From Bacillota bacterium (GTDB taxonomy: Bacteria; Bacillota; Clostridia; Lachnospirales; Bianqueaceae), in NCBI GenBank assembly GCA_017442735.1, contig JAFRZE010000042.1, forward strand, positions 1 through 64,000: a stretch of DNA of 64,000 nucleotides, written 5' to 3'. The notes beneath the pieces are model-generated. The model saw nothing but the letters and a program-made list of their open reading frames with translations, was not told the DNA's origin and ran no database searches. The position numbers and the translations under genes are program-made. Of this stretch, positions 1 through 64,000 are shown piece by piece; position 1 is the stretch's first letter, and each line of letters opens with the position of its first letter.

Positions 1-679
1 ATGCCTGCGCGCCAGCCCACTCGTTCTGCATGATACCAAGGAAGTTGACCATCTGGTTGCAGAGCGTGGACAGATGCTTTGCCGGAGAAGAAGTGATCTT
101 ACCGGGAACACCGCCAAGGCCTTCCTGGATCAGCTGTTTCAGGCTCCAACCGGCACAGTAGCCGGTCAGCATGGACAGGTCGTGCAGATGGATCGCCGCG
201 CTTCTGTGCGCTTCCGCGATCTCATCATCGTAGATCTCGGACAGCCAGTAGTTGGCCGTGATGGCACCGGAGTTTGAAAGGATCAGTCCGCCGACGGAAT
301 AAGTAACGGTGGAATTCTCCTTCACACGCCAGTCATTGATCTTCAGGTAGTTGTCTACCAGATCTTTATAGTTCAGCAGCGTGGAGTTGATATTTCTGAC
401 TTTCTCTCTCTGGCGGCGGTACAGGATGTAGGCTTTGGCAACATCCGCGTAGCCGGACTCGGAAAGAACTTTCTCAACGCTGTCCTGGATCTCCTCCACA
501 GCGATCTTGCCGTCTTTGATCTTGCTTTCAAAATCAGACGTGACATGCAGCGCGAGTAATTCGATGACGCTCGGATGATATTGTTTCTTGAGTGCTTCGA
601 ATGCCTTGGTAATAGCGGCTGTGATTTTCTCGATAGTGAAATCGACCACATTGCCGTCCCGTTTTACTACCTGATACAT
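1..679 (-). CDS. nrdD: Anaerobic ribonucleoside-triphosphate reductase, N-terminal part (cut by window edge)
   Basis: Reduces ribonucleoside triphosphates to dNTPs under anaerobic conditions using a glycyl radical. Only the first ~226 residues are in the window; the radical-bearing C-terminus lies off the left edge. The N-terminus, MYQVVKRDGNVVDF, is an ATP-cone domain (allosteric dATP/ATP site, residues ~1-95), followed by the start of the catalytic barrel with AAIHLHDL and YCAGWSL, typical of NrdD. The ATG at 679 sits 8 nt after a GGGGGG-rich ribosome site. The gene lies downstream of its activase nrdG but has its own NrdR-controlled promoter in the 125-bp gap. Family assignment is secure. 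Confidence 0.95.
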   Translation of the reverse strand, partial: MYQVVKRDGNVVDFTIEKITAAITKAFEALKKQYHPSVIELLALHVTSDFESKIKDGKIAVEEIQDSVEKVLSESGYADVAKAYILYRRQREKVRNINSTLLNYKDLVDNYLKINDWRVKENSTVTYSVGGLILSNSGAITANYWLSEIYDDEIAEAHRSAAIHLHDLSMLTGYCAGWSLKQLIQEGLGGVPGKITSSPAKHLSTLCNQMVNFLGIMQNEWAGAQA

Positions 680-733
680 AAAAAAATCCCCCCTAAGGTG
701 TTTCATGTTCTCTCTGTTTTTGCGAACACATCT

Positions 734-762
734 ATCCTAACACCGAGGGAGGTGATTGTCAA
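734..762 (-). promoter_or_regulatory. Promoter of nrdD
   Basis: On the minus strand there is a consensus -35 TTGACA (757-762), a 17-bp spacer and a -10 TAGGAT (734-739), about 55 bp upstream of the nrdD start. The -35 lies inside one of two NrdR-box-like palindromes, so repression by promoter occlusion is the natural reading. Confidence 0.75.
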
Positions 763-804
763 TATGTTGTATGAAAAAATTTAGTTATCCACAATATATA
801 GTGG
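757..804 (-). promoter_or_regulatory. Tandem NrdR boxes upstream of nrdD
   Basis: Two 16-bp palindromes match the NrdR box (acaCwAtATaTwGtgt). The first is CCACAATATATAGTGG at 789-804, nearly perfect. The second is at 757-772, with core CAACATATTG on the minus strand. Their centres are 32 bp apart (about three helical turns), the spacing NrdR needs to bind both boxes. The proximal box covers the nrdD -35 element. Known NrdR biology: the ATP-cone repressor shuts off reductase genes when dATP is high. The nrdR gene itself is not in this window. Confidence 0.8.
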
Positions 805-1497
805 TTAATCCACACCACGCACATGTGTATTCGGTATATTTCGCTGCATCGTCCGGCAAAATGTGTATATCTCCTCCCGGCTCGGTGCGTGAAGATTTCC
901 AAAGGGGACCGAATCCCGATCCGTGAACGACTGAAGGTAATATGCTTTCGCTCCTTTCAGCCATTCCCCGATCACTACAAAGTCTTCTTCCTCATGGAAT
1001 TCCGCTACGACTGTCGTACGAAATTCGTAATTCACGTTTCCTTCCATCAGCAGGCGCGCGCTTTCTTTCACAGCCGACAGATCCAGCTTTTCCAGACCTG
1101 CTGTCATCGCGTATTTTTCCGGGCTGTTTTTGATATCCATCGCGACATAGTCCACCAGACCTTCTTCCATCATCCTGCGGAGCATCTCCGGATGATTGCC
1201 GTTCGTATCCAGTTTGACCGCGTAACCCATCGATTTGACCCGGCGCATCAGATCCGGCAGGTTTTTCTGCAGACAGGGTTCGCCGCCGGTGAAAGCCACT
1301 CCATCCAGCAATCCTTTCCGCTTCTCTAAAAACGCGATCAGCTCCTCGTCCTCCATGACAGGCGGCGCGCTCCCGTCCACCAGTTCGAAGTTATGGCAGA
1401 ACGGGCAGCGAAAGTCACATCCGCCGGTAAAGACCGTACAGGCGACATGCCCCGGAAAATCCAGAAGCGTCATTTTTTGTAAACCGTGAATCTTCAT
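805..1497 (-). CDS. nrdG: Anaerobic ribonucleotide reductase activating protein (radical SAM)
   Basis: Activates NrdD by generating its glycyl radical from S-adenosylmethionine. The 230-residue protein has the radical SAM cluster motif C27-x3-C31-x2-C34 (CDFRCPFC) and the GGEP motif (TGGEPCLQ), with a short single-domain layout typical of NrdG-type activases. It follows the DUF4037 gene by 13 bp, behind AGAGG, and so may be co-transcribed with it. The order nrdG then nrdD is the reverse of the common nrdD-nrdG order. The NrdR boxes lie after nrdG, so they control nrdD directly but not obviously nrdG. Confidence 0.92.
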   Translation of the reverse strand: MKIHGLQKMTLLDFPGHVACTVFTGGCDFRCPFCHNFELVDGSAPPVMEDEELIAFLEKRKGLLDGVAFTGGEPCLQKNLPDLMRRVKSMGYAVKLDTNGNHPEMLRRMMEEGLVDYVAMDIKNSPEKYAMTAGLEKLDLSAVKESARLLMEGNVNYEFRTTVVAEFHEEEDFVVIGEWLKGAKAYYLQSFTDRDSVPFGNLHAPSREEIYTFCRTMQRNIPNTHVRGVD

Positions 1498-1510
1498 TTA
1501 TATATACCTC

Positions 1511-2452
1511 TTATATACTTGCCAGGATATGAAGGTTGCGGATCTCACCATCCTCGATCTGATCGTTGACGGAATAGGCATGTTTTTCCAGATCTCCGCA
1601 GTTCGCCCTGGTCACTCCCTGGTCGATCAGCTCATCGATCACGTCGGCAGCGATCCCTTCGATAACATCATATTTGGCTTCCGCCATCTCCGGCTCATTG
1701 TCGGTCGTGATGAGGTATTCCAGCAGCTCCGCTTCCAGGCTAAGGTTAGGCAGCTGTCTCATCGCGCGGAAACTCCATTTATAATATGGCTGATAAACGC
1801 GGTTCAGAAGGAAAATCGTATGCATCGTGCTTTTCGCAAATTCGATGGCCGCCAGCTGCGCTGCGCCTTTTTCTCCGTGCTGAAGGCATCTTGTGTAATT
1901 ATACTGTCCGGACTGTGCCATGATCAGAAGTTCGCCTGCCAGCTTTTTCAGTCGAATATCCTCCGGATAGTACTGCAGTCTCTCCCGGATCCTCGTCACT
2001 TCTCCTGAACCGTCGAAGAAGATCTCGCCCGCCGTTGCTTCCGCAAGTGTCTGTTCCGGCAGATCCATCCACTGACCGAGTGTCAGGATCCCATCCGACG
2101 AACCGGTCTTTTCCTCAAAAAACTCGGAGATCCTCATCACGCCATGTCTTGCGCCGCCCACCGGCTGCATCAGAGATCTGTGATAGCCCATAAACTCTTT
2201 CGGGAGCTTGGCGTAAGCCCGTTCCAACAAAAAAGCGGTACGTCTGTCGACTATTTCCTCCCCGGGAAGAAGCAGGCAGAATCCCGGTTCAAAATCGTGA
2301 TCTTCGGAAGTCTCATCATCGAATCCCAGAACTTCCGAGCCGCTTCCCAGAAGGCCCGCGCAGATTTTCGGCAGGATCTCCTGAAACTGCTCTTTCAGCA
2401 TGGGAAGTCCAAAGGTTTCAAAATACGCTCTGGATAGTTCAAGTCCTTTCAT
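1511..2452 (-). CDS. DUF4037 domain protein (nucleotidyltransferase-like)
   Basis: A 313-residue cytosolic protein of the DUF4037 family. Residues ~35-55 contain GSGSEVLGFDDETSEDHDF, the family signature; the GS...D-x-D arrangement resembles a nucleotidyltransferase active site, but no substrate is established. The C-terminal half is alpha-helical with no membrane segment. The start at 2452 is preceded by GAGGAAG and lies inside the last codons of the upstream TPR gene (14-bp overlap), so translation is probably coupled. A DUF4037 gene paired with a TPR gene is a recurring arrangement in Bacillota and suggests that the two products act together. Physiological role unknown. Confidence 0.8.
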   Translation of the reverse strand: MKGLELSRAYFETFGLPMLKEQFQEILPKICAGLLGSGSEVLGFDDETSEDHDFEPGFCLLLPGEEIVDRRTAFLLERAYAKLPKEFMGYHRSLMQPVGGARHGVMRISEFFEEKTGSSDGILTLGQWMDLPEQTLAEATAGEIFFDGSGEVTRIRERLQYYPEDIRLKKLAGELLIMAQSGQYNYTRCLQHGEKGAAQLAAIEFAKSTMHTIFLLNRVYQPYYKWSFRAMRQLPNLSLEAELLEYLITTDNEPEMAEAKYDVIEGIAADVIDELIDQGVTRANCGDLEKHAYSVNDQIEDGEIRNLHILASI

Positions 2453-3200
2453 AGATCTTCCTCGCTCTTTCCTTCAACTCGTCCGCCGCCAGAAAATACC
2501 CGTAGTATTCAAAACTTGGCGCGCACTTCTCACATACGAAAGCATAGTAACCGTCCTCTACGCTTTCCGGTTTCTTCTCCAACAGCGCATACGCCTGATC
2601 CACCAGAGACTGTACCTTGGGTTCCGCTTCTTCCGATCCTAACTTAAGATTCCAGACATCCGCCATATTCATGTACGTGATGGCCTGCTCCAGTTCGCCG
2701 CCGGGCACCTTTGCCATCTGAGCAAGTGCTTTCTCATAGTAGGACATCGCCTCTTCAAAATGGTGAAGACTGACCAGCGTCAGCGCCATGTTGTTGTATA
2801 GTCCGCCCAGCAGTTCCGGCTCGGTCGATGGAATGCTCTCATACACCTGCTGTGCCTTTTGGAACATTTGCAGGGAACGTTCATTTTCATCAAACGCGTT
2901 ACAGGCTGTCGCGATATTAACGTAAGTCGTACCGGCAGTGATGGTTCCGCCAAACTCCATCTCTTCCAGGAGTCGGAGCGCCTCGTCCGACTGATGAAGC
3001 GCGCCTTCCCGGTTTCCCGTCTTGCGAAAATGCCCGATCAGTTCGCCTCGCACCATCAGTTCGCCCCGCAGATCACCGGCCATTCTGGCCTCTTCCAGCC
3101 AGTAAAGCAAGTGCTTTTCCGCACCGGCATAATCCCGCCGACTCATATACTCATCCATCTTCTCCCGTACGCGGCGCTGATCGATCGGCGGCATCTTCAT
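2439..3200 (-). CDS. Tetratricopeptide repeat protein
   Basis: A 253-residue soluble protein made of about five TPR-like helical hairpins. The clearest are around residues 95-130 (AFDENERSLQMFQKAQQVYE) and 130-170 (LYNNMALTLVSLHHFEEAMS), which carry the usual small/aromatic TPR positions. TPRs are protein-protein interaction scaffolds. There is no signal peptide or enzymatic domain. The start at 3200 follows AGGAGGAG. It is the first gene of a leftward unit TPR - DUF4037 - nrdG; the shared reading overlap with DUF4037 argues that it is the partner of that protein. No specific pathway can be named. Confidence 0.8.
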   Translation of the reverse strand: MKMPPIDQRRVREKMDEYMSRRDYAGAEKHLLYWLEEARMAGDLRGELMVRGELIGHFRKTGNREGALHQSDEALRLLEEMEFGGTITAGTTYVNIATACNAFDENERSLQMFQKAQQVYESIPSTEPELLGGLYNNMALTLVSLHHFEEAMSYYEKALAQMAKVPGGELEQAITYMNMADVWNLKLGSEEAEPKVQSLVDQAYALLEKKPESVEDGYYAFVCEKCAPSFEYYGYFLAADELKERARKIYERT

Positions 3201-3227
3201 GGTGTATCTCCTCCTGATCTCGGATTG

Positions 3228-3264
3228 AAAAAAACAGCGAAATCATTTTCTGAATTTCGCTGTT
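3228..3264 (-). terminator. Rho-independent terminator after the tRNA-Ser pair
   Basis: Minus-strand hairpin with 11-bp arms AACAGCGAAAT / ATTTCGCTGTT (3254-3264 and 3233-3243), a 10-nt loop and a following run of seven T. It ends the tRNA-Ser transcript just upstream of the TPR gene. Confidence 0.85.
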
Positions 3265-3269
3265 TGCTA

Positions 3270-3358
3270 CGGAGATGAAGAGATTTGAACTCTTGCGCCG
3301 CTATTAACGACCTACTCCCTTTCCAGGGGAGCCCCTTCAGCCACTTGGGTACATCTCC
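3270..3358 (-). tRNA. tRNA-Ser (GGA)
   Basis: 89 nt that fold as a class II tRNA. The acceptor is GGAGATG / CATCTCC with discriminator G. The anticodon stem CTCCC / GGGAG encloses loop CTGGAAA, giving anticodon GGA. There is a long variable arm (GGTCGTTAATAGCGGC) and a T-arm with GTTCAAAT. CCA is not encoded. It is the second of two serine tRNAs transcribed from the promoter at 3537-3565. Confidence 0.95.
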
Positions 3359-3421
3359 AAATGTCTGATCTTTCCCGGATCCACCGGGGATCAGTATTCA
3401 ATTTTCCGGAAAACCGGTGTA

Positions 3422-3507
3422 CGGAAAGGGTGGGATTTGAACCCACGGCTCCTTGCGGAGACACTGGATTTCGAGGCCAGCTCCTTAAGCCACTCGGACA
3501 CCTCTCC
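3422..3507 (-). tRNA. tRNA-Ser (CGA)
   Basis: 86 nt class II tRNA. The acceptor is GGAGAGG / CCTTTCC (one G-U) with discriminator G. The anticodon loop CTCGAAA gives anticodon CGA. The long variable arm is TGTCTCCGCAAGGAGCC and the T-arm contains GGTTCAAATCC. The base pair next to the anticodon loop (31-39) reads C-U, a mismatch, while the rest of the stem (CTGG / CCAG) is intact. CCA is not encoded. Confidence 0.93.
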
Positions 3508-3536
3508 GAAAGGACGTTCCTTAAACGTACTTTGGT

Positions 3537-3565
3537 ATTATACCGAACGGATTTCCTTCTGTCAA
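3537..3565 (-). promoter_or_regulatory. Promoter of the tRNA-Ser operon
   Basis: Perfect -35 TTGACA (3560-3565), 17-bp spacer and perfect -10 TATAAT (3537-3542) on the minus strand, 30 bp upstream of tRNA-Ser(CGA). A consensus promoter of this strength is usual for stable RNA genes. Confidence 0.9.
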
Positions 3566-3594
3566 GCACTTTTTTTGACTCCGGAAATCCGTTC
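3545..3594. repeat. 12-bp inverted repeat overlapping the tRNA promoter
   Basis: GAACGGATTTCC (3545-3556) and its exact complement GGAAATCCGTTC (3583-3594) flank a 26-nt loop that contains the -35 element. One arm fills the -35/-10 spacer. It may terminate the leftward gene ending at 3603, although no T-run follows on that strand, or it may act as an operator. Confidence 0.7.
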
Positions 3595-3602
3595 TGTTTT
3601 CA

Positions 3603-4676
3603 CTAAATACTCAAACCTGCTGCCGGCGCTTGTTTTTCAGCCTGACGATACGCCATGGTCAGGCCGGTCGCGCTGTTGTCAGCCGCCAGACTCGAGTTGA
3701 TGGCGCCACGGAACCCCGAATCTCTTTCATAGCGGCCGGAAAAAGCGGCAAACTTAGGTTCTTTGGCAAGAGACTGTGCCCGTTGATTGAAGGCGTCTTT
3801 CGTGATCTGCGAACCTGCGCTGGGACTCATGGCGAGTTCTCTCGCAGCCAGAATATTCGAAAGATGTTGTGCGGACTTTTTCGGATCTGTGCTGCCTTTG
3901 GCAAGCGCTGCCGTAGACTGATTGATCTGATACTGAGCCGCACGCACGGAATGGGCTCTCGCCGCTTTTACGGTGACATTGCCAAGCTCAATGACTTTGC
4001 CTTTTTCCGCCAGGGCAGAGAACTTTCCAACAGCTGCCGAATCATCCATTGTCTTACGGAAAGCCGAACCGGGCTGCAGCAGTTTGGATTTCAGAAGGGC
4101 AAGATCCTGTTTGCTGATCACGCGGTTCGGATTGCCTTTGCTAAGCTCGGTGACCGCGGCACAGGTAGCGCATCCATCCATCGTCAGTCCTTTGGAGAGC
4201 TCTTTCTTGGACTGAAGGAACCATTCCTTCGCTGTTTTCGCCTCACCATTCAGCCTGGCCGCATCGAAGGAAGCCGGATCCACATGTCGTTTGCTTTTCA
4301 CAGACTCGGCACTCTGTGCCTGATTGATCTCCCGGCAGTAGGAGCCGAATTCATTCTCCGTCGTGAAGTGCTTCATCACTGTCATGGATTCTTTGAAAGC
4401 GGCCGGCTCTTTTTTCCCTCCGGCGATTCCCGTCCCGCCGTTGATATAGTTCCGGATGGAATCCACCATTTTCTTGGAGGAACCGGAAAGTTCGATTCCC
4501 TTTTCCGCCTGACTCTTCGCGGCTTCCATCTGCTTGACCATCTCATTGAAACGGCGACTCTTCTTTTCGATCATCACGCCGCCTTTTTTATGCATGTTTT
4601 CCTTCATGCTTTTCAGCGCGAGATCCAGGACATAAGCATCTTTTTCTGCCTGTGTTTTCGGATTCTTTTCACTCAT
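3603..4676 (-). CDS. Unrecognised 357-residue soluble protein
   Basis: I do not recognise this family. The product is hydrophilic, lysine/alanine/serine rich and helical. It has no signal peptide, no membrane segment and only three cysteines (one in YCREINQ and two in DGCATCAAV near residue 170). The N-terminus (~20-60) has coiled-coil character (KKSRRFNEMVKQMEAAKSQ). It starts 4 nt after the stop of the 446-residue gene at 4681-6021, so the pair is an operon and the products may act together. The style (many short helices, a Gly-rich linker NGGTGIAGG) resembles large eukaryote-like or effector-like proteins seen in gut Bacillota, but that is only an impression. Confidence 0.7.
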   Translation of the reverse strand: MSEKNPKTQAEKDAYVLDLALKSMKENMHKKGGVMIEKKSRRFNEMVKQMEAAKSQAEKGIELSGSSKKMVDSIRNYINGGTGIAGGKKEPAAFKESMTVMKHFTTENEFGSYCREINQAQSAESVKSKRHVDPASFDAARLNGEAKTAKEWFLQSKKELSKGLTMDGCATCAAVTELSKGNPNRVISKQDLALLKSKLLQPGSAFRKTMDDSAAVGKFSALAEKGKVIELGNVTVKAARAHSVRAAQYQINQSTAALAKGSTDPKKSAQHLSNILAARELAMSPSAGSQITKDAFNQRAQSLAKEPKFAAFSGRYERDSGFRGAINSSLAADNSATGLTMAYRQAEKQAPAAGLSI

Positions 4677-4680
4677 GGTC

Positions 4681-6021
4681 TTATCCCAGTGTGGGTCCTT
4701 CTGCCTGCTGGCTTTGTTTTACTTTTCCTTCTTTCAGTCTTTCATTCTTAAGCGCGGCTTTTTCTTCGTTCTTCTCCAGTGCCTTCCTTTCGTTCGGGGA
4801 AAGGGACAGGCCTTCATCGGCAAAGCGGATCAGTTTCTTCGCGTCATCCATCTGCTTTTTATCCGACGCGCTCGGCTCCTGCTCCTGGAGCCCTTCCTGC
4901 TTATTTGTCAGAAACTGACTGGCCTGATTCTTAATATTATGAAGAGACCGGTTCATCTTATCCGCATCCCAGATCGAAACATTCTGATCATAGATGGTCT
5001 TCGTGCTTTTCTCTCCCTGCTGTTCGCGTCCGACCGACCGGTTGATCCGACGAAGTACACCCTGCTCCAGGTCCTTGTATTCCATTACGGCATCCTTCAT
5101 GCCCTGTGAGCTTTCCGGATCATGATCCGCCAGTGTCTTCAGCAGATCATCCGCTTTTTCTATCTGTCCATATACACCGCCCGGGGTCATTCTTCCGCCA
5201 ACTTCTTTCATGCCGGGAGCGATCGCTGCCTTTCCGAGACTTGCATTAAAGCCGATGACCGGCATCGCCTGCGAGGCTTTCTGAAAAAGATTCGGTGTAT
5301 CTGTCTCGATCAGTTCGGCCGGATCCAGTTTTTCAAATCCCTGATCATCCAGCTCCCTGATCTGTGGAAGCGCTTCCTTCAGTTGATCCAGATTCCGGCA
5401 GGCCTTCTCTACTGTCTCCGGCTTTGCTTTTCCTTCCAGTGCTTCCTTCAGTTCTGCCCGGCTGAGTTTCCGGAGTTTATTCGCTGTCTGCGCACGGATC
5501 AAGCTGATCTGTCCCGGCTGCATGACCGTGTTTTCTTTTTTAGAAGAGAGCTCACCGGTTTTTCCCTGAACGCCCGCCAGTCTTCCTTTATCATCAAAGG
5601 AATAGACCATATCACTGCTGCTTCTTTCCGCATTTCCGTAAAGAAAGTCCAGTACCTGCAGATCACTGATCTCCTTCAGTGCCTGGGGAGATGCTGAGAG
5701 AAAAGCTTTCTCATCGATCCCCGCCAGTTCTTTTCCCGGCTCATCTGTTGAGACCCCTTGCATCTTCCTGACAAACGATCCTTCGACCTCAGTGCCTTCA
5801 GAATCCTTCAATACGAGAGGCTTGGCCTGTGGTACGGTTTTCTTCATCCCGAGCAGAGAAGCCATCGCCGCGTAGGCACTGCTTTTCTGATCGTCTTTAC
5901 GAAAAACCCCCTCGATCTTTTTCCCTTTTCCGTCGGTCAACTGGATCTCTGCCTCTTTCTTTTCCTGTATCTGGGAAAGCGTCAGCTGATCCGCGGGACT
6001 CGTTTCTATATTATTAGGCAT
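4681..6021 (-). CDS. Unrecognised 446-residue protein with a degenerate kinase-like catalytic loop
   Basis: A soluble, charged protein with no signal peptide or membrane segment. Residues ~125-155 read LDFLYGNAERSSSDMVY followed by SFDDKGRLAGVQG. This resembles the GN-x-DRH-x2-N-M loop and following D-x2-G strand of PI3/4-kinase- or HipA-like folds found in Bacillota proteins, but here Asp-Arg-His has become Glu-Arg-Ser and the metal-binding Asn has become Asp. If the match is real, the protein is a pseudokinase. The C-terminal 80 residues are a charged helix, probably coiled coil. The start at 6021 follows an AAAGGAG site. It is the first gene of a two-gene unit with the 357-residue protein. 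Confidence 0.65.
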   Translation of the reverse strand: MPNNIETSPADQLTLSQIQEKKEAEIQLTDGKGKKIEGVFRKDDQKSSAYAAMASLLGMKKTVPQAKPLVLKDSEGTEVEGSFVRKMQGVSTDEPGKELAGIDEKAFLSASPQALKEISDLQVLDFLYGNAERSSSDMVYSFDDKGRLAGVQGKTGELSSKKENTVMQPGQISLIRAQTANKLRKLSRAELKEALEGKAKPETVEKACRNLDQLKEALPQIRELDDQGFEKLDPAELIETDTPNLFQKASQAMPVIGFNASLGKAAIAPGMKEVGGRMTPGGVYGQIEKADDLLKTLADHDPESSQGMKDAVMEYKDLEQGVLRRINRSVGREQQGEKSTKTIYDQNVSIWDADKMNRSLHNIKNQASQFLTNKQEGLQEQEPSASDKKQMDDAKKLIRFADEGLSLSPNERKALEKNEEKAALKNERLKEGKVKQSQQAEGPTLG

Positions 6022-6116
6022 GCCTTTTATCTCCTTTTATCGTACCTTGTTTTCTGTATTGTAGGATATTTATGTCAGAAGAGCAATAGTATGCGGCATA
6101 TTGACATATTTTTGGC

Positions 6117-6148
6117 ATAAAATCAGGCATAGGTTTTCCTATGCCTGA
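6117..6148 (-). terminator. Terminator after the acidic lipoprotein gene
   Basis: Minus-strand hairpin TCAGGCATAGG / CCTATGCCTGA (11 bp, 4-nt loop, 6123-6148) followed by TTTTA. It lies 7 bp past the stop of the lipoprotein gene. Confidence 0.8.
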
Positions 6149-6154
6149 AATAGG

Positions 6155-7087
6155 TTAATCTTCGTCATCCACTTCCTCGTCGTCTTCATCTTCGTCGGTG
6201 TCGTTATCTTCGTCCTCGTCGTCTGCTTCTTCACCGTCGTCTTCATCTTCTTCGTCACCGTCTTCATCTTCGTCGGTGTCGTTATCTTCGTCCTCGACTA
6301 TGTCTTCGCCGTCTACTTCTTCACCGTCGTCTTCATCCTCATCATCGGCATCTTCATCTTCCTGGTCTTCGTCGTCTTCGTCCTCGTCTTCGTCGTCCCA
6401 GTCCTCGTCGTCCTCATCATCCCAGTCGTCTTCATCTTCATCTTCATCCTCGTCTTCATCACCATCTTCTTCGGGGATGCTTTCTTCCTCGGGATTTTGA
6501 CTTTCTTCCGGTTTGACTGGTTCTGGCGCGAACTGAACGGTTTGTTCGATTTCCAAAACAGGTGTGACGCTCAGACTGCTGCTTTTCGCGCTTTCCTGGA
6601 TCCTGCCGTTTACCTGGAATAACAGATCTTTGGCTACAGATTCAGGTTGATTGGTAGATAGGAGAACCAGCTTGATCTCACTTCCTCCATTGATCATTCC
6701 ATCCTGCGCCGCCTCTTTAATAATGCTTGCGGATGCGTCGCCGATCGAGCGACCCAGGATTGTCAGTCGGCCTTCGGAATCAAGTTTTTTCGCACTTTCA
6801 TTGAGCGCTTCATAAGCGAAAATATCACCGTTTTCCGCCATATAGAAGACAAAATCCGGGCCAAATGTCAATCGTACAGCATATTCATAGGATTTGGGCG
6901 CTTTCGCCAGGATCTCATCCTTTGTCTGAACTTTTTCTTCTTCCTTTTCAGTTGTGACCGGTATGGAAGATGATTCCTCCACGATCACATCCTGGGATTC
7001 CTCTTCCTCTTTGTTTTTACAGCCGGTCAGCATCAATGAGATGACCAGCAACACGCATAATATGAGACTAAATAATTTCTTATTCAT
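6155..7087 (-). CDS. Lipoprotein with a long Asp/Glu repeat tail
   Basis: A 310-residue membrane-anchored lipoprotein. MNKKLFSLILCVLLVISLML precedes the lipobox LTGC (Cys ~24), so it should be lipidated and exported. Residues ~50-190 form a globular domain I cannot assign. From ~200 to the end the protein is almost entirely Asp and Glu (runs of DEDEDE, with the block NDTDEDED repeated). Such a polyacidic tail may bind Ca2+ or other cations at the cell surface (inference). I place the start at 7087 because of the AGGAGG 6 nt upstream; longer in-frame starts lack a ribosome site. The tail arose by DNA repeat expansion, see 6182-6337. Confidence 0.85.
   Translation of the reverse strand: MNKKLFSLILCVLLVISLMLTGCKNKEEEESQDVIVEESSSIPVTTEKEEEKVQTKDEILAKAPKSYEYAVRLTFGPDFVFYMAENGDIFAYEALNESAKKLDSEGRLTILGRSIGDASASIIKEAAQDGMINGGSEIKLVLLSTNQPESVAKDLLFQVNGRIQESAKSSSLSVTPVLEIEQTVQFAPEPVKPEESQNPEEESIPEEDGDEDEDEDEDEDDWDDEDDEDWDDEDEDEDDEDQEDEDADDEDEDDGEEVDGEDIVEDEDNDTDEDEDGDEEDEDDGEEADDEDEDNDTDEDEDDEEVDDED
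6182..6337 (-). repeat. Imperfect tandem duplication in the acidic tail
   Basis: Two copies of a ~66-78 bp unit occur within the 3' end of the lipoprotein gene (6182-6247 and 6260-6337). The first 37 nt are identical and 78 bp apart (26 codons), and a second identical block is offset by 90 bp, so copy 2 has a 12-nt insertion. All changes keep the frame. Confidence 0.75.
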
Positions 7088-7191
7088 TTCTATCCTCCTG
7101 TATTTATGGTAGATTTGCTCATTCTCTTTATCTATATGGACGGGATGCAACAATCATTATACTAGCGTATCGATCAGAATACAATTCTTTT

Positions 7192-8013
7192 TTATTTGTT
7201 CAGCTCCTTAGCGAACCGGTACACTTTTGCCATGTCCCGGTACCATCCGAAGCGAAGCTCCTTTTCGTAGTCTTCCTTTTCTATGTTGTCATCATTCTCG
7301 CTCAGTTCCTTTTCATAATCATAAGGAAGAGAAATCCATTCATAGGAAAGTTCCTTTTCCCAGTCATGACTGTCCATTTCTCCTCTCAGAATCAGATAGT
7401 TGATCAGTGCCGTATTTCTGAAGTCTCCGTCACGCGCGGGATCGCGCACGCAGTCCATCGCGTTGCCGGCTGACCCGGCGTTCAGAAGGACCCGATTATA
7501 CAGTTTCTGCATATATGGCAGATGGATATGCCCATAGATCACGATATCCGCTATCTGATCCGACGGTGTTTTTTCGCTTGGCAAAAACATGCCGAACAAC
7601 CGATCGATCGGATGAAATCCACCGATATACGCGTCATTCCTTTCCGGTGAGGAATGAAAGATCCTTACCAGACGCCCGCTTAAATAGAACTCATGGGCAA
7701 ACGGCAGATTCCTAAGATACTCTTTGGATCCGTCCGACAGCTTGTTCTGGTTCCAGCGGATCCTCTGGACAGTCAGTTCGGATTTCCCTGTCAGATCGAT
7801 CTCGGATGAGAAAACATCATCACAGTTTCCCTGGACCGCGACCTCGCATGTTTCTTTGATGATCTTTACGCATTCTTCCGAATGCGTTCCCTTGGCTACG
7901 ATATCTCCCAGGCAGAAGATCCGGGTGATGCCTCTTTCCCTGATATCTTCCAGTACTGTCTGAAGTGCCGTGAGATTACCGTGAATATCAGAAATAACAG
8001 CAATTTGGTCCAT
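7192..8013 (-). CDS. Metallophosphoesterase (YfcE/Icc-like)
   Basis: A calcineurin-like binuclear metallophosphoesterase of 273 residues. Motifs in order are D9-x-H11 (ISDIHGN), GD37 (CLGDIV), GNCDD (~residue 62) and GHIHLP (~residue 163), giving the full metal-binding set. It probably hydrolyses a phosphodiester or phosphomonoester; the substrate cannot be read from sequence. The last ~60 residues are a charged extension rich in KEL/EKE segments beyond the catalytic domain. The start at 8013 follows GGGAGG. It is a single gene, divergent from DUF4342. Confidence 0.88.
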   Translation of the reverse strand: MDQIAVISDIHGNLTALQTVLEDIRERGITRIFCLGDIVAKGTHSEECVKIIKETCEVAVQGNCDDVFSSEIDLTGKSELTVQRIRWNQNKLSDGSKEYLRNLPFAHEFYLSGRLVRIFHSSPERNDAYIGGFHPIDRLFGMFLPSEKTPSDQIADIVIYGHIHLPYMQKLYNRVLLNAGSAGNAMDCVRDPARDGDFRNTALINYLILRGEMDSHDWEKELSYEWISLPYDYEKELSENDDNIEKEDYEKELRFGWYRDMAKVYRFAKELNK

Positions 8014-8147
8014 CTTTTTCCTCCCAAAACAAGCCGAATAGACGTTTTTTTATACCAAATAAGAATAATTGTGGCGCTTTTTTCTATAGTGTGTTATGAT
8101 TATGCCATCTTAAGGATATCACTTACCAATCAATGGAGGTAAATAAA

Positions 8148-8573
8148 ATGAGTGAGAACAAGAATCCCAATGCCGACCAGATCGTCGAGAAAATCAAAGA
8201 GTATGTGAAGAAAGGTAACATTGCCCGTATTCTTCTGAAACATGGTGATAACACCATCCTGAATATCCCGCTGAATGTCGGTATCATCGGTACCATTCTC
8301 GGTGCCGCGGTTGCTCCCTGGGCGCTGATCGCTTCCGCGATCGCTACTCTTGGTTTCGACTGCAAAGTCGAACTGGAAAAGACTGATGGAGAGATCATTG
8401 AGATCTTTAGCCGCGAAGTCGGCAATACAGCCGTGAATGTCGGCAAAAACCTCTGGAACAATGTAAAAGACGGTGTCAAAAAAGAAACCACTGCTCCCGC
8501 TGAGGAAACAGTTGTTGATGTTCCGGAGGAAGAAGTGAAAGATGTCACCTCCGAGGAGAATCCCCAGGACTGA
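8148..8573 (+). CDS. DUF4342 domain protein
   Basis: A small protein of 141 residues. Residues ~8-75 are the DUF4342 domain: an amphipathic helix (QIVEKIKEYVKKGNIARIL), a beta strand, then a hydrophobic glycine/alanine-rich hairpin (IPLNVGIIGTILGAAVAP) that may insert in the membrane. The last 40 residues are acidic and disordered. I choose the ATG at 8148 because the GGAGG ribosome site overlaps the alternative upstream ATG at 8133. Function unknown in the family. It is monocistronic and closed by the terminator at 8612-8648. Confidence 0.85.
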   Translation: MSENKNPNADQIVEKIKEYVKKGNIARILLKHGDNTILNIPLNVGIIGTILGAAVAPWALIASAIATLGFDCKVELEKTDGEIIEIFSREVGNTAVNVGKNLWNNVKDGVKKETTAPAEETVVDVPEEEVKDVTSEENPQD

Positions 8574-8611
8574 TCCTCGGTCATAGTTCCCCCTTCTGAA
8601 GTTTTTGTGAA

Positions 8612-8648
8612 AGAAATAGTCGGCCAATGAGGCCGGCTATTTCTTTTT
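8612..8648. terminator. Bidirectional terminator
   Basis: The hairpin GAAATAGTCGGCC ... GGCCGGCTATTTC followed by TTTTTTA on the plus strand, with A-rich sequence before it, serves the convergent genes DUF4342 and SGNH hydrolase. Confidence 0.85.
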
Positions 8649-9361
8649 TATTCCTCTGTTTTTTCCAATGCCGGCAGGATATAGTCCCTGGCCCAGAGAA
8701 GTTGTCCTTCCCGATTCAGATGGATCTGGTCTTTAACAAACAGTTCTGTTCGAAAACTGCCGGTACTATAGGTCATATCTTCGGCGTCGATAAAAGTCAT
8801 ATAGTCGGTTTTTTGACACATTTCTTTCAGATTCGCGTTGATCTTTTGTGTCAGCGCGAGATATTCAGCTCTTCCCGGAAGCAGCAATCCGCTCATGATC
8901 ACGAAATGAGCATCCGGCAGCCGGTCATGAAATTCCGCGAACATCTGCCGTTTATTTTCCATGCATTTCCGGATCTTTTCTTCATCCGACCCTTCGATCT
9001 TGACATAATCATTGGATCCGGTCTGGAAGAAAACGGTCCGCGGGTCATATGGAAAGAGAAGCCGGTCCGCATAGAACATCAGATCTTCATCACAGCTTCC
9101 TCCGAAACCGTGATTCTGGACCAGGTACGGAGCCAGATCCTTCTCCATTTCCTTCCATCTGGCGAAGTTGGATGCTCCGTAAAAGATGATTCCCCTCTGA
9201 TGTGAGGAAGATGGATATTTTTTCCGGATCTTCAGGATCGCCAGATCTTTCCACGGTCCGAAGAAGTTCACACCCCCGAGGATCAGCAGCCAGCCTCCGC
9301 AGATCAGAAACAGGATCATCATACTGTAGCCGATGATCTGGATGATTTTTCGTAGTTTCAT
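8648..9361 (-). CDS. Membrane-anchored SGNH/GDSL hydrolase
   Basis: A 237-residue serine esterase/acetylhydrolase. An N-terminal transmembrane helix (residues ~8-34, IIGYSMMILFLICGGWLLIL) is followed by the SGNH blocks: block I as YGAS64NF (nucleophile in GAS rather than GDS), the block II glycine in GFGGS, block III in GSND and block V in D211QIH214. The catalytic domain therefore faces the outside. Such enzymes often deacetylate polysaccharides or peptidoglycan; the substrate is unknown here. The start at 9361 has an AGGAGG site 10 nt upstream; the longer reading frame to 9523 has none. Confidence 0.88.
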   Translation of the reverse strand: MKLRKIIQIIGYSMMILFLICGGWLLILGGVNFFGPWKDLAILKIRKKYPSSSHQRGIIFYGASNFARWKEMEKDLAPYLVQNHGFGGSCDEDLMFYADRLLFPYDPRTVFFQTGSNDYVKIEGSDEEKIRKCMENKRQMFAEFHDRLPDAHFVIMSGLLLPGRAEYLALTQKINANLKEMCQKTDYMTFIDAEDMTYSTGSFRTELFVKDQIHLNREGQLLWARDYILPALEKTEE

Positions 9362-9493
9362 ACTGTTTCCCTCCTGATCTTTCCTTCCCAAAGTATAACA
9401 GCAAACTTGCTTCAGCGTCAATCCTCTTTCAACCGGAAGGAATGTATGATACAATAAGGAAAACTGTGAAACCGTTGGGGAGAAAAGGAAAAA

Positions 9494-10207
9494 ATGAATC
9501 CGATCTATCAGGGAAAGATCCATATGGGTCAGTTGATCGAAGGTGCGAAAGCGGCCCGTGGACTGACTGTCATTATCGATGTGTTTCGCGCGGTATCCGT
9601 CGAATGCTATCTTATCTCTATGGGAGTAAGAAGCATACGTCCGGTCGGTGCGTTAGGGGAAGCTCTTTCCCTTGCCGGGAAGGTTCCGGATCCGGTCCTG
9701 TTCGGTGAACGAGGCGGTCGCCGCGTGGAAGGTTTTGACTTTGGCAACTCCCCCGCTCAGATCATTCCTGATGTCGTGCGGGGTAAAAACATCATTCACA
9801 CCACCAGTGCCGGGACCCAGGGTGTAGTGAATGCGACAGGAGCGGATGAGATCCTGCTGGGTTCTTTGGTAGGCGCTCGCGCTATCGCGGAATATATACT
9901 CCACAAGAATCCACCGGAAGTATCACTGATCGCCATGGGCGATGCCGGCATTTCTCCCACCGAGGAAGATGATCTGTGCGCCGCTTATATCCGGAGCCTT
10001 CTGTTGGGCGAAGAAATGGACATGAAAACCGCCATAGTCCATTTGAAGGACCATGGCGGCAGAAAATTCTTTAAACCTGACCTGCAGGATATTTTCCCGG
10101 AGGAAGACTTCTGGATGAGCACCCAGGTCGACCGGTTCGATTTTGTTCTGAAAGTCGAGACCGATCCTCTCGGCTACATCGTCAGAACACTTCCGTCGTC
10201 TGACTGA
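9494..10207 (+). CDS. comB: 2-phosphosulfolactate phosphatase family protein (ComB-like)
   Basis: A 237-residue ComB-family protein. Signatures are VIIDVFRAVSVECY (residues ~26-39), GERGGRRVEGFDFGNSP (~72-88) and TTSAGTQGV (~103-111). In methanogens ComB removes phosphate from 2-phosphosulfolactate on the way to coenzyme M. Bacteria without coenzyme M also carry the family, so the substrate here is unsure. The start at 9494 follows AAAAGGA. The 3' end overlaps the convergent gene at 10174 by 34 bp. A plausible promoter (TTTCAA, 17 bp, TACAAT) lies around 9430-9460. Confidence 0.85.
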   Translation: MNPIYQGKIHMGQLIEGAKAARGLTVIIDVFRAVSVECYLISMGVRSIRPVGALGEALSLAGKVPDPVLFGERGGRRVEGFDFGNSPAQIIPDVVRGKNIIHTTSAGTQGVVNATGADEILLGSLVGARAIAEYILHKNPPEVSLIAMGDAGISPTEEDDLCAAYIRSLLLGEEMDMKTAIVHLKDHGGRKFFKPDLQDIFPEEDFWMSTQVDRFDFVLKVETDPLGYIVRTLPSSD

Positions 10208-10623
10208 TGCGCTTTTCTCGGCACGGCACTGAGCAGTCTTCCTGCCCGGTAAGTGATCGTATATACCTTTTCATTTTCCAGATCGAACTCGTTTCGTTCT
10301 GGATTTTTCTTTGCGCGAAGCCGGATCACCTGATCATTGTGATCCAGCAGAACGAAATATCCGATATAGTCATTCACACTGCTGGAACGTACAGGCGTTC
10401 CGACGGGATTGCGCCCGACATTTTGAGTCTGCGGATTCGGCATCGTCAGAAAGTTGCGTGACGTACCTTCCTGCTCATTTCCGTTTTTCAGATATCTGGC
10501 AAGTGCGGTTCTTTTCGGAGAGATCAACGGTCTGAAAAGGAGAAGAACGCCGCCGACCGCGAGAAGAATGATCATCACGATCAAGACATTGCCAGCCATA
10601 TTGATGAGTTCCCATTGATCCAT
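10174..10623 (-). CDS. Small single-pass membrane protein
   Basis: 149 residues; family not recognised. One N-terminal transmembrane helix (residues ~9-30, AGNVLIVMIILLAVGGVLLL) precedes a polar linker and a small beta-rich cytosolic domain (~85-140: VNDYIGYFVLLDHNDQVIRL and EKVYTITYRAGRLL). This layout recalls DUF2500-type proteins, but I am not certain. The start at 10623 follows AAAGGAGG. It lies 30 bp after the XpaC-like gene and is probably co-transcribed with it. The 3' end overlaps comB by 34 bp on the other strand. Confidence 0.78.
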   Translation of the reverse strand: MDQWELINMAGNVLIVMIILLAVGGVLLLFRPLISPKRTALARYLKNGNEQEGTSRNFLTMPNPQTQNVGRNPVGTPVRSSSVNDYIGYFVLLDHNDQVIRLRAKKNPERNEFDLENEKVYTITYRAGRLLSAVPRKAHQSDDGSVLTM

Positions 10624-10653
10624 TCCTGTCCTCCTTTCGTATCAGAACGGATA

Positions 10654-11325
10654 TCAGCTATAGTACTTGACGTCTCCGATCAAAGACTGGATCTCATTTA
10701 GAAGATCAAGTGTCGCCTGGTTTTCCTTTGTCGAGCTCATGCTTTGAAGCTCCAGGCTGAGCTTCTCAAGAAACAGGAAGATCCTCTCATTGGCGTTCAG
10801 CTCTTCCGTCATTTGCTCGATTTGTTTTCCAAACAGCCCCAACTGTTCGGTCTGAATCGTGTCATCGATGTTGTCATATTGATGCCAGCCGTTCTGGATC
10901 ATCTGTGAAAGCCGCACATATTCCTGCTCATCAAAAGCCTGCATCTGGCGAAGCATCGTCTGATGATTCGCACGGATCTTGTCATAGGCTGCGGAAACGA
11001 TCGACAGGTATTTCTGACCTGTCATACTCTGTGCGCCAAAAGTCTGATGAACGATATCATACAGTCTCTTGCTCTGCACAGGGATCTTTTGCTCCTGTTT
11101 GGCAGCATCGGCGGCAATACTCTGGATCTTGGCACTGCGGGCCACAGTCTGGGCCTGCGGCTGTGCTTGACGGGCAGGCGCCTGTTTAGTTTCAGGCACA
11201 TCCCTTACCACAGAATCGACCTGTGTGATCCGACGGGGCGTGGTTTCTTTCGACGCCCGCGCGATCCTCGAAACGGCATTGATCACGATGATCGCGAAAA
11301 TAAGGGGAAATAGCCCGAAGAACAT
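10654..11325 (-). CDS. XpaC-like membrane protein, paralogue of the gene at 33563-34339
   Basis: 223 residues: a transmembrane helix at the very N-terminus (MFFGLFPLIFAIIVINAV), a Gln/Ala-rich linker and a C-terminal helical domain (~95-223). The C-terminal domain matches the end of the protein encoded at 33563-34339 in pattern: FDEQEYVRL / FDDQDFQKL, NERIFLFLEKLSLEL / NERMLLTLDRISVEL, and a ...DVKYYS / TAKFYQ end. The second copy sits next to telA, so an XpaC-like role is likely here too. I prefer the ATG at 11325: GGAGG lies 9 nt upstream, whereas the upstream ATG at 11358 sits in the hairpin loop described next. Confidence 0.75.
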   Translation of the reverse strand: MFFGLFPLIFAIIVINAVSRIARASKETTPRRITQVDSVVRDVPETKQAPARQAQPQAQTVARSAKIQSIAADAAKQEQKIPVQSKRLYDIVHQTFGAQSMTGQKYLSIVSAAYDKIRANHQTMLRQMQAFDEQEYVRLSQMIQNGWHQYDNIDDTIQTEQLGLFGKQIEQMTEELNANERIFLFLEKLSLELQSMSSTKENQATLDLLNEIQSLIGDVKYYS

Positions 11326-11329
11326 TGTA

Positions 11330-11380
11330 AAAAGCCTCCATTGATTTGATGTTCCCATTATATCAAATCATGGAGGCTTT
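11330..11380 (-). promoter_or_regulatory. Terminator-like hairpin that contains the ribosome site of the next gene
   Basis: Minus-strand arms AAGCCTCCATGATTTGAT (11362-11379) and ATCAAATCAATGGAGGCTT (11332-11350) pair over 18 bp with one bulged A and an 11-nt loop, then a T-run follows. The 3' arm holds the GGAGG that serves the start at 11325. When folded it would hide the ribosome site and could also stop transcription from the tldD-tldE side. Confidence 0.75.
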
Positions 11381-11427
11381 CCAAGTGCTTTTGTCTAAGT
11401 GGCAGCAATTTCCGTTCAAACGGTCAC

Positions 11428-12726
11428 TTACTTGCCGGAGATCACAATTCCGGAAGAAGCCATATACGGCAGAGCCATGGAACCATCACAGATGATTTCT
11501 TTTGATATGGCCGTGACATTCCTGAACACGTCTTCCAGATTGCCGTTGATCATTGTTTCAGATACCGCGCCGGCGATCTTTCCGTTCTCGATATAGAACG
11601 CATTCTTTGCGACACCGGAGAATTCACCGTTGGCTCCGGGCTCACCGCCGGAAAAACCGCCTACGATCAGTCCGCGGCTGACAGAAGCGATGATTTCCTC
11701 CAGTGATATCTCGCCTGGTTCCATCACGACATTCATACTGGAATTTTTTGTGACGTTCCTTCCGGTCTTTCCGGCAGCGTACAGATCCAGCAGATGAGTC
11801 ATCAATACTCCGTTTTTGATCACCTTCACATTTTCAGCACGATATCCGTCATCGGTGTAAGCATCCAGTTCTACCAGCCGCTCATCCTGTGCTTTCAATT
11901 CGATTGTGATTTTTTCACTGGCAACTTTCTCTCCCACTTTATCCAGCCAGCGGCTGGTCCCATCCATGATGACCGATGGACTCAGGTAGTTGTATGACAG
12001 CATATACAGGAAGAAGCCAAGACAACCGGGCGTAAAAACGACTGTTCCCTCAAACTTCCCATCAAAACCAGCCTGATTCAGGGCTTTCTCCGCATCAGAC
12101 AACTGAATTTCGATATCACCCTGCTCGATCAAAGGTGTTTCCAGATCATAGGTCGCGATTCCGGTATAGGAAAGGCCTGTAGTCCTTTCGCCTTCAAAAC
12201 CTGCAAATTCGATCTCCACATGATAAGCGCCGTCGAAGGTCTCGAATTCGGTGCCGTTGGAATTCGCATAGATCGTATGCGACTTGGTATGATCCGCGAT
12301 CAGCGCGAGGATCTTGATCCGGGGATGTTTCTTTTCGATCGTACCCAGAAGATCTTCCAGCTTTTGGTAAAACAGATCCATATCCGCTTCATAGAGACCG
12401 GTATGAAAGACTCCGTTTTCCTGTTTTTCTGCGATCTGATTGGCTGTATCCGGCTCAGCGGAAGCTGCTCCGAGGATCGCATCATCGACTGCTTTGCTGA
12501 TTCCCTCATCCGTCAGATCATTTCCGGAGGCGCTGCCTTTACGTCCTTCCTGGATGGTCGTTACGTTGATTTTTGAATCAAAGATCGTCCGATACAGTGA
12601 AAACTCCGCGTTTTCTGTATTCAGTTCCCGCTTTTCACTTTCTGTGACTTCAAAGGCATATACCTTCTGCTGTTTTTCATTCAGCAGTCTATTCACCTTT
12701 TCCGATACTTCTCTGATATTAGACAT
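11428..12726 (-). CDS. tldE: TldE/PmbA-type metalloprotease subunit
   Basis: A 432-residue member of the TldD/PmbA family without the HExxxH motif, so it is the non-catalytic TldE (PmbA) partner. Family features include residues ~270-290 (VIMDGTSRWLDKVGEKVASE), the glycine-rich GGFSGGEPGANGEFSGVAKN near residue 370 and the C-terminal NGNLEDVFRNV. With TldD it forms a heterodimeric protease that degrades unfolded peptides and processes some peptide natural products. It follows tldD by 15 bp, behind GGAGGAG. No precursor peptide gene is visible nearby. Confidence 0.93.
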   Translation of the reverse strand: MSNIREVSEKVNRLLNEKQQKVYAFEVTESEKRELNTENAEFSLYRTIFDSKINVTTIQEGRKGSASGNDLTDEGISKAVDDAILGAASAEPDTANQIAEKQENGVFHTGLYEADMDLFYQKLEDLLGTIEKKHPRIKILALIADHTKSHTIYANSNGTEFETFDGAYHVEIEFAGFEGERTTGLSYTGIATYDLETPLIEQGDIEIQLSDAEKALNQAGFDGKFEGTVVFTPGCLGFFLYMLSYNYLSPSVIMDGTSRWLDKVGEKVASEKITIELKAQDERLVELDAYTDDGYRAENVKVIKNGVLMTHLLDLYAAGKTGRNVTKNSSMNVVMEPGEISLEEIIASVSRGLIVGGFSGGEPGANGEFSGVAKNAFYIENGKIAGAVSETMINGNLEDVFRNVTAISKEIICDGSMALPYMASSGIVISGK

Positions 12727-12741
12727 GATTCTCCTCCTTCC

Positions 12742-14127
12742 TTAACGACCGCCGATGGTGATATAGCAGCGCATATCCGGGCCGCCCATTCCGACCGGCA
12801 TCGGCTGTTTCTTACCGCAGAATCCGCTGGATTCCCACTGAACCTGATTGGAGACCATATCGACGGTCTTCAGCATATCGAATGCGATACCGGAAACAGT
12901 CGTATCAAGAAGCGCGTGTCCAAGCTTGCCTTTTTTAATCTCGTAGCCCAGGGATACACCGAACATAAACTCACCGGTGACATCCGCCTGTCCGTTCGAG
13001 GTGTCGATAAGATAGTAGCCATCCTCGATCGAAGCGATCATTTCATCGAGAGTGCTCGTTCCCGGCAGAATACAGGTATTGCGCATGCGAATGAGCGGTT
13101 CGTCGTTGAACTCCCAGGCTCGCGCGTTACCACAGGGTTCCATGCCGAAAAACTGCGCGGATTCCCGGCTGTTCATATATCCTTTCAGAATACCGTTCTC
13201 GATCAGCATCGCGTCCTTCGCGAAGGTTCCCTCATCATCCAGATAGACGGGAAGCGGAACCGTTTCCCCGAAAGCCGTGTGCGCGTAGTCGATCAGTGTG
13301 ACGAGATCGGACGCGACCCGCTTGTTCAGATTCGGGCCAGCTACTGATCCGCCCATGACAAGATCTGCTTCCACGGTATGGCCGACAGCTTCATGCGCGA
13401 GCATGCCGCCCATCATACCGCCCAGGATGACCTGTTTACGTCCTGCTTCTGCATAGACGCCCTCGCGCTTATCCATCAGATGCCGGTACAGTTCATCGAT
13501 CACGGGATAAAGCTTTGTGACATCCGCGAAGTTGTCCTCGAAGCTTCCGAATCCGCCGAATGCGTGGAAAAGCTCGACCGGTGCTCCGCTCAGGGATTCT
13601 GCGGTCAGAAAAACATAAATGTAACATCTGGGATACGTCACATGACCGCTCGATGCGTCTGAGGAAATAATGATCTTGTCCTGAGAATCTTCCCGGTATA
13701 TGATCCGACGGCTCAAAAGATCCGGATACTTCTTCGCCACATAATCATCCACCGTCCGGCATGCGTCGATGATCCGTTTCTGCTCAAAATCCACGATCAA
13801 ACGTGGCGCCGGGATCTGTCCGGGAATCTGGGCCGGATAGGTTTTTCTCGGAGCTTTCGCCCTCTGATCCAGAAACAGCGCATTCTCCGTAGCCGCACGA
13901 AGTACCATCTCCGCATCTTTTTCCGTATAGGATGCTACCGATGAAAATCCGTAGTGCCCATTCTTTGTCACACGAGCGCTGATACCGCGGCTCTCGCTCC
14001 TGGCGTTATTGACCAGATTGCCTTTTAACAGAGCGACGGATCTGGATCTGTTTTCGTGCCCGCGCAGTACCGTTTGCACCCCTTCGGCGAACCGGTCCCG
14101 CTCTTTGCTGATAATATCCTGTAACAT
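12742..14127 (-). CDS. tldD: TldD metalloprotease, catalytic subunit
   Basis: 461 residues. The zinc motif H245-E246-AVG-H250 (LAHEAVGHTVEADL) marks the active TldD subunit. Other family blocks are GMEPCGNARAW and the C-terminal PMPVGMGGPDMRCYITIGGR. It is a cytosolic protease acting with TldE. The start at 14127 follows TAGGAGGT. It is 16 bp downstream of the bactofilin gene, so the leftward unit yhbD-like - bactofilin - tldD - tldE may be a single transcript controlled by the operator at 15268-15338. Confidence 0.95.
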   Translation of the reverse strand: MLQDIISKERDRFAEGVQTVLRGHENRSRSVALLKGNLVNNARSESRGISARVTKNGHYGFSSVASYTEKDAEMVLRAATENALFLDQRAKAPRKTYPAQIPGQIPAPRLIVDFEQKRIIDACRTVDDYVAKKYPDLLSRRIIYREDSQDKIIISSDASSGHVTYPRCYIYVFLTAESLSGAPVELFHAFGGFGSFEDNFADVTKLYPVIDELYRHLMDKREGVYAEAGRKQVILGGMMGGMLAHEAVGHTVEADLVMGGSVAGPNLNKRVASDLVTLIDYAHTAFGETVPLPVYLDDEGTFAKDAMLIENGILKGYMNSRESAQFFGMEPCGNARAWEFNDEPLIRMRNTCILPGTSTLDEMIASIEDGYYLIDTSNGQADVTGEFMFGVSLGYEIKKGKLGHALLDTTVSGIAFDMLKTVDMVSNQVQWESSGFCGKKQPMPVGMGGPDMRCYITIGGR

Positions 14128-14143
14128 AGGTACCTCCTATTGT

Positions 14144-14830
14144 TTAGTCTGCCTGTACGATCTCACGGATGACGGCGGATGGATCATGTTCGATAGTCCC
14201 GCTGTATTCAACACGGTCGATCACGCATCCTTCCCCTATCCGGATGTTGGTTCCGCGGACCACCTTTGCCCTGATACAGGCCAGATCGATCTCATCCGCT
14301 TCTATGGTCTCGGTCACAACACTCTGAGTATACGAAGGTTTCATGGATAACGCAATGCCAAATAAAGAAAAAACTTCCGGTTTTTTCACAACGACCTTGC
14401 TTCCGCCGATCCCGCCGATCCGAACACTTCCTTCCCGGTTTCCCGCACAGATCTCGATCTGTTCCGCGTTCAGCAGGCCTTCGATGGTTCCGCCGCCGCT
14501 GATCTTCACATCTTCCGCCTCTACATCGCCACGGACAGTCATCCCTCCGGAGATACGGACCTTTCTGCAGCCGGTTATGCTTCCCTGTGCTACCAGGGAC
14601 CCGCTGATATGGACTTCTCCGGCACAATCGATCGCTCCCTTTGTTTTCAGACTGCCTGAGACATGGATCTCTTCCTCAGCTCGGATATTGCCGTCTCCGG
14701 AGACCGCTCCGCTTACATGAAACTCTTTGCACTCAATATCCCCATTCCATTTGGCGCTGCCGGATACATGGATCTGATCATAACTTCCGCCTGAAAAAGT
14801 ACCGGCGCCGCTGATATGTACGTTATTCAT
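14144..14830 (-). CDS. Bactofilin-like polymer-forming protein
   Basis: 228 residues of beta-helical repeats of the form (I/V)HVSG-x5-GDI, running from residue 1 to ~135 (HISGAGTF, HVSGSAKW, HVSGAVSG, HVSGSLKT, HISGSLVA), then a longer hydrophobic segment and a final repeat region. This matches the bactofilin/DUF583 family, whose members polymerise into filaments at the membrane. In Bacillus subtilis, related yhbE and yhbF lie beside yhbD and take part in flagellar assembly; no motility genes are visible here. It overlaps the upstream gene by ATGA (coupled translation). Confidence 0.88.
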   Translation of the reverse strand: MNNVHISGAGTFSGGSYDQIHVSGSAKWNGDIECKEFHVSGAVSGDGNIRAEEEIHVSGSLKTKGAIDCAGEVHISGSLVAQGSITGCRKVRISGGMTVRGDVEAEDVKISGGGTIEGLLNAEQIEICAGNREGSVRIGGIGGSKVVVKKPEVFSLFGIALSMKPSYTQSVVTETIEADEIDLACIRAKVVRGTNIRIGEGCVIDRVEYSGTIEHDPSAVIREIVQAD

Positions 14831-15246
14831 CTGTTTTTTTCTCCCTGTAACAAGTATTGTAATTGTTCTGCGATCATCGCGGTCAGGTCGATCGTTTCTT
14901 CTCCTTCCAGAAGGATCTTCCGGATCTCCCCACTGCGGTAACTTCGTCTTTCAAAACTGGTCTCGATCACCAGATGCGGTTCCACACTTTTCGAAGTCTT
15001 CAGTGAACTGGCCAGTTCTTCCAGCGCCCTGTTGTCTCTGGCGCTTAGGATCCGTTCGACCCGTTCACAAATCGTCTTCTCATCAAAGAAAGTTTCCTGC
15101 CCGGTCGCGGTGGACTTTTTGATAAACCATTCCTCCGGAATGAGTCCCATCCTCTTCCATCGGTAAAGGGCTCCGTAGGATATTCCGAACCGCTGAAGCA
15201 GTTCCTTTTTAGAAATCATTTTCTCAGAGATTGTTTTCTCTTCCAT
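14827..15246 (-). CDS. YhbD-like DUF4004 regulator with a MerR-type helix-turn-helix
   Basis: 139 residues. Residues ~10-45 (ISKKELLQRFGISYGALYRW ... GLIPEEWF) form a MerR-like winged helix with the RWKRMGLIP wing, followed by a region with KTICERVERI. The C-terminus (~95-139) is a short dimer-type helix. YhbD proteins are found next to bactofilin genes. It has its own strong promoter with three copies of a GTAACA-type palindrome; autoregulation is inferred. The start at 15246 follows GAAGGAG. Confidence 0.85.
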   Translation of the reverse strand: MEEKTISEKMISKKELLQRFGISYGALYRWKRMGLIPEEWFIKKSTATGQETFFDEKTICERVERILSARDNRALEELASSLKTSKSVEPHLVIETSFERRSYRSGEIRKILLEGEETIDLTAMIAEQLQYLLQGEKNR

Positions 15247-15267
15247 AGGGTCTCCTTCCTCTTTTCT

Positions 15268-15338
15268 GTAACACTGTTACGTTTTGTCGACAATTGGAAT
15301 ATACCATAACATTGTTACACTGTCAATAGGTTTGTTAC
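15268..15338 (-). promoter_or_regulatory. Promoter with three operator copies upstream of the bactofilin operon
   Basis: Minus-strand -35 TTGACA (15321-15326), 17-bp spacer, -10 TATATT (15298-15303). A 13-mer recurs three times: GTAACACTGTTAC (15268-15280, perfect palindrome), ATAACATTGTTAC (15306-15318, inside the spacer) and a half-site copy ATAGGTTTGTTAC (15326-15338, on the -35). The positions suggest repressor binding over the promoter; the DUF4004 protein is the likely ligand. Confidence 0.82.
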
Positions 15339-15435
15339 ACTTTTTTATCTTCCGTTTGCTATCGGCGTCAAACCTCTTCCTTTCTTTCCCTGAAAATGGT
15401 ATACTGATTCTATCAGGACAGAAAGGAGAACCTCT

Positions 15436-16041
15436 ATGAAAATCTATGATATTACGCAGGAAGTTTTCAGCTGTGTCGTTTTCCCGGGCGATCCCGCCCC
15501 GGAGCGTGAGATCCTTCTTGAAACCGCGAAAGGCGATGTCTGCAATCTCAGCAAGTTCTCCATGTGCGCCCATAACGGGACTCATGTCGATGCGCCTTAT
15601 CATTTTATTCAAAACGGAAAAAAACTGGATGAAGTTCCGCTGGATGCGTGGATCGGCGATGCTTATGTAGCAAAGTTCGAAGGAACGATCGCGCCGGATG
15701 ATATACGCCGGATCCTTCATCAGCTGGACGAAGCCGCTGCATCTTCCGGAAAAGAAATAAAAAAGCTGCTCATCAAAGGAAAGGCGACCCTCTCCTATGA
15801 GGCAGCTGAAGTCCTTCTTTCCGAAGGCAAGATCGAACTCTTCGGCAATGAATCCCAGACGGTAGGTCCCGAAGAAGCCCCCGCAGCGGTCCACCGCCTT
15901 CTGCTTGGCGCCGGGATGGTCTTCCTGGAAGGGATCCGGCTCGGCGCGGTACCTGAAGGTGTCTATCTGCTGGATGCCACACCAATCCATCTGGGCGGTT
16001 CGGACGGCGCTCCCTGCCGCGCTGTTCTGCTGGAACTGTAA
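15436..16041 (+). CDS. Metal-dependent cyclase / kynurenine formamidase-like hydrolase
   Basis: 201 residues of the cyclase family (PF04199). The metal-binding motif H46-NGT-H50-V-D52-APY-H56 is complete. Related enzymes hydrolyse N-formylkynurenine or other amides; in anaerobes without a tryptophan-to-kynurenine pathway the substrate is unclear. The usual GVDSxS segment reads FGNESQTVGPEEAP, so the second-shell residue differs. The start at 15436 follows AAAGGAG and a TGGTATACT extended -10 lies about 40 bp upstream. The stop abuts the convergent TrmD-like gene with no gap. Confidence 0.88.
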   Translation: MKIYDITQEVFSCVVFPGDPAPEREILLETAKGDVCNLSKFSMCAHNGTHVDAPYHFIQNGKKLDEVPLDAWIGDAYVAKFEGTIAPDDIRRILHQLDEAAASSGKEIKKLLIKGKATLSYEAAEVLLSEGKIELFGNESQTVGPEEAPAAVHRLLLGAGMVFLEGIRLGAVPEGVYLLDATPIHLGGSDGAPCRAVLLEL

Positions 16042-16509
16042 TCATTCTATCGGCTCTGCCATTGAAGAGATAATTGCGTCTGCGATGATCATGGCCGGCA
16101 GCTCACCGCCGGACAGCACATAATCTCCGATCGAATACAGATCATCACAATAAGCATAGATCCTTTCATCAAAGCCCTCATAATGTCCGCAGATGAGAAT
16201 GAGGTGATCCGTCTCTTTGGCGAGCCTCCCGGCTGTTTTCTGTATGAATAGTTCACCGGCCGGTGTGAGTGCTATGACCCTGCATTTCTCCGGCTTTTCC
16301 GGATACACGCCAAGCGCTGTCAATGCCCCGACGACCGGTTCGCAGCGAACCACCATGCCGGCCCCGCCTCCGTAAGGAGAATCATCGACGGCGCGGAAGC
16401 TGCCCTTTACATAGTCACGCATATCGAGTACCTGCACTCTGGCCGGATCCTTCGCTTTCAGCCAGCCCTCAAAAAGTTCCGGCGCTATGGACAGAATCGT
16501 AATCTTCAT
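16042..16509 (-). CDS. Short TrmD-like SPOUT methyltransferase (N-terminal domain only)
   Basis: 155 residues matching the N-terminal SPOUT domain of tRNA (guanine37-N1) methyltransferase: [13 protein letters not shown] (residues 41-53), [12 protein letters not shown] (107-118) and [15 protein letters not shown] (126-140), the trefoil-knot SAM site. Normal TrmD is ~230-250 residues; the whole C-terminal domain, including the region supplying the catalytic Asp and the anticodon-binding surface, is absent. No remnant is found downstream, where the antiparallel cyclase gene lies. It is therefore a shortened paralogue with uncertain activity. There is no rpsP, rimM or rplS context. The start follows AAGGAAAAAGAT. 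Confidence 0.85.
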
Positions 16510-16578
16510 ATCTTTTTCCTTGTTTTTTCCCGCATTCGATACTATAATCTCTATTGATTATACGTTTCAGGAGTTCAT

Positions 16579-17034
16579 ATGTCCAGCACAAACAAAACTG
16601 ACGCATTCAAAGAATACATGGCCTCCAGGAACGGGAAGATCCTCCTGTTTCTGATCCTGATCTTTCTGCTCGTTCTGGCCGGCGCGCTGCCCAAGACGAT
16701 TCGCGAGATCCAGGCCAAACAGTTCGCGAAGCCGCTTTTTAAGCATGCGGTCCCCGAGAATACCAGGATCATTCAAACCTACACTGAAAAGTCAAAAGAA
16801 AACGGTTCCACGTTCGCGACGATCATCCTTCAGTCACCTATGTCCGATCAGGAACTGCTCAGCTTCTATTCGGATATCGAATATCCTCCCGCAGGAAAGA
16901 ACGAACAGGTATCTCTGCAGGTACTGCCCTGCCCGGAGGATCACATAACCGTATTGAAAAACAACGGACTCTATCAGGAAGACGCCGGCGAATGCTGGTA
17001 TATCTATCTATACAGTGCGCCTGCTGACGAATAA
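16579..17034 (+). CDS. Single-pass membrane protein, unrecognised
   Basis: 151 residues. The N-terminus is cytosolic, a transmembrane helix follows at ~19-41 (GKILLFLILIFLLVLAGALP), then an extracytoplasmic domain of ~110 residues with two cysteines (in LPCPED and GECWYIY) that could form a disulfide. I do not recognise the family. The start at 16579 follows CAGGAG. The next gene begins 16 bp later, so the two are likely co-expressed. Confidence 0.75.
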   Translation: MSSTNKTDAFKEYMASRNGKILLFLILIFLLVLAGALPKTIREIQAKQFAKPLFKHAVPENTRIIQTYTEKSKENGSTFATIILQSPMSDQELLSFYSDIEYPPAGKNEQVSLQVLPCPEDHITVLKNNGLYQEDAGECWYIYLYSAPADE

Positions 17035-17050
17035 AGGGAGGAAAGAGAAA

Positions 17051-17350
17051 ATGGCATTCTTTGATTCTGTTAAATCCAAACTGGCTGATTTCGGCCAGGA
17101 TGTCGCCAATCAGACCAAAATGATGGCGAATACCGCAAAGATAAAGGAAAAAATCTCTTCGGAAGAGAAAGAACTGAATAAAAAATACCAGGCTCTCGGC
17201 CGGGCCTATTATATGCGGCAGGCAGCCCTTCGCCAGCAGGGTGCCCGAATGCTCCTGGAAGATATCAGTGCTTTTGAGGGGATCGATCAGTCACTCAAGA
17301 AGATAAACGAACTTCAGCAGGAACTGGAAAAAGAGCAGGCCCTTCGCTGA
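17051..17350 (+). CDS. Small coiled-coil protein
   Basis: 99 residues, nearly all helical: MAFFDSVKSKLADFGQDVAN, then EKISSEEKELNKKYQALGRA and a terminal heptad-rich helix (INELQQELEKEQ). The pattern resembles small YtxH- or phage-shock-like proteins, but no family is certain. There are no cysteines, so no zinc ribbon. The start at 17051 follows GGGAGGAAAGAGAAA; an earlier in-frame ATG at 17015 lies inside the upstream gene. It probably works with that membrane protein. The gene ends 38 bp before a strong terminator. Confidence 0.75.
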   Translation: MAFFDSVKSKLADFGQDVANQTKMMANTAKIKEKISSEEKELNKKYQALGRAYYMRQAALRQQGARMLLEDISAFEGIDQSLKKINELQQELEKEQALR

Positions 17351-17387
17351 AAAACATACAAGCGCCTCCAGGCGCATTACATGAAAA

Positions 17388-17420
17388 AAAACCAGCAGAC
17401 ATTGATTCTGCTGGTTTTCT
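17388..17420. terminator. Bidirectional terminator
   Basis: AAAACCAGCAG / CTGCTGGTTTT (17388-17398 and 17408-17418), 11 bp with a 9-nt loop, with A-run before and T-run after. It serves the rightward coiled-coil gene and the leftward tRNA-Gly. Confidence 0.88.
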
Positions 17421-17425
17421 TTGTG

Positions 17426-17497
17426 AGCGCGAAACGAGATTCGAACTCGCGACCCTCGCCTTGGCAAGGCGATGCTCTACCACTGAGCCATTCGCGC
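17426..17497 (-). tRNA. tRNA-Gly (GCC)
   Basis: 72 nt. The acceptor is GCGCGAA / TTCGCGC with discriminator U, as is usual for glycine. The D-arm contains GGCTCAGTGGTAGAGC. The anticodon loop CTTGCCA gives GCC. The T-arm has GTTCGAAT. CCA is not encoded. Confidence 0.95.
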
Positions 17498-17578
17498 TGA
17501 TCCCGCTCTTTGAAAGAGCGGTTTCCCTGTTTGGGGAACGAATTATAGTTTACTACAATTCAAAAACTCTGTCAACCC

Positions 17579-17959
17579 TTATTTTTCACGGAAGAACTCG
17601 ATCACTTCATCGTTCAGGCCATATACGAACGCCATCTGGATCGGATAATTACCGCCCAGGTTGGCCTCACCGGGTTCCGTTCTGGGTCTGGCGCCGGCAG
17701 CAAGCGCGTTCTGATAATCCCCCGGTACGTCTTCCGAACGAAGCGCTATATGCTCAAAATGCGGTTTATCCTCAGGAACGTCAGCTCCGCCCGCGAAAAC
17801 TTCCAGGATGTTGTTTCCGCCGACATCCAGCATACAGGCTCTTTTGTCTCCCTCTCCCCAGCCGCGAAGTACTGTGCATCCGATCGCTTCATAGAAACGG
17901 ATCGTTTTGTCAAGATCTTTCGCGCGAAGCGCGACATGATGATAACCTAATCTCTTCAT
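17579..17959 (-). CDS. VOC/glyoxalase-like protein
   Basis: 126 residues of the vicinal-oxygen-chelate fold: two beta-alpha-beta3 modules starting MKRLGYHHVALRAKDLDKTI and PHFEHIALRSEDVPG. Candidate metal ligands are His7 or His8, a glutamate in ILEVFAG, His in FEHIAL and Glu in DEVIEFF, the glyoxalase I pattern. The substrate is unknown; methylglyoxal-hemithioacetal is only one option. I choose the ATG at 17959 (GGAAGG site); a longer reading to 18061 begins before the mapped promoter -10 and cannot be used by it. Confidence 0.85.
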   Translation of the reverse strand: MKRLGYHHVALRAKDLDKTIRFYEAIGCTVLRGWGEGDKRACMLDVGGNNILEVFAGGADVPEDKPHFEHIALRSEDVPGDYQNALAAGARPRTEPGEANLGGNYPIQMAFVYGLNDEVIEFFREK

Positions 17960-17975
17960 TTGATTCTTCCTTCCC

Positions 17976-17990
17976 GAATGATCATCATTC
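17976..17990. repeat. 15-bp palindrome in the VOC gene leader
   Basis: GAATGAT-C-ATCATTC is a perfect 7+1+7 inverted repeat, 17 bp upstream of the start codon and directly before the ribosome site. It may be an operator or a small leader hairpin. Confidence 0.55.
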
Positions 17991-18032
17991 GTTAATTTTA
18001 CTAAAATGCCTTCTGGTTTCCCTTTAAATTTC

Positions 18033-18061
18033 ATTGTATCGAATGCCCTTTCATCTGTCAA
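18033..18061 (-). promoter_or_regulatory. Promoter of the VOC gene
   Basis: Minus-strand TTGACA (18056-18061), 17-bp spacer, TACAAT (18033-18038). It gives a leader of about 65 nt. It is back to back with the purA promoter. Confidence 0.82.
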
Positions 18062-18067
18062 GAAATG

Positions 18068-18097
18068 TTGCTAGGTTTGTTCTGATTATGCTATAAT
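18068..18097 (+). promoter_or_regulatory. Promoter of purA-guaA
   Basis: Plus-strand TTGCTA (18068-18073), 18-bp spacer, TATAAT (18092-18097). The 60-nt leader has a short inverted repeat but nothing that I can call a purine riboswitch. Confidence 0.72.
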
Positions 18098-18157
18098 GAG
18101 AAGGCTGAAAAAAGAAAAAAACTTCAGCAAATACACTGATGAAAAGAGTGATTTCTT

Positions 18158-19429
18158 ATGGTAAGAGCAATTGTAGGCGCGAACTGGGGCGACGAAGGAA
18201 AAGGAAAGATCACGGACATGCTGGCGGCCAAGTCCGATATCGTCGTTCGTTTCCAGGGCGGCGCCAATGCCGGACATACGATCATCAATGAATACGGCCG
18301 TTTTGCACTTCACCTGCTTCCGAGCGGTGTCTGTTATCCCGATACGGTCAATATCCTGGGCAACGGGGTTGCCCTGGATATCCCCAAACTGATCGCTGAA
18401 CTCGATTCCATCCGTGAACGCGGTGTCAATCCCATGATCCTGGTCTCCGACAGAGCCCAGGTCATGCTGCCCTATCATGTGGATCTGGATGTCTATGAAG
18501 AAGAACGTCTCGGCGCCGCCGCTTTTGGATCGACCAAATCCGGTATCGCTCCTTTCTTCTCCGATAAATTCGCGAAGATCGGTGTACAGGTCAATGAGCT
18601 GTTTTATCCGGATGATCTGCGTGAAAAGCTTGCCAGAGTAGTGGAATATAAGAATCAGCTCCTCGAGCATGTCTACCATAAACCGCTTATAAATCTGGAT
18701 GACCTGCTTCAGACACTTGCTTCCTACCGTGAAATGATCGCACCGTATGTCTGCGATACCGCTGCCTACCTTCAGGCTGCCATAGAGGATGGGGAGACCA
18801 TCCTGCTGGAAGGTCAGCTCGGTACGCTGAAGGATCCGGATTTCGGTATCTATCCCATGGTCACTTCCTCTTCCCCGCTGGCAGGTTACGGTGCCGTCGG
18901 CGCCGGGATCCCCGCCAGAGCCATCGAAGATGTCATCTGTGTGACCAAGGCCTATTCCAGCGCCGTCGGTGCCGGAGAATTCGTCTCCGAGATCTTTGGT
19001 GATGAAGCGCATGAGCTTAGAATGCACGGCGGTGACAAAGGCGAATTCGGCGCCACGACCGGAAGACCGCGTCGTGTCGGGTGGTATGACTGTGTCGCTT
19101 CCCGTTACGGAGTCAAAATGCAGGGAGCTACCCAGGTCGCGCTTACCGCGATCGACTGTCTCTCCTATCTGGATGAGATCCCGGTCTGTGTAGCCTACGA
19201 GATCGACGGGAAAACTGTTACAAACTTCCCTGTCACACCATTGCTTAAAAGAGCCAAACCTGTATTGAAAGTCTTCCCGGGATGGAAATGCAACATCCGT
19301 GGGATCACTGAATTTGACCAGCTTCCCGAAGAAGCAAAGAACTATGTCCTGTTTATCGAAAAGGAACTGGGCGTTCCGGTCACCATGGTCTCGAACGGCC
19401 CCGGACGTGAAGAAATCATCTTTCGTTGA
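18158..19429 (+). CDS. purA: Adenylosuccinate synthetase
   Basis: 423 residues, the usual length. It condenses IMP with aspartate using GTP, the first committed step to AMP. The P-loop-like GANWGDEGKGK (residues 7-17) contains the catalytic Asp12, and GGANAGHTI carries His40. Later blocks are FGATTGRPRRVGWYD and the C-terminal guanine site GPGREE. It is co-transcribed with guaA: the two genes share the AMP/GMP branch point and overlap at the stop codon region. Confidence 0.97.
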   Translation: MVRAIVGANWGDEGKGKITDMLAAKSDIVVRFQGGANAGHTIINEYGRFALHLLPSGVCYPDTVNILGNGVALDIPKLIAELDSIRERGVNPMILVSDRAQVMLPYHVDLDVYEEERLGAAAFGSTKSGIAPFFSDKFAKIGVQVNELFYPDDLREKLARVVEYKNQLLEHVYHKPLINLDDLLQTLASYREMIAPYVCDTAAYLQAAIEDGETILLEGQLGTLKDPDFGIYPMVTSSSPLAGYGAVGAGIPARAIEDVICVTKAYSSAVGAGEFVSEIFGDEAHELRMHGGDKGEFGATTGRPRRVGWYDCVASRYGVKMQGATQVALTAIDCLSYLDEIPVCVAYEIDGKTVTNFPVTPLLKRAKPVLKVFPGWKCNIRGITEFDQLPEEAKNYVLFIEKELGVPVTMVSNGPGREEIIFR

Positions 19430-19434
19430 TAGCT

Positions 19435-20964
19435 ATGGAAAAAATACTTGTTCTTGATTTCGGCGGTCAGTACAATCAGCTGATCGCCCGCCGTGTCAGA
19501 GATCTGAAAGTCTATGCCGAGATCCTTCCCTATACCGCGCCGCTTGAGCAGATCAAAGCCGGAGACTATAAGGGAATCATCTTTACCGGAGGACCGAACA
19601 GTATCTATGAAGAAAGTTCTCCTCATTATTCACCCGATATCCTGAAACTTGGCGTCCCGATCCTCGGGATCTGTTATGGCGCGCAGCTGGTCGCCTGGAT
19701 GAAGGATGGAAAGATCGAACACGCTGACACACCTGAATTCGGTCAGACCGAAGTCACAGTCAACCCTTCCAGTCTCCTTTTCAAGGATGTTCCGGCAAAA
19801 GCTCTCTACTGGATGAGCCATAACGATTATATTTCCCGAGCGCCGAAGAATTACATGATCAGCGCCTGGTCGAAAAAATGTCCGGTTGCGGCAATGGAGT
19901 ACCCGAAAAGAAGGATCTATGCCGTTCAGTTCCATCCGGAAGTGACCCACACGGAGTACGGGCAGCTCATCCTTCACAACTTCCTCTTCCGTATCTGCGG
20001 CTGCAAGGGCGACTGGGAGATGGATGACTTTATCGATCGGACAGTCGGAGAACTGAGAGCACAGATCGGAAACCGCGGTGTCATCCTCGGTCTTTCCGGT
20101 GGTGTGGACAGTTCTGTCGCGGCGGCGCTTTTATCCCGCGCGGTCGGCAAACAGCTGACCTGTGTCTTTGTCGATCAGGGACTGATGCGCAAAGATGAGG
20201 GAGACATGGTCGAAAAAGCTTTCCGGGATCTTTTCCCGATGAACTTTGTCCGTGTCGAATGTCAGGAAGAATTCCTTTCTCATCTGAAAGGCGTGACCGA
20301 TCCCGAAGAAAAACGAAATATCATTGGCGTACGCTTTTATGAAGTTTTCTGGAAAAACGTACGGGAATTGTATAGCGGCGGTTTCTTTGCCCAGGGCACG
20401 ATCTACCCGGACCGCATTGAAAGCGGCAAAGGTGATGCCGCGAAGATCAAGACCCATCACAATCAGGTCAAGATGCCGGAAGATATTCATTTTGACGGAG
20501 TTATCGAACCGCTGAAGGATCTGTTCAAGGATGAGGTCCGAAAAGTCGGCGAACGTCTCGGCCTTCCTCATGATCTTGTCTGGCGTCAGCCCTTCCCCGG
20601 TCCCGGACTGGGTGTCCGTGTTATCGGAGAAGTGACAGCCGAACGGGTCCGTATTCTGCAGGAAGCGGATGCCGTACTGCGGGATGAGATCGCGAAAAGC
20701 GGATATGATTCCCAGCTTTCCCAGTATTTTGCGGTCCTGCCCGGCGTTCGTACCGTCGGTGTCATGGGTGATGCCCGGACATACTCTGAGCTCATCGCCA
20801 TCCGTGCCGTCACCACCGATGACTTTATGACCGCCGACTGGGCCAAGATCCCCTATGATCTTCTTGGGCGTATCTCTACCCGCATCATCAGCGAAGTCAG
20901 CGGAGTAAACCGCGTCGTCTATGATATCAGCCAAAAACCCCCGGCTACCGTGGAATGGGAATAG
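19435..20964 (+). CDS. guaA: GMP synthase (glutamine-hydrolysing)
   Basis: 509 residues. Converts XMP to GMP. The N-terminal class I glutamine amidotransferase has the nucleophile Cys80 in GICYGAQ and the His/Glu pair in FHPEVTHTE; the ATP pyrophosphatase P-loop GLSGGVDSSVAA follows; the C-terminal dimerisation domain ends KPPATVEWE as in other GuaA proteins. I take the ATG at 19435, 5 nt after the purA stop; a TTG at 19426 is possible. There is no clear ribosome site, so translation probably depends on coupling to purA. Confidence 0.97.
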   Translation: MEKILVLDFGGQYNQLIARRVRDLKVYAEILPYTAPLEQIKAGDYKGIIFTGGPNSIYEESSPHYSPDILKLGVPILGICYGAQLVAWMKDGKIEHADTPEFGQTEVTVNPSSLLFKDVPAKALYWMSHNDYISRAPKNYMISAWSKKCPVAAMEYPKRRIYAVQFHPEVTHTEYGQLILHNFLFRICGCKGDWEMDDFIDRTVGELRAQIGNRGVILGLSGGVDSSVAAALLSRAVGKQLTCVFVDQGLMRKDEGDMVEKAFRDLFPMNFVRVECQEEFLSHLKGVTDPEEKRNIIGVRFYEVFWKNVRELYSGGFFAQGTIYPDRIESGKGDAAKIKTHHNQVKMPEDIHFDGVIEPLKDLFKDEVRKVGERLGLPHDLVWRQPFPGPGLGVRVIGEVTAERVRILQEADAVLRDEIAKSGYDSQLSQYFAVLPGVRTVGVMGDARTYSELIAIRAVTTDDFMTADWAKIPYDLLGRISTRIISEVSGVNRVVYDISQKPPATVEWE

Positions 20965-20999
20965 AATAAAGACCAGACCTCTTTGAAAGGAAAGATAGA

Positions 21000-21467
21000 A
21001 TGATACGCAAAGCTGTCGCAGCCGATGCTTCCAGGATCGCGGAGATCTCGATCTTTACCAAAAGGATGAACTATCGGACGATCTTTCATAATGATCAGGT
21101 TTCTTTCGGAGAAATGCAGGTCTATCCTCTTGCCAAGCAATTTCTGGATGACCCTGAAAAGCTAAGCGGGTTCTGGGTTTTTGACGATGGATTTGTCAAA
21201 GCCTATATTCATCTGGACGGTTCTCAGATCGTCGAGCTGTATGTGGATCCCTTTTTTGAAAATCAGGGGATCGGTTCAAAGCTCATCGAATTCGCGATCC
21301 ATCAATTTGACGCGGATACTCTCTGGGTGCTGGAGAAAAACCAAAGTGCCCGCCGCTTCTACGAGCGGCATGGATTTTCCGAAAGCGGCCAGCGTCAGCT
21401 GGAGGAAGGCACCGATCAATATATTATTGAGATGAAAAGAAAAGCCCGGTCAGAGGCCCAGGCTTGA
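21000..21467 (+). CDS. GNAT-family N-acetyltransferase
   Basis: 155 residues. The GNAT fold begins MIRKAVAADASRIAEI. The acetyl-CoA pyrophosphate loop is in motif A (VELYVDPFFENQGIGSKLIE, containing Q-G-I-G), followed by the C-terminal SARRFYERHGF motif. The acceptor substrate is unknown. The start follows GAAAGGAAAG and the gene is 35 bp after guaA, so it may belong to the same transcript. Convergent with DUF1848 with a 1-bp gap. Confidence 0.9.
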   Translation: MIRKAVAADASRIAEISIFTKRMNYRTIFHNDQVSFGEMQVYPLAKQFLDDPEKLSGFWVFDDGFVKAYIHLDGSQIVELYVDPFFENQGIGSKLIEFAIHQFDADTLWVLEKNQSARRFYERHGFSESGQRQLEEGTDQYIIEMKRKARSEAQA

Positions 21468-21468
21468 T

Positions 21469-22398
21469 TTAAAATAACAAACTTGTCTGATCATCGATCC
21501 ATGACGTCTGCTCGGCGTCATGGATTTTGTCGTCCGGCTGATATTTGCCTATAAGAAACGGAGATTTCGGGTCATGCAGTTTGCTGTGTTCCAGAACTTT
21601 GGAAGGTTCTGCGTTCGCGTAGCAGTACCGACAAAGGTGCCGGCAGGTATTGTAAGCTCCGATATCGCAGGACAGATAGCAGGCACATTCTTTTCTTGCG
21701 CCTTTCCCTTTCGGCGCGTGAAGACGCTGTCCGATCGCCCTTTCATACATTGGGATGGTCATACATCCTGAGCAGTCAGCCCCAAACGCGGCCAGTTCAT
21801 CTCCTTCTGCGCAGGGCCGAACGATCATACCGTGCTCGGCGGCGATCCGGATCATTTCTTTTCCCAGGATCAACCGTTCTTCTTTTGAAACTTCCCTCGC
21901 CTCAGGGAAGTTTTTTCTTACCTTCTGATATAGATCGATAAAGCTGATGACCGCCGTGTCTGTATATCCGTCCAGTGCTTCCGCGATCTTCTTGAACGCA
22001 TGCAGATGGTACTCTATCGGATAACGATCCGAAAGGAAGATCGGATCATACCGCCAGCCGACAGCCTTGATTCCGACCATCGATGAGAGCTTTTTGAAAT
22101 CCTCGATCAACCGGTGCTTATCCGGGACATTCGGTTCGATATCCCGTCCATAGGATGTGATCGTCACATACCAGAACTGTCCGAAGTCTTTCAGAAGATC
22201 CATATAAGGGAACATGGGGGCCGGATTCTTTGTACAGAAGCCGATCACATCCACCACCGACGGATCCAGCCGATACCTTGTGACCTGATGGAAATTATAG
22301 GGGTTGCGCACACAAACAAAGCCTTCCTTCAGCCTGTTCGCGAACCACTCGGCATAGAAAGCCGGAATGTCGGTCCTCTGCCCTGTATTGATGATCAT
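21469..22398 (-). CDS. DUF1848 family iron-sulfur protein
   Basis: 309 residues of the DUF1848 family. Typical features are IINTGQRTDIPAFYAEWFAN at the N-terminus, GFCTKNPAP and a C-terminal cysteine cluster with C-x3-C-x2-C (CRHLCRYCYAN) plus upstream CACYLSC, which suggests a [4Fe-4S] centre; some members behave like radical-SAM-related splice proteins. No reaction is known. The start at 22398 has GGAGG 9 nt upstream; the earlier ATG at 22425 lacks a site. Divergent from the GNAT-Nudix gene. Confidence 0.88.
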   Translation of the reverse strand: MIINTGQRTDIPAFYAEWFANRLKEGFVCVRNPYNFHQVTRYRLDPSVVDVIGFCTKNPAPMFPYMDLLKDFGQFWYVTITSYGRDIEPNVPDKHRLIEDFKKLSSMVGIKAVGWRYDPIFLSDRYPIEYHLHAFKKIAEALDGYTDTAVISFIDLYQKVRKNFPEAREVSKEERLILGKEMIRIAAEHGMIVRPCAEGDELAAFGADCSGCMTIPMYERAIGQRLHAPKGKGARKECACYLSCDIGAYNTCRHLCRYCYANAEPSKVLEHSKLHDPKSPFLIGKYQPDDKIHDAEQTSWIDDQTSLLF

Positions 22399-22434
22399 GG
22401 CTTCTGTCCTCCTTTCTGAAATCATAACCTTTTG

Positions 22435-22463
22435 TTGACACGGGATGCCGCTACGAGTATACT
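22435..22463 (+). promoter_or_regulatory. Promoter of the GNAT-Nudix gene
   Basis: TTGACA (22435-22440), 17-bp spacer, TATACT (22458-22463), then a 31-nt leader to the start codon at 22495. Confidence 0.85.
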
Positions 22464-22494
22464 CGATCTATCATCAGGAAAGGACTGTTCTCCC

Positions 22495-23571
22495 ATGAAT
22501 CAATCTGGTACACAGACACTGGAAACGGATCGTCTCATCCTAAGACGATTCACGATCGAAGACGCGCAGGATATGTATGACAACTGGGCATCCGATCCGG
22601 AAGTCACCAAATTCCTGACCTGGCCGACACATACCGGCCCGGACGTTTCCGAGAGAGTACTGTCTGAATGGATCCCTCACTATGAAGAGCCGGATTTCTA
22701 CAACTGGGCGATCGTCTGGAAAAAGACCGGCATGGTGATCGGGAATATTTCTGTCGTGAAACAGACGAAAAACCAGACCGATTATATCTCCGATTCCGCC
22801 GATATCGGCTACTGTATGTCCAGAGCTTTCTGGGGACAAGGCATCATGCCGGAAGCGCTGAAAGCCGTGATTCGTTTTCTATTTGAAAGCGAAGGGTTTT
22901 ATCGGGTCGCTGCCTGTCATGATATCAATAATCCCCGGTCCGGCCGTGTGATGGAGAAAGCCGGCATGAGAGAAGAAGGCATCTGGCGCGGCGGCGGAAA
23001 GAACAATTCCGGTATCCATGATCTGGTCTGGCACGCGATCCTACGCGATGAAGGAAAACTTCCGCCGAAAAGTGATATCGCGCCGGACATGGTGCATGAT
23101 ATCTTCTTTATTTCCGGTCCCAATAAGTTCAATTACCGGGTCTGCGCGATCATTCTCCATGAGGATAAGATCCTGGCCATGCATGATGAGCGTTCACCCT
23201 ATTTCTATCTGCCCGGCGGAAGAGTCTGTATGGGAGAAACCGCGGAACATGCCGTGATTCGGGAACTGGAGGAAGAACTGGACATCAAAGCCAGGATCGT
23301 CCGTCCCTTATGGCTCAATCAAGGCTTCTTCAATGAAGACGTGGATCATCTCAACTATCATGAACTCTGTGTGTATTTTCTGATCGATATTTCCGAGACC
23401 GATCTTCTGGACAGAGGTTCCAGGTTTATCCTGTCGGAAAACGACCACGTCCATACTTTTGAATGGCTCGATTTCGACAGACTGAAAGATGAATATTTCT
23501 ATCCCATCTTCCTGAAAACGGAGATCTTCCATCTTCCGGATCAGTTCACGATCCGGACAGAATATGAATAA
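22495..23571 (+). CDS. GNAT acetyltransferase fused to a Nudix hydrolase
   Basis: 358 residues with two enzyme domains. Residues ~8-180 are a RimJ-type GNAT (LETDRLILRRFTIEDAQDMY, then YCMSRAFWGQGIMPEALKAV and NPRSGRVMEKAGM). Residues ~215-350 are a Nudix domain with box GGRVCMGETAEHAVIRELEE, continuing ELDI; the usual final glycine of the box is Asp, while the REL-EE metal ligands are kept. The two domains are joined by ~25 residues. GNAT-Nudix fusions occur in Bacillota, but the substrate is unknown. I use the ATG at 22495 because it follows AGGAAAGGA; the longer frame would start inside the promoter. Confidence 0.88.
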   Translation: MNQSGTQTLETDRLILRRFTIEDAQDMYDNWASDPEVTKFLTWPTHTGPDVSERVLSEWIPHYEEPDFYNWAIVWKKTGMVIGNISVVKQTKNQTDYISDSADIGYCMSRAFWGQGIMPEALKAVIRFLFESEGFYRVAACHDINNPRSGRVMEKAGMREEGIWRGGGKNNSGIHDLVWHAILRDEGKLPPKSDIAPDMVHDIFFISGPNKFNYRVCAIILHEDKILAMHDERSPYFYLPGGRVCMGETAEHAVIRELEEELDIKARIVRPLWLNQGFFNEDVDHLNYHELCVYFLIDISETDLLDRGSRFILSENDHVHTFEWLDFDRLKDEYFYPIFLKTEIFHLPDQFTIRTEYE

Positions 23572-23585
23572 GTTCCGAAAGGGAA

Positions 23586-24380
23586 TCAGGACAGGATCTT
23601 TCGGATCACAAAGAGTTTCAGCCGCAGAGGGAGCATCTGATAGAGTAAAAGAAACGGATTGCGGTTGATGGAATAGACCATCTTAGGACGCAGTGTATGA
23701 AGCGCCTGAAGGGTCACATCCGCGATCTTCTCCGGCGGAATATTCTTCGCCTCAACGGAACTAACGATTTTTCTGAAGCGCTTCGCGCTGAACTGATATA
23801 ACTGGGTGGATCGGCAGAATCCATCCAGTTTTTCTGTAGAAGCCGGGAGCATAGCCGTATTGACGGCTCCCGGCCGGATCACGATGACGGGATGTCCCAG
23901 AAGCTGCAGCTCCATCCGAAGAGCCGCGGCGTACCGTTCGACCGCGGTTTTTGTGATCGCGTAGATCCCGGTGAACGGCAGCGGATGAAGCGGCGCCAGT
24001 TCACTGGAGATGATCACGATCCTGGCTTTCTTCTCCAGCAGCGGGAGAAAGACCTGGTTGACCCGGAACATGCCGAAAAGATTGACATTGAAATCACGGA
24101 CAAAATCCTCTTCCGGCATTTCCACGAGAGAAGCAAGATCATAAATGCCGGCGGTATGGATGATCCCATCCAGACGGACCGAAGCATCTGTGATCGTCTC
24201 AAAAACTGTTTTGATTTCTTCCATGCGGGTGATGTCCGCGGGGATAAAATGGCAGGCCTCCGGTAAGGCCTGCTCTTTCTTTTTGTCGAAGCCCCAGACA
24301 CTGTGGCCTTCTTCGATCAGCTTCCGGCAGATGGCGCTGCCCATCCCACCGCTGACTCCGGTGATCAGATAATTTGCCAT
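23586..24380 (-). CDS. Short-chain dehydrogenase/reductase
   Basis: 264 residues, classical SDR: nucleotide-binding TGVSGGMG (residues ~7-14), FDKKKEQ in the cofactor-selecting position, active-site Ser in VIISSELAPLHPL and Tyr-x3-Lys as YAITK. The basic-residue pattern after beta-2 (KKK) hints at NADP preference. The C-terminal ~50 residues are hydrophobic and basic (LLLYQMLPLRLKLFVIRKIL), probably a membrane-associated helix as in retinol/steroid-type SDRs. It follows the ADP-ribosylglycohydrolase gene by 7 bp in the nudC operon. Confidence 0.88.
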   Translation of the reverse strand: MANYLITGVSGGMGSAICRKLIEEGHSVWGFDKKKEQALPEACHFIPADITRMEEIKTVFETITDASVRLDGIIHTAGIYDLASLVEMPEEDFVRDFNVNLFGMFRVNQVFLPLLEKKARIVIISSELAPLHPLPFTGIYAITKTAVERYAAALRMELQLLGHPVIVIRPGAVNTAMLPASTEKLDGFCRSTQLYQFSAKRFRKIVSSVEAKNIPPEKIADVTLQALHTLRPKMVYSINRNPFLLLYQMLPLRLKLFVIRKILS

Positions 24381-24387
24381 ATCCGTA

Positions 24388-25866
24388 TTACCCCAGCAAT
24401 GTGACAGGGATGTATAGGATCGTCGGATGGCCTTCCGTGACGACTTCCAGCACGAGACGATTGACAGGCTGAACCGTTTCTCCTGCCTCGATGACAAAGT
24501 CGACTCGGCCCAGATGATCTTTCGAATGATTGTTTTCCTGATTGATCCGGACCGCCTGCTTTCCTTCGATCACTTTGAATCCTTCCGGCAGGATCCAGCG
24601 AAGCGAAAGGTTATAAGGCTCATTTTCATGCCGGCCGGTCTTATTGACGAAGTCGATATGGATCCTGCAGGGACGAAGCGGTTTGATCTCCGGTGCTTCT
24701 GCGAGCTGAACGAAAGCCTCATACATGGGACATTCGAAATACATGCTGTAGGGCTTCAGGCTGGCCAGAGAGGATTTCAGACGATCGCTTTTCCTGATCC
24801 GTTCTACCATTTTTTCTTTCACGTCTGCGGGAATATCGGAAGATTCGGTATAGGAAAGCGTAAGGTCCGCGTCGTTGGCGATCAATGTTCCCTGTGCCAG
24901 CCGAATGACCCGCTCGGTCAGTTCCTGGCATGTTCCGGGAAGATTCCTGGCCCGGTCTCCCCTGGCGATAGAGATCGTGACGATATCATCGCCCAGGTAT
25001 TCCTTCCAGTCGACCGGTATGGCCGCCATGCCGCCAAGGATCCCCAGGGTAGCGCCTACCGTAGCGCCGGTACAATCCGTATCATCACCGCAGTTGATTG
25101 CGAGGATCATCGATTTTTTAAAATCGCCTTCCCCGTACAGAAGACCAAGTACGGTATAGGCTACATTGGACGGAGCCTCAAACCATCCATCCCCGATATC
25201 CGCGTTCATCTGCTGGATCTGATTGCGCGTCTCAGAGGGTTTGATCCTCAGGTCATACGCATCCAGTACAAAGCGGACACTCTGCGCGACACGTGAATCT
25301 TCCGGAATGACAGACAACGCCACTTCTATACAGGAACGGATATCCTTCAGAACAAAGGCGGCCGACTGCATTGCACCTACAAAGGCGGCCGCGACCGTTC
25401 CCTCACCGGCGCCATGATCGACCTTCGCGTCTTCCATCGCGTATCTCGCGGCGGCTTCCGGCGCGCCGGGAGTCTCGCAAGCCCAGATCTCCGTACGGAT
25501 CCAGGCACCATTGGAGTGCTTCCAGTTATTATCATAATCCCCGGACATGGGAGCCGGAAGGCCTCTTCGCATGTTGCATTTGCCCAGACCGTATTCATTC
25601 CAGTGAGGCGTGATAAAGCTCAGCCAGAATTCTCCCAGAAGCGCCGCATTGATCTGGTAAGGACCTTCCTTTTCCAACGCGTACAGCCAGACCATCTGCA
25701 GATCCAGATCATCGTTCGGCAACACTTCTCCCGGCTTGGTCACAAACCCGTGAATATCCAGCATCTCTCTGGTCCCCTCGTAGGGCGTACCCATGGTCCC
25801 GCCGATATTCTTTCCGATCCAGCAGGCATTTACCTTGTCCTTGTATTCCTGAAAGTTCAGTTTCAT
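24388..25866 (-). CDS. ADP-ribosylglycohydrolase family protein
   Basis: 492 residues. Residues ~5-330 are the DraG/ARH fold, with the dinuclear-metal motifs NDDLDLQMVW (residues ~51-60) and GDDTDCTGATVG (~261-272). The family removes ADP-ribose from proteins or other acceptors. The last ~110 residues form a beta-sandwich-like domain (PCRIHIDFVN ... LPEGFKVIEG ... VTLLG) as in long members of the family found in carbohydrate clusters. There is no signal peptide, so it is cytosolic. The gap to nudC is 1 bp. The substrate could be ADP-ribose-linked or a sugar-nucleoside; sequence cannot settle this. Confidence 0.88.
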   Translation of the reverse strand: MKLNFQEYKDKVNACWIGKNIGGTMGTPYEGTREMLDIHGFVTKPGEVLPNDDLDLQMVWLYALEKEGPYQINAALLGEFWLSFITPHWNEYGLGKCNMRRGLPAPMSGDYDNNWKHSNGAWIRTEIWACETPGAPEAAARYAMEDAKVDHGAGEGTVAAAFVGAMQSAAFVLKDIRSCIEVALSVIPEDSRVAQSVRFVLDAYDLRIKPSETRNQIQQMNADIGDGWFEAPSNVAYTVLGLLYGEGDFKKSMILAINCGDDTDCTGATVGATLGILGGMAAIPVDWKEYLGDDIVTISIARGDRARNLPGTCQELTERVIRLAQGTLIANDADLTLSYTESSDIPADVKEKMVERIRKSDRLKSSLASLKPYSMYFECPMYEAFVQLAEAPEIKPLRPCRIHIDFVNKTGRHENEPYNLSLRWILPEGFKVIEGKQAVRINQENNHSKDHLGRVDFVIEAGETVQPVNRLVLEVVTEGHPTILYIPVTLLG

Positions 25867-25867
25867 C

Positions 25868-26689
25868 TTAACATTCCTTTCCTTCTTTGAATCTCATCAT
25901 CATTTCATTGGTCAGGCTTTGGTGATCCGGCTGCAGGACGATATCCTCCCGCCGGACAAACTCCGCGTATTTCAGTTCGCTTTCATCCACATGGATCTTC
26001 GCGTCACCATCGGCGTCACAGTAAAATCCCATCAGGATATCCTGTGCGATGCCCCATGGCTGCGATTTATAATACCGGATATTTTTGACTTTGATCCCAG
26101 TCTCTTCCATCACTTCCCGGGCGACCGTCTCCTCCACGGTCTCGCCGATCTCTGTAAAGCCGGCTACCAGTGCGTTATGCGCGTATCCCCGGTTGTACCT
26201 GGTGAGAAGGAGTTTGTCGCCCTGGATCACACCTACGATGACCGCCGGATTGATCCGCGGATACCGGATCAGTCCGCAGTCCGGACATACGAGGGCCCTC
26301 TCTGTCTGACTGAATCCCAACTTCTCCCCGCAGCGGCCGCAGTAACGGTTATCCGAATACCATTTCCACAGATGATACGCGGTAAAGGCCACAAAGAGCG
26401 CATTGCCGCCGTATACACTTCTTAAGTCCCTGAGCGCCCGGTAACTGAACCCCTCCGCCGAAACTTCGGGACGATCCGATGAAAGGAAGAACCGATCCTC
26501 ATCAACGGAAAACAGATAGACTGCCTCTGATGGCGGCATCTCGGAAACCACAGGAAAATAAAGACTTCCGTCTTCTTCTCGGACAAGGATCTTTCCGTCC
26601 TTGTCAAAGAGCAGAAGATAGTCTTTATCTCTGGGCATATATGGATGATAGGCGTTATCCAGCCTGGAAGGAGCAATATCCTGGATCAT
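25868..26689 (-). CDS. nudC: NADH pyrophosphatase / Nudix decapping enzyme
   Basis: 273 residues. Hydrolyses NAD(H) to NMN(H) plus AMP and, in known members, removes NAD caps from RNA. The zinc ribbon CGRCG ... CPDCG (~residues 116-136) and the Nudix box with REVMEETGI (~195-203) are followed by YKSQPWGIAQDIL, the NudC SQPW signature. I choose the start at 26689 (MIQDIAP, AAAGGA site): the mapped promoter would begin the RNA only ~10 nt before the alternative ATG at 26710. It is first in the operon nudC - ADP-ribosylglycohydrolase - SDR. Confidence 0.92.
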   Translation of the reverse strand: MIQDIAPSRLDNAYHPYMPRDKDYLLLFDKDGKILVREEDGSLYFPVVSEMPPSEAVYLFSVDEDRFFLSSDRPEVSAEGFSYRALRDLRSVYGGNALFVAFTAYHLWKWYSDNRYCGRCGEKLGFSQTERALVCPDCGLIRYPRINPAVIVGVIQGDKLLLTRYNRGYAHNALVAGFTEIGETVEETVAREVMEETGIKVKNIRYYKSQPWGIAQDILMGFYCDADGDAKIHVDESELKYAEFVRREDIVLQPDHQSLTNEMMMRFKEGKEC

Positions 26690-26726
26690 AGGTAAATCGT
26701 CCTTTGTCATATCAATTTCTTCTGCT

Positions 26727-26755
26727 ATTGTACTGGATTTTACCACTGGATTCAA
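26727..26755 (-). promoter_or_regulatory. Promoter of the nudC operon
   Basis: Minus-strand TTGAAT (26750-26755), 17-bp spacer, TACAAT (26727-26732). Back to back with the alpha-mannosidase promoter 9 bp away. Confidence 0.75.
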
Positions 26756-26763
26756 GATATCTC

Positions 26764-26792
26764 TTGCTTTTCACAAAGTCGCCTGCTATAGT
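26764..26792 (+). promoter_or_regulatory. Promoter of the alpha-mannosidase gene
   Basis: TTGCTT (26764-26769), 17-bp spacer, TATAGT (26787-26792), with AAAGGAG before the start at 26825. Confidence 0.72.
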
Positions 26793-26824
26793 GAAAATAA
26801 GCCTGAATTCAAAGGAGTAAACCT

Positions 26825-29800
26825 ATGTTTTATGCTGTAGAAAAGTTCCAGCGAAGAGCGCAGGAGATGGCTTCCAGGCGCTATGTGGACATGGTTCCCA
26901 TCTCTCCCATGACGGCTATGGATGACCTGCTCGGGCCGGATGATGTCCATACCGAAGCTCCGTCTCTCGTGGAAGGATATGAGTACCGTCAGGGCGATAC
27001 ATTTGTCGGCCGTGACCGCTATCTCTGGATCGAAAAAACTGTAAAAATGCCCGAAAAACGAGATGGATATGAAGTCGTTGGTCTGTTTGATTTCGGCAAG
27101 ACGGACGGCGGATACGGCCGGGGATTCGAGTCGCTCCTGTATGTCGACGGAATCCGTTATCAGGGCGTCGATACCTATCATAATGACGTAGTCTTTGAGG
27201 ATATGGCCGGGAAGGATGTCCGGCTGACTTTCCTGCTGTGGACGGGTCTGGAAGGCGGCGGCCCTCACCGGATCTCCACGCATGAGTATAAGCAGGCCGA
27301 ACTGGGTTATCTCCATAAAGCCGCCGATGAAATGTATTATTTCACCCGCGCGATCGCAGGTTCCCTTCCTCTGATGAGTGAAGACGACCCCCTGCGGTAT
27401 GAACTGGAACACGCACTGGATAAAGCTTTGGCCGAGATCAACTGGGATCGGGACAAGTATCTTTTGACCATCGGTAATGCGCTGGATGTATTGATGACTG
27501 AATTCGACCGGATGGAGAAAACTACGGATATCACCGCCTACGCGGTAGGCCATTCCCATATCGACGTTGCCTGGCTCTGGCGTTTAAAACATACCAGAGA
27601 AAAGGTTCAGCGGACCTTCGCGACGGTCCTTCGTTTTATGGAAGAATTCGACGAATATGTCTTCATGCACTCCTCTCCTCAGGTCTACAAGGATCTCAAG
27701 AAAGATGCCCCCGAGATGTTCGAGCGTGTCCGTCGGAGAGTGCTGGAAGGCCGTTGGGAAGCGGACGGCGGCATGTGGCTGGAAGCGGACTGCAACATCA
27801 CTTCCGGCGAAAGCCTGGCAAGACAGTTCGAGCACGGAATCCGTTTCTTCCGCGAGGAATTCGGCAAACCCAGCCAGTATCTGTGGCTGCCGGACGTCTT
27901 CGGTTACAGCTGGGCGCTTCCGCAGATCCTGAAACTCTGCAATATCAAGACCTTCGCGACGACCAAGATCAGCTGGAACCAGTTCAACAGCATGCCGAAC
28001 GACATATTCAAATGGCGCGGACTGGACGGAACCGAAGTACTGACCTACTTCATCGATATTCCGGGCAGTGAACGGGAGATCAAAGAGCGCTTCTCTACCT
28101 ATAACGGTAATATCACACCGGCCGGCATCATCGGCGGTTGGAAGAAACAGCGCAATAAAGAGATCACACGAAAATATCTGATCTCCTACGGACGCGGGGA
28201 CGGAGGCGGCGGAGTCGATCACGATATGCTGAAGATGCGTCGGGCTATGGACCGGATTCCCGGCCTTCCGAACGTCAAAACTTCCAGCGCCGGTGAATTC
28301 TTCGACCGACTTCACGAAGATGCTGCCGCTTATGAAGAAAAGCCGATCCGCGAGGTGCCGGTATGGGACGGCGAACTGTACCTTGAATATCATCGCGGCA
28401 CCTATACTTCCCAGGGACACAACAAACGGTATAACCGCAAGAGCGAATATGCCCTTTCCGAAGCGGAATGGCTGTCCTCCCTCGCCTATATTCTCGGCGC
28501 TCCCTACGATGCAAAAACGCTTTACGACAGCTGGGAGACGGTCCTGGAGTTGCAGTTCCATGATATCATCCCCGGATCTTCCATCCGCGAAGTATATGAA
28601 GACTCCGACAAGATGTATGAGAAGGTTCTGGAGGACGCGGAAAAAGTCGAAAACAAGGCTTTATCTCATCTGGTCCATCCGGAAGCTGGCACCTATACCT
28701 CTTATCATTTCGGAAGTTATGACCGCCAGGATCTTGCCTTTGTTCCGGCGGAAGGCGATCTGACCTTCGAAATGCTGGATGGAAAGGCCCTTCCTTCTCA
28801 GAAGACAGAAAAAGGCTATTTCGTAGAGATCCCGGCCAAAGCCGTTTCTCTGACTTCCTTCCGCTCACAACCTGGTTTCAAGGAGTCTGATGTTCCCTTT
28901 ACCTTCTCCGGTGATACGATCGAAACACCCCATTACACCCTTCATCTGAACGCGCAGCATTTCCTGGACAAAGTCTACGACAAGGATGAAGACCGCGAGG
29001 TCCTTTCCGGACTTGGCAACGCGCTGGAGGTCTTTGAGGACAAGCCGGTCAACTATGATAACTGGGATATCGATCTGTTCTATACACAGAAGAAGGAATA
29101 TGCCTCTCCGGACGAGGAAGTGGTGCTGAAAGAGATCGGCCCGCTGAGAATGGTCCTTGGTCTTCGGTTTATTTATAATCGATCTGTCATTGACCAGGAT
29201 ATGATCCTTTACAGGGATTCACGCCGAATCGATTTTGTTACACATGTCGACTGGCATGAAGATCATCGTCTCCTTAAAACAGCCTTCGAGACGACCATTC
29301 GCTCCACCAAGGCGACTTACGATATTCAGTATGGCCACGTTGAACGTCCCACGCATTATAACAACAGCTGGGATATGGCCAGGTTCGAAGTCGTAGGCCA
29401 TAAATGGGGAGACATTTCCGAGCAGAATTACGGCGTCGCGATCCTGAATGACTGTAAATACGGTTACAATGCCAAGGATCAGACCATCAAACTTTCTCTG
29501 CTCAAGAGCGGCAAGCATCCCGACACCGAAGCGGATATGGGCGAGCATGACTTTACCTATTCCCTGCTGCCGCATAAAAACGGTCCTGTCGAAGGAGGCG
29601 TGATCGAGGAAAGCGAGATCATCAATCTGCCACTGAAGACGGTCCAAGGCCGGTTCGATCTGCAAGATAAGGAACTCTTCCATATCGAAGGAGAAGGTGT
29701 CCATATCGACGCAGTCAAAAAGGCGGAAGATCAGGACGCGATCATTCTGCGACTGCATGAATATCGCGGTGGTACCCACAGGATCCGGATCACATCTTCG

Positions 29801-29926
29801 TATGGGATCCAATCCTACCAGGAAGCTAATCTGCTGGAAGAAGCGACTGGCGAGAAGATCTGTGAAGATACGATCAGCCGGATCATTCATCCATTCGAAA
29901 TCGTAAACTATATCATACAATTCTAA
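26825..29926 (+). CDS. Alpha-mannosidase, glycoside hydrolase family 38
   Basis: 1033 residues, the normal length for bacterial GH38. Cleaves terminal alpha-mannosides, probably of N-glycan or fungal mannan fragments. The zinc site H-S-H-I-D-V-A-W (around residue 242) and the nucleophile Asp in WLPDVFGYSW (around 357) are present, followed by the three-helix domain and C-terminal beta-sandwiches typical of GH38. There is no signal peptide, so it acts on imported oligosaccharides. The start follows AAAGGAG. It is followed at 16 bp by the small protein at 29942. Confidence 0.95.
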   Translation: MFYAVEKFQRRAQEMASRRYVDMVPISPMTAMDDLLGPDDVHTEAPSLVEGYEYRQGDTFVGRDRYLWIEKTVKMPEKRDGYEVVGLFDFGKTDGGYGRGFESLLYVDGIRYQGVDTYHNDVVFEDMAGKDVRLTFLLWTGLEGGGPHRISTHEYKQAELGYLHKAADEMYYFTRAIAGSLPLMSEDDPLRYELEHALDKALAEINWDRDKYLLTIGNALDVLMTEFDRMEKTTDITAYAVGHSHIDVAWLWRLKHTREKVQRTFATVLRFMEEFDEYVFMHSSPQVYKDLKKDAPEMFERVRRRVLEGRWEADGGMWLEADCNITSGESLARQFEHGIRFFREEFGKPSQYLWLPDVFGYSWALPQILKLCNIKTFATTKISWNQFNSMPNDIFKWRGLDGTEVLTYFIDIPGSEREIKERFSTYNGNITPAGIIGGWKKQRNKEITRKYLISYGRGDGGGGVDHDMLKMRRAMDRIPGLPNVKTSSAGEFFDRLHEDAAAYEEKPIREVPVWDGELYLEYHRGTYTSQGHNKRYNRKSEYALSEAEWLSSLAYILGAPYDAKTLYDSWETVLELQFHDIIPGSSIREVYEDSDKMYEKVLEDAEKVENKALSHLVHPEAGTYTSYHFGSYDRQDLAFVPAEGDLTFEMLDGKALPSQKTEKGYFVEIPAKAVSLTSFRSQPGFKESDVPFTFSGDTIETPHYTLHLNAQHFLDKVYDKDEDREVLSGLGNALEVFEDKPVNYDNWDIDLFYTQKKEYASPDEEVVLKEIGPLRMVLGLRFIYNRSVIDQDMILYRDSRRIDFVTHVDWHEDHRLLKTAFETTIRSTKATYDIQYGHVERPTHYNNSWDMARFEVVGHKWGDISEQNYGVAILNDCKYGYNAKDQTIKLSLLKSGKHPDTEADMGEHDFTYSLLPHKNGPVEGGVIEESEIINLPLKTVQGRFDLQDKELFHIEGEGVHIDAVKKAEDQDAIILRLHEYRGGTHRIRITSSYGIQSYQEANLLEEATGEKICEDTISRIIHPFEIVNYIIQF

Positions 29927-29941
29927 TCAAGGAGGCATCTC

Positions 29942-30475
29942 ATGGGACTATTTAAGAAAATCTTTGGCGGAGACCAGAACATCAGTCTGGAAGGACTGGC
30001 AAAAAACCTTACGAATGCGGCAGAAAAAGTCGTGTCCAAGATCGAATCCTATGGCAGCGACAACACCTCATCCAAGCCGGCCGATTCTTTCGGCGGGTAC
30101 ACAGCTCCTGCCTATGAAGAGCCGGAACAGTCCGGCTTTTCCTGGGGCAATCGGATGCCCGCGGAAGAAAACCAGTATAACTATCCCGGCAACTATGTGC
30201 AGTATTTCGCGCATATCTTCGCTGAAGATTTCCCTGCCTATCAGGCTGCGAGCGAAAAAGATCCCAAGAGCAGCGCTACGATCTTCACACTGTACCAGGC
30301 CGGCCGCAAAGCACTGGTCGTCGAGCTGAAATCCGAAAGCAGCGAATCCAACCGCATTCGCCGCGCCTGCCAGATGGAAGGTACGCCCTATCTTCGTTTC
30401 TACTATGACCACGATGGCTGGTGGAACACCCGTGAATATGTCGTCACCCGTGTCCGTTCGGCGCTGAGGATCTGA
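29942..30475 (+). CDS. Unrecognised 177-residue protein upstream of the RT locus
   Basis: I do not recognise this protein with certainty. Residues 1-90 are low-complexity and linker-like (MGLFKKIFGG, then Ser/Pro/Gly-rich sequence with NYPGNYVQYF at the end). Residues ~90-177 are a compact alpha/beta domain: ATIFTLYQAGRKALVVELKS, RACQMEGTPYLRFYYDHDGW and WNTREYVVTRVRSAL. The strand VVELKS with a downstream strand recalls the E-x-K half of PD-(D/E)xK nucleases, but this is speculation. The start follows AAGGAGG. A hairpin (30460-30487) straddles its stop codon and the structured RNA of the reverse transcriptase begins directly after. Confidence 0.7.
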   Translation: MGLFKKIFGGDQNISLEGLAKNLTNAAEKVVSKIESYGSDNTSSKPADSFGGYTAPAYEEPEQSGFSWGNRMPAEENQYNYPGNYVQYFAHIFAEDFPAYQAASEKDPKSSATIFTLYQAGRKALVVELKSESSESNRIRRACQMEGTPYLRFYYDHDGWWNTREYVVTRVRSALRI

Positions 30476-30692
30476 TCCTAGGCGCCAAAGCGTCTGCAGA
30501 CGCTGCTAAATTACGTAAAAAACAGAAAGAGAATACAGCCATCGCTGTGCCTGTGGCGGGCCCGGCACAAGCTATTCTATGGCTTCGCAGGCAGCCGGTT
30601 TGTGTACGGTCTGGTATATCCCGGAATTTCCGGGATTTAACGCTTTCTCTTTCTGTTTTTTTATTGAATGTTGTGGCAGCGTCGCACGACGC
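30460..30692 (+). ncRNA. Candidate structured RNA upstream of the reverse transcriptase
   Basis: A 233-nt region, mostly non-coding, dense in complementarity. The main stem is AAAAAACAGAAAGAGAA (30517-30533) with its exact complement at 30645-30661, 17 bp enclosing 111 nt. Outside it GACGCTGC (30499-30506) pairs with GCAGCGTC (30676-30683). Each outer arm can instead fold locally: GCGTC-TGCA-GACGC at 30490-30503, GCGTC-GCAC-GACGC at 30679-30692. Inside are TGTGCC/GGCACA (30546-30551, 30564-30569), AAGCTA/TGGCTT (30569-30574, 30580-30585) and ATCCCGG/CCGGGAT (30618-30624, 30630-30636). A first hairpin spans 30460-30487. The boundaries are my estimate. The position just before an RT gene resembles retron and DRT-type loci. 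Confidence 0.65.
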
Positions 30693-30719
30693 GTAAATAT
30701 GCTTATTCCAGGAGTTATC

Positions 30720-31937
30720 ATGTCCCTTCTTGACCAACTGTCGGATCCGGCCGTCTGGGAAGCATTCTGCGACTACAAATCTTCTCTTGCCTGTCCGACC
30801 TATTTCCTTAAAAGCCTCAGGACGATGATCGACGAAAAGACTTATCTCCCCGTCTGTGAAGGGATCTCCCGCGGGGAGCGTTTTGCGTTGCCGAAAAAAG
30901 CCGTCATCAGTAAACTGAGCTCTGAAAAGAAACGGGTCGTCTATACCTATCCCCCGGCAGAAAACACGGTGACCAAACTCCTTACCTATCTGCTTCTTAG
31001 AAAATACGATCATCTGTTCTCCCATTGCCTCTATTCCTTCCGGCCCGGGAAAACAGCGAAGGACGCCGTCAGAAGACTGATCCGGACTTCCGGCATCCAT
31101 GAGATGTTCGCTTATAAAGTGGATATCCACGACTATTTCAATTCCATCCCGATCCCGCAGCTTATTCCGATGCTGGAAACGGTTCTGACCGATGACCCTC
31201 CGCTCTTCTCCTTTCTGCGTTCGCTGCTGGAGGAGGAAGAAGTGATCGATCAGGGCAGGCAGATCACTGAGCAAAAGGGGATCATGGCGGGAACACCGCT
31301 TTCTTCTTTTTATGCGAACCTGTATCTTCGTGATCTGGACCTCTCCTTTGAAAATCGTTCGATCCCCTACGCCCGGTATTCGGATGATATCATCGTTTTC
31401 GGAAAATCCCTGGAAGAAGTCCGGGACTATGCCAGTGAGATCCGGTCTTTTCTGGCCGATAAAGGGCTGAGCGTTAATCCGAAGAAAGAATCCTATTTCT
31501 CTCCGGGAGAACCATGGGTGTTTCTCGGTTTCGTGATCGATGGAAAGACAGTCGATATCGCACCGGCTACCATCACCAAACTCAAGCAGAAAATGCGTCG
31601 CAAGACTCGTGCGCTTGCCCGGTGGAAAAAGCGAAACGACCAGAGCGGAGAAAGAGCCGCGAAAGCTTTCATCCGCCTGTTTAATCGTAAACTGCTGGAG
31701 AATGCAAGAGATCATGAACTGACATGGAGCAACTGGTTTTTCTCTATGATCAATACGACCTCCTCTCTTCAGGAGATCGACCACTACGCGCAGGAATGCA
31801 TTCGTTATCTTTTATCGGACACCCATACAAAAGCCCGGTTCCGGGTCAAATATGAAGAAATAAAAAAACTCGGCTATCGAAATCTTGTCCATGCCTACTA
31901 TGATTACCAGAGAATAGAGGAAAACCATGGCCGGTAA
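30720..31937 (+). CDS. Stand-alone reverse transcriptase (group II/UG-like)
   Basis: 405 residues. RT motifs in order: KKRVVYTYPPAENTVTKLL (RT1-2 region, residues ~70-88), CLYSFRPGKTAKDAV (~103-117), catalytic Asp135 in YKVDIHDYFNS, KGIMAGTPLSSFYANLYL (~186-203), catalytic Y220-SDD (YARYSDDIIVF) and FLGFVIDGKTV (~268). The C-terminal ~120 residues are a helical thumb-like domain with basic KQKMRRKTRALARWKKR. There is no HNH endonuclease, no zinc finger and no clear maturase domain. Retron hallmarks (NAxxH, VTG) are not visible. The ATG at 30720 follows CAGGAG. An in-frame open stretch to 30579 lies in the structured RNA and is not counted. It is likely a defence or domesticated RT; substrate and template are unknown. 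Confidence 0.9.
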   Translation: MSLLDQLSDPAVWEAFCDYKSSLACPTYFLKSLRTMIDEKTYLPVCEGISRGERFALPKKAVISKLSSEKKRVVYTYPPAENTVTKLLTYLLLRKYDHLFSHCLYSFRPGKTAKDAVRRLIRTSGIHEMFAYKVDIHDYFNSIPIPQLIPMLETVLTDDPPLFSFLRSLLEEEEVIDQGRQITEQKGIMAGTPLSSFYANLYLRDLDLSFENRSIPYARYSDDIIVFGKSLEEVRDYASEIRSFLADKGLSVNPKKESYFSPGEPWVFLGFVIDGKTVDIAPATITKLKQKMRRKTRALARWKKRNDQSGERAAKAFIRLFNRKLLENARDHELTWSNWFFSMINTTSSLQEIDHYAQECIRYLLSDTHTKARFRVKYEEIKKLGYRNLVHAYYDYQRIEENHGR

Positions 31938-32033
31938 TGGAATGGATCCTGCCGAAAAGTACTATTGCATTTGCTGAACTTTTTATGATATCATTGATAT
32001 TGATTCTGATTTTCTTCAAAGGAGGAGAATTCG

Positions 32034-33467
32034 TTGAAACGTTCTGTTTTTGTTAAAAGCCTAGCCATTCTGATGGTTCTGGCACTGTTTCTGACCGGTT
32101 GTACCTCAGCCGCGACTGTATCGGAAGACGAGATCAAGGATGCCGCCGCTGCTTCATTAAAGGAAGAAGTGACCGCAGCCATTGAAGAAGAAGCGGCAGC
32201 TGCCGCCCCTGCGATCAATACACCTGAGGAAGAATCTCAGGAAGAATCTGCTGAAGAAGCTTCTCAGGAAGCAGAGGAAGAATCAGCCGAAGAATCCGCA
32301 GAAGAAACCGTCGAAGCCCAGACAGCCCCGGCGGAAGTACTGCAGATGGCTGCTTTTCCTGTTGGCGACATCGTAACTGCCGAACCTTTGGGAGACGGTG
32401 AAGAAGCCAGCCAGGAAGAGATCGAACGTATCGATCGGGCTATGCGTGACTATCAGTATCCGGAAACCAGTCCGCTGATCAACAACGCGAAATCTTTCTA
32501 TTACTATGAATGTCTCAACGAAGCGGGACAGGAACTCTATGATACGTTTATGATGGCAGCCTCTGATCCCTCCGGCAGCAACTATGTCGCGTACCTGACA
32601 TATGACAACCCGACGAGCCAGGACTTCAAGGATGCGGTCAACCTTTGCTTCTGGTGCATGCTGTACGACCATCCCGAACTCTACTATCTGTACATTTCCC
32701 GCAACATCAGCTGGAAATACGGTCGCAAGGACGCCAATTCTCCCTACACCGTTTACTTCTTTGTGGAAGCGTATCCAACCTTCCAACAGGATATGGCACA
32801 GTTCAATCAGGCTGTCGCCGCTTTCCTGAAGGATATCGATACGACGAAAGCGGAAATGACGATCGCTACGCAGATCCATGACAAACTGATCGCTCTGGTC
32901 AACTACGACTATGATCTGTATTACAACAAACAGCTCGCCTATAATGACCTTGGCCATACAGCTTTCGGCGCTCTGGTCCACAATCAGGAAGGCGTTCCGA
33001 ACTGCGCGGTCTGCGACGGTTATTCCCTTGCCTATATCTATCTGATGCAGCAGGTCGGCCTGAACGCGGTCTATGTCAGCGGTATGGCCGGTTCCACACC
33101 GCAGGATGTCGGCGGACATGCCTGGAACGTCGCCTATATCAGCGGCCAGTGGTACGAGATCGACTGTACCTGGGATGATTTCGGAAACAAACTGATCAAC
33201 CCCAAACTGGTGGGTACGGAATGGTATCCCTACTATCAGGAGATGAGCAGAGACCAGACCTTCGTGAACATTTATCAGCATTCACTGTTCCTGATCACGA
33301 CGGCGGAAATGAGAAACTACAAGAGCAGCGAGTATCAGTACTACTACTCCAAAGACAAGAAATGGATCTTCGATCCCGTTGGCGACAGTGTTCATATCCG
33401 TGACAATGAATACGGCCGCTGGTATATCTGGGATACCATCATGGGTGCCTGTCCCATTGCCAAATAA
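32034..33467 (+). CDS. Lipoprotein with transglutaminase-like domain
   Basis: 477 residues. The signal sequence MKRSVFVKSLAILMVLALFL ends at lipobox LTGC (Cys ~23), so it is a surface lipoprotein. Residues ~50-100 are a Glu/Ala/Ser-rich spacer with EESAEE-type repeats. Residues ~270-400 hold a transglutaminase-like (papain-fold) domain with Cys in CAVCDGYS (around residue 327), His in GGHAWNV (~360) and Asp in YEIDCTWDD, a full triad. Such bacterial domains are usually cysteine proteases or amide cross-linkers. The start is TTG at 32034 behind AAAGGAGGAG. It is the gene after the RT, but the 96-bp gap contains its own ribosome site and it need not be part of that system. Confidence 0.87.
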   Translation: MKRSVFVKSLAILMVLALFLTGCTSAATVSEDEIKDAAAASLKEEVTAAIEEEAAAAAPAINTPEEESQEESAEEASQEAEEESAEESAEETVEAQTAPAEVLQMAAFPVGDIVTAEPLGDGEEASQEEIERIDRAMRDYQYPETSPLINNAKSFYYYECLNEAGQELYDTFMMAASDPSGSNYVAYLTYDNPTSQDFKDAVNLCFWCMLYDHPELYYLYISRNISWKYGRKDANSPYTVYFFVEAYPTFQQDMAQFNQAVAAFLKDIDTTKAEMTIATQIHDKLIALVNYDYDLYYNKQLAYNDLGHTAFGALVHNQEGVPNCAVCDGYSLAYIYLMQQVGLNAVYVSGMAGSTPQDVGGHAWNVAYISGQWYEIDCTWDDFGNKLINPKLVGTEWYPYYQEMSRDQTFVNIYQHSLFLITTAEMRNYKSSEYQYYYSKDKKWIFDPVGDSVHIRDNEYGRWYIWDTIMGACPIAK

Positions 33468-33507
33468 CATGACTATCAGCCGGACGTCCGGTTATTCCAG
33501 GAAACGC

Positions 33508-33546
33508 AAGAAGCCATCCCGTTTCATACAGGATGGCTTCTTTTTT
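33508..33546. terminator. Bidirectional terminator
   Basis: AGAAGCCATCC / GGATGGCTTCT with a short loop (33510-33541) and TTTTTT after it on the plus strand, between the lipoprotein and the leftward XpaC-like gene. Confidence 0.87.
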
Positions 33547-33562
33547 GATGTTTCTGAAATCC

Positions 33563-34339
33563 TTAGAGCTTCGACTGATAGAATTTCGCTGTTTTGGTCA
33601 GTTCTTCGATCTCTTCCAGGATCTTGGAACCTTCCTGGTCGATCTGATTGGTCTCCAGTTTACTGAGCTCCACGCTGATCCGGTCCAGCGTCAGGAGCAT
33701 CCGCTCGTTGGTACTGACGATCCTTTCCATCTCAGACATATTGTTCTGATAGATCAGATAGCGTTCTTTCTGGATCTCATCATCGATCAGATCATGCCGG
33801 TATTCACCGGTCTGCATAAGCTTGGCCAGTTTCTGAAAGTCCTGATCGTCAAACCCCTCCAGCATCCTCGCGAGCGTCAGGCTGTTCTGCCGCACGGTCT
33901 CGATTCCGTTTTCGATGGGCGTTGCGAACCGATCATGGCTCATGCTGCCGGGTTCAAATTTTTCGTCGACCATCTTCAGAAGACTCGGACCTTTTTTGTC
34001 GATATTCGTCACCTGTCTTGAAGCGATCTCAGCGATCGAGCCGATTCCGTATTTACCTTTATAGGATCCGATAACCGTACTCAGCTGATCGACTTTTCCT
34101 TCCGCCAGAGCTTCCTTTGCCTTGGTGACCTTCTTATCATCCTTATGGATGAGCAGAATGATCGTAATCGTCGCCGCGACAACGATCACGATGATCACCA
34201 GTGCCGTGATCAGAAAGATGCTGAACACGCTGGCTCCTCCACCGGAGGAAGTAGACCCTTTGAAGACATTCCGAAGAATCACGAGCGCGACTACTCCGAT
34301 AATGACCCAAAGAAGTCCTGAACTACTTTTTCTCCTCAT
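33563..34339 (-). CDS. XpaC-like membrane protein
   Basis: 258 residues. Two transmembrane helices at the N-terminus (LLWVIIGVVALVILRNVF and FSIFLITALVIIVIVVAATI) precede a cytosolic helical domain (~80-258) rich in coiled-coil heptads. It lies 12 bp downstream of a TelA gene; in Bacillus subtilis the TelA homologue YaaN is likewise paired with XpaC, so I read it as XpaC-like. The C-terminal domain is paralogous to that of the gene at 10654-11325. Molecular function unknown; the pair is linked to membrane or envelope stress in the literature. Confidence 0.78.
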   Translation of the reverse strand: MRRKSSSGLLWVIIGVVALVILRNVFKGSTSSGGGASVFSIFLITALVIIVIVVAATITIILLIHKDDKKVTKAKEALAEGKVDQLSTVIGSYKGKYGIGSIAEIASRQVTNIDKKGPSLLKMVDEKFEPGSMSHDRFATPIENGIETVRQNSLTLARMLEGFDDQDFQKLAKLMQTGEYRHDLIDDEIQKERYLIYQNNMSEMERIVSTNERMLLTLDRISVELSKLETNQIDQEGSKILEEIEELTKTAKFYQSKL

Positions 34340-34351
34340 CTGTTAACCTCA

Positions 34352-35536
34352 TTATTTTCTGGTTTCAAGTCTTTTCTGCTGAGTCGCGGTGGTCTCCAGA
34401 TCCAGGAAAGCTCCTCGTTTTTCCATTTCGATGAGCCGTTTCTCACCGGTCTCAGCCAGCTCTCTGAAGTCAGCGATCGTCTTCGCGATCTTCGGCAGAG
34501 CCTGCTGCTTGTAGTTGCTGATGTCATCCAGGGCAGAGAGCGTATTGGCGAAGGATGCCTTCAGAGTCTCGACAGAGATATTGGCTTCCGTAGCCTGCTG
34601 TTGGATCGCTACGCCCTGATCTTTCAGCATCTTGGATGTTGCTTCGATCATCGCGTTGGTCGATGCGTTCAGCAACTGTACTTTCTCCAGAACGATCTTC
34701 TGATTGTACAGCGCTCCCGCGACGGTCACAGCCGTACGCAGGGAAGAAACCGTTACAGTCTCGGCACGGTCGACAGCACGGATCAGTTCTTTGTTATTGG
34801 AACGGATAACGTCCATCGCGACGATACCCTGCTGATTAACGACCTGCAGCTGCTGGAAGTCCATGATCCGCTGTCTCAGGGGGAACAATACCTCTTCCTC
34901 GACAAAACGGACTTTATCTTCATTTCCGCCCAGTGCTTTCTGTTCTTCCAGCGCATTCGTCAGATAGGTATCCAGTGCTGTACCCATCTCGATCTTCTGG
35001 TTGAGCTGTTTGGTGATCTCTCTCATAGAGGCCTCTTCCAGCTCAAGCGTGGTGTTATCGTTCTTCAGTGTCCCTTTTCCTTTTTCCAGAGACTTAACGA
35101 TATCGGCGATCTCGGCATCAGCTGATTTGTAGCGGTCAAAGTAACGGCGAACGGGATTGAAGACCTTCCCGATACGGCCTTTTTTCGCGAAATCGATTCC
35201 GGAAGGATCCAGATCTCTCATACGGATCGCCAGATCTTCCAGCCCTTTGGCGACTTCACCGGACTCGGTGCCGTTTTTGGAAAGCTCCGCCATTCTTTTG
35301 CTGAGGATCTCGTTCTTTACTTCGGATTTCTGAACAACATCCTGACCGAAGGTATCGATCGCCGTGGTAAATTCTTTTCTGTGCTCGAAGGAATCCAGAT
35401 CCACCGCCATGATCTCGGCAACTTTCTGCTCCGCTGCCTTAGCGACTTCGGGATTGATCTCCGCGGGAACCGCCAGTTCCTGCTCTACTTTTTCCTTCAC
35501 TTCTTCGGGATTAACTACATCTAAACTAAATGCCAT
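34352..35536 (-). CDS. TelA family toxic anion resistance protein
   Basis: 394 residues, the usual length, all helical. Family blocks: DPSGIDFAKKGRIGKVFNP (around residues 110-128), YFDRYKSADAEI, VLFPLRQRIMDFQQLQVVNQ (~220-240) and GALYNQKIVLEKVQLLN (~280). TelA proteins are associated with tellurite resistance and with tolerance to envelope-active agents; the biochemical role is not settled. The start at 35536 follows AAGGAGG. It forms an operon with the XpaC-like gene. Confidence 0.92.
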   Translation of the reverse strand: MAFSLDVVNPEEVKEKVEQELAVPAEINPEVAKAAEQKVAEIMAVDLDSFEHRKEFTTAIDTFGQDVVQKSEVKNEILSKRMAELSKNGTESGEVAKGLEDLAIRMRDLDPSGIDFAKKGRIGKVFNPVRRYFDRYKSADAEIADIVKSLEKGKGTLKNDNTTLELEEASMREITKQLNQKIEMGTALDTYLTNALEEQKALGGNEDKVRFVEEEVLFPLRQRIMDFQQLQVVNQQGIVAMDVIRSNNKELIRAVDRAETVTVSSLRTAVTVAGALYNQKIVLEKVQLLNASTNAMIEATSKMLKDQGVAIQQQATEANISVETLKASFANTLSALDDISNYKQQALPKIAKTIADFRELAETGEKRLIEMEKRGAFLDLETTATQQKRLETRK

Positions 35537-35645
35537 GACAGCCTCCTTATAATTCTTTGATTACTTGAACGATCTCATCATATCATATATGAGTCGATCC
35601 GCCCCCAATTGGTTTTACTTGGTCATTTTTTATGTCTATATGGCG

Positions 35646-35933
35646 CTAGCCATAATAACCTCGAACTCTGAAAGACCGCTCTTTCTCCACTAACGGAACA
35701 TTTTTCCGTTCGATCCCGGCTATATGGACGAATGTCCCCTGGTTGATCATCCGGATCATTTTACCGATCGCTTCTTCCGTTCCCTGAACTTCCATCTCCA
35801 CGCTGTCGTCCCACTGATTTTCGACCCAGCCGGTCAGACCGAGCGCGTTCGCCGCGTGCTGAGCACGATATCGAAACCCGACGCCCTGCACCTGTCCGTG
35901 AAATTTCAGATGAAGTCTGATCACAGGATCCAT
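35646..35933 (-). CDS. acyP: Acylphosphatase
   Basis: 95 residues. The acylphosphatase motif is HGQVQGVGFRYRAQHAAN: the phosphate loop and catalytic Arg (GFR) are present, and Asn in WVENQWDDSVE is the second catalytic residue. Hydrolyses acyl phosphates. The start ATG at 35933 overlaps the stop of the phosphohexomutase gene (TGATG), so translation is coupled. A longer frame runs into the mutase gene but has no ribosome site. Confidence 0.93.
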   Translation of the reverse strand: MDPVIRLHLKFHGQVQGVGFRYRAQHAANALGLTGWVENQWDDSVEMEVQGTEEAIGKMIRMINQGTFVHIAGIERKNVPLVEKERSFRVRGYYG

Positions 35934-37348
35934 CAGATCAGTCCCAGGAACCCGGCAAAGATATCGCAGCATCTTGCCGCGTCTTCCTTTTTCGGCATTT
36001 CGCAGAAAATACGGATCAGCGGTTCTGTACCGGAGAAACGTCCGATGATCCAGCCGCCGTTCTTGAAGTAGACCTTACATCCGTCCATATAGGAGACATA
36101 ATCGATCTCAAACGGCATCGAGGGAAGCCGACGTTCTTCGAAGAGAGTATGCTGCATCTGTTCTTTCTTGTCATGCGTGAAGCGGTAATCCCGTTCTTCC
36201 ATATAGATACTGCCGCATTCCTCTTCAATATCCCGATAGATCTCGGAAATACTGCGTCCGGTCACCGCGATCATCTCAACGAGCAGCATGGCCGCGTAGA
36301 TACCGTCTTTTCCATTGATATGGCCCCGGACGGTCAGGCCGCCGGAGGATTCTCCGCCCACCAGCGCGTCGACCTCGGACATTTTCGCGGAGACATATTT
36401 GAAACCGACAGGAACTTCATAGCATTTCTCGCCAAACCGGTCCGCGATCTTATCCAGCATATGCGTGGTAGCGATATTCCGAACGACCGGTCCGTGCATC
36501 CCACGGTACTTGATCATATAGTAATACAGAAGGACAAGAATATCGTTGGCGTGAAGATATCTTCCGGTATCATCGATTACGCCCAGACGGTCCGCGTCAC
36601 CGTCGGTCGCGATACCGATATTGAACGGATAGTCCATGACACGCGAAACAAGCTGACGAAGTGTCTGCTCCGTCGGCGCCGGCATTTTGCCGCCGAACAG
36701 TGTATCATGATTATCATGGATCGTTTCCACATCACAACGCGCTGTCAGAAGCAGGGTCTTAAGCGGTACTTCCGATACGCCGTACATGGGATCGAAGGCG
36801 ATTCGAAGATTCGCTTTCTTGATCGCTTCGACATCGATTTTTCTGAGGATATCATCCAGATATTCATTGAGCGGATAGATCTCTTCGATCAGGCCTTTTT
36901 GCAAAGCCTCATCATAATCCATCTCCTGAATATCGGCAGGATCGATCCCGGAAGCGATCGCCTCGATCTCGTTCGTCGTTTCTTTATCCGCGTCCCGTCC
37001 TTCTTTGATAAACACTTTGATGCCGTTATAAATGGCCGGATTATGACTGGCGGTGACCATCATGCCGTAGGGCATGTGATGGCGCTGGACATAAAACATG
37101 ATGAGCGGTGTCGGGCATGCCCGATTGACAAGCATTGCCTTGATCCCTTCCGCCGCGAACACCTGTCCGAGCCATTTCATGGACTCTTTGGAAAGGAACC
37201 GACGGTCATATCCGATGATGATACCCTGTCTGGTCTTTCCTTCCTGTTTCATTTTGATTGCCATAGCTTTGGCGAGGAGCTGGATATTGGATCGAATAAA
37301 CTCGTCTCCGATTACGGCTCGCCATCCACCTGTTCCAAACGATATCAT
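35933..37348 (-). CDS. Phosphoglucomutase / phosphomannomutase family protein
   Basis: 471 residues of the alpha-D-phosphohexomutase family. The phosphoserine loop is TASHNP (MVTASHNPAIYN, around residue 98), the Mg loop DGDADR (ATDGDADRLG, ~245), the sugar-binding loop GESSGG and the phosphate-binding loop RFSGTEPLIR near the C-terminus. Interconverts hexose 1- and 6-phosphates; whether glucose, mannose or glucosamine is the true substrate is not clear. The start at 37348 follows AAGGAGG. It has its own promoter and is coupled to acylphosphatase. Confidence 0.92.
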   Translation of the reverse strand: MISFGTGGWRAVIGDEFIRSNIQLLAKAMAIKMKQEGKTRQGIIIGYDRRFLSKESMKWLGQVFAAEGIKAMLVNRACPTPLIMFYVQRHHMPYGMMVTASHNPAIYNGIKVFIKEGRDADKETTNEIEAIASGIDPADIQEMDYDEALQKGLIEEIYPLNEYLDDILRKIDVEAIKKANLRIAFDPMYGVSEVPLKTLLLTARCDVETIHDNHDTLFGGKMPAPTEQTLRQLVSRVMDYPFNIGIATDGDADRLGVIDDTGRYLHANDILVLLYYYMIKYRGMHGPVVRNIATTHMLDKIADRFGEKCYEVPVGFKYVSAKMSEVDALVGGESSGGLTVRGHINGKDGIYAAMLLVEMIAVTGRSISEIYRDIEEECGSIYMEERDYRFTHDKKEQMQHTLFEERRLPSMPFEIDYVSYMDGCKVYFKNGGWIIGRFSGTEPLIRIFCEMPKKEDAARCCDIFAGFLGLI

Positions 37349-37388
37349 ATGATCCTCCTTGCGCCTTGTTAGCATTTCTGCTCTTATC

Positions 37389-37417
37389 ATTATACCCCGT
37401 TTGGCGAATAAAGACAA
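37389..37417 (-). promoter_or_regulatory. Promoter of the phosphohexomutase-acylphosphatase unit
   Basis: Minus-strand TTGTCT (37412-37417), 17-bp spacer, TATAAT (37389-37394), directly downstream of tRNA-Val and 41 bp from the start codon. Confidence 0.75.
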
Positions 37418-37424
37418 CAAAAAA

Positions 37425-37497
37425 TGGACGATACAAGGCTCGAACTTGTGACCTTCCGCACGTCAAGCGGGCGCTCTCCCAGCTGAGCTAATCGTCC
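37425..37497 (-). tRNA. tRNA-Val (GAC)
   Basis: 73 nt. The acceptor is GGACGAT / ATCGTCC with discriminator A. The D-arm contains TAGCTCAGCTGGGAGAGC. The anticodon loop CTTGACG gives GAC. The T-arm contains GTTCGAGC. CCA is not encoded. Confidence 0.94.
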
Positions 37498-37578
37498 ATG
37501 GATGATAGTTTAGCAGATTCCCTCGATTTTGTAAAGGAAAACTTTTGTTTTTTTCTTTTTATTCCGAAGAAATCAGAA

Positions 37579-37625
37579 GAAAGCTTCTCACAGAACCGTC
37601 TAAGCGGAGCCTGTGAGAAGCTTTC
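37579..37625 (-). terminator. Long hairpin after the adhesin gene
   Basis: GAAAGCTTCTCACAG (37579-37593) and its exact complement (37611-37625) form a 15-bp stem; the 17-nt loop can pair further (CCG/CGG). It lies 10 bp past the stop of the surface protein gene. The T-run is broken (TTCTTCTGATTTC), so a factor-assisted or RNA-stabilising role is also possible. Confidence 0.7.
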
Positions 37626-37634
37626 CCGTCAGTC

Positions 37635-40600
37635 TCAGGTCTTCCTGGAATTGTTTCTATGCTTCAGGACCAGAACGAAACAAAGGGCCGCAAGTCCCAT
37701 GACGATCGCACCGGTATAGAATCCTGTCCGCATATGATCGCCTGTCGGCGGATTCGGTCCGGGTTTCTCCGGTTCGGGCTGTGATTCCGGCTCGGAACTT
37801 GGTTCTGAACTTGATTCCTGTTCGGATTCCGAACTGCTTTCTGGCTCAGGCTCCGAACTTGATTCCGGTTCCGGTTCGGACGAAGACTCTTCCTTCGGTA
37901 ATTCCGGATAGAACACCTGCTGATCTTGATCGTTCAGCGAATCATGCCGCAGAATGATCGCGGCCTCATTCTCCGTATAATCCAGTTCTTCATCGTACAG
38001 GTCATAATCAAATAAGAGTTCGGTTACGACCAGTATTTTACCTTCATAAGCCGTCGCGTCAAAGACAAAAGCAGGCATGATCAGCTCACCGCTTGCAGGT
38101 CCCAGAAAACCGTATGATTTTTCTTCAACTTCTTCCACGTTTTCGCTGACGCGCAGCAGTATCCCGACAACACATTCCTTTCCTTCAGCATCTGTTACGA
38201 TTTTCCCTGTATCCGCTTCTTTCAGTATCGCTTCCAGGCGATACATATGTTCGTGAGCCAGGTTTTCATAGAAAACAATATCCCGAATGGAAGCCTCCTG
38301 CCGTGTCGTACCGATATGATCATTCGTCTGGCTGTCGGAAGCCACGGTACGCATCGTGGGAAGCCAGAGCATCTGGCGTTCATCTTTGCAGTCTTCGTTG
38401 TGAACGAGAAGTTCGATCTCTTTCCCTTCCGATTCGGTCAAAAGGATCGACACCGCATGGATACGGCCTCCGCTCAGTTCGGAGGAGTCAATGCTACATT
38501 CACTTTCGACCATACCGTAGGAAGTATTGGTCATATCCACCTTTTCCGGTTCGAACTGAATAGAAGATTCTCCGATCTGACGCATACTACCGCCGGCATC
38601 TTCATAATAGATCTTTGTCACCAGGCAGTATGTCTGTCCGATCTTCAGATGGTCATAATAGAAAGTATCTCTGATCCGTACTTCTTCTCCGATCGTCAGA
38701 GACTTGGAATTGGATGTGATATCGATCAGATCGGTACTCGGATGAATAATCAGATCGATAAACAGATTACCCAGCGAGTTCAGAGAGCCGTCTGTGAACA
38801 CTTCGGACAGATCAAACTCTTCTTCGGTTGAAGATGAGAAGAAGATCTCCTCCGACAGCATCACCTGCCCTTTGTTCGCTTCACACTGCAGTTCTTCGAT
38901 CCGGTAGCTCCCATAGATCAGTGCGCCTTTTCCTTCTTCCATGGACTGCGTATCCTTTGCCCCGAACCAGACGGCCGCACTCCCATCCAGCATGGATTCA
39001 TCGCTGAACCGGCCGTCTTTCACATATGTATCCAGAATATTGATGTTCCCTTCCGTCTTCTTTCGATCCATGGTATTGACCATGCCGTTCGCATCCGAAA
39101 CGATGACATGTGATTCGATCACTTTGCCTTCCGGATCCAGCAGTGAGATCCGGAAGGGAATGCCCGACATGGGAGAACCGTCGATATCGACTTTCGAAAA
39201 CCGTATATCACATCGCCGGATCTGCTCCGGCAGGACTTCCGGCTTCACGATCTCACCTGCTTCCCGGATTTCAAAGGTGACCTGCCAGTCGGAAATAAGG
39301 TAGCCTTCGGACGCTTCCTTCTCCCTCGCTTCATACGTCCCATAAGGCAGCACATTCTCTTCTGTCCCGCAGATACCGTTCTCATCGGTGGTCAATGTCA
39401 GAACGACTTCTCCCGGCGCGTAGATCTCCCCCTCCACGAAAACCGGATCCTGACTTCGGTTCACGATCTCGATGATCGCTCCTTCCAGTGTTCCGTGTCC
39501 CTGCGGCAAGGCTTGATCCAGTTCTCTGTCGATCTTTGAAAAGCTGACTCCGCCTCGCAGAACAGCGTTCGAAAAAAGTACTTTTTCTGTCTGTCCGTCT
39601 GTTCTCAGCTCGATCTTTCCACTTTGCTCCTTGAAAAGATAGCCGTTCTCGTTCGCGAATATGCTCGTACCGAGTTTATCGGAATTGTTATAGATATCAC
39701 CCGGCTCGATCAGCGCATCCGACCGCAGCTCATATATACCGTAAGATCCGTAGGGCAGCGCTCTTTCCTCTGATACGGCCGTGCCGTCTTCTCCTAGTGT
39801 CAGGATCATCACGACGACTCCCGGCGCGTAGAGCGTATCTTCCACTTTTACCTCTTTCAGAGACCGGTTCACGACCGCGTAACGGATCCCCGCGAATGAG
39901 GCGTCTCCCTGAGACAGCTCACATTCCTCATCCTGCTTCTCGATCATGACCGCCCCTTTTCCTACTTCGTCGCTGAACACGATCTTTCCGCCTTCCGTAT
40001 TGGCGGTGATGATCTCTCCATCCGTACGGATCCATAGAATCTGAGCTTCGCCGGAAGTCAAAAGGTACTTCCCGTTGGTCGCGATCTCCTCGATCTGATA
40101 TTTCCCGTAGGGAAGAAGATCCTGCGGCGTTGACGCGTTTCCGTCTTCATCGGTCGTCAATGTATACACGACCTGTCCCTTGCTGAAATCGGCCCCTTCC
40201 ACACGGACCGGATGATCGTTCAGCGTTGTGATCCGAAAACTGATACCCGCGAAATCCGCGTCTCCCTGCGCGCTCTGACTCATCAGATCGATATCCCATT
40301 TTTCCAGTGCCACTCCGCCGCGTATGATCTGTTCTTTCAAAAGAAAACTCTCATCCGTCAGATCTTTGATCGTCCCATGGTCAGCCTCGCTGATGCTGAA
40401 TTCGACTTTCCATCCGTCATTGCGCAGGTATCCTTCCGGCTCCGTCGTCTCCACAGCATAATAACTGCCCACGGGCAAAGCGTCTGCCGCGGAAAATGCC
40501 TGACCTTCTTCATCGGTCGTCAGTGTCATGACCAAAGAACCATCCGCGATCATGGTTCCGTTCTTCAGGATAATATCATGTCCGCTGTGATTATAAATAC

Positions 40601-42875
40601 TGATCTGAGCCTCATCCAGCTTTGCCGCGCCTTGTGCGGCAGAAAGACCTGTTTCTTTATCCGCTTTCCGGAATCGAACGCCGGCAAAAACCGCGTCGTT
40701 GAGATAGGAGGGACTGCCATCCGGTTCATACTTCAGTTTCCCGCTGGTTTCCGGGCTTACCCACTGAAACGCTGCTTCACCGGTCGACTGGCTGATCGTG
40801 ATGGTGCCTTTCAGTTCAAATCCGGACGCCAGATACCCATCCGGCGCCTTTTCTTCTGTCACGCGGATCGACCCCAGCGGAAAAGCGTTGCTGCTGGACG
40901 ATGTCGTATATAACGCGCTGCTTGTATAGGCCGGATCCAGATACGCGGAATTATTCAGAAACGCGAAGCCTTGACTGGTTTTAAAATACCATGTCCGGAC
41001 AGGGCTTCCAATCCAGGTATAGTTGTCGAAGAACTCCACTTTGAACGTTGCCGAAGACTCAGTGATCCGATGATTCCCCTGTGTACTGCTGCTTTTTATG
41101 ATCTGAATCCGATTCGGGTCCAGCGTAGGTGCGTCCTCAAAAGACACTTCCGCGGTTTTTTCCGGTTCTACCGTAACGCTCTTGACAGCCGGATCATAGA
41201 TATAACCGGTACCTGCGTTCGTGCCCGCGGCTTCCTGGATCCAGTATATACCCGGATTCAGTCCCTCCAGAAGATCCGATATGCCTGTGGAGGTGTCCAC
41301 GTCATACGAGGTGATCGTCAGTGAACCTACTTTATCGGAAAGCGCCGGGGATGATGACGTACCTGTATTGGTTTTGTAGACATCAAACCGGATCCCTGTC
41401 ATATCATAGCAGACATTCCCGTTGGTAGCCGCCGTATTGCTGCTGATCTTAGTGACCCTCATCCTGCCGACCAGCAGTTCTTCCGAATCAACGATCAACG
41501 GTGATTCCGCTGTATTCTGCGCGCTGACGCTGACAGCGTGGATCACCGGATCCCACTGCCAGGCCAAATCTGTCGGGCGGACGATCTCTACGATCCAGTA
41601 GCTTCCGGGAGAAAGTTCCAGGACCTCTGAATATCCGTCGCTTCCTACCGCAAGCGTTGCCGTGGTTCCTTCCGTCCCTATATTCGTATTTGACCTGGTT
41701 TGTTTCGCTTTGGCTGAAGCAGCCGCGCTTTCATCGGAAAAGACACCGTACACAGCCCCTGTCACCGGATGCGCGGCCAAAAACGCCTCGGAGGCCTGCG
41801 TGTTCGTTTTATGAACACGCAGATATCCATGATAAACGGGCGTTCCGATCGAGATCATCGGCTGTGTGCTGCTGCCTGTTTCCGGATAAAGCGCACCAAC
41901 GGATTCGATAATGCTGTTTTCCGGAAAACGTCCGTTCGGATAAGCGGACGCGTAAGCCAGGGCCTCTCCTGCCATATCTTCGATGGCGTTCCTATATATG
42001 TCTCCATAGCCGGCGGGGTCAAACCCCATCAGTTTCCAGATGACGCCCGTGATCATATTCTGATACGGCCAGTCCTCCTCACTGCACATAGTCATAAGGT
42101 ATGTCGGTGTCCCTGTAGAAGGATATCGGTTTGTCCAGTAATTATACAGAACGAAATACAGTGCCTGAAGACTGGCGCTGCGTCCGGTCGCCTCCAGATA
42201 TGAAGCCAGGTCAGAGTAGTAAAACGTTTGCCCGTCAGACGGGACGCCCATCGACATATCCAGACAGAACAGATGATTGCCGTTGGTATTGTCATAAGCC
42301 CTTCCGCTATGCCCGCTGTCCGGCATCAGCGAAATGGTCGTTTCCCCTTCCTCCGGCGCGGCAGAGCGAAGTTCCTCTCCGCCCTTTTTTGTATCAGTCA
42401 CTCTCTGATCGATCACGACAAGATCGACATACCCTTCCATCGTGCCGACGACCAGACGGACCTCCCGGACATCTGTCAGATCGATCTTTGTCACCGCTCC
42501 GTATCCGTAGGAGGTCTCTATCGTTTCGACATTTCCATCCATATGGGTCAATTCCAGTACTTCGGCATAGGTCCATCCGGTATATACACAGAAATCCATG
42601 GAAGATCCGGCCAGTGATCGTTCGATCGCTACCGTATGCTCGTCTACCGCCTGAAACAGGTTTTCACTGTCGCCGGTCACCTCGATCTGGCCACGCTGAC
42701 CTTCGAAGAGTGAATACTTACCGATCTCAAATCCCGCTCCCCAGCCCTCTACAGAAATCAGGATAAGATCCTCTTTCTCCTCGATCTCCTCGGCCATCGC
42801 AGGAAGGTCCATACCGGAGATCATCATGACGAGCGCCATGATAATGACCAGCCATATTCTTGCTTTTTGTCTCAT
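37635..42875 (-). CDS. Large sortase-anchored surface protein with SpaA-like repeats
   Basis: 1746 residues. Signal peptide: MRQKARIWLVIIMALVMMIS, cleaved near AMA-EE. A thioester-type domain follows (~190-330) with Cys204 in HLFCLDMSMG, but the usual TQ-x-A/V-I-W reads ITGVIW, so the Gln partner of a thioester is lacking. Several SpaA/prealbumin-like domains come next, four of them close tandem copies (QGDA-x-FAGI ... LTTDEDG ... LPYG-x-Y), then two VaFE-like repeats (~1420-1660). The C-terminus has a SSSEPEPE spacer, sorting motif NPPTGD, a hydrophobic segment (FYTGAIVMGLAALCFVLVL) and KHRNNSRKT. It is a wall-anchored adhesin or pilin-like stalk. I use the ATG at 42875 (AGAGGA site). No sortase gene is nearby. 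Confidence 0.92.
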   Translation of the reverse strand: MRQKARIWLVIIMALVMMISGMDLPAMAEEIEEKEDLILISVEGWGAGFEIGKYSLFEGQRGQIEVTGDSENLFQAVDEHTVAIERSLAGSSMDFCVYTGWTYAEVLELTHMDGNVETIETSYGYGAVTKIDLTDVREVRLVVGTMEGYVDLVVIDQRVTDTKKGGEELRSAAPEEGETTISLMPDSGHSGRAYDNTNGNHLFCLDMSMGVPSDGQTFYYSDLASYLEATGRSASLQALYFVLYNYWTNRYPSTGTPTYLMTMCSEEDWPYQNMITGVIWKLMGFDPAGYGDIYRNAIEDMAGEALAYASAYPNGRFPENSIIESVGALYPETGSSTQPMISIGTPVYHGYLRVHKTNTQASEAFLAAHPVTGAVYGVFSDESAAASAKAKQTRSNTNIGTEGTTATLAVGSDGYSEVLELSPGSYWIVEIVRPTDLAWQWDPVIHAVSVSAQNTAESPLIVDSEELLVGRMRVTKISSNTAATNGNVCYDMTGIRFDVYKTNTGTSSSPALSDKVGSLTITSYDVDTSTGISDLLEGLNPGIYWIQEAAGTNAGTGYIYDPAVKSVTVEPEKTAEVSFEDAPTLDPNRIQIIKSSSTQGNHRITESSATFKVEFFDNYTWIGSPVRTWYFKTSQGFAFLNNSAYLDPAYTSSALYTTSSSSNAFPLGSIRVTEEKAPDGYLASGFELKGTITISQSTGEAAFQWVSPETSGKLKYEPDGSPSYLNDAVFAGVRFRKADKETGLSAAQGAAKLDEAQISIYNHSGHDIILKNGTMIADGSLVMTLTTDEEGQAFSAADALPVGSYYAVETTEPEGYLRNDGWKVEFSISEADHGTIKDLTDESFLLKEQIIRGGVALEKWDIDLMSQSAQGDADFAGISFRITTLNDHPVRVEGADFSKGQVVYTLTTDEDGNASTPQDLLPYGKYQIEEIATNGKYLLTSGEAQILWIRTDGEIITANTEGGKIVFSDEVGKGAVMIEKQDEECELSQGDASFAGIRYAVVNRSLKEVKVEDTLYAPGVVVMILTLGEDGTAVSEERALPYGSYGIYELRSDALIEPGDIYNNSDKLGTSIFANENGYLFKEQSGKIELRTDGQTEKVLFSNAVLRGGVSFSKIDRELDQALPQGHGTLEGAIIEIVNRSQDPVFVEGEIYAPGEVVLTLTTDENGICGTEENVLPYGTYEAREKEASEGYLISDWQVTFEIREAGEIVKPEVLPEQIRRCDIRFSKVDIDGSPMSGIPFRISLLDPEGKVIESHVIVSDANGMVNTMDRKKTEGNINILDTYVKDGRFSDESMLDGSAAVWFGAKDTQSMEEGKGALIYGSYRIEELQCEANKGQVMLSEEIFFSSSTEEEFDLSEVFTDGSLNSLGNLFIDLIIHPSTDLIDITSNSKSLTIGEEVRIRDTFYYDHLKIGQTYCLVTKIYYEDAGGSMRQIGESSIQFEPEKVDMTNTSYGMVESECSIDSSELSGGRIHAVSILLTESEGKEIELLVHNEDCKDERQMLWLPTMRTVASDSQTNDHIGTTRQEASIRDIVFYENLAHEHMYRLEAILKEADTGKIVTDAEGKECVVGILLRVSENVEEVEEKSYGFLGPASGELIMPAFVFDATAYEGKILVVTELLFDYDLYDEELDYTENEAAIILRHDSLNDQDQQVFYPELPKEESSSEPEPESSSEPEPESSSESEQESSSEPSSEPESQPEPEKPGPNPPTGDHMRTGFYTGAIVMGLAALCFVLVLKHRNNSRKT
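39210..40690 (-). repeat. Four tandem SpaA-like domain repeats in the adhesin gene
   Basis: About 110-125 codons each. Each unit starts at QG(A/D/H) followed by a strand, an IxNxS-like motif, a VEG-x3-Y/A-x-G-x-VV strand, an LTTDEDG-type loop and an LPYG-x-Y strand. Copies have diverged at DNA level, so the repeat is ancient rather than a recent slippage. The edges are approximate. Confidence 0.7.
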
Positions 42876-42894
42876 CGTTTTTTCCTCTTTTCTA

Positions 42895-43704
42895 TTATTC
42901 ATCGTCTGTCTGACTTCCGCAGATCCTGCAGATCTGCCCGACTACGACCTCTTCGCTGTATGCCGCCTGATCGATCACCCAGATCGTCTGAGTAACAGCT
43001 TCATGATGGATCGTTTCCTGTCCTGTTATGACTTCTTCATCGATATAGGTAACGGTGAAGCTGTCATGGATATCCTCTTCATCGTCCGCGTGTTCGATGG
43101 AATGCATCTCCCACTCAAAGTCCGTGTCAAACAGGGCGCCGCAGCGGCAGCGACATTTCTCTGTACGACAAAGCTCCACGATATCGCGAATCTCATCCCA
43201 TTCTTCCTGCAGAACGATCTCCTCATAGTGGCCCTGCTCCGGATGTTCGACTGTTTCCACGATATCGACCCACTCATGAGTACAAATTGTCGCTTCCGAT
43301 ACTTCCGCAGATTCGACCGTTTCCTCCACTTCAGAAGAAACTGTTTCGACTGGTGATTCCTCTTCTGTAACAGTCTCCGGCAATGAAGATATTTCCTCTT
43401 CTGCGGCTTTCTCCGGCAATGAAGATGCTTCTTCTTCCGTTGCGATATCCTCTTCTAAAGAGGATTCCGTTTTCTCAACGAGTTCTTCCTTTTCGGATGA
43501 TGCTTCTGTTACCTCCAAAACCGTTTCTTCTGACGGTTCCGATCGCTTTATCTCATCTGATACCGCCGACACTTCCCGGACTGGTTTTCGCCCGGACCTC
43601 AGTGCACTGCCTTCCTTCTTTTTCATATGACCGGAAAGACAGATACCGATAACTGTGATCAGCAGAAAGATGACCAGCAGAATGATCCTTCGTTTTTTCT
43701 TCAA
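42895..43704 (-). CDS. Acidic single-pass membrane protein with a Cys/His-rich end
   Basis: 269 residues. Basic start then a transmembrane helix (MKKKRRIILLVIFLLITVIG), a long Glu/Ser/Val-rich spacer (~50-140, repeats of EEASSLPEKAAEEE type), and a C-terminal domain with metal-binding pairs: CTHEW, CRTEKCRCRCG and CRICG, plus HEWV, HYEE and HSIEHADDE. The pattern suggests a zinc-ribbon-like extracytoplasmic module. I prefer a TTG start at 43704: AGAGGTGG lies 5 nt before it, while the GTG at 43713 overlaps that site. It is 19 bp upstream of the adhesin gene, so the two are expressed together; it may be an assembly partner. Confidence 0.75.
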   Translation of the reverse strand: MKKKRRIILLVIFLLITVIGICLSGHMKKKEGSALRSGRKPVREVSAVSDEIKRSEPSEETVLEVTEASSEKEELVEKTESSLEEDIATEEEASSLPEKAAEEEISSLPETVTEEESPVETVSSEVEETVESAEVSEATICTHEWVDIVETVEHPEQGHYEEIVLQEEWDEIRDIVELCRTEKCRCRCGALFDTDFEWEMHSIEHADDEEDIHDSFTVTYIDEEVITGQETIHHEAVTQTIWVIDQAAYSEEVVVGQICRICGSQTDDE

Positions 43705-43772
43705 TGGATCCACCTCTTTCTGATCTCAGAATCCGCGGATCAGATTCTGGCCAGCGCAGCGAGAGGCGTTTG

Positions 43773-44453
43773 TCATGGTCTCTTTGATCGGATCGAAATA
43801 CTCGATATCTTCGCCAAGAAAATAATCTGTATCTCGCTGCGCTCGATCTCCTTTCCCATCTTGATCAGTTCTTCAAAACAGGGAGCGCGTCCGGCTTTCT
43901 GGATCAGTATTCGATGCCGTGACGCCGGGAAGATGTAGAATCCGCTGTTCAGTTCATCGCGGATCCTGCAAAGCAGACGATTGTCACACATGAGATTGGC
44001 ACTGAACGAGATATATTCCCCGCACCAGAGAAGCATCGCGCCGGTAGGATTTCCCCACTTGCTTTTGTCCAGAAGATTTGTCGGCTTCGGCGCCATCAGT
44101 TCCTCACGGTAGTACAGATAATCATCCAGGTTATAGAGATAAGCGAGGTGTTTCCGCTGATTCTCCAGCGCCTTCTCAAACAGCTCTTCCGCTGTGATCC
44201 CCCACTCATCGATCTGGAAGATCTCGATCACCTGGGAGGTGACTGCTTCCGGATTCTCAAAGAGCGGGATCTGACAGACCGCGAAATAGTCCTCCGCGAT
44301 CCGAAAAGTCACACAGCTTTTGACATATTCATCCCACAGATCGATCGGTTTGATACTGAGCCAGATTGTGTCTTGGATATCCTCATACTTTTTTTCGACG
44401 ATCGGCAGACCCGCATACTCATGCACGCCTTCCCGAAATCTGAGTACCATCAT
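43773..44453 (-). CDS. DUF5688 family protein, probably frameshifted near the 3' end
   Basis: 226 residues as read. It matches the DUF5688 pattern: EYAGLPIVEKKYEDIQDTIW, a helical middle, then MLLWCGEYISFSANLMCDNR and FYIFPASRHRILI. Function unknown. The last ~16 residues (QIIFLAKISSISIRSKRP) look out of frame. Reading on in the frame reached by removing 2 nt near 43833-43837 gives DTDYFLGEDIEYFDPIKETM and 15 more residues to a stop at 43726, a far more protein-like end. The start at 44453 follows AAGGAGG. It is in the leftward row with the adhesin genes but has a 60-bp gap. Confidence 0.75.
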   Translation of the reverse strand: MMVLRFREGVHEYAGLPIVEKKYEDIQDTIWLSIKPIDLWDEYVKSCVTFRIAEDYFAVCQIPLFENPEAVTSQVIEIFQIDEWGITAEELFEKALENQRKHLAYLYNLDDYLYYREELMAPKPTNLLDKSKWGNPTGAMLLWCGEYISFSANLMCDNRLLCRIRDELNSGFYIFPASRHRILIQKAGRAPCFEELIKMGKEIERSEIQIIFLAKISSISIRSKRP

Positions 44454-44542
44454 AACGACCTCCTTTTGCCGGGCAAAAATACCCCTTTACTATTATTGTC
44501 GGCATTTTTACAGGAAATTTTTAAACGATTTTCATGTTTTTG

Positions 44543-44577
44543 CAAAAAAAATAAGGGCAGAACCCTGAATTCTGCCC
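44543..44577 (-). terminator. Terminator after DUF3842
   Basis: Minus-strand hairpin GGGCAGAA / TTCTGCCC (44570-44577 and 44555-44562) with 7-nt loop, then TTATTTTTTTT. It closes the GH18-DUF3842 operon. Confidence 0.87.
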
Positions 44578-44611
44578 AAAACTTGCGTTTTAATTCAATA
44601 TTTTACTTTAC

Positions 44612-45034
44612 TTATACTTCCACAGGATTGCCTATAAGGCTGCGTATCTTGACGATCGCGTCCTCGATCAGTACGGACATGGACACGCCGGGAACGCCGG
44701 CGACCAGTGTGTCACATTTCGAAACAGGGATCAGCACCCGGCTTGCCTTCGCCCTGCCGACTGCCTTGGCCATCTTAGGTGTGACCTCTCCCATCAGCGC
44801 GTCCGCCAGAACGATCCCGATCGGCCCGACGATGATATCAGCCAGTTTCGAGCAGGTCAATACCGCGTTTTCTCCCGTCGCGGCCTGCACCGCTCCGCTC
44901 TTCAGCATGGATGCTGTCGCGATGCTGTTGGTCCCCGCCGCGATGATCCTTGCCTCGGGAAACTCTGTCGTAAGCCGCTTGACCATCTGCGACCCGATCG
45001 CGCCTCCCTGCCCGTCAATTACCAGAATCGTCAT
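44612..45034 (-). CDS. DUF3842 family protein
   Basis: 140 residues of the DUF3842 family. The N-terminus MTILVIDGQGGAIGSQMVKR is a Rossmann-type beta-alpha turn with a glycine-rich GQGGAIG loop; later blocks are ADIIVGPIGIVLADALMGE (around residue 87) and RVLIPVSKCDTLVAGV. It is cytosolic and has no known reaction. The start follows GAGGAG, 3 bp after the GH18 gene, so they are co-transcribed although no functional link is evident. Confidence 0.88.
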   Translation of the reverse strand: MTILVIDGQGGAIGSQMVKRLTTEFPEARIIAAGTNSIATASMLKSGAVQAATGENAVLTCSKLADIIVGPIGIVLADALMGEVTPKMAKAVGRAKASRVLIPVSKCDTLVAGVPGVSMSVLIEDAIVKIRSLIGNPVEV

Positions 45035-45037
45035 ATT

Positions 45038-46018
45038 TTACTCCTCTTCCGCCAGCAGTTCCCTGGCAACGATCTTCCGGGCCTGCCCTTCCGGATCATG
45101 GTTATAAGTCCAGTCCATCAATCCGCCCAGATGGTTTTCTTTGATATACTTACATTTCTCCACCAGTGTTCTCTCATCATCATATGCGATATGAAAGACA
45201 CCGTTCTTAGTCACATAACTTTGCTTGGCCTTCTCATCAAACTGACGCTCATACTGAGGATCTGTCTCCAGCAGATGTTCGATCTGATCGAAACGGTAGA
45301 ACCCTTCCGGCCCCTGCTCCGCGACATATCCGTAGTAGGGAACACCGATATTGATCTTATACGACGGAACTCCCTGTGAAATATAGTACCGGACCGCACG
45401 GTCATCGCAGAGCTCGGAGATCACCTTCCCCACAGAAGCGGGATACAGGTTGGAATGATGGGAGGAGCCAAGCGAAGACCAGTTGAAATCATATCCCATC
45501 AGATTGATGAAATCCAGGATAGGCGCCAGTCTGGTGAAGTCCGTATGGATCCAGTGGCGATTCTCCCCGCCGTGCGCGATGGTCAGCAGTTTGTCCGGCA
45601 GCACATCCCTCAGCGCCTGCATAAACAGAATATAATAGTCATCCTTGAAATCTTCGATCGGCTGGTCGATCCGAAGATTCAGTCCCGGGTATTCCCAGTC
45701 GACGTCCACGCCATCCAGCTCATATTCATCCACCACTTCACGGACCATCGCCGCGTTCTTTCTGCGCCATTCTTCCGTCCGGCTTCTCTCATCGAATTTC
45801 TGTCCGCCCCATTGCTGCAGGGAGACCAGCAGCTTAACTCCCTGCTCGGTGCAGATCTTTCTCATTTTCTTCAGACAGTCCGGCCGGCGGATATAGAGTC
45901 CGTCATCCCGCAGAAAGACAAATCCGTAGTTGATATGCGTGATCCCGGTAAGATCGATCTGATCCGGGAAATCTTCCGTCAGTTTATCGGTGATATAGGA
46001 AACGACATGATACTTCAT
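45038..46018 (-). CDS. Glycoside hydrolase family 18 (chitinase/ENGase-like)
   Basis: 326 residues. The TIM-barrel has the GH18 signature D102-G-V-D-x-D-x-E109 (DGVDVDWEYPG), with Glu109 as acid, followed by MGYDFNWSS and the C-terminal GGLMDWTYNHDP. No signal peptide is seen, so it is either cytosolic or exported by another route; it may trim GlcNAc-containing glycan or peptidoglycan fragments. The ATG at 46018 has GGAGG 10 nt upstream; the longer frame to 46336 crosses the opposite DUF1667 gene and is rejected. Confidence 0.92.
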   Translation of the reverse strand: MKYHVVSYITDKLTEDFPDQIDLTGITHINYGFVFLRDDGLYIRRPDCLKKMRKICTEQGVKLLVSLQQWGGQKFDERSRTEEWRRKNAAMVREVVDEYELDGVDVDWEYPGLNLRIDQPIEDFKDDYYILFMQALRDVLPDKLLTIAHGGENRHWIHTDFTRLAPILDFINLMGYDFNWSSLGSSHHSNLYPASVGKVISELCDDRAVRYYISQGVPSYKINIGVPYYGYVAEQGPEGFYRFDQIEHLLETDPQYERQFDEKAKQSYVTKNGVFHIAYDDERTLVEKCKYIKENHLGGLMDWTYNHDPEGQARKIVARELLAEEE

Positions 46019-46172
46019 TGGTTTTCCGCCTCCGGAGAATAAAATAAAGTCTATAGTTATTGTATCGTATTTTATTCGAAAAGCAACACTTTTCCCTATT
46101 TCCTTCATCCCGAAAATGTGATAAAATATCTGGAAGAGCAATTCGAAGTGTGACCGTCTTACAGGAGGAACC

Positions 46173-46541
46173 ATGGAATATACTTGTATTCTCTGCCCGA
46201 GAGGATGCCACCTCAGTGCAGAGTGGACTGTGAACGAACAAGGCGAAAAGACCGTTGCTGTTACCGGCAATTTCTGCCCGCGCGGAATCAAATATGCGAC
46301 TGAGGAAATGACCCAGCCTATGCGGACTGTGACCACTTCTGTCTATGTGGAAGACGGCGATGAGAAAATGGTCTCCGTCAAGACAAGCGATACCGTTCCC
46401 AAAGCCAAGATCGAAGAAGTTCTTGCCTGTGCCCGCCAGATCAAAGCAAAAGCGCCTCTTTTCGTAGGCGATGTCCTGATCGAGAACGTGGCTGGGACTG
46501 GTTGTGACCTCGTAGCCACCCGGAAAGTCGTACGTGCCTGA
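46173..46541 (+). CDS. DUF1667 protein (glycerol-3-phosphate oxidation partner)
   Basis: 122 residues. The N-terminus MEYTCILCPRGCHLSAEW and GNFCPRGIKYATEE give the family cysteines C-x2-C-x3-C and C-x2-RG, a probable iron-sulfur or redox cluster site; the C-terminus ends AGTGCDLVATRKV. DUF1667 genes usually sit beside a GlpA-like dehydrogenase and an FAD oxidoreductase, forming a three-part module. Those two genes are here at 49866-52653 on the other strand, 3.3 kb away. The start follows CAGGAGGAACC. mutY begins 3 bp after its stop. Confidence 0.9.
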   Translation: MEYTCILCPRGCHLSAEWTVNEQGEKTVAVTGNFCPRGIKYATEEMTQPMRTVTTSVYVEDGDEKMVSVKTSDTVPKAKIEEVLACARQIKAKAPLFVGDVLIENVAGTGCDLVATRKVVRA

Positions 46542-46544
46542 TCC

Positions 46545-47615
46545 ATGACAGATCCCTCTACCATCAACCGGCCGGTAACGCCTTCCGACGCTCACTGGCC
46601 GCTTTTTATTGCCAGGTGGTTCATCGAAAACAGCAGGGATCTCCCCTGGCGGACAGATCCGCCGGATCCTTATTATGTCTGGCTTTCCGAGATCATGCTC
46701 CAACAGACCCGGATCGAGACCGTGATCCCGTATTTTGAACGTTTTACGCACGACTATCCTACCGTATATGACCTGGCAAATGCCCCGCTTGACGATGTGC
46801 TGAAGCACTGGGAAGGCCTGGGCTATTACAGCCGCGCCAGAAACCTTCACAAAGCCGCTGTCCTGATCGCTAAAAGGCCGGACGGTTTTCCCTCTTCCCT
46901 GGAAGAGATCAAAGCGCTTCCCGGAATAGGGGATTATACAGCAGGCGCGATCAGCGCGATCGCTTTTTCCCTTCCGGCTATCGCTGTAGACGGAAATGTG
47001 ATGCGCGTCGTAAGCCGCCTGTATGCCCTGGAAGACGATGTACTGAAAGAATCATCCAGACGAACCGTAAGAGAACTTCTGCGTGAGGTCTATCCTTCCG
47101 AATATCCCGGGGCTTTTGTCCAGGGCCTGATGGAACTGGGAGAAACGATCTGCCTGCCCTCCTCGCCCAAATGTCTCTCCTGTCCGGTTCGGGAATGCTG
47201 CGTAGCGTTCCTTGAAGAGCGAACGGATGAGCTCCCGAAGCGTGAATCCCGTACCAGGCGGCGCATAGAAGATCTCGCTGTTTTTCTGATCAAGGAAGAT
47301 CACCGGATCCTGCTGGCCAAACGCCCGGAGGATACGGTCCTTGCCGGTCTTTGGGAACTGCCCAATGTACCTGATGCGGATGATCCTGCCCTTCTCTTCC
47401 TGAACAAATATGGTATCCGGATCCGGCCGGGCCGGCTGATCAGAGAGACCGATCATGTTTTTACGCATATCACCTGGCACATGAGATTATTTGAAGCCTC
47501 TCTCTCCGACTGCCTGACCGCTTCTTCCCTTCCCGAAGGACTGCTCCTGGCGGACAGGGATACGATCGGTAAGAAGATCATGCTGCCTACAGCTTTCCGC
47601 AAATTACTATCATAA
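46545..47615 (+). CDS. mutY: A/G-specific adenine DNA glycosylase
   Basis: 356 residues. Removes adenine mispaired with 8-oxoguanine. The helix-hairpin-helix LPGIGDYTAGAI is followed by catalytic Asp in AVDGNVMRV; the Fe-S motif C-x6-C-x2-C-x5-C is complete (CLPSSPKCLSC, then a Cys pair). The C-terminal half (~235-356) is a Nudix-like 8-oxoG recognition domain (ILLAKRPEDTVLAGLWELP). Translation is probably coupled to DUF1667, since no ribosome site precedes the ATG. Confidence 0.95.
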   Translation: MTDPSTINRPVTPSDAHWPLFIARWFIENSRDLPWRTDPPDPYYVWLSEIMLQQTRIETVIPYFERFTHDYPTVYDLANAPLDDVLKHWEGLGYYSRARNLHKAAVLIAKRPDGFPSSLEEIKALPGIGDYTAGAISAIAFSLPAIAVDGNVMRVVSRLYALEDDVLKESSRRTVRELLREVYPSEYPGAFVQGLMELGETICLPSSPKCLSCPVRECCVAFLEERTDELPKRESRTRRRIEDLAVFLIKEDHRILLAKRPEDTVLAGLWELPNVPDADDPALLFLNKYGIRIRPGRLIRETDHVFTHITWHMRLFEASLSDCLTASSLPEGLLLADRDTIGKKIMLPTAFRKLLS

Positions 47616-47648
47616 TAGAAAGGCCCGGCTCCGCCGGGAGATTGACGA

Positions 47649-49793
47649 TTGGACCAAGAACAAAACAAGAAAAAGCCAAAAAGCGGTGATCGGCATCACG
47701 CGCAGATGCTTCTGAAGAAATATGCCCAGACCTATCTGGATCATCTGGTCGAGGAAAAGTCCGCGGAGATCTATGCGGACGTTTTCCGGATGGTCGAGAC
47801 TTTTCTTCAGAATACACCGACGCTTCCTATCCCGACGGTTCAGGGACTGTACGATATTCTGGATAAAAGCTCCGCGCCGACCTTTGCCAGTTATCTGACA
47901 GACGATCCCGGTGAGGAGACCTTCATTACGATCCCCTATATTTATAAGCTGATCCTCGGAGTCAAACGTCCGAACTTTTTGCTTCGTCTCCTGGGGATCA
48001 TTTGTCCCGATTTTCTGGAAGATAGGAAAAAGATCCGGGACTTCTCTCCCCGTTACCGGAATGACTGTACGGATACACTGGCCAAAAGGATGAGTTCTAC
48101 CGGGATCCTCGATAAACTGCAGATCCGGTTGAACGAGAACTATTCCTGGGACCAGGCTTACCGTTTTTTGCAGCAAAACAACAAAGTCAAAACATCCGCC
48201 GCCCTGGTCGATGAGCAGGTCCGTTCAGCCATCCGTCTGAGGCAGCATATGCTTCAGTCTATCCCTGATAACTATATCGATCTTTATCCGGCAGCCCGTC
48301 TGATGAAACGGAAGTTTTACCTGCATATCGGGCCAACAAATTCAGGCAAAACCTATCAGGCCATCAAATCTCTCGAAGCAGCACAGCACGGTGTCTATCT
48401 GGGGCCTCTCAGACTGCTGGCTTACGAGCAGTATGAGACCATGAACTATGACGGCTGTCCCTGTAATCTGCTCACCGGCGAAGAAGCGATCGAAGTTCCC
48501 TTCGCCAGGGTGCAGGCTTCCACGATCGAAATGGTCAATATCAACGATACGTTCGATATCGCGGTCATCGACGAAGCGCAGATGATGACCGATGAGGAGC
48601 GCGGCGGCTACTGGTCGCAGGCTGTCCTGGGACTGTGTGCTAAAGAAATCCATGTCTGTGCCGCTCCGTACGCGGAGAAGATCCTCGTCCATATGATCGA
48701 AGACTGCGGTGACGAATACGAGATCGAGCATCTGGAACGTCTGGTCCCCCTGAAAGCGGATGTGACGAATTTCCGCTTCCCCGGCAGTATCCAGGAGGGA
48801 GACGCGCTGATCCTGTTTTCACGTAAAGATGTCCATGCCTGCGCGGCGGAGCTTTCTTCCTCCGATCTTCCCTGCAGTATTATTTATGGTACGCTTCCCT
48901 ATGACGTCCGTCATTCCGAAGCCAGAAAATTCTCGAACGGGACAACCAAGGTACTCATCGCGACCGACGCAATCGGAATGGGCCTTAATCTTCCCATCAA
49001 ACGGATCGTCTTTCTGCGTCAGGCCAAGTTCGACGGAAAAGAAAACCGTCCGCTCAGGCCTCAGGAGATCCAGCAGATCGCCGGGCGGGCGGGACGATAC
49101 GGACGGTATGAGATCGGATATTACAATTCTCATAACAACATGAGCATGATCGAGGCTGGCGCGGAAACAGCGGTTCCAGATATCACCGAAGCGGTGATCG
49201 GTTTCCCCACTTCCCTGCTTTCCATCGACGCGCCGGTTTCCGAGATCCTGACCAAGTGGAAAGATATCCCCCCGCGGGAAGGTTACCGCATCATGAAATG
49301 TGATGATGAGATCGAACTGGCACTGGAGCTTGAAGCACAGACCTCCGACAAGCAGCTCATTTATGATTTCATCACCATTCCGGTCGACCTTCGGCAGATG
49401 GAATTGATGGATCTGTGGAGGGATCTCGCGGATCTGACGATCTCCAGGCGTCCGATCGATTTTTACGATCTGCGGCCGAATGTCAACTTCCGTGATTACA
49501 GCGCTCAGAACATGGAGCGTCTGGAACTGGCCTATAAAGAATGTGATCTTCTGTATGCCTTTTTCCGCAAATTCGGCTATGTCCAGTATCTGGAGCCGAC
49601 GATGCGGTTTAAAGATCAGATCGCGAGTACTATCATCATTATCCTCAAGAAAGAGAACTATACGCGAAAGACATGCCGCCGATGCGGAAGGACCCTTTCC
49701 TTCCTTTCAACTTCCAACCTCTGCGACCGCTGCTTCGAACGGATCCATTCCAGCGGCAATTATGTGCCAAGGCGCCATCGACGGACAAGCTGA
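47649..49793 (+). CDS. SUV3-like superfamily 2 RNA helicase with C-terminal zinc ribbon
   Basis: 714 residues. Residues ~225-480 carry helicase motifs in the SUV3 form: Walker A HIGPTNSGKTYQA (~226-238), DEAQMM in motif II, TDAIGMGLNLP and QQIAGRAGRYG (motif VI). SUV3 is the mitochondrial degradosome helicase; bacterial members are known but scattered. The N-terminal ~220 residues are an unassigned helical region. The C-terminus has C-x2-C ... C-x2-C (CRRCGRTLSF, LCDRCFERI), a zinc ribbon. The start is TTG at 47649, behind GGGAG. It follows mutY by 33 bp and is closed by the terminator at 49815. Confidence 0.9.
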   Translation: MDQEQNKKKPKSGDRHHAQMLLKKYAQTYLDHLVEEKSAEIYADVFRMVETFLQNTPTLPIPTVQGLYDILDKSSAPTFASYLTDDPGEETFITIPYIYKLILGVKRPNFLLRLLGIICPDFLEDRKKIRDFSPRYRNDCTDTLAKRMSSTGILDKLQIRLNENYSWDQAYRFLQQNNKVKTSAALVDEQVRSAIRLRQHMLQSIPDNYIDLYPAARLMKRKFYLHIGPTNSGKTYQAIKSLEAAQHGVYLGPLRLLAYEQYETMNYDGCPCNLLTGEEAIEVPFARVQASTIEMVNINDTFDIAVIDEAQMMTDEERGGYWSQAVLGLCAKEIHVCAAPYAEKILVHMIEDCGDEYEIEHLERLVPLKADVTNFRFPGSIQEGDALILFSRKDVHACAAELSSSDLPCSIIYGTLPYDVRHSEARKFSNGTTKVLIATDAIGMGLNLPIKRIVFLRQAKFDGKENRPLRPQEIQQIAGRAGRYGRYEIGYYNSHNNMSMIEAGAETAVPDITEAVIGFPTSLLSIDAPVSEILTKWKDIPPREGYRIMKCDDEIELALELEAQTSDKQLIYDFITIPVDLRQMELMDLWRDLADLTISRRPIDFYDLRPNVNFRDYSAQNMERLELAYKECDLLYAFFRKFGYVQYLEPTMRFKDQIASTIIIILKKENYTRKTCRRCGRTLSFLSTSNLCDRCFERIHSSGNYVPRRHRRTS

Positions 49794-49814
49794 AAACTAA
49801 AAATCCGACACGAA

Positions 49815-49845
49815 AAAAGGAGACGAATCGAAGCTGTCTCCTTTT
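49815..49845. terminator. Bidirectional terminator
   Basis: AAAAGGAGAC / GTCTCCTTTT, 10-bp stem and 11-nt loop, between the convergent helicase and FAD oxidoreductase genes. Confidence 0.87.
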
Positions 49846-49865
49846 GCTTTATGCTGATTGATCTG

Positions 49866-51188
49866 TTATTCGGTTGTCAGAACAAGCTGTCCTTCTTCCT
49901 CGGCAAAAAGTGATCGGATCTCGGAAAGCTGTTTTTCATTGACCGGGATCTCCGCCATCTCACTGGGGACCGCACGGACAAACTTCTTGGTCAGAATGAC
50001 TTTTTCCTCACCATTCACCAAAGCCTTCAGGGTGAACTTTCCCTCATCCTGCGGCTGGCCGACACGGCAGTAGATCGAGAACGGATTCAGCAAAGAAGCA
50101 TGCTGAGGGACCGTATAACGAACATTGCCGGCCGCCTTGATCAGCGCACCTTTGCTCGCGTTTTTCGCCTCATTACCGGAAGCGATCTGTCTGGCGGCAG
50201 CTTCACCGGCGATCGTACTTTCCTTACTGACGAAGTCAACGATATCATGGACGTGCAGGACATTGCCGCAGGCATAGACACCGGGAATACTGGTCTCACG
50301 GTCTTCATCGACCTTCGGACCGCCGGTCACCGGATCCATCTCCACGGACAGCGCGCGGGAAAGTTCGTTCTCCGGCAGCAGACCGACGGACAGAAGCAGG
50401 GTATCGCAGCTGACATAACGCTCGGTACCCGGGATCGGCTGACGTTTCTCATCCACCGCCGCGATCGTAACGCCTTCGAGACGGTCTTTTCCGTGGATAT
50501 TGACGACGGTCGTCGACAGATGAAGCGGGATATTCTGATCGATCAGACACTGCTGAATGTTTCTGGCGAGGCCTGCTGAATACGGCATGATCTCACATAC
50601 CATCTTGACATCCGCGCCTTCCCATTTCATACGGCGCGCCATGATCAGTCCGATGTCGCCGGAACCCAGGATCACGACTTCCCTGCCCGGCATCACGCCT
50701 TCAAGGTTGACCAGTCTCTGGGCCAGTCCGGCGGAATAAATGCCGACCGGACGCGTACCGGGTGTCTTCAGGTTTCCGCGGACTCTTTCCCGGCATCCCA
50801 TGGAAAGAATGACGGCTTTTGCCTGATATTCGATCACACCGCAGGAAGGAGACAGACAGAAAACGGATTTCGTATAACCTTCCGGCTGCTCGGGATGATA
50901 CTGGATCTCCAGTACCATGGTCCCGGTCATGCTTTCGATCTTTCTTTCTTCTGCCTGATCAATGAAACGCTGCGCGTATTCCGGTCCGGTCAGTTCCTTT
51001 TTGAACCACTGCAGACCGAAACCGTTATGGATGCACTGCTGCAGGATACCGCCCAGATGACGGTCACGCTCGATAACGATCAGATCTCTTTCACCGGCAT
51101 CATACGCGGCAACAGCTGCGGCAAGGCCGGCCGGTCCTCCGCCTACAACGGCGATATTCACCTGTTTGATCAAATGTTTATCTTCCAT
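49866..51188 (-). CDS. FAD/NAD(P)-dependent oxidoreductase of the GlpA-DUF1667 module
   Basis: 440 residues. The FAD-binding GGGPAG motif (AVVGGGPAGLAAAVAA, residues ~13-28), a second Rossmann NAD site VVILGSGDIGLIMARRM (~170-186) and the third motif GVYACGNVLHVHD (~305-317) mark a pyridine-nucleotide-disulfide-type flavoprotein; no redox CxxxxC pair is at the usual place. In known clusters this protein partners with a GlpA-like dehydrogenase and DUF1667, probably passing electrons from glycerol-3-phosphate. It starts 4 bp after the upstream gene's stop. Confidence 0.9.
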   Translation of the reverse strand: MEDKHLIKQVNIAVVGGGPAGLAAAVAAYDAGERDLIVIERDRHLGGILQQCIHNGFGLQWFKKELTGPEYAQRFIDQAEERKIESMTGTMVLEIQYHPEQPEGYTKSVFCLSPSCGVIEYQAKAVILSMGCRERVRGNLKTPGTRPVGIYSAGLAQRLVNLEGVMPGREVVILGSGDIGLIMARRMKWEGADVKMVCEIMPYSAGLARNIQQCLIDQNIPLHLSTTVVNIHGKDRLEGVTIAAVDEKRQPIPGTERYVSCDTLLLSVGLLPENELSRALSVEMDPVTGGPKVDEDRETSIPGVYACGNVLHVHDIVDFVSKESTIAGEAAARQIASGNEAKNASKGALIKAAGNVRYTVPQHASLLNPFSIYCRVGQPQDEGKFTLKALVNGEEKVILTKKFVRAVPSEMAEIPVNEKQLSEIRSLFAEEEGQLVLTTE

Positions 51189-51192
51189 GGCT

Positions 51193-52653
51193 TCAGATCT
51201 CCTTTAGTTTTCCCTGTGCAATTGTTGTTCCCTTGCCGGCTTTACGGATCTGGTCGAACGGAATACCGGATTCCTCAGAGATGATCTTCATCACGACCGG
51301 ACTGCAGAAACTTCCCTGGCATCTTCCCATGCCCGCGCGGCACCGGCGCTTGACGCCATCGATCGTATAGACCGGGATCGGAGAACGAAGCGCTTTACGG
51401 ATCTGTCCCTCGGTAACGGTCTCGCAGCGGCAGACGATCCTTCCATAGGCAGGATCTTCTTCGCACAGCGCTGCACGTTCATCCCAGCTCATCTCACGGA
51501 CGCTCGGAATGGCATCCCGGTGCGAAATCCATTCTGTTTTCTCGCTGACGCTCAAACCCAGCTTTTCAAGTTCACTGACCGCCATCTTCGCCACATCTTC
51601 CGCGATCGCCGGCGCGGAAGTCAGGCCGGGCGAGCAGATACCGGCGACCTGGATCAGGCCTTCCGCTTTTTTGGAAGGAGCAATATAGAAATCATCCTCG
51701 AAAACAGCGCGGATCCCGGCAAAACCGGTAATGGCTCCGCTATAGGGAAGGTTCGGCGTGGATTTTCTGCCCATCGCGAAGATCTTATCCTGTCCTTCCT
51801 GTGTCGTAGCTGTCGCATTGACATCATTCGGATCGATCGGGTCGGAACTTGGTCCAAGGAGCAGATTTCCTTCGGCTGTCGGGGTAACGAGCACCCCTTT
51901 ACCGGCTGAGTCAGGGGTCTGGAAAATGACAGTACGCGCGAAGGAGCCAAGATTGCGGTCGTAGAGAGTATATTCACCTTTACGTTCACTGATGGTGATC
52001 TCTTCTCCGCCGGCCATTTCGCTGATCTTCCCGGATGCCGCTCCCGCACAGTTGATGATGACCTTCGCCTCGATCTGTTCATCAGGCGTCGTCAGCAGGA
52101 AACCTTCGTCCGTATGATCGATGGCTTGTACCGGCTGTTCCAGAAGGAATTCAACACCGTTCACCGCGGCGTTCTCCGCGAAGGCGATCGTCGCTTCGTA
52201 AGGAGAGACGATACCGGCGCTCTTTGCCCAGAGCGCGCCGATCACTTTCTCAGAAAGCTCCGGTTCCATCTTCCGCGCCTCATCGCCGCTGATGACTTCC
52301 ATTCCGGGCACACCGTTTTCCAGTCCTCTGTCATAGAGCTTTTGAACCGTTTTCATACCGCCTTCATCAAAGGCGATGACCAGCGAGCCGACCGGACGGT
52401 AAGGAAAGCCCAGTTCTTTCGCCAGTTCCGGATACATTGCGCAGCCCTTGACGTTATACTTCGCCATCAAAGAACCCGGTTTGGGGTCATAGCCGGCATG
52501 TACGATGCCCGAATTCGCGCCGGACGCGCCTCTGGCCAGATCTTCCCTGGCCTCAATGAGTACCGTCTTTACATCGCTTTTAGAAAGCTCTCTCGCGATC
52601 GAACAACCGACGACGCCGCCGCCGATGATCGCGATGTCTACTTTGCGTTTCAT
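51193..52653 (-). CDS. GlpA-like glycerol-3-phosphate dehydrogenase
   Basis: 486 residues. FAD-dependent: Rossmann GGGVVGCSIARELSK at residues ~9-23, glycine-rich RGASGANSGIVHAGYD near 47-62 and a C-terminal Fer2_BFD-like domain with cysteines (IVCRCETVTEGQIRKAL, RRCRAGMGRCQGSFC; four Cys in C-x-C and C-x4-C spacing), as in GlpA. It oxidises glycerol-3-phosphate to DHAP. The start at 52653 follows CAGGAGG; the longer frame crosses the previous gene and is not used. First of the pair with the FAD oxidoreductase. Confidence 0.9.
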   Translation of the reverse strand: MKRKVDIAIIGGGVVGCSIARELSKSDVKTVLIEAREDLARGASGANSGIVHAGYDPKPGSLMAKYNVKGCAMYPELAKELGFPYRPVGSLVIAFDEGGMKTVQKLYDRGLENGVPGMEVISGDEARKMEPELSEKVIGALWAKSAGIVSPYEATIAFAENAAVNGVEFLLEQPVQAIDHTDEGFLLTTPDEQIEAKVIINCAGAASGKISEMAGGEEITISERKGEYTLYDRNLGSFARTVIFQTPDSAGKGVLVTPTAEGNLLLGPSSDPIDPNDVNATATTQEGQDKIFAMGRKSTPNLPYSGAITGFAGIRAVFEDDFYIAPSKKAEGLIQVAGICSPGLTSAPAIAEDVAKMAVSELEKLGLSVSEKTEWISHRDAIPSVREMSWDERAALCEEDPAYGRIVCRCETVTEGQIRKALRSPIPVYTIDGVKRRCRAGMGRCQGSFCSPVVMKIISEESGIPFDQIRKAGKGTTIAQGKLKEI

Positions 52654-52678
52654 AATGCCTCCTGATATATAGTGTTGC

Positions 52679-53821
52679 TTAATCGTCGTCCCACTCGTCC
52701 TCATCATCCGTGTCTTCCGTCGGTGTGGAAGTCTGATACGCCGGTTGATAAGCCGGTTGGATGATCGAACTTTCTTCCTGGATGCTTTCGTCTGTACCGC
52801 TGCTCTCGGAATGAGAATGCGTAAGTGCTTCTCCGGCCAGCTGTCCGCGTGTCTTTTCCGGTGCGTGAGCATTACAGAAGTCCAGGATGACCTGACCCAT
52901 CTTGATGGCGGCCTGTGCCTGATTTTCTTCCTTCAGCACTTTCTCGTTATCGAGATAGTAGGTCAAAAATCCCATATAGACCTTGACCGAAGGATATTCT
53001 GTCTCCAGCAGCGGACCGTCTTCATACTGAAGATCCCGCCACCACATGTTGAATCCGTCCGCGCACTCTTCCATCAGTTTCTGCGCCAGGTCTTCCGTAT
53101 ACCGATCCCGCTCGGACTTGGGTTTCGGATCTTCCTCTTCCTCATCGTAGTATTCAGTCGGAGCCGTATAGCAGGTCGCGATGACACCGCCAAGTTCCAG
53201 ATCCGAACCATTGCACGCCAGCGTGATCAGCAGATCCGGTTCATAATTATTGATCTTACTTAATCTGGCCGAATCTGTCATCGTCGTATCTGAACTTCTG
53301 ACCAGCATAAAATAGTAGCCCGCCGAGTTCGTATTCAGCCAGTCGACCATCTGTCTGGCTACGGACAGGGTGATCGTTTTTTCGATCGCTTCACCTTCTA
53401 CCCAGCCGTTGTTGGCACCACCGGCATTGGCGTTGATCGCCACGACATAGCGGTAATGAGAAAGATCTACCGTTTCGGTATCCGGCGTTTCCTCGTTGGG
53501 CTTACTTGAAGTCCGCTTATAATTCGTCGGATTGGAGTAGATCATCGAAGCCATATAGGTCGTGATCTGAGTCCCTACCGAGTCCAGCGGGATCGCGGAT
53601 ACCGGTTTGATCGTTCCCGTCTCCACTTCCTTCTTCGCCGTCATGGTTTCGATCGTTGTCTGGCTTTCCTCCGCCTCCTCTGATGCCTTATGCCTGCAGC
53701 TGACGATCACCGCGATCAGCATGACGAGCAGACAGGCAAAGAAAGCCAGCCGTCCGGGATACCTGAGATAGTAGCGGGATCGCGACCGTTTACGAACAGG
53801 TCGGCCCTGATATCTTGACAT
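52679..53821 (-). CDS. Amidase_3-like protein lacking the zinc ligands (predicted pseudoenzyme)
   Basis: 380 residues. A basic N-terminus and transmembrane helix (LAFFACLLVMLIAVIV, residues ~25-42) precede an amidase_3 (peptidoglycan L-alanine amidase) fold. The expected D-x-GHGG is INANAGG, the Glu is kept (EGEAIEKTITLS), and the second His region S-x-HxNA reads TLACNGSD, so two zinc ligands are gone. The fold pattern (YFMLVRSSDTTMTDSARLSK, GVIATCY) still fits. The tail is acidic (TDDEDEWDDD). It may bind peptidoglycan or activate another enzyme. The start ATG at 53821 overlaps the upstream stop (TAATG), with AAGGTGG before it. Confidence 0.75.
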   Translation of the reverse strand: MSRYQGRPVRKRSRSRYYLRYPGRLAFFACLLVMLIAVIVSCRHKASEEAEESQTTIETMTAKKEVETGTIKPVSAIPLDSVGTQITTYMASMIYSNPTNYKRTSSKPNEETPDTETVDLSHYRYVVAINANAGGANNGWVEGEAIEKTITLSVARQMVDWLNTNSAGYYFMLVRSSDTTMTDSARLSKINNYEPDLLITLACNGSDLELGGVIATCYTAPTEYYDEEEEDPKPKSERDRYTEDLAQKLMEECADGFNMWWRDLQYEDGPLLETEYPSVKVYMGFLTYYLDNEKVLKEENQAQAAIKMGQVILDFCNAHAPEKTRGQLAGEALTHSHSESSGTDESIQEESSIIQPAYQPAYQTSTPTEDTDDEDEWDDD

Positions 53822-54951
53822 TAAGTCCACCTTTCTGTATCTTTCAAAACCTTCATGGATAAAGCCCTGGTCCTGAAGACCAGACGCCTTAGCGGCGCCT
53901 TGTACATGACCGGGGATTTCAGGCTTTTTATGGCTATGCTCATCTTCATATGACGAATCTTCTTCTCATAGCCTTCTCTGATGCTTTCGGATCCTGCCCT
54001 GCCTGACCAGACTTTGGCCAGCGCCTCGCCGCTTCGAAGCGCGAAGCTGATCCCTTCCGAAGAACTCGGACTGATCAGACCGGACGCTTCACCGCAGAGG
54101 AAGATCCGACTTTTTCCGGTACAGATACTTCCGCACATTTTCGGACGCAGGATCACGGCTCCTGTCGTTTTGACAGGTTTCTGAAAATCAAAACCCCGAA
54201 GAGCCATATCCGCCCGCAGGATCTCAAAACGCTCTTTCACGTTCGTCTCCGACGGGATCGCGCTGCCAAGCAGCAAAAAGCTGTCTTCTCCGACGGTTTT
54301 CGGGATGATCCAGGAATAATAATCCGTCACCCGATGATCAAACATCGCGCCGTAATACGGTACCGGCTTTGTTACTTTATGCCACTCCTGGATACTCGCG
54401 TAGACTTTCGGCGCGTGGATCCTGGGATGATATTTTTCCATGATATACCGGCGAACGACAGAGGACGCTCCGTCGCATCCGACCAGATAGTCCGCTCTGT
54501 ATTCTTCTGTCTTTCCGTCGTCCGTACGGACACTGACCGTGACTTCGTTTTCTGTTTCCTCCACACGGAACACACTGGCTCCGCCAAGGATCCGGACATT
54601 CTCCCTTTCTTCGGCCTTTCTCACAAGAAAAGCATCCAGCTCTCCCCGGTCGATATTCAGGTAGTTTCTTTGATAGTACCGTTCCATCCGGCTGTCAAAA
54701 TCGATCGCCCTTACCGTAAAGATCTGCGGAGGCATGATCACTTCGCGCGGCAAAGGCAGACCCAGATGCGCCAGTTCTTTCTGGGCGGAATGATCCAGCA
54801 TCCCGCCGCAGCATTTGGCTTCCTGCGGGATCTTTTCCGGATCCAGCAGATGCCGTTTATCGATCAGCAGGACGCTTAGATCTTTAGGAAGCTTCCACGC
54901 CAGAACAGAGCCCGCGGGGCCCGCGCCGACGATGATCACATCATATTTCAT
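53821..54951 (-). CDS. FAD-dependent oxidoreductase (geranylgeranyl reductase/CbrA-like)
   Basis: 376 residues. The FAD dinucleotide motif VGAGPAGSVLAW opens the protein; YLVGCDGASSVVRR (~150-163) and FLCGEASGLISPSSSEGISF (~283-302, DG motif region) place it in the geranylgeranyl-reductase/PHBH-like family. Related E. coli CbrA is linked to colicin M tolerance; others reduce isoprenoids. The C-terminus is basic and amphipathic, suggesting membrane association. It starts one base after the rsmF-like stop in the hfq operon. Confidence 0.85.
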   Translation of the reverse strand: MKYDVIIVGAGPAGSVLAWKLPKDLSVLLIDKRHLLDPEKIPQEAKCCGGMLDHSAQKELAHLGLPLPREVIMPPQIFTVRAIDFDSRMERYYQRNYLNIDRGELDAFLVRKAEERENVRILGGASVFRVEETENEVTVSVRTDDGKTEEYRADYLVGCDGASSVVRRYIMEKYHPRIHAPKVYASIQEWHKVTKPVPYYGAMFDHRVTDYYSWIIPKTVGEDSFLLLGSAIPSETNVKERFEILRADMALRGFDFQKPVKTTGAVILRPKMCGSICTGKSRIFLCGEASGLISPSSSEGISFALRSGEALAKVWSGRAGSESIREGYEKKIRHMKMSIAIKSLKSPVMYKAPLRRLVFRTRALSMKVLKDTERWT

Positions 54952-54952
54952 C

Positions 54953-56374
54953 CTAATTCTGAATCCAGCCTTTCAAATACTTGTTTTTCAATATTCCCCG
55001 GACGGCCTTTCCCCACCCCAGCGGATATCCGTCCGCCAGGACCAGATTCCAGCCATCCTCATATTCTCCGGTCAGGGTCTCCCCTTTGAGATACCGTTTC
55101 ACACTGTCTGATCCGACCGGAAGATCCGCGATCTTTATGACATCCTGCTTCGTCAGGGTCATGGCAAAGGCCTGCGACGGCTCAAACCGGTCTTTTTTCA
55201 GTTCTCCGAGCAGGATCCCGCAGCGCAGAACGCGCAGTCCTTTCAGGCTTCCCTGCGGTATCGGGCTGTAATAAAGCATCGTCCCGATCTTCGATAAGTA
55301 TCCGTCCTTCGGAAGGATCTTCTGCCAGGACCTTTTCAGATTTTCCTGACACCAGTTTTCAAACAGTTTCAGATCGCTGCTGCTGAAAGCGCCGCGAAGA
55401 TCCGTCATACCCATGGTAAAGGCATCCGATCCGGATGGTTTCCCTTCCTTCTGAAGGAGCGCTGTAAAATGCCCCTGTCCTTCCAGTTTCTGCGGCCAGA
55501 AGCGGGCGCACATACGAAGATCCTCTCTGGAGGGATCATCGGTCCATTCGGGATGGCCATCTTCCATTCCTCCGACTTTTCGGATCGGAAGAAGCTTCAT
55601 GTCCGGATGATCTTTGGTAAAGTCAAGGATCATCTGCTCATCTTCCATCGGATGGAAGGTACAGGTGGAATAAAGCAGCATTCCGCCCGGCTTCAGCATC
55701 TGATAGGCAGCCGGAAGTATTTCTCTTTGCAGTTTAGCGTAATATTCGTTGCCATACTGCTCCCAGTTTTTCATGATGTCCGGTTCCTTATGGAACATGC
55801 CTTCTCCGGAACACGGCGCATCGACCAGTATTTTATCAAACTGATCCGGGAAGCGCTTGGAAAGCGCGTAAGGAGCTTCCGATAAAACGACAGCCCGCAT
55901 AGTCCCGGTGAGTTCCAGATTCTTTAAAAGCGCTTTCGCTCTGGAAGGACTGATATCATTGCTCACCAGTACCCCTTTGCTGCCGAGTTTCGCGGCCAGA
56001 TACGTACTTTTCCCTCCCGGAGCGGCGCAAAGATCCAGCACATGATCGCCTTCTTTTACCGGCAGAATGGCCGCCGGCGCCATGGCACTGGGCTCCTGCA
56101 GATAGTAAAGCCCCGCCGCGTAATCCGGATGTTTGGAGTATTCGGTCGTTTCTTCCTCGTAGTAGTACCCGGAAGGACACCAGGGGACCGGTCTCAGATC
56201 CTGTTTCCCTTCCTTTTCTTTTCGTTCCAGGAACTCCTGCGGCGTGATCTTCAGCGTGTTGACGCGAAGTCCGCTTCTCACGGGATGCTCGAATGTCGCG
56301 GCATACGAACAGAAACCCTCCTCGCCGAGGAGCGCTTTCATGTTCTCTTCATACTGCTTCGGAAATGCCGCCAT
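54953..56374 (-). CDS. rsmF: rRNA cytosine-C5 methyltransferase (RsmF/NOL1-NOP2-Sun family)
   Basis: 473 residues. The RsmF N-terminal domain (~1-100), SAM motif I DLCAAPGGKSTYL, motif IV with the catalytic Cys DAPCSGEGMFHKEP, and motif VI with the second Cys YSTCTFHP are present. The C-terminal ~180 residues are the RsmF-specific PUA-like extension (ending GWGKAVRGILKNKYLKGW). It probably makes m5C in 16S rRNA. The start follows GAGGAAGAG. It sits 14 bp after the ynbB-like gene. Confidence 0.93.
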   Translation of the reverse strand: MAAFPKQYEENMKALLGEEGFCSYAATFEHPVRSGLRVNTLKITPQEFLERKEKEGKQDLRPVPWCPSGYYYEEETTEYSKHPDYAAGLYYLQEPSAMAPAAILPVKEGDHVLDLCAAPGGKSTYLAAKLGSKGVLVSNDISPSRAKALLKNLELTGTMRAVVLSEAPYALSKRFPDQFDKILVDAPCSGEGMFHKEPDIMKNWEQYGNEYYAKLQREILPAAYQMLKPGGMLLYSTCTFHPMEDEQMILDFTKDHPDMKLLPIRKVGGMEDGHPEWTDDPSREDLRMCARFWPQKLEGQGHFTALLQKEGKPSGSDAFTMGMTDLRGAFSSSDLKLFENWCQENLKRSWQKILPKDGYLSKIGTMLYYSPIPQGSLKGLRVLRCGILLGELKKDRFEPSQAFAMTLTKQDVIKIADLPVGSDSVKRYLKGETLTGEYEDGWNLVLADGYPLGWGKAVRGILKNKYLKGWIQN

Positions 56375-56388
56375 CCACTCTTCCTCTC

Positions 56389-57681
56389 TTATTCGGGTAT
56401 AGAAAGTACGCGGTCTTTCACCATCTCCTGGACTGCCCGCATCACACCGTATTTCCCGTGTCCGTAGGTCAGACCTCCCTGGAAGAAAACGTTGTAGGGA
56501 GGCGTGATCGGCGCGTCGGCGGAAAGCTCAATAGAGGCACCTGAGTTAAAGGATCCGGCTGCCATGATGATCGGACATCCGTATCCGGGCATATCCCAGG
56601 GGATCGGTGTAACAAAGCTGTCTACCGGCGCGGCGAACTGGACCCCGCGGCAGAAGCTCAAGATCGCCTGTTCGCTGTTCAATGTGATCGCTTCGACGAT
56701 ATCACAGCGCTCTTCATCCGGTTCAGGCAGGACATTATATCCAAGCGCCTTGAAAACCGCCGCGGCAAACACAGCCGTCTTCACAGCGGCCGCTGTCACG
56801 GTAGGCGCAAAGAACAATCCCTGATAGAACGATTTCGTCACGCCCAGCGTCGCGCCGGCTTCTTTGCCAAGGCCGGGCGATGTCAGGCGGATCGCGCAAA
56901 GCTCCACCAGATCTTTCTTTCCTACGATATAACCGCCGATCGGGGCCAGGCCGCCTCCGGCGTTTTTGATTAGTGAACCGACCGCGATATCGGCGCCTAC
57001 GTCGGTAGGCTCGATCTTCTGAACGAATTCACCGTAGCAATTGTCCACAAAAGCGATCACATCCGGCTTGACTTCCTTGGCCGCCCGGATGATCTCACCG
57101 ATCTCTCTGGGAGAGAGGGTCTTGCGGTAATCATATCCTTTAGACCGCTGGATCTCCACGACCCGGGTCTTCGGTCCGATCGTTTTCTTTAACGCTTCGA
57201 TATCCGGCAGCCCGTTCTCCCCGAGTGGAACGATCTTATAGGTCACGCCGAACTCGGTCAGATTTCCCTTTTCCGGACGGATCCCGACAACACCCTGCAT
57301 CGTGTCATACGGTGTTCCCGCCGCGAACACGATCTCGTCGCCGGGCCGCAGCAGCCCAAAAGCCGCCACTGCCAACGCGTGCGTGCCGGAGATGATCTGC
57401 GGGCGTACCAAAGCGTCTTCGGTATGAAATACGCGGGCGAAGACTCTTTCCAGGGTGTCTCTTCCCAGATCCGTATATCCATAGCCGGAGGTCGTTTCAA
57501 AATGCTGATCGGATACTCTTTCTTTCTGGAACGCATCCAGTACCTTCCACTGGTTGTATTCACAGATTTCATCTATTTCATCAAACTTAGCCCGGACGGA
57601 GGCTTCCTGCTTCTGGCAGAACGCTGCTACCGCCGGGCTGATTTCCATCGCTTCAAGAAGCGCTTCCTTCCCTGAGATCAC
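56389..57681 (-). CDS. ynbB: Methionine gamma-lyase family / aluminium-resistance-type PLP enzyme
   Basis: 430 residues, PLP fold type I. The PLP lysine lies in GSLIKNAGGGLAPIGGYI (around residue 235) and the phosphate-binding turn is around SGTHALAVAA. The family is annotated as YnbB or aluminium resistance protein; true activity is uncertain. The start is GTG at 57681, overlapping the hfq stop (GTGA). hfq-ynbB adjacency is conserved in Bacillota and supports the call. Confidence 0.9.
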   Translation of the reverse strand: MISGKEALLEAMEISPAVAAFCQKQEASVRAKFDEIDEICEYNQWKVLDAFQKERVSDQHFETTSGYGYTDLGRDTLERVFARVFHTEDALVRPQIISGTHALAVAAFGLLRPGDEIVFAAGTPYDTMQGVVGIRPEKGNLTEFGVTYKIVPLGENGLPDIEALKKTIGPKTRVVEIQRSKGYDYRKTLSPREIGEIIRAAKEVKPDVIAFVDNCYGEFVQKIEPTDVGADIAVGSLIKNAGGGLAPIGGYIVGKKDLVELCAIRLTSPGLGKEAGATLGVTKSFYQGLFFAPTVTAAAVKTAVFAAAVFKALGYNVLPEPDEERCDIVEAITLNSEQAILSFCRGVQFAAPVDSFVTPIPWDMPGYGCPIIMAAGSFNSGASIELSADAPITPPYNVFFQGGLTYGHGKYGVMRAVQEMVKDRVLSIPE

Positions 57682-57929
57682 TCTTCGCTCCCCTCGGCTT
57701 CTTCTTTTGCAAGATTGATCTGCACAGGACGTACCGGGCTGATGGTGGAAACGGCATGTTTATAGACCACCTGCTGGCGTCCGTCGGACTCTACCATGAT
57801 CACAAAGTTGTCATAGCCGCGGATCACTCCCTTGATCTGATAACCGTTCATCAGAAATACGGTGCACTCGATCCGGTCCTTACGCAGCGTATTCAGAAAT
57901 ACATCCTGCAAATTGATCTGTTTGGTCAT
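57678..57929 (-). CDS. hfq: RNA chaperone Hfq
   Basis: 83 residues, the Firmicutes length. The Sm1 motif INLQDVFLNTLRKDRIECTV, NGYQIKGVIRGYDNFVIMV and the Sm2 motif VVYKHAVSTISP (canonical YKHAIST) are complete, so the hexameric ring and the proximal RNA face should form. The acidic C-terminus (KEEAEGSEE) lacks the arginine-rich rim common in enterobacteria. It heads the long leftward operon. The start follows GAGGAGGG. Confidence 0.96.
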   Translation of the reverse strand: MTKQINLQDVFLNTLRKDRIECTVFLMNGYQIKGVIRGYDNFVIMVESDGRQQVVYKHAVSTISPVRPVQINLAKEEAEGSEE

Positions 57930-58000
57930 TGAGATACCCTCCTCTTTCTATCTATGTCTCTATCTAGCCCGAAATGTCTCCGGGCGAGGTATTACCCTAT

Positions 58001-58029
58001 ATTATAGCTTTTTTCTGCCATGAGTTCAA
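58001..58029 (-). promoter_or_regulatory. Promoter of the hfq operon
   Basis: Minus-strand TTGAAC (58024-58029), 17-bp spacer, TATAAT (58001-58006), next to the end of the GH2 gene. The ~65-nt leader holds a hairpin GCCCG / CGGGC at 57966-57985, ahead of the ribosome site. Confidence 0.8.
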
Positions 58030-58030
58030 G

Positions 58031-59761
58031 CTATTCCTTCGGAAGTAACGAAGAAATCTCATCCATGATCCCATCCAGATCCTCCGGCAGAATCTTCTGT
58101 ACTTTTCGGTCGTAGGTGAAGACCCCGTTGGTTTCATCTTCCACATCGGATACCTGGGTATAGATCGCGCCGCAAAGTCCTTTCCCGATCAGCGGGATGA
58201 CCTGATCCCTGTACAGTTTTCGAACTGCTTCTCCCAGCGCCTCGCGGCTTTTGTACATCCGATATCCATAGACCTTATCCGGATTAAAGCTATGCTCCGG
58301 GATCATATAGGCGTAGCCGCCGAACTCACTCAGGACGAAAGGTTTGTCCGAATGGACGGGACGCACCCTTTTGAAATACACATGCCTGGATTCGACATCG
58401 GTCTTCAGGCCTGCCGGATGAAACCACCCGGATGCCGTATCGATCCAGCGGGTATCGTCTTCCTTTCGAAGCTGCATATAGACCTGCGTACCCGAGAATT
58501 GCCCCCATCCCTCGTTAAAGATCGTCCAGTAAACGATCGACGGATGGTTCTTCAGCGTCCGCACTGTCTGCAGCATCCCCTCGATAAAGTTTTCCCGGCT
58601 CTCCGGGTCCGGATGAAGTTTCTGATCATTGATCCTCATCAGCCCGATCGTCGGATAGATCGTATCGTGCTTAAAATCATAGATCCCGTTCTGGACCATG
58701 TCCTGGAAGACCGTCATCCCCAGTTTGTCACAGGCATAATAGAAAAGCTCCGGCTCGACCTTGATATGTTTGCGGAGCATATTGAATCCCATCGCTTTCA
58801 GTTTCAGGATCTCCTCCTCAAACATAGCCGGGTCCGCGGGCGTAAAGAGTCCGTCCGACCAGTATCCCTGATCCAGAAGCCCGTGGAAGAAGAACGGTTT
58901 CCCGTTCAGACACAGTCTCGGTTTTCCCTGAATGGTTTTCGTCTCCAACGCGCGAAGCGCAAAATAGGTCCGGATCCTGTCCTCGCCTTCCGCGATCTCC
59001 CGCTCGTAAAGACAGGGATCTTTCGGACTCCACAGGCGCGGTTCTTCCACCAGCTCATCCCGGATGATCTTCCGATCATCAGACATCAGAAGCTCAAATG
59101 TGACTTTCCAGGGTCCGTTCGGCTGATTCGCGGAGACAGGAGAAGTCGTCGTATGGATTTTCCGTATATACACTTCGGGCACGACTTCCAGCCACACTGT
59201 CTGCCAGATGCCCGAACATGGGGTGTACCACATACCGCCTCTTTGAAGGGACTGTTTCCCGTACGGCATCTTTCCGCCCGCGAGCGCGTCATGGACCTGC
59301 AGCAGAAGCTCTGTCTCCTCTTCCTTCAGCGCCTCCGTAATATCGTAAGTAAACGGTTCATATCCGCCTTCATGGGTATATTCTCCGCTGGAATATCCCT
59401 CGGTGAGTTTGACTCTTCTTTCACCTATCCAAAGCGTCGTCTTCTGATCGGCCGCCCCGATGTGCAGCAGGACTCTCTTTCCCTCTTCCGGAAGAATACG
59501 GATCTTCCTGCGATACCAGAGGGTGCTTCCGTCAGCAATAGGTGTATGGATCCCGGAAAGCAGTGATTCAGGCACAAAAGGCACACGGATCCGCTGCGTG
59601 AATCTGCCCGGCAGCTGTCCTTCCTCCGAGACAGCCAGATCCCACCATCCGTTCAGATTGATGAAAGAATCTCTTCTCATCTGCGGCCTGGGATAAACAT
59701 CCCACGGCAGACCGTCTTCTTCCATCAGCTTCTTTCCCTGTATCGTATAAAGATCATTCAT
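58031..59761 (-). CDS. Glycoside hydrolase family 2 (beta-galactosidase/glucuronidase-like)
   Basis: 576 residues. The jelly-roll N-terminus (RRDSFINLNGWWDLAVSEEG; VPFVPESLLSG) is followed by the TIM barrel with the acid/base Glu in IFNEGWGQFSG and the nucleophile Glu in VLSEFGGYA. There is no signal peptide. The length is short of full LacZ and matches GH2 proteins with sugar-binding plus barrel only. The start at 59761 follows GGAAGGAGG and overlaps the previous gene's end by 8 bp, so translation is coupled. Sugar specificity is not clear from sequence. Confidence 0.9.
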   Translation of the reverse strand: MNDLYTIQGKKLMEEDGLPWDVYPRPQMRRDSFINLNGWWDLAVSEEGQLPGRFTQRIRVPFVPESLLSGIHTPIADGSTLWYRRKIRILPEEGKRVLLHIGAADQKTTLWIGERRVKLTEGYSSGEYTHEGGYEPFTYDITEALKEEETELLLQVHDALAGGKMPYGKQSLQRGGMWYTPCSGIWQTVWLEVVPEVYIRKIHTTTSPVSANQPNGPWKVTFELLMSDDRKIIRDELVEEPRLWSPKDPCLYEREIAEGEDRIRTYFALRALETKTIQGKPRLCLNGKPFFFHGLLDQGYWSDGLFTPADPAMFEEEILKLKAMGFNMLRKHIKVEPELFYYACDKLGMTVFQDMVQNGIYDFKHDTIYPTIGLMRINDQKLHPDPESRENFIEGMLQTVRTLKNHPSIVYWTIFNEGWGQFSGTQVYMQLRKEDDTRWIDTASGWFHPAGLKTDVESRHVYFKRVRPVHSDKPFVLSEFGGYAYMIPEHSFNPDKVYGYRMYKSREALGEAVRKLYRDQVIPLIGKGLCGAIYTQVSDVEDETNGVFTYDRKVQKILPEDLDGIMDEISSLLPKE

Positions 59762-61094
59762 GAATCCTTCCTCCTTCCCATTCAAACGCGATCCGAGGAT
59801 CACCGTTCGCCAGCCGGATCGTCCCGCAGAATGTAAATCCCAGCTGCTCCAGCACGTGCCGCATCGGTCGATTGTTTTCATGCGTATCGATCCGAAGATG
59901 ACCTGATTGTTTCATTGCCCACAAAAGACAGGCTCTGCCGGCTCCCTTCACGGTCCCGTCTGAAGCGATCCGGTGAACGACGCCGTACACATCTGATCCT
60001 GTCCAGGCCCCTTCGATCGTCTGATAGGTAGGCTCGACTTTCTCTCCTTCCACATAGTAGAAGGCCGCCGCGATATGCCCGCCTTCCGTCACATACACAT
60101 AGCTGTCCTGATCCAGAATATCCTGCCGGACTCTCTCCGGCTGAGGGTTGCCGTTTTCGATATCGCCCCATTGCGCAGGATTGCCTGACGCAGCCATAAA
60201 TTCTCTGGCCGTCCGGTAGATTCGCAGTAGCTCCGGCAGATCTTCCATACGGGCATGGCGGATCTTCCCTGCGAACTGCTCGTAGAAGGTTTGTCCGATC
60301 TTCGCGATCAGCATGGCAGATTCATTGGTCAGAGCATAGCTTGGATCCGGACTGTCGTTGATCATCACCGCATAGGCATATTCCCGCCCATCCGGCAGAA
60401 CAAGGATCCCGGCATCCGTCCGTACTCCCAGCATAAAACCGGTTTTATTCATGAGGACCGCATACGGGCCGCCATCCTCTTCCTCAAAGAAATCCTCCAG
60501 CGGGAGATAACGGCCGAACATGTCTTTATACCGCTGCAGCCGAAGGATATCGAAAAAGATCTTCGTATATTCTTCATTCAGCGCTTTCCCGGTCCTCACA
60601 GCCGTCAGGTAATCAACAAACCCCCTTGGGGATGTGTCAGAAAGATTTCGATCATCCGAGCCATCGGAAATCAGTTTCCGGTTGATACTGCACCCCTTGA
60701 CGCCTAGGCGGAAGATATGCTCATTGACCGCGTCCACACCGCCCGAAAGGTCGATGCACATATTCGTCGCGGTATTATCGCTCAGAATGATCATCAGGAC
60801 GGCCGTATCGCGCACTGTCAGAGAGAGTCCCGGCGTCAGATCACACAGGATCCCTGATCCGCCGACCCGCTCCTCTGCCCGGTAAGTGATAAAACGTCCG
60901 AGATCTTCCTCACCGGACTGACACTTTTCAAGGAGCGTTCCCAGGACCATCAGTTTCATGGTGCTGGCGGTGGAAAACAGTTCGTCTTCCTGCCAGGCAT
61001 AATGAAAAGATGTGCCGATCCCATGGATCGACACACCGATGCGGCCGGACGCTTCCTTAAGAAGCACAGCCATTTTTTCATTAAACTCACTCAT
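59754..61094 (-). CDS. Class A beta-lactamase-like serine hydrolase fused to a GNAT acetyltransferase
   Basis: 446 residues, no signal peptide, so cytosolic. Residues ~1-275 are a beta-lactamase/transpeptidase-like fold with S44-TMK47 (SxxK), S105-DN107 and K217-TG219 all present; the omega-loop Glu of true class A enzymes is not evident (RNLSDTSPRGF). Residues ~280-446 are a GNAT domain (IRHARMEDLPELLRIYRTAR ... GVVHRIASDGTVKGAGRACL ... NNRPMRHVLEQLGF). The start ATG overlaps the previous gene by ATGA. A cytosolic SxxK hydrolase joined to an acetyltransferase is unusual and points to a substrate handled by both domains. Confidence 0.88.
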   Translation of the reverse strand: MSEFNEKMAVLLKEASGRIGVSIHGIGTSFHYAWQEDELFSTASTMKLMVLGTLLEKCQSGEEDLGRFITYRAEERVGGSGILCDLTPGLSLTVRDTAVLMIILSDNTATNMCIDLSGGVDAVNEHIFRLGVKGCSINRKLISDGSDDRNLSDTSPRGFVDYLTAVRTGKALNEEYTKIFFDILRLQRYKDMFGRYLPLEDFFEEEDGGPYAVLMNKTGFMLGVRTDAGILVLPDGREYAYAVMINDSPDPSYALTNESAMLIAKIGQTFYEQFAGKIRHARMEDLPELLRIYRTAREFMAASGNPAQWGDIENGNPQPERVRQDILDQDSYVYVTEGGHIAAAFYYVEGEKVEPTYQTIEGAWTGSDVYGVVHRIASDGTVKGAGRACLLWAMKQSGHLRIDTHENNRPMRHVLEQLGFTFCGTIRLANGDPRIAFEWEGGRIHE

Positions 61095-61321
61095 GACAAT
61101 TCCTTCAGATCTTTCAGCAGTTTGCTGTCATCCGAGACCGTGATAAAGCTGTCACTGACTTCTTCCTTGCCCGGACGGGTCACTTTGATCTCCACCTTGG
61201 TTCCCACCGGAAGATCGGTAAAGAATTCTTTATCGATAAAGCCTGCCATCCTCGGATGGTTCTTCCCAAATGTCTTGATCTCGCTGATCAAACGAAGAAT
61301 AAGTCCTGCACTGAAACCCAT
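61091..61321 (-). CDS. Small unrecognised protein heading the GH2 operon
   Basis: 76 residues. The N-terminus MGFSAGLILRLISEIKTFGK is an amphipathic helix; the rest is beta-rich (DLPVGTKVEIKVTRPGKEEV) and ends in the charged KLLKDLKELS. No family recognised. The ATG at 61321 follows AAGGAG; the longer frame to 61351 lacks a ribosome site. It has its own promoter at 61396-61424 and overlaps the next gene by 4 bp. Confidence 0.7.
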   Translation of the reverse strand: MGFSAGLILRLISEIKTFGKNHPRMAGFIDKEFFTDLPVGTKVEIKVTRPGKEEVSDSFITVSDDSKLLKDLKELS

Positions 61322-61395
61322 TTGCTTTCTCCTTATCAGGTGTATAAACACAGGCTTTGCCGTGGTTTTCCTTTTCCAGGCGATGCCTCTGCTTC

Positions 61396-61424
61396 ATTAT
61401 AGCGAAAAGCACCCCTTAGCGCAA
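61396..61424 (-). promoter_or_regulatory. Promoter of the small protein - hydrolase - GH2 operon
   Basis: Minus-strand TTGCGC (61419-61424), 17-bp spacer, TATAAT (61396-61401). It overlaps the 3' arm of the serpin terminator, so termination and initiation share the same bases. Confidence 0.65.
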
Positions 61425-61440
61425 GAGCCAAAGGGTGCTT
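61405..61440 (-). terminator. Terminator after the serpin gene
   Basis: Minus-strand hairpin AAGCACCCTTT ... AAGGGGTGCTT (with one bulge, stem ~10 bp) followed by TTTTCGC. It sits 18 bp past the serpin stop. Confidence 0.75.
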
Positions 61441-61457
61441 CGTGAAATCTCAAAGGA

Positions 61458-62801
61458 TCACTTGACCTGATTCACGATACCTGCGAAAAGGATCTGTCCG
61501 TCATTGCTCTTCAGAAGGAAGATAAACGGCCGATCCAGCACAAAGTCAACTTCTTCCTCCGGCGGCATGGCAGCTCCGCAGGTCAGCATAACCGTAAACG
61601 CCGCTGCTACAACGCCTTCCTCATCCACGGTCACACGCGCGGCATGCTGAACAGTATCCAGAACCACCTCATCATCGCTGACCGGTGAAAAGTCGGCTCT
61701 CGCAGTGAAAACATCCTTAATCCCCATCTCTTGCAGGGTTTCGTTCAGCATCAGATTCGAAGTCACATCGAACTTCGGAACAGAAGCATTTACGACCAGG
61801 TATTTGCTTTCCGCCTCTCCCCGGATCATATAGGCAAGTGCCTGTTCATCTGTCAGAAGCTCTTCCGGCGTCACACCTTCATCCGGCAGGATAAAAACCA
61901 TTTGTCCGGCATTCGTCATGGATTTCTGAACAGAAGTGAACTTGTTGCCGTAATAATAGGAATCTGTTCCGCTCTGATGCATCATCGGGACGGTGACATC
62001 ACCCTTCGCTCCGTGGAAAACCTGATCGTCTGTCATGTTTTTATTAAACTCACCGTCCCAGCGTCCTTTGAAATAAATGGTCGACACCAGTGCGAAAACA
62101 GTCTCCGGAGAAAGTTTCACGCTCTTCGCCGCTTCCTTCAGCCGATCACCGGTCTGTTCATTCAGCCATGCCTGAAGTGCTTGATCCATCTCCTCTGACC
62201 CGGCCTGTCCGGAGAAGATACTGGCATAGTAATCTTTTACCAGTTCATCCAACCAGTCTTTCTTTGCGCCAAAATCATCATCCAGCCAGACGGAATTCGC
62301 CAGAATACTTGTTACGCTTCCATCATCATGATAATTCGCCTCCCACAGGATCCTTGCCTGTTTACGGACAGCATCGATATCTTCTCTTCCCAGTACAGCC
62401 AGGATCTGCTCTCTGGTCTGTCCGTCCGTGCTTTCCGCCAGCAGCGAAAGGGCCAGATAGATGTTCAGCGGGGAAACCGCGATATTTTCTCCCTTCTCTC
62501 CGGAAAGCAGAAAAGCCTTCAGCGCCTGTTCATAATAAACATCCATAGACAAAGCCTGCTCCGCTTGCTCGGTTTTCTTGTTTTGCGCATCCCGCCACTT
62601 TATAAAGTCCGCGCTGAATTTATCATAATCCTTATACTGATCTTCACTCGGATACCGGATCTCTTCCGGATAGATCGCTTTCGCCAGGTTTATGACCTCG
62701 CCTTTTTTTCCCACCGTGCTTTCTCCTTGCTTATCCTTCTGTACACTGCATCCGCTCAGGCAAAGCGCCACAGTCAGTAATAATGCGATTATTTTCTTCA
62801 T
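61458..62801 (-). CDS. Serpin lipoprotein
   Basis: 447 residues. Signal sequence MKKIIALLLTVALCLS with lipobox LSGC (Cys 18), so anchored outside the membrane. The serpin core starts ~residue 95 (NIAVSPLNIYLALSLLAEST) and has STIYFKGRWDGEFN and the C-terminal DRPFIFLLKSNDGQILFAG. The reactive loop hinge is DEEGVVAAAFTV (consensus E-E-G-T-E-A-A-A-A-T) and P1 falls near Ala-Ala in TCGAAMPP, suggesting inhibition of elastase-like proteases. Two basic-to-acidic changes in the hinge (Val for Thr/Glu) may slow loop insertion. The start follows CGGAGGA. Bacterial serpins of gut species inhibit host neutrophil proteases. Confidence 0.92.
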   Translation of the reverse strand: MKKIIALLLTVALCLSGCSVQKDKQGESTVGKKGEVINLAKAIYPEEIRYPSEDQYKDYDKFSADFIKWRDAQNKKTEQAEQALSMDVYYEQALKAFLLSGEKGENIAVSPLNIYLALSLLAESTDGQTREQILAVLGREDIDAVRKQARILWEANYHDDGSVTSILANSVWLDDDFGAKKDWLDELVKDYYASIFSGQAGSEEMDQALQAWLNEQTGDRLKEAAKSVKLSPETVFALVSTIYFKGRWDGEFNKNMTDDQVFHGAKGDVTVPMMHQSGTDSYYYGNKFTSVQKSMTNAGQMVFILPDEGVTPEELLTDEQALAYMIRGEAESKYLVVNASVPKFDVTSNLMLNETLQEMGIKDVFTARADFSPVSDDEVVLDTVQHAARVTVDEEGVVAAAFTVMLTCGAAMPPEEEVDFVLDRPFIFLLKSNDGQILFAGIVNQVK

Positions 62802-62903
62802 GATATCCTCCGTCTTTGTTTTTCACCTATATTCACGGGAAAACTTCCCGAAGGTTTCAAACTGTGATATACTTTTCTCAAACAAGAAACGGAGTTTTTA
62901 TCC

Positions 62904-63398
62904 ATGACACGAACCTATCTCTCGCCCCTTGGCGAGATCCTTCTTGCTTCTGACAGCCTTGGCCTGACAGGTCTGTGGTTTTTCGGTCAGAAATACTTTC
63001 CTGCTCCGCCGCCGGAAGAAATCTCAAGCCCGGAGGCAGAACATCATCTGGACGAAACCGTCCGATGGCTGGACCTTTACTTCGCCGGTCAAAAACCAGA
63101 TTTCATTCCAAAACTGCATCCGATCGGCACAGCGTTTCAGCAGCTTATCTGGTCGCTTCTTCTGGATATCCCCTATGGCACGACCGCTACCTACGGCGAT
63201 CTGGCAAAGCAGGCCTCTCTCCTTCTCGGCCGTCCGCATATGTCGGCCCAGGCCGTCGGCGGCGCGGTCGGACACAATCCGATCTCGATCATCATTCCCT
63301 GTCACAGGGTCCTTGGCGCGAACGGTCAGATGACCGGCTATGCCGGCGGGATCTGGCGAAAAGAAAAGCTGCTGACCCTAGAGTCAGCAGCTCATTAA
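62904..63398 (+). CDS. ogt: Methylated-DNA--protein-cysteine methyltransferase
   Basis: 164 residues. Transfers alkyl groups from O6-alkylguanine to Cys133 in IIPCHRVLGANG; the upstream IPYGTTATYGDLAKQ and GRPHMSAQAVGGAVGHNP form the DNA-binding helix and Asn hinge. The suicide enzyme is single-turnover. The start follows CGGAG, and the terminator at 63397 closes the gene. It is divergent from the serpin gene; an extended -10 (TGTGATATACT) lies ~30 bp before the start. Confidence 0.93.
   Translation: MTRTYLSPLGEILLASDSLGLTGLWFFGQKYFPAPPPEEISSPEAEHHLDETVRWLDLYFAGQKPDFIPKLHPIGTAFQQLIWSLLLDIPYGTTATYGDLAKQASLLLGRPHMSAQAVGGAVGHNPISIIIPCHRVLGANGQMTGYAGGIWRKEKLLTLESAAH
63369..63392. repeat. 9-bp inverted repeat at the end of ogt
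   Basis: GCTGCTGAC-CCTAGA-GTCAGCAGC, just before the stop and 5 bp before the terminator hairpin. It may stabilise the 3' end of the mRNA. Confidence 0.5.
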
Positions 63399-63425
63399 GG
63401 CTTTGATCTCAAAGCCTTTTTTATT
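63397..63425. terminator. Bidirectional terminator
   Basis: AAGGCTTTGA / TCAAAGCCTT (10 bp, 2-nt turn) followed by TTTTATTT; serves ogt and the convergent pgmB-like gene. Confidence 0.87.
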
Positions 63426-64000
63426 TACGGAAGAATATCCAGAAGATCCTTGAAGGACTTCATGTTATAATCCCCGGCACCGGCATTCGAAGCGTCGCCC
63501 AGGCAGGCTGCTTTCATGCCGCCCGCGTGTGCTGCCTCAGCACCCGCGACAGCGTCTTCCACGACGAGGCATTTTTCGGGAGCGATTCCCAGAAAGGCTG
63601 CCGCTTTGACGAATACTTCCGGATCGGGTTTGGATTTGGTGATGTTGTTACCGTCGGAGATCGCGTCGAAATAGGTCGGCAGGCCGATCCGCTCGAGGAT
63701 AAACGGTGTATTTTTGGAAGAAGAACCGATCGCCAGCTTGTAGCCTCTTGCGCGAAGCTCATCCAGGCTGTTCTTCACTTCATCGGACAGATCAGCAGGA
63801 GACATTCTGGCCAGAAGTTTCCTGTAGATATCATTCTTCTGAGCTGCCAGCTCTTCCTTGCGCGCGTCACTTAATTGTTCGTCACAGCGTTCCAGGATGA
63901 TCTCCAGGGACGCCATACGGGAAACGCCGCGCAGACGGTTGTTGATCTCTTTGTCGAAATACACACCGATTCCATCCGCCATTTCTTTCCAGGCCAGATA
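63425..64000 (-). CDS. pgmB: Beta-phosphoglucomutase, N-terminus beyond the window
   Basis: Partial: 191 codons are in the window; the first ~25 residues, with the DLDG-type nucleophile, lie off the right edge. HAD family: the cap domain has INNRLRGVSRMASLEIIL, the pattern RLRGVSR typical of beta-PGM; motif II is AIGSSSKN, motif III-IV ITKSKPDPEVF and VVEDAVAGAEAA. Interconverts beta-glucose 1-phosphate and glucose 6-phosphate during maltose, trehalose or similar disaccharide phosphorolysis. No disaccharide phosphorylase gene is visible in the window. Confidence 0.9.
   Translation of the reverse strand, partial: YLAWKEMADGIGVYFDKEINNRLRGVSRMASLEIILERCDEQLSDARKEELAAQKNDIYRKLLARMSPADLSDEVKNSLDELRARGYKLAIGSSSKNTPFILERIGLPTYFDAISDGNNITKSKPDPEVFVKAAAFLGIAPEKCLVVEDAVAGAEAAHAGGMKAACLGDASNAGAGDYNMKSFKDLLDILP

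Follow-up and report, generated by a model that had tools for sequence, protein, structure and literature searches.

Among reverse transcriptases (RTs) of the UG/DRT kind, DRT2, 3a, 9 and 10 have been reported as ncRNA-templated Class 2 enzymes (PMC12632851, PMC13174585), and in DRT3b and DRT1 DNA synthesis proceeds with no nucleic acid as template (PMC13174585, PMC13275509). DRT10, built from a UG17 RT, an ncRNA and SLATT, is tripartite, with an ncRNA of about 140 nt, a small partner gene and a single-domain RT (PMC12632851), and the ncRNA of DRT2 contains a pseudoknot (PMC12596737). Beside these systems stand three separately catalogued items of unknown function: the Rfam family RT-5 (RF03026), the UG26 RT and the protein family RTasCOG2852. 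The literature that we found mentioning UG26 holds no functional characterisation of it, and a link between RT-5 and UG26 may have been mentioned earlier. In a gut or rumen bacterium, whose RT branch is catalogued but functionally unstudied, we find these items joined in one module. Its RNA has defined boundaries, a closing stem that covaries and a pseudoknot, and the module is known from at least 75 loci, so that what RT-5 RNA does can be tested directly.

A compact cassette of partner gene, RNA and RT

The cassette consists of a partner protein, an RT-5 ncRNA and a UG26 RT, and is one compact unit of the Class 2 UG/DRT kind; its identity alone, as UG26 with RT-5 and a COG2852-like partner, is near certain. 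In the window, by which we mean the whole 64,000-nt stretch of DNA that was analysed, all three parts lie on the + strand in an order that is conserved among loci: the partner gene is 5′ (29942–30475, 177 aa), the RNA follows (core at 30517–30661), and the RT is 3′ (30720–31937, 405 aa). Spacing is tight, with medians of 16 nt between the partner stop codon and the RNA stem and 22 nt between that stem and the start of the RT. An earlier note on this DNA had described the RT as stand-alone and as fitting none of the standard RT classes, and neither statement survived. The protein, which starts at 30720 and carries an RT domain only, matches the PADLOC model RT_UG26 at 573 bits over model positions 1–396 of 398; its further PADLOC scores are 116 for UG27, 108 for the generic RT model, 107 for UG17, 98 for Drt9, 95 for UG4, 77 for Drt3a and 74 for Drt2. 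A partner gene occurs just upstream in 72 of the 77 UG26 loci considered (GTDB loci with enough upstream sequence, among the matches listed). In the window it lies directly 5′ of the RNA, and its product matches RTasCOG2852 over the full length at 188 bits. Compared with the catalogued pairing of RT_UG26 and RTasCOG2852, in which the partner likewise precedes the RT, we found no difference.

The RNA itself was recovered by a full-length match to RT-5 (30545–30648, model positions 1–104; E 7.6e-18), which at 95.1 bits has twice the gathering score of 45.7 and falls inside the span of a 17-bp stem. An Rfam scan of the window returned this RNA, four tRNAs and nothing else. RNA and RT are tightly linked: the RNA was found in 75 of the same 77 loci (again among the matches listed), and of 383 genomes from the window's order, 18 have RT-5, all of them UG26 genomes, with each RNA about 30–325 nt 5′ of the UG26 RT. 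R1, a covariance model built from close loci that scores 136 bits on the window's RNA, also detects the RNA in each of 12 distant loci (L009–L020; E 1e-5 to 1e-15), whose RTs are 35–45% identical, and RT-5 confirms it in the same 12. R1 gave no match in the loci of UG17, group II and retron RTs. No RT-5 RNA appeared in the fetched DNA of a divergent UG26 branch (L021–L023, with RT scores of 366–380 bits in the first two); this counts against a mechanism of the UG/DRT kind, and members of the branch may use a different RNA or work without one. L074 and L095, two close UG26 RTs for which enough upstream DNA is available, have neither RNA nor partner and are either isolated copies or assembly faults.

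The resemblance to DRT10 lies in the three parts, an ncRNA, a small partner and a single-domain RT (PMC12632851). The differences are that the partner here matches RTasCOG2852 and no other PADLOC model, and that both R1 and RT-5 are silent in two UG17 loci. DRT9 (UG28) and DRT2 are likewise Class 2 DRTs with a cis-encoded ncRNA, which is pseudoknotted in DRT2 as it is here (PMC12596737); the window's cassette differs from both in lacking a visible poly-U template loop, in having the extra partner gene and in its RNA family. The earlier note proposed an RNA–RT unit like those of ncRNA-dependent DRTs, neither retron nor group II intron, and this held up. Its description of the system as undescribed was right for function, UG26 being uncharacterised in the literature found, but not for the parts, which are catalogued in Rfam and among the PADLOC DRT models; because of this we regard the locus as an RNA–RT system of the UG/DRT kind and not as a new class. 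Possibly new are the combination of the three parts, the long closing stem with the pseudoknot, and the degenerate partner.

Structure of the RNA and the search for a template

The region 30490–30690 folds to −89.2 kcal/mol, compared with −58.0 ± 4.1 for shuffled sequences (z −7.5; none of 200 as low). Covariation was counted in 71 loci that had been aligned without the use of any structure. For the structure as a whole, 93.1% of cells pair, compared with 48% at best when one strand is slid against the other, and 39 of 49 pairs show two-sided changes, compared with 25.1 ± 2.1 in shuffles (none of 500 as high). A conserved structure thus lies upstream of the RT homologues, as had been anticipated. 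The closing stem P1 joins AAAAAACAGAAAGAGAA (30517–30533) to its exact reverse complement (30645–30661), which ends in a run of U; two-sided compensatory changes occur in 16 of the 17 pairs and pairing is kept in 92% of cells, so the 17-bp stem read earlier from the letters is borne out.

The internal hairpins that had been noted within this stem are upheld, and a pseudoknot was found in addition. P2 is a small hairpin of ACAGC and GCUGU (30535–30548), supported by the minimum-energy fold and by eye on aligned sequences, where relatives have CGC/GCG or longer. P3 (30557–30613) has a lower part pairing 30557–30562 with 30608–30613 and an upper part pairing 30565–30572 with 30598–30605, and changes on both sides in 10 of 14 pairs. 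P4 (30618–30636) does so in 6 of 7. The 7-bp pseudoknot pairs GCCUGUG (30549–30555) with CGCAGGC (30586–30592), the loop of a hairpin at 30581–30596; every cell pairs in the 71 loci, with two-sided change in 3 pairs, and across 11 distant loci 76 of 77 cells pair, compared with 23–53% when slid, including through variants such as GCUCGC/GCGAGC in L019 and CCCAU/GUGGG in L020. As the structure line of Rfam RT-5 has neither a long P1 (17 bp in the window) nor the pseudoknot, both of these covariation-supported elements extend the Rfam consensus. The apical loop of P3 (30573–30580) is variable, at 6–30 nt in aligned loci; extra hairpin-rich inserts occur in the P3 apical region of a few others (L042, L057, L086 and L017), which indicates that this region tolerates large additions. 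The junction J4/1, AUUUAACGCUUUCU (30635–30648), lies behind a stable hairpin, a position shared with the template of DRT10; its UUUAA is invariant in the alignment columns of close relatives, and we regard the junction as a candidate template or contact site.

One element proposed in the earlier note did not persist. An 8-bp outer stem (30499–30506 with 30676–30683) is exact as read, but its conservation is at chance level: complementarity of at least 7 bp is present in 4 of 71 loci, compared with 4.5% of cross-paired controls, and the closest relative (L027) has only 4 bp. We therefore rejected it as part of the RNA. In 9 loci there are fewer than 8 nt between the upstream gene and the 17-bp stem. 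No sigma-70-like site from which the RNA might have its own promoter was seen on the + strand between partner and RT, where counts equal those of shuffles.

We then considered which part of the RNA might be copied. The data do not support a template of the DRT10 kind in the apical loop: unlike DRT10, the family shows no enrichment of A-B-A′ arrangements there, with 3-nt repeats in 16.9% of cases across the 71 loci compared with 17.9% of shuffles. The arrangement CUAU-U-CUAU in the window's apical loop was rejected as such a template because direct repeats are no commoner than in shuffles, and GUAC-GGUCUG-GUAU was rejected because its two copies do not co-vary. No co-varying repeats were found in J3/4. 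Within J4/1, A/A′ matching of own pairs was slightly above re-paired controls in the 71 close loci (9 of 2000), an excess that kinship can cause, and was not above them in 12 distant loci.

We favour, with moderate confidence, a mechanism in which the RT would bind the RNA as a scaffold, a short single-stranded part of the RNA would serve as template for repeated rounds of cDNA synthesis, and either this cDNA or the complex would control the partner, the outcome being phage defence, probably by stopping the infected cell. We infer these steps because the closest other DRT models include those of DRT2, 3a, 9 and 10, enzymes reported as ncRNA-templated. Counted for this reading are the UG26 score, the RT-5 match, the covariation, the near-exclusive linkage of RNA and RT, the occurrence of partner and RNA in most of the 77 loci, the unshared neighbours described below and the pseudoknot of DRT2. 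By analogy with the described DRTs, the RNA would act as scaffold, and probably also as template, for the synthesis of short cDNA, and the short DNA copies made by this RT branch would most likely serve against viruses. If the RNA is copied, the cassette would be another cDNA-producing system in a group now linked to the origin of telomerase (PMC12632851).

One may postulate an alternative scenario, to which we give a distinctly smaller but appreciable chance, in which the RNA scaffolds or activates the RT, or regulates the operon, and DNA is synthesised with no template or with a different one. Neither an A-B-A′ nor a homopolymer template was found in the RNA, its conserved unpaired bases could be protein contacts, it sits between the partner and RT genes, and DNA synthesis by DRT3b and DRT1 uses no nucleic acid template (PMC13174585, PMC13275509). 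The nearest other UG models include enzymes reported as copying their ncRNA, however, and a pseudoknotted 140-nt RNA with near-invariant unpaired stretches would seem to exceed the needs of a 5′ UTR. Within templated synthesis, a bolder possibility, which we hold only tentatively and think rather unlikely, is that a near-invariant unpaired stretch such as the UUUAA junction J4/1 would be copied in a manner unlike that of DRT2, DRT3, DRT9 or DRT10, and that the cDNA would be read by a catalytically dead PD-(D/E)XK-like partner whose N-terminus seeks the membrane, a new type of DNA-signalled effector.

The partner protein and the genomic setting

The partner has a hydrophobic N-terminus (MGLFKKIFG), a variable linker and a C-terminal PD-(D/E)XK-like domain (about residues 75–177), and all 61 aligned homologues match RTasCOG2852 as it does. 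Sequence searches of Pfam, NCBIfam and the PDB gave nothing solid. The AlphaFold model is confident for the C-terminal domain (about residues 71–177), which runs helix, three strands, helix, strand, helix; in this predicted structure the order of elements fits the alpha-beta-beta-beta-alpha-beta core of the PD-(D/E)XK fold. The best VIA-align matches are mostly PD-(D/E)XK enzymes and are all weak (I-Bth0305I at Z 6.8, EcoT38I at 6.5, McrC and Hjc), and the Foldseek matches have E above 0.03. The E-x-K catalytic pair of this fold is incomplete: E128 is present in 61 of 61 partners, K130 in only 5 of 61, and divergent partners just 5′ of distant RTs (L014, L011, L017 and L020; E 9e-10 to 5e-3) appear to be without E128. 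Given the degenerate lysine and these divergent partners, the protein may bind nucleic acid rather than cut it, and it is probably a nucleic-acid-binding or membrane-proximal effector and not an ordinary nuclease. The N-terminus is conserved among homologues as MG[LF]xSK[LI][LF]G, and contact with the membrane through it is a guess.

The UG26 family is patchy: 25 of the 392 genomes from the window's order have it, as do 2 of 398 across the phylum, and both of the latter belong to that same order. A scan of GTDB contigs gave at least 509 relatives among its candidates, of which the best 80 were kept; among the matches listed, relatives come mostly from rumen and gut Lachnospiraceae, Oscillospiraceae and other Clostridia. 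Ruminococcus flavefaciens MA2007, a genome not labelled as a metagenome assembly, carries the cassette. No relatives were found in the phage and plasmid sets, and the viral set gave only two contigs (L107 and L108), with RTs 26–27% identical over part of the window RT's length; this virtual absence counts against a UG/DRT mechanism. A search for UG27 and DRT9 in 256 genomes of the order gave no match at E 1e-50, and the controls gave no match either.

The neighbours of UG26 loci are mostly unshared: in 6-kb flanks, 446 of 455 gene clusters are present in at most 2 loci, the exceptions including the partner, the RT and one cluster whose ORFs run antisense to the partner gene. In a genome of the same genus, the same mannosidase gene stands before an unrelated gene, and that genome's UG26 cassette lies on a different contig. 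These observations indicate that the cassette is a self-contained unit at different chromosomal sites, and its presence is variable within the window's genus. They also bear on whether the enzyme could serve in housekeeping or repair and use the RNA as its cofactor. G2L4 group II-like RTs have a reported role in DNA repair, and a similar role would suit a chromosomal gene for which phage and plasmid searches gave none and whose product has a fold close to group II and G2L4 RTs; the patchy distribution, the unshared neighbours and the differing presence within a genus nevertheless make this role improbable.

Two genes of the surroundings can be mentioned here. Directly 3′ of the RT lies a lipoprotein with a transglutaminase core (32034–33467, + strand), which among the loci is common only to the window and its closest relative (L027), and is therefore probably outside the cassette. 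Farther along is a 1755-aa secreted protein (37635–42902, − strand), which has repeated domains, ends at its C-terminus in an anchor-like tail of PNPPTGDH followed by a hydrophobic stretch, and by eye resembles a large surface adhesin.

Class and fold of the RT

The catalytic Asp135 and YSDD motif read earlier are present (Y220-S-D-D223), and D135, Y220, D222 and D223 are invariant across 18 divergent homologues, down to 34% identity. In an RT tree, which is small and has a small reference set, all UG26 sequences fall on one side of a branch (93/91; present in every one of 200 bootstrap trees) that separates them from group II and UG17, and the window RT lies within a starred set of 5. This is the outcome of a check that the earlier note had proposed, and it places the RT in the UG26 clade and outside group II. 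The predicted structure (pLDDT 92) is closest to group II RTs (Z 30 with GsI-IIC), followed by G2L4 (27), DGR (25), DRT9 (24) and DRT2 (21.5); that the model is nearer to group II RTs than to DRT9 counts against the UG/DRT mechanism.

A long inverted repeat that closes an RNA just 5′ of an RT is also what would be expected if P1 were the a1/a2 repeat of a retron, with part of the RNA copied into msDNA. We consider this very improbable, as the retron models listed for the window RT reach at most 55 bits, compared with 573 for UG26, whereas a true retron RT of the same family (L115) does score on them. The earlier note had seen neither NAxxH nor VTG; VTG is indeed absent, but a NARDH string exists at residues 328–332, confined to a non-conserved, low-confidence loop of the C-terminal region, which is not the position of the motif in retrons. 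That the cassette is a relic of a group II intron is scarcely credible even with group II RTs as the nearest structures, since the tree separates UG26 from group II and the window matches no group II RNA family, as the earlier note had it, in a search that does find group II domains beside group II RTs (L109 and L117); an intact intron is ruled out on the same grounds. The UG26 assignment is consistent with the behaviour of control RTs from related genomes, which went to other PADLOC models: L109 to group II, L119 and L120 to UG17, and L115 to a retron model. The last of these (L115:1237–3143, − strand; best PADLOC model RT_II-A) comes from a same-family genome and has a 315-aa gene just upstream, which by eye is possibly a nucleoside deoxyribosyltransferase-like effector.
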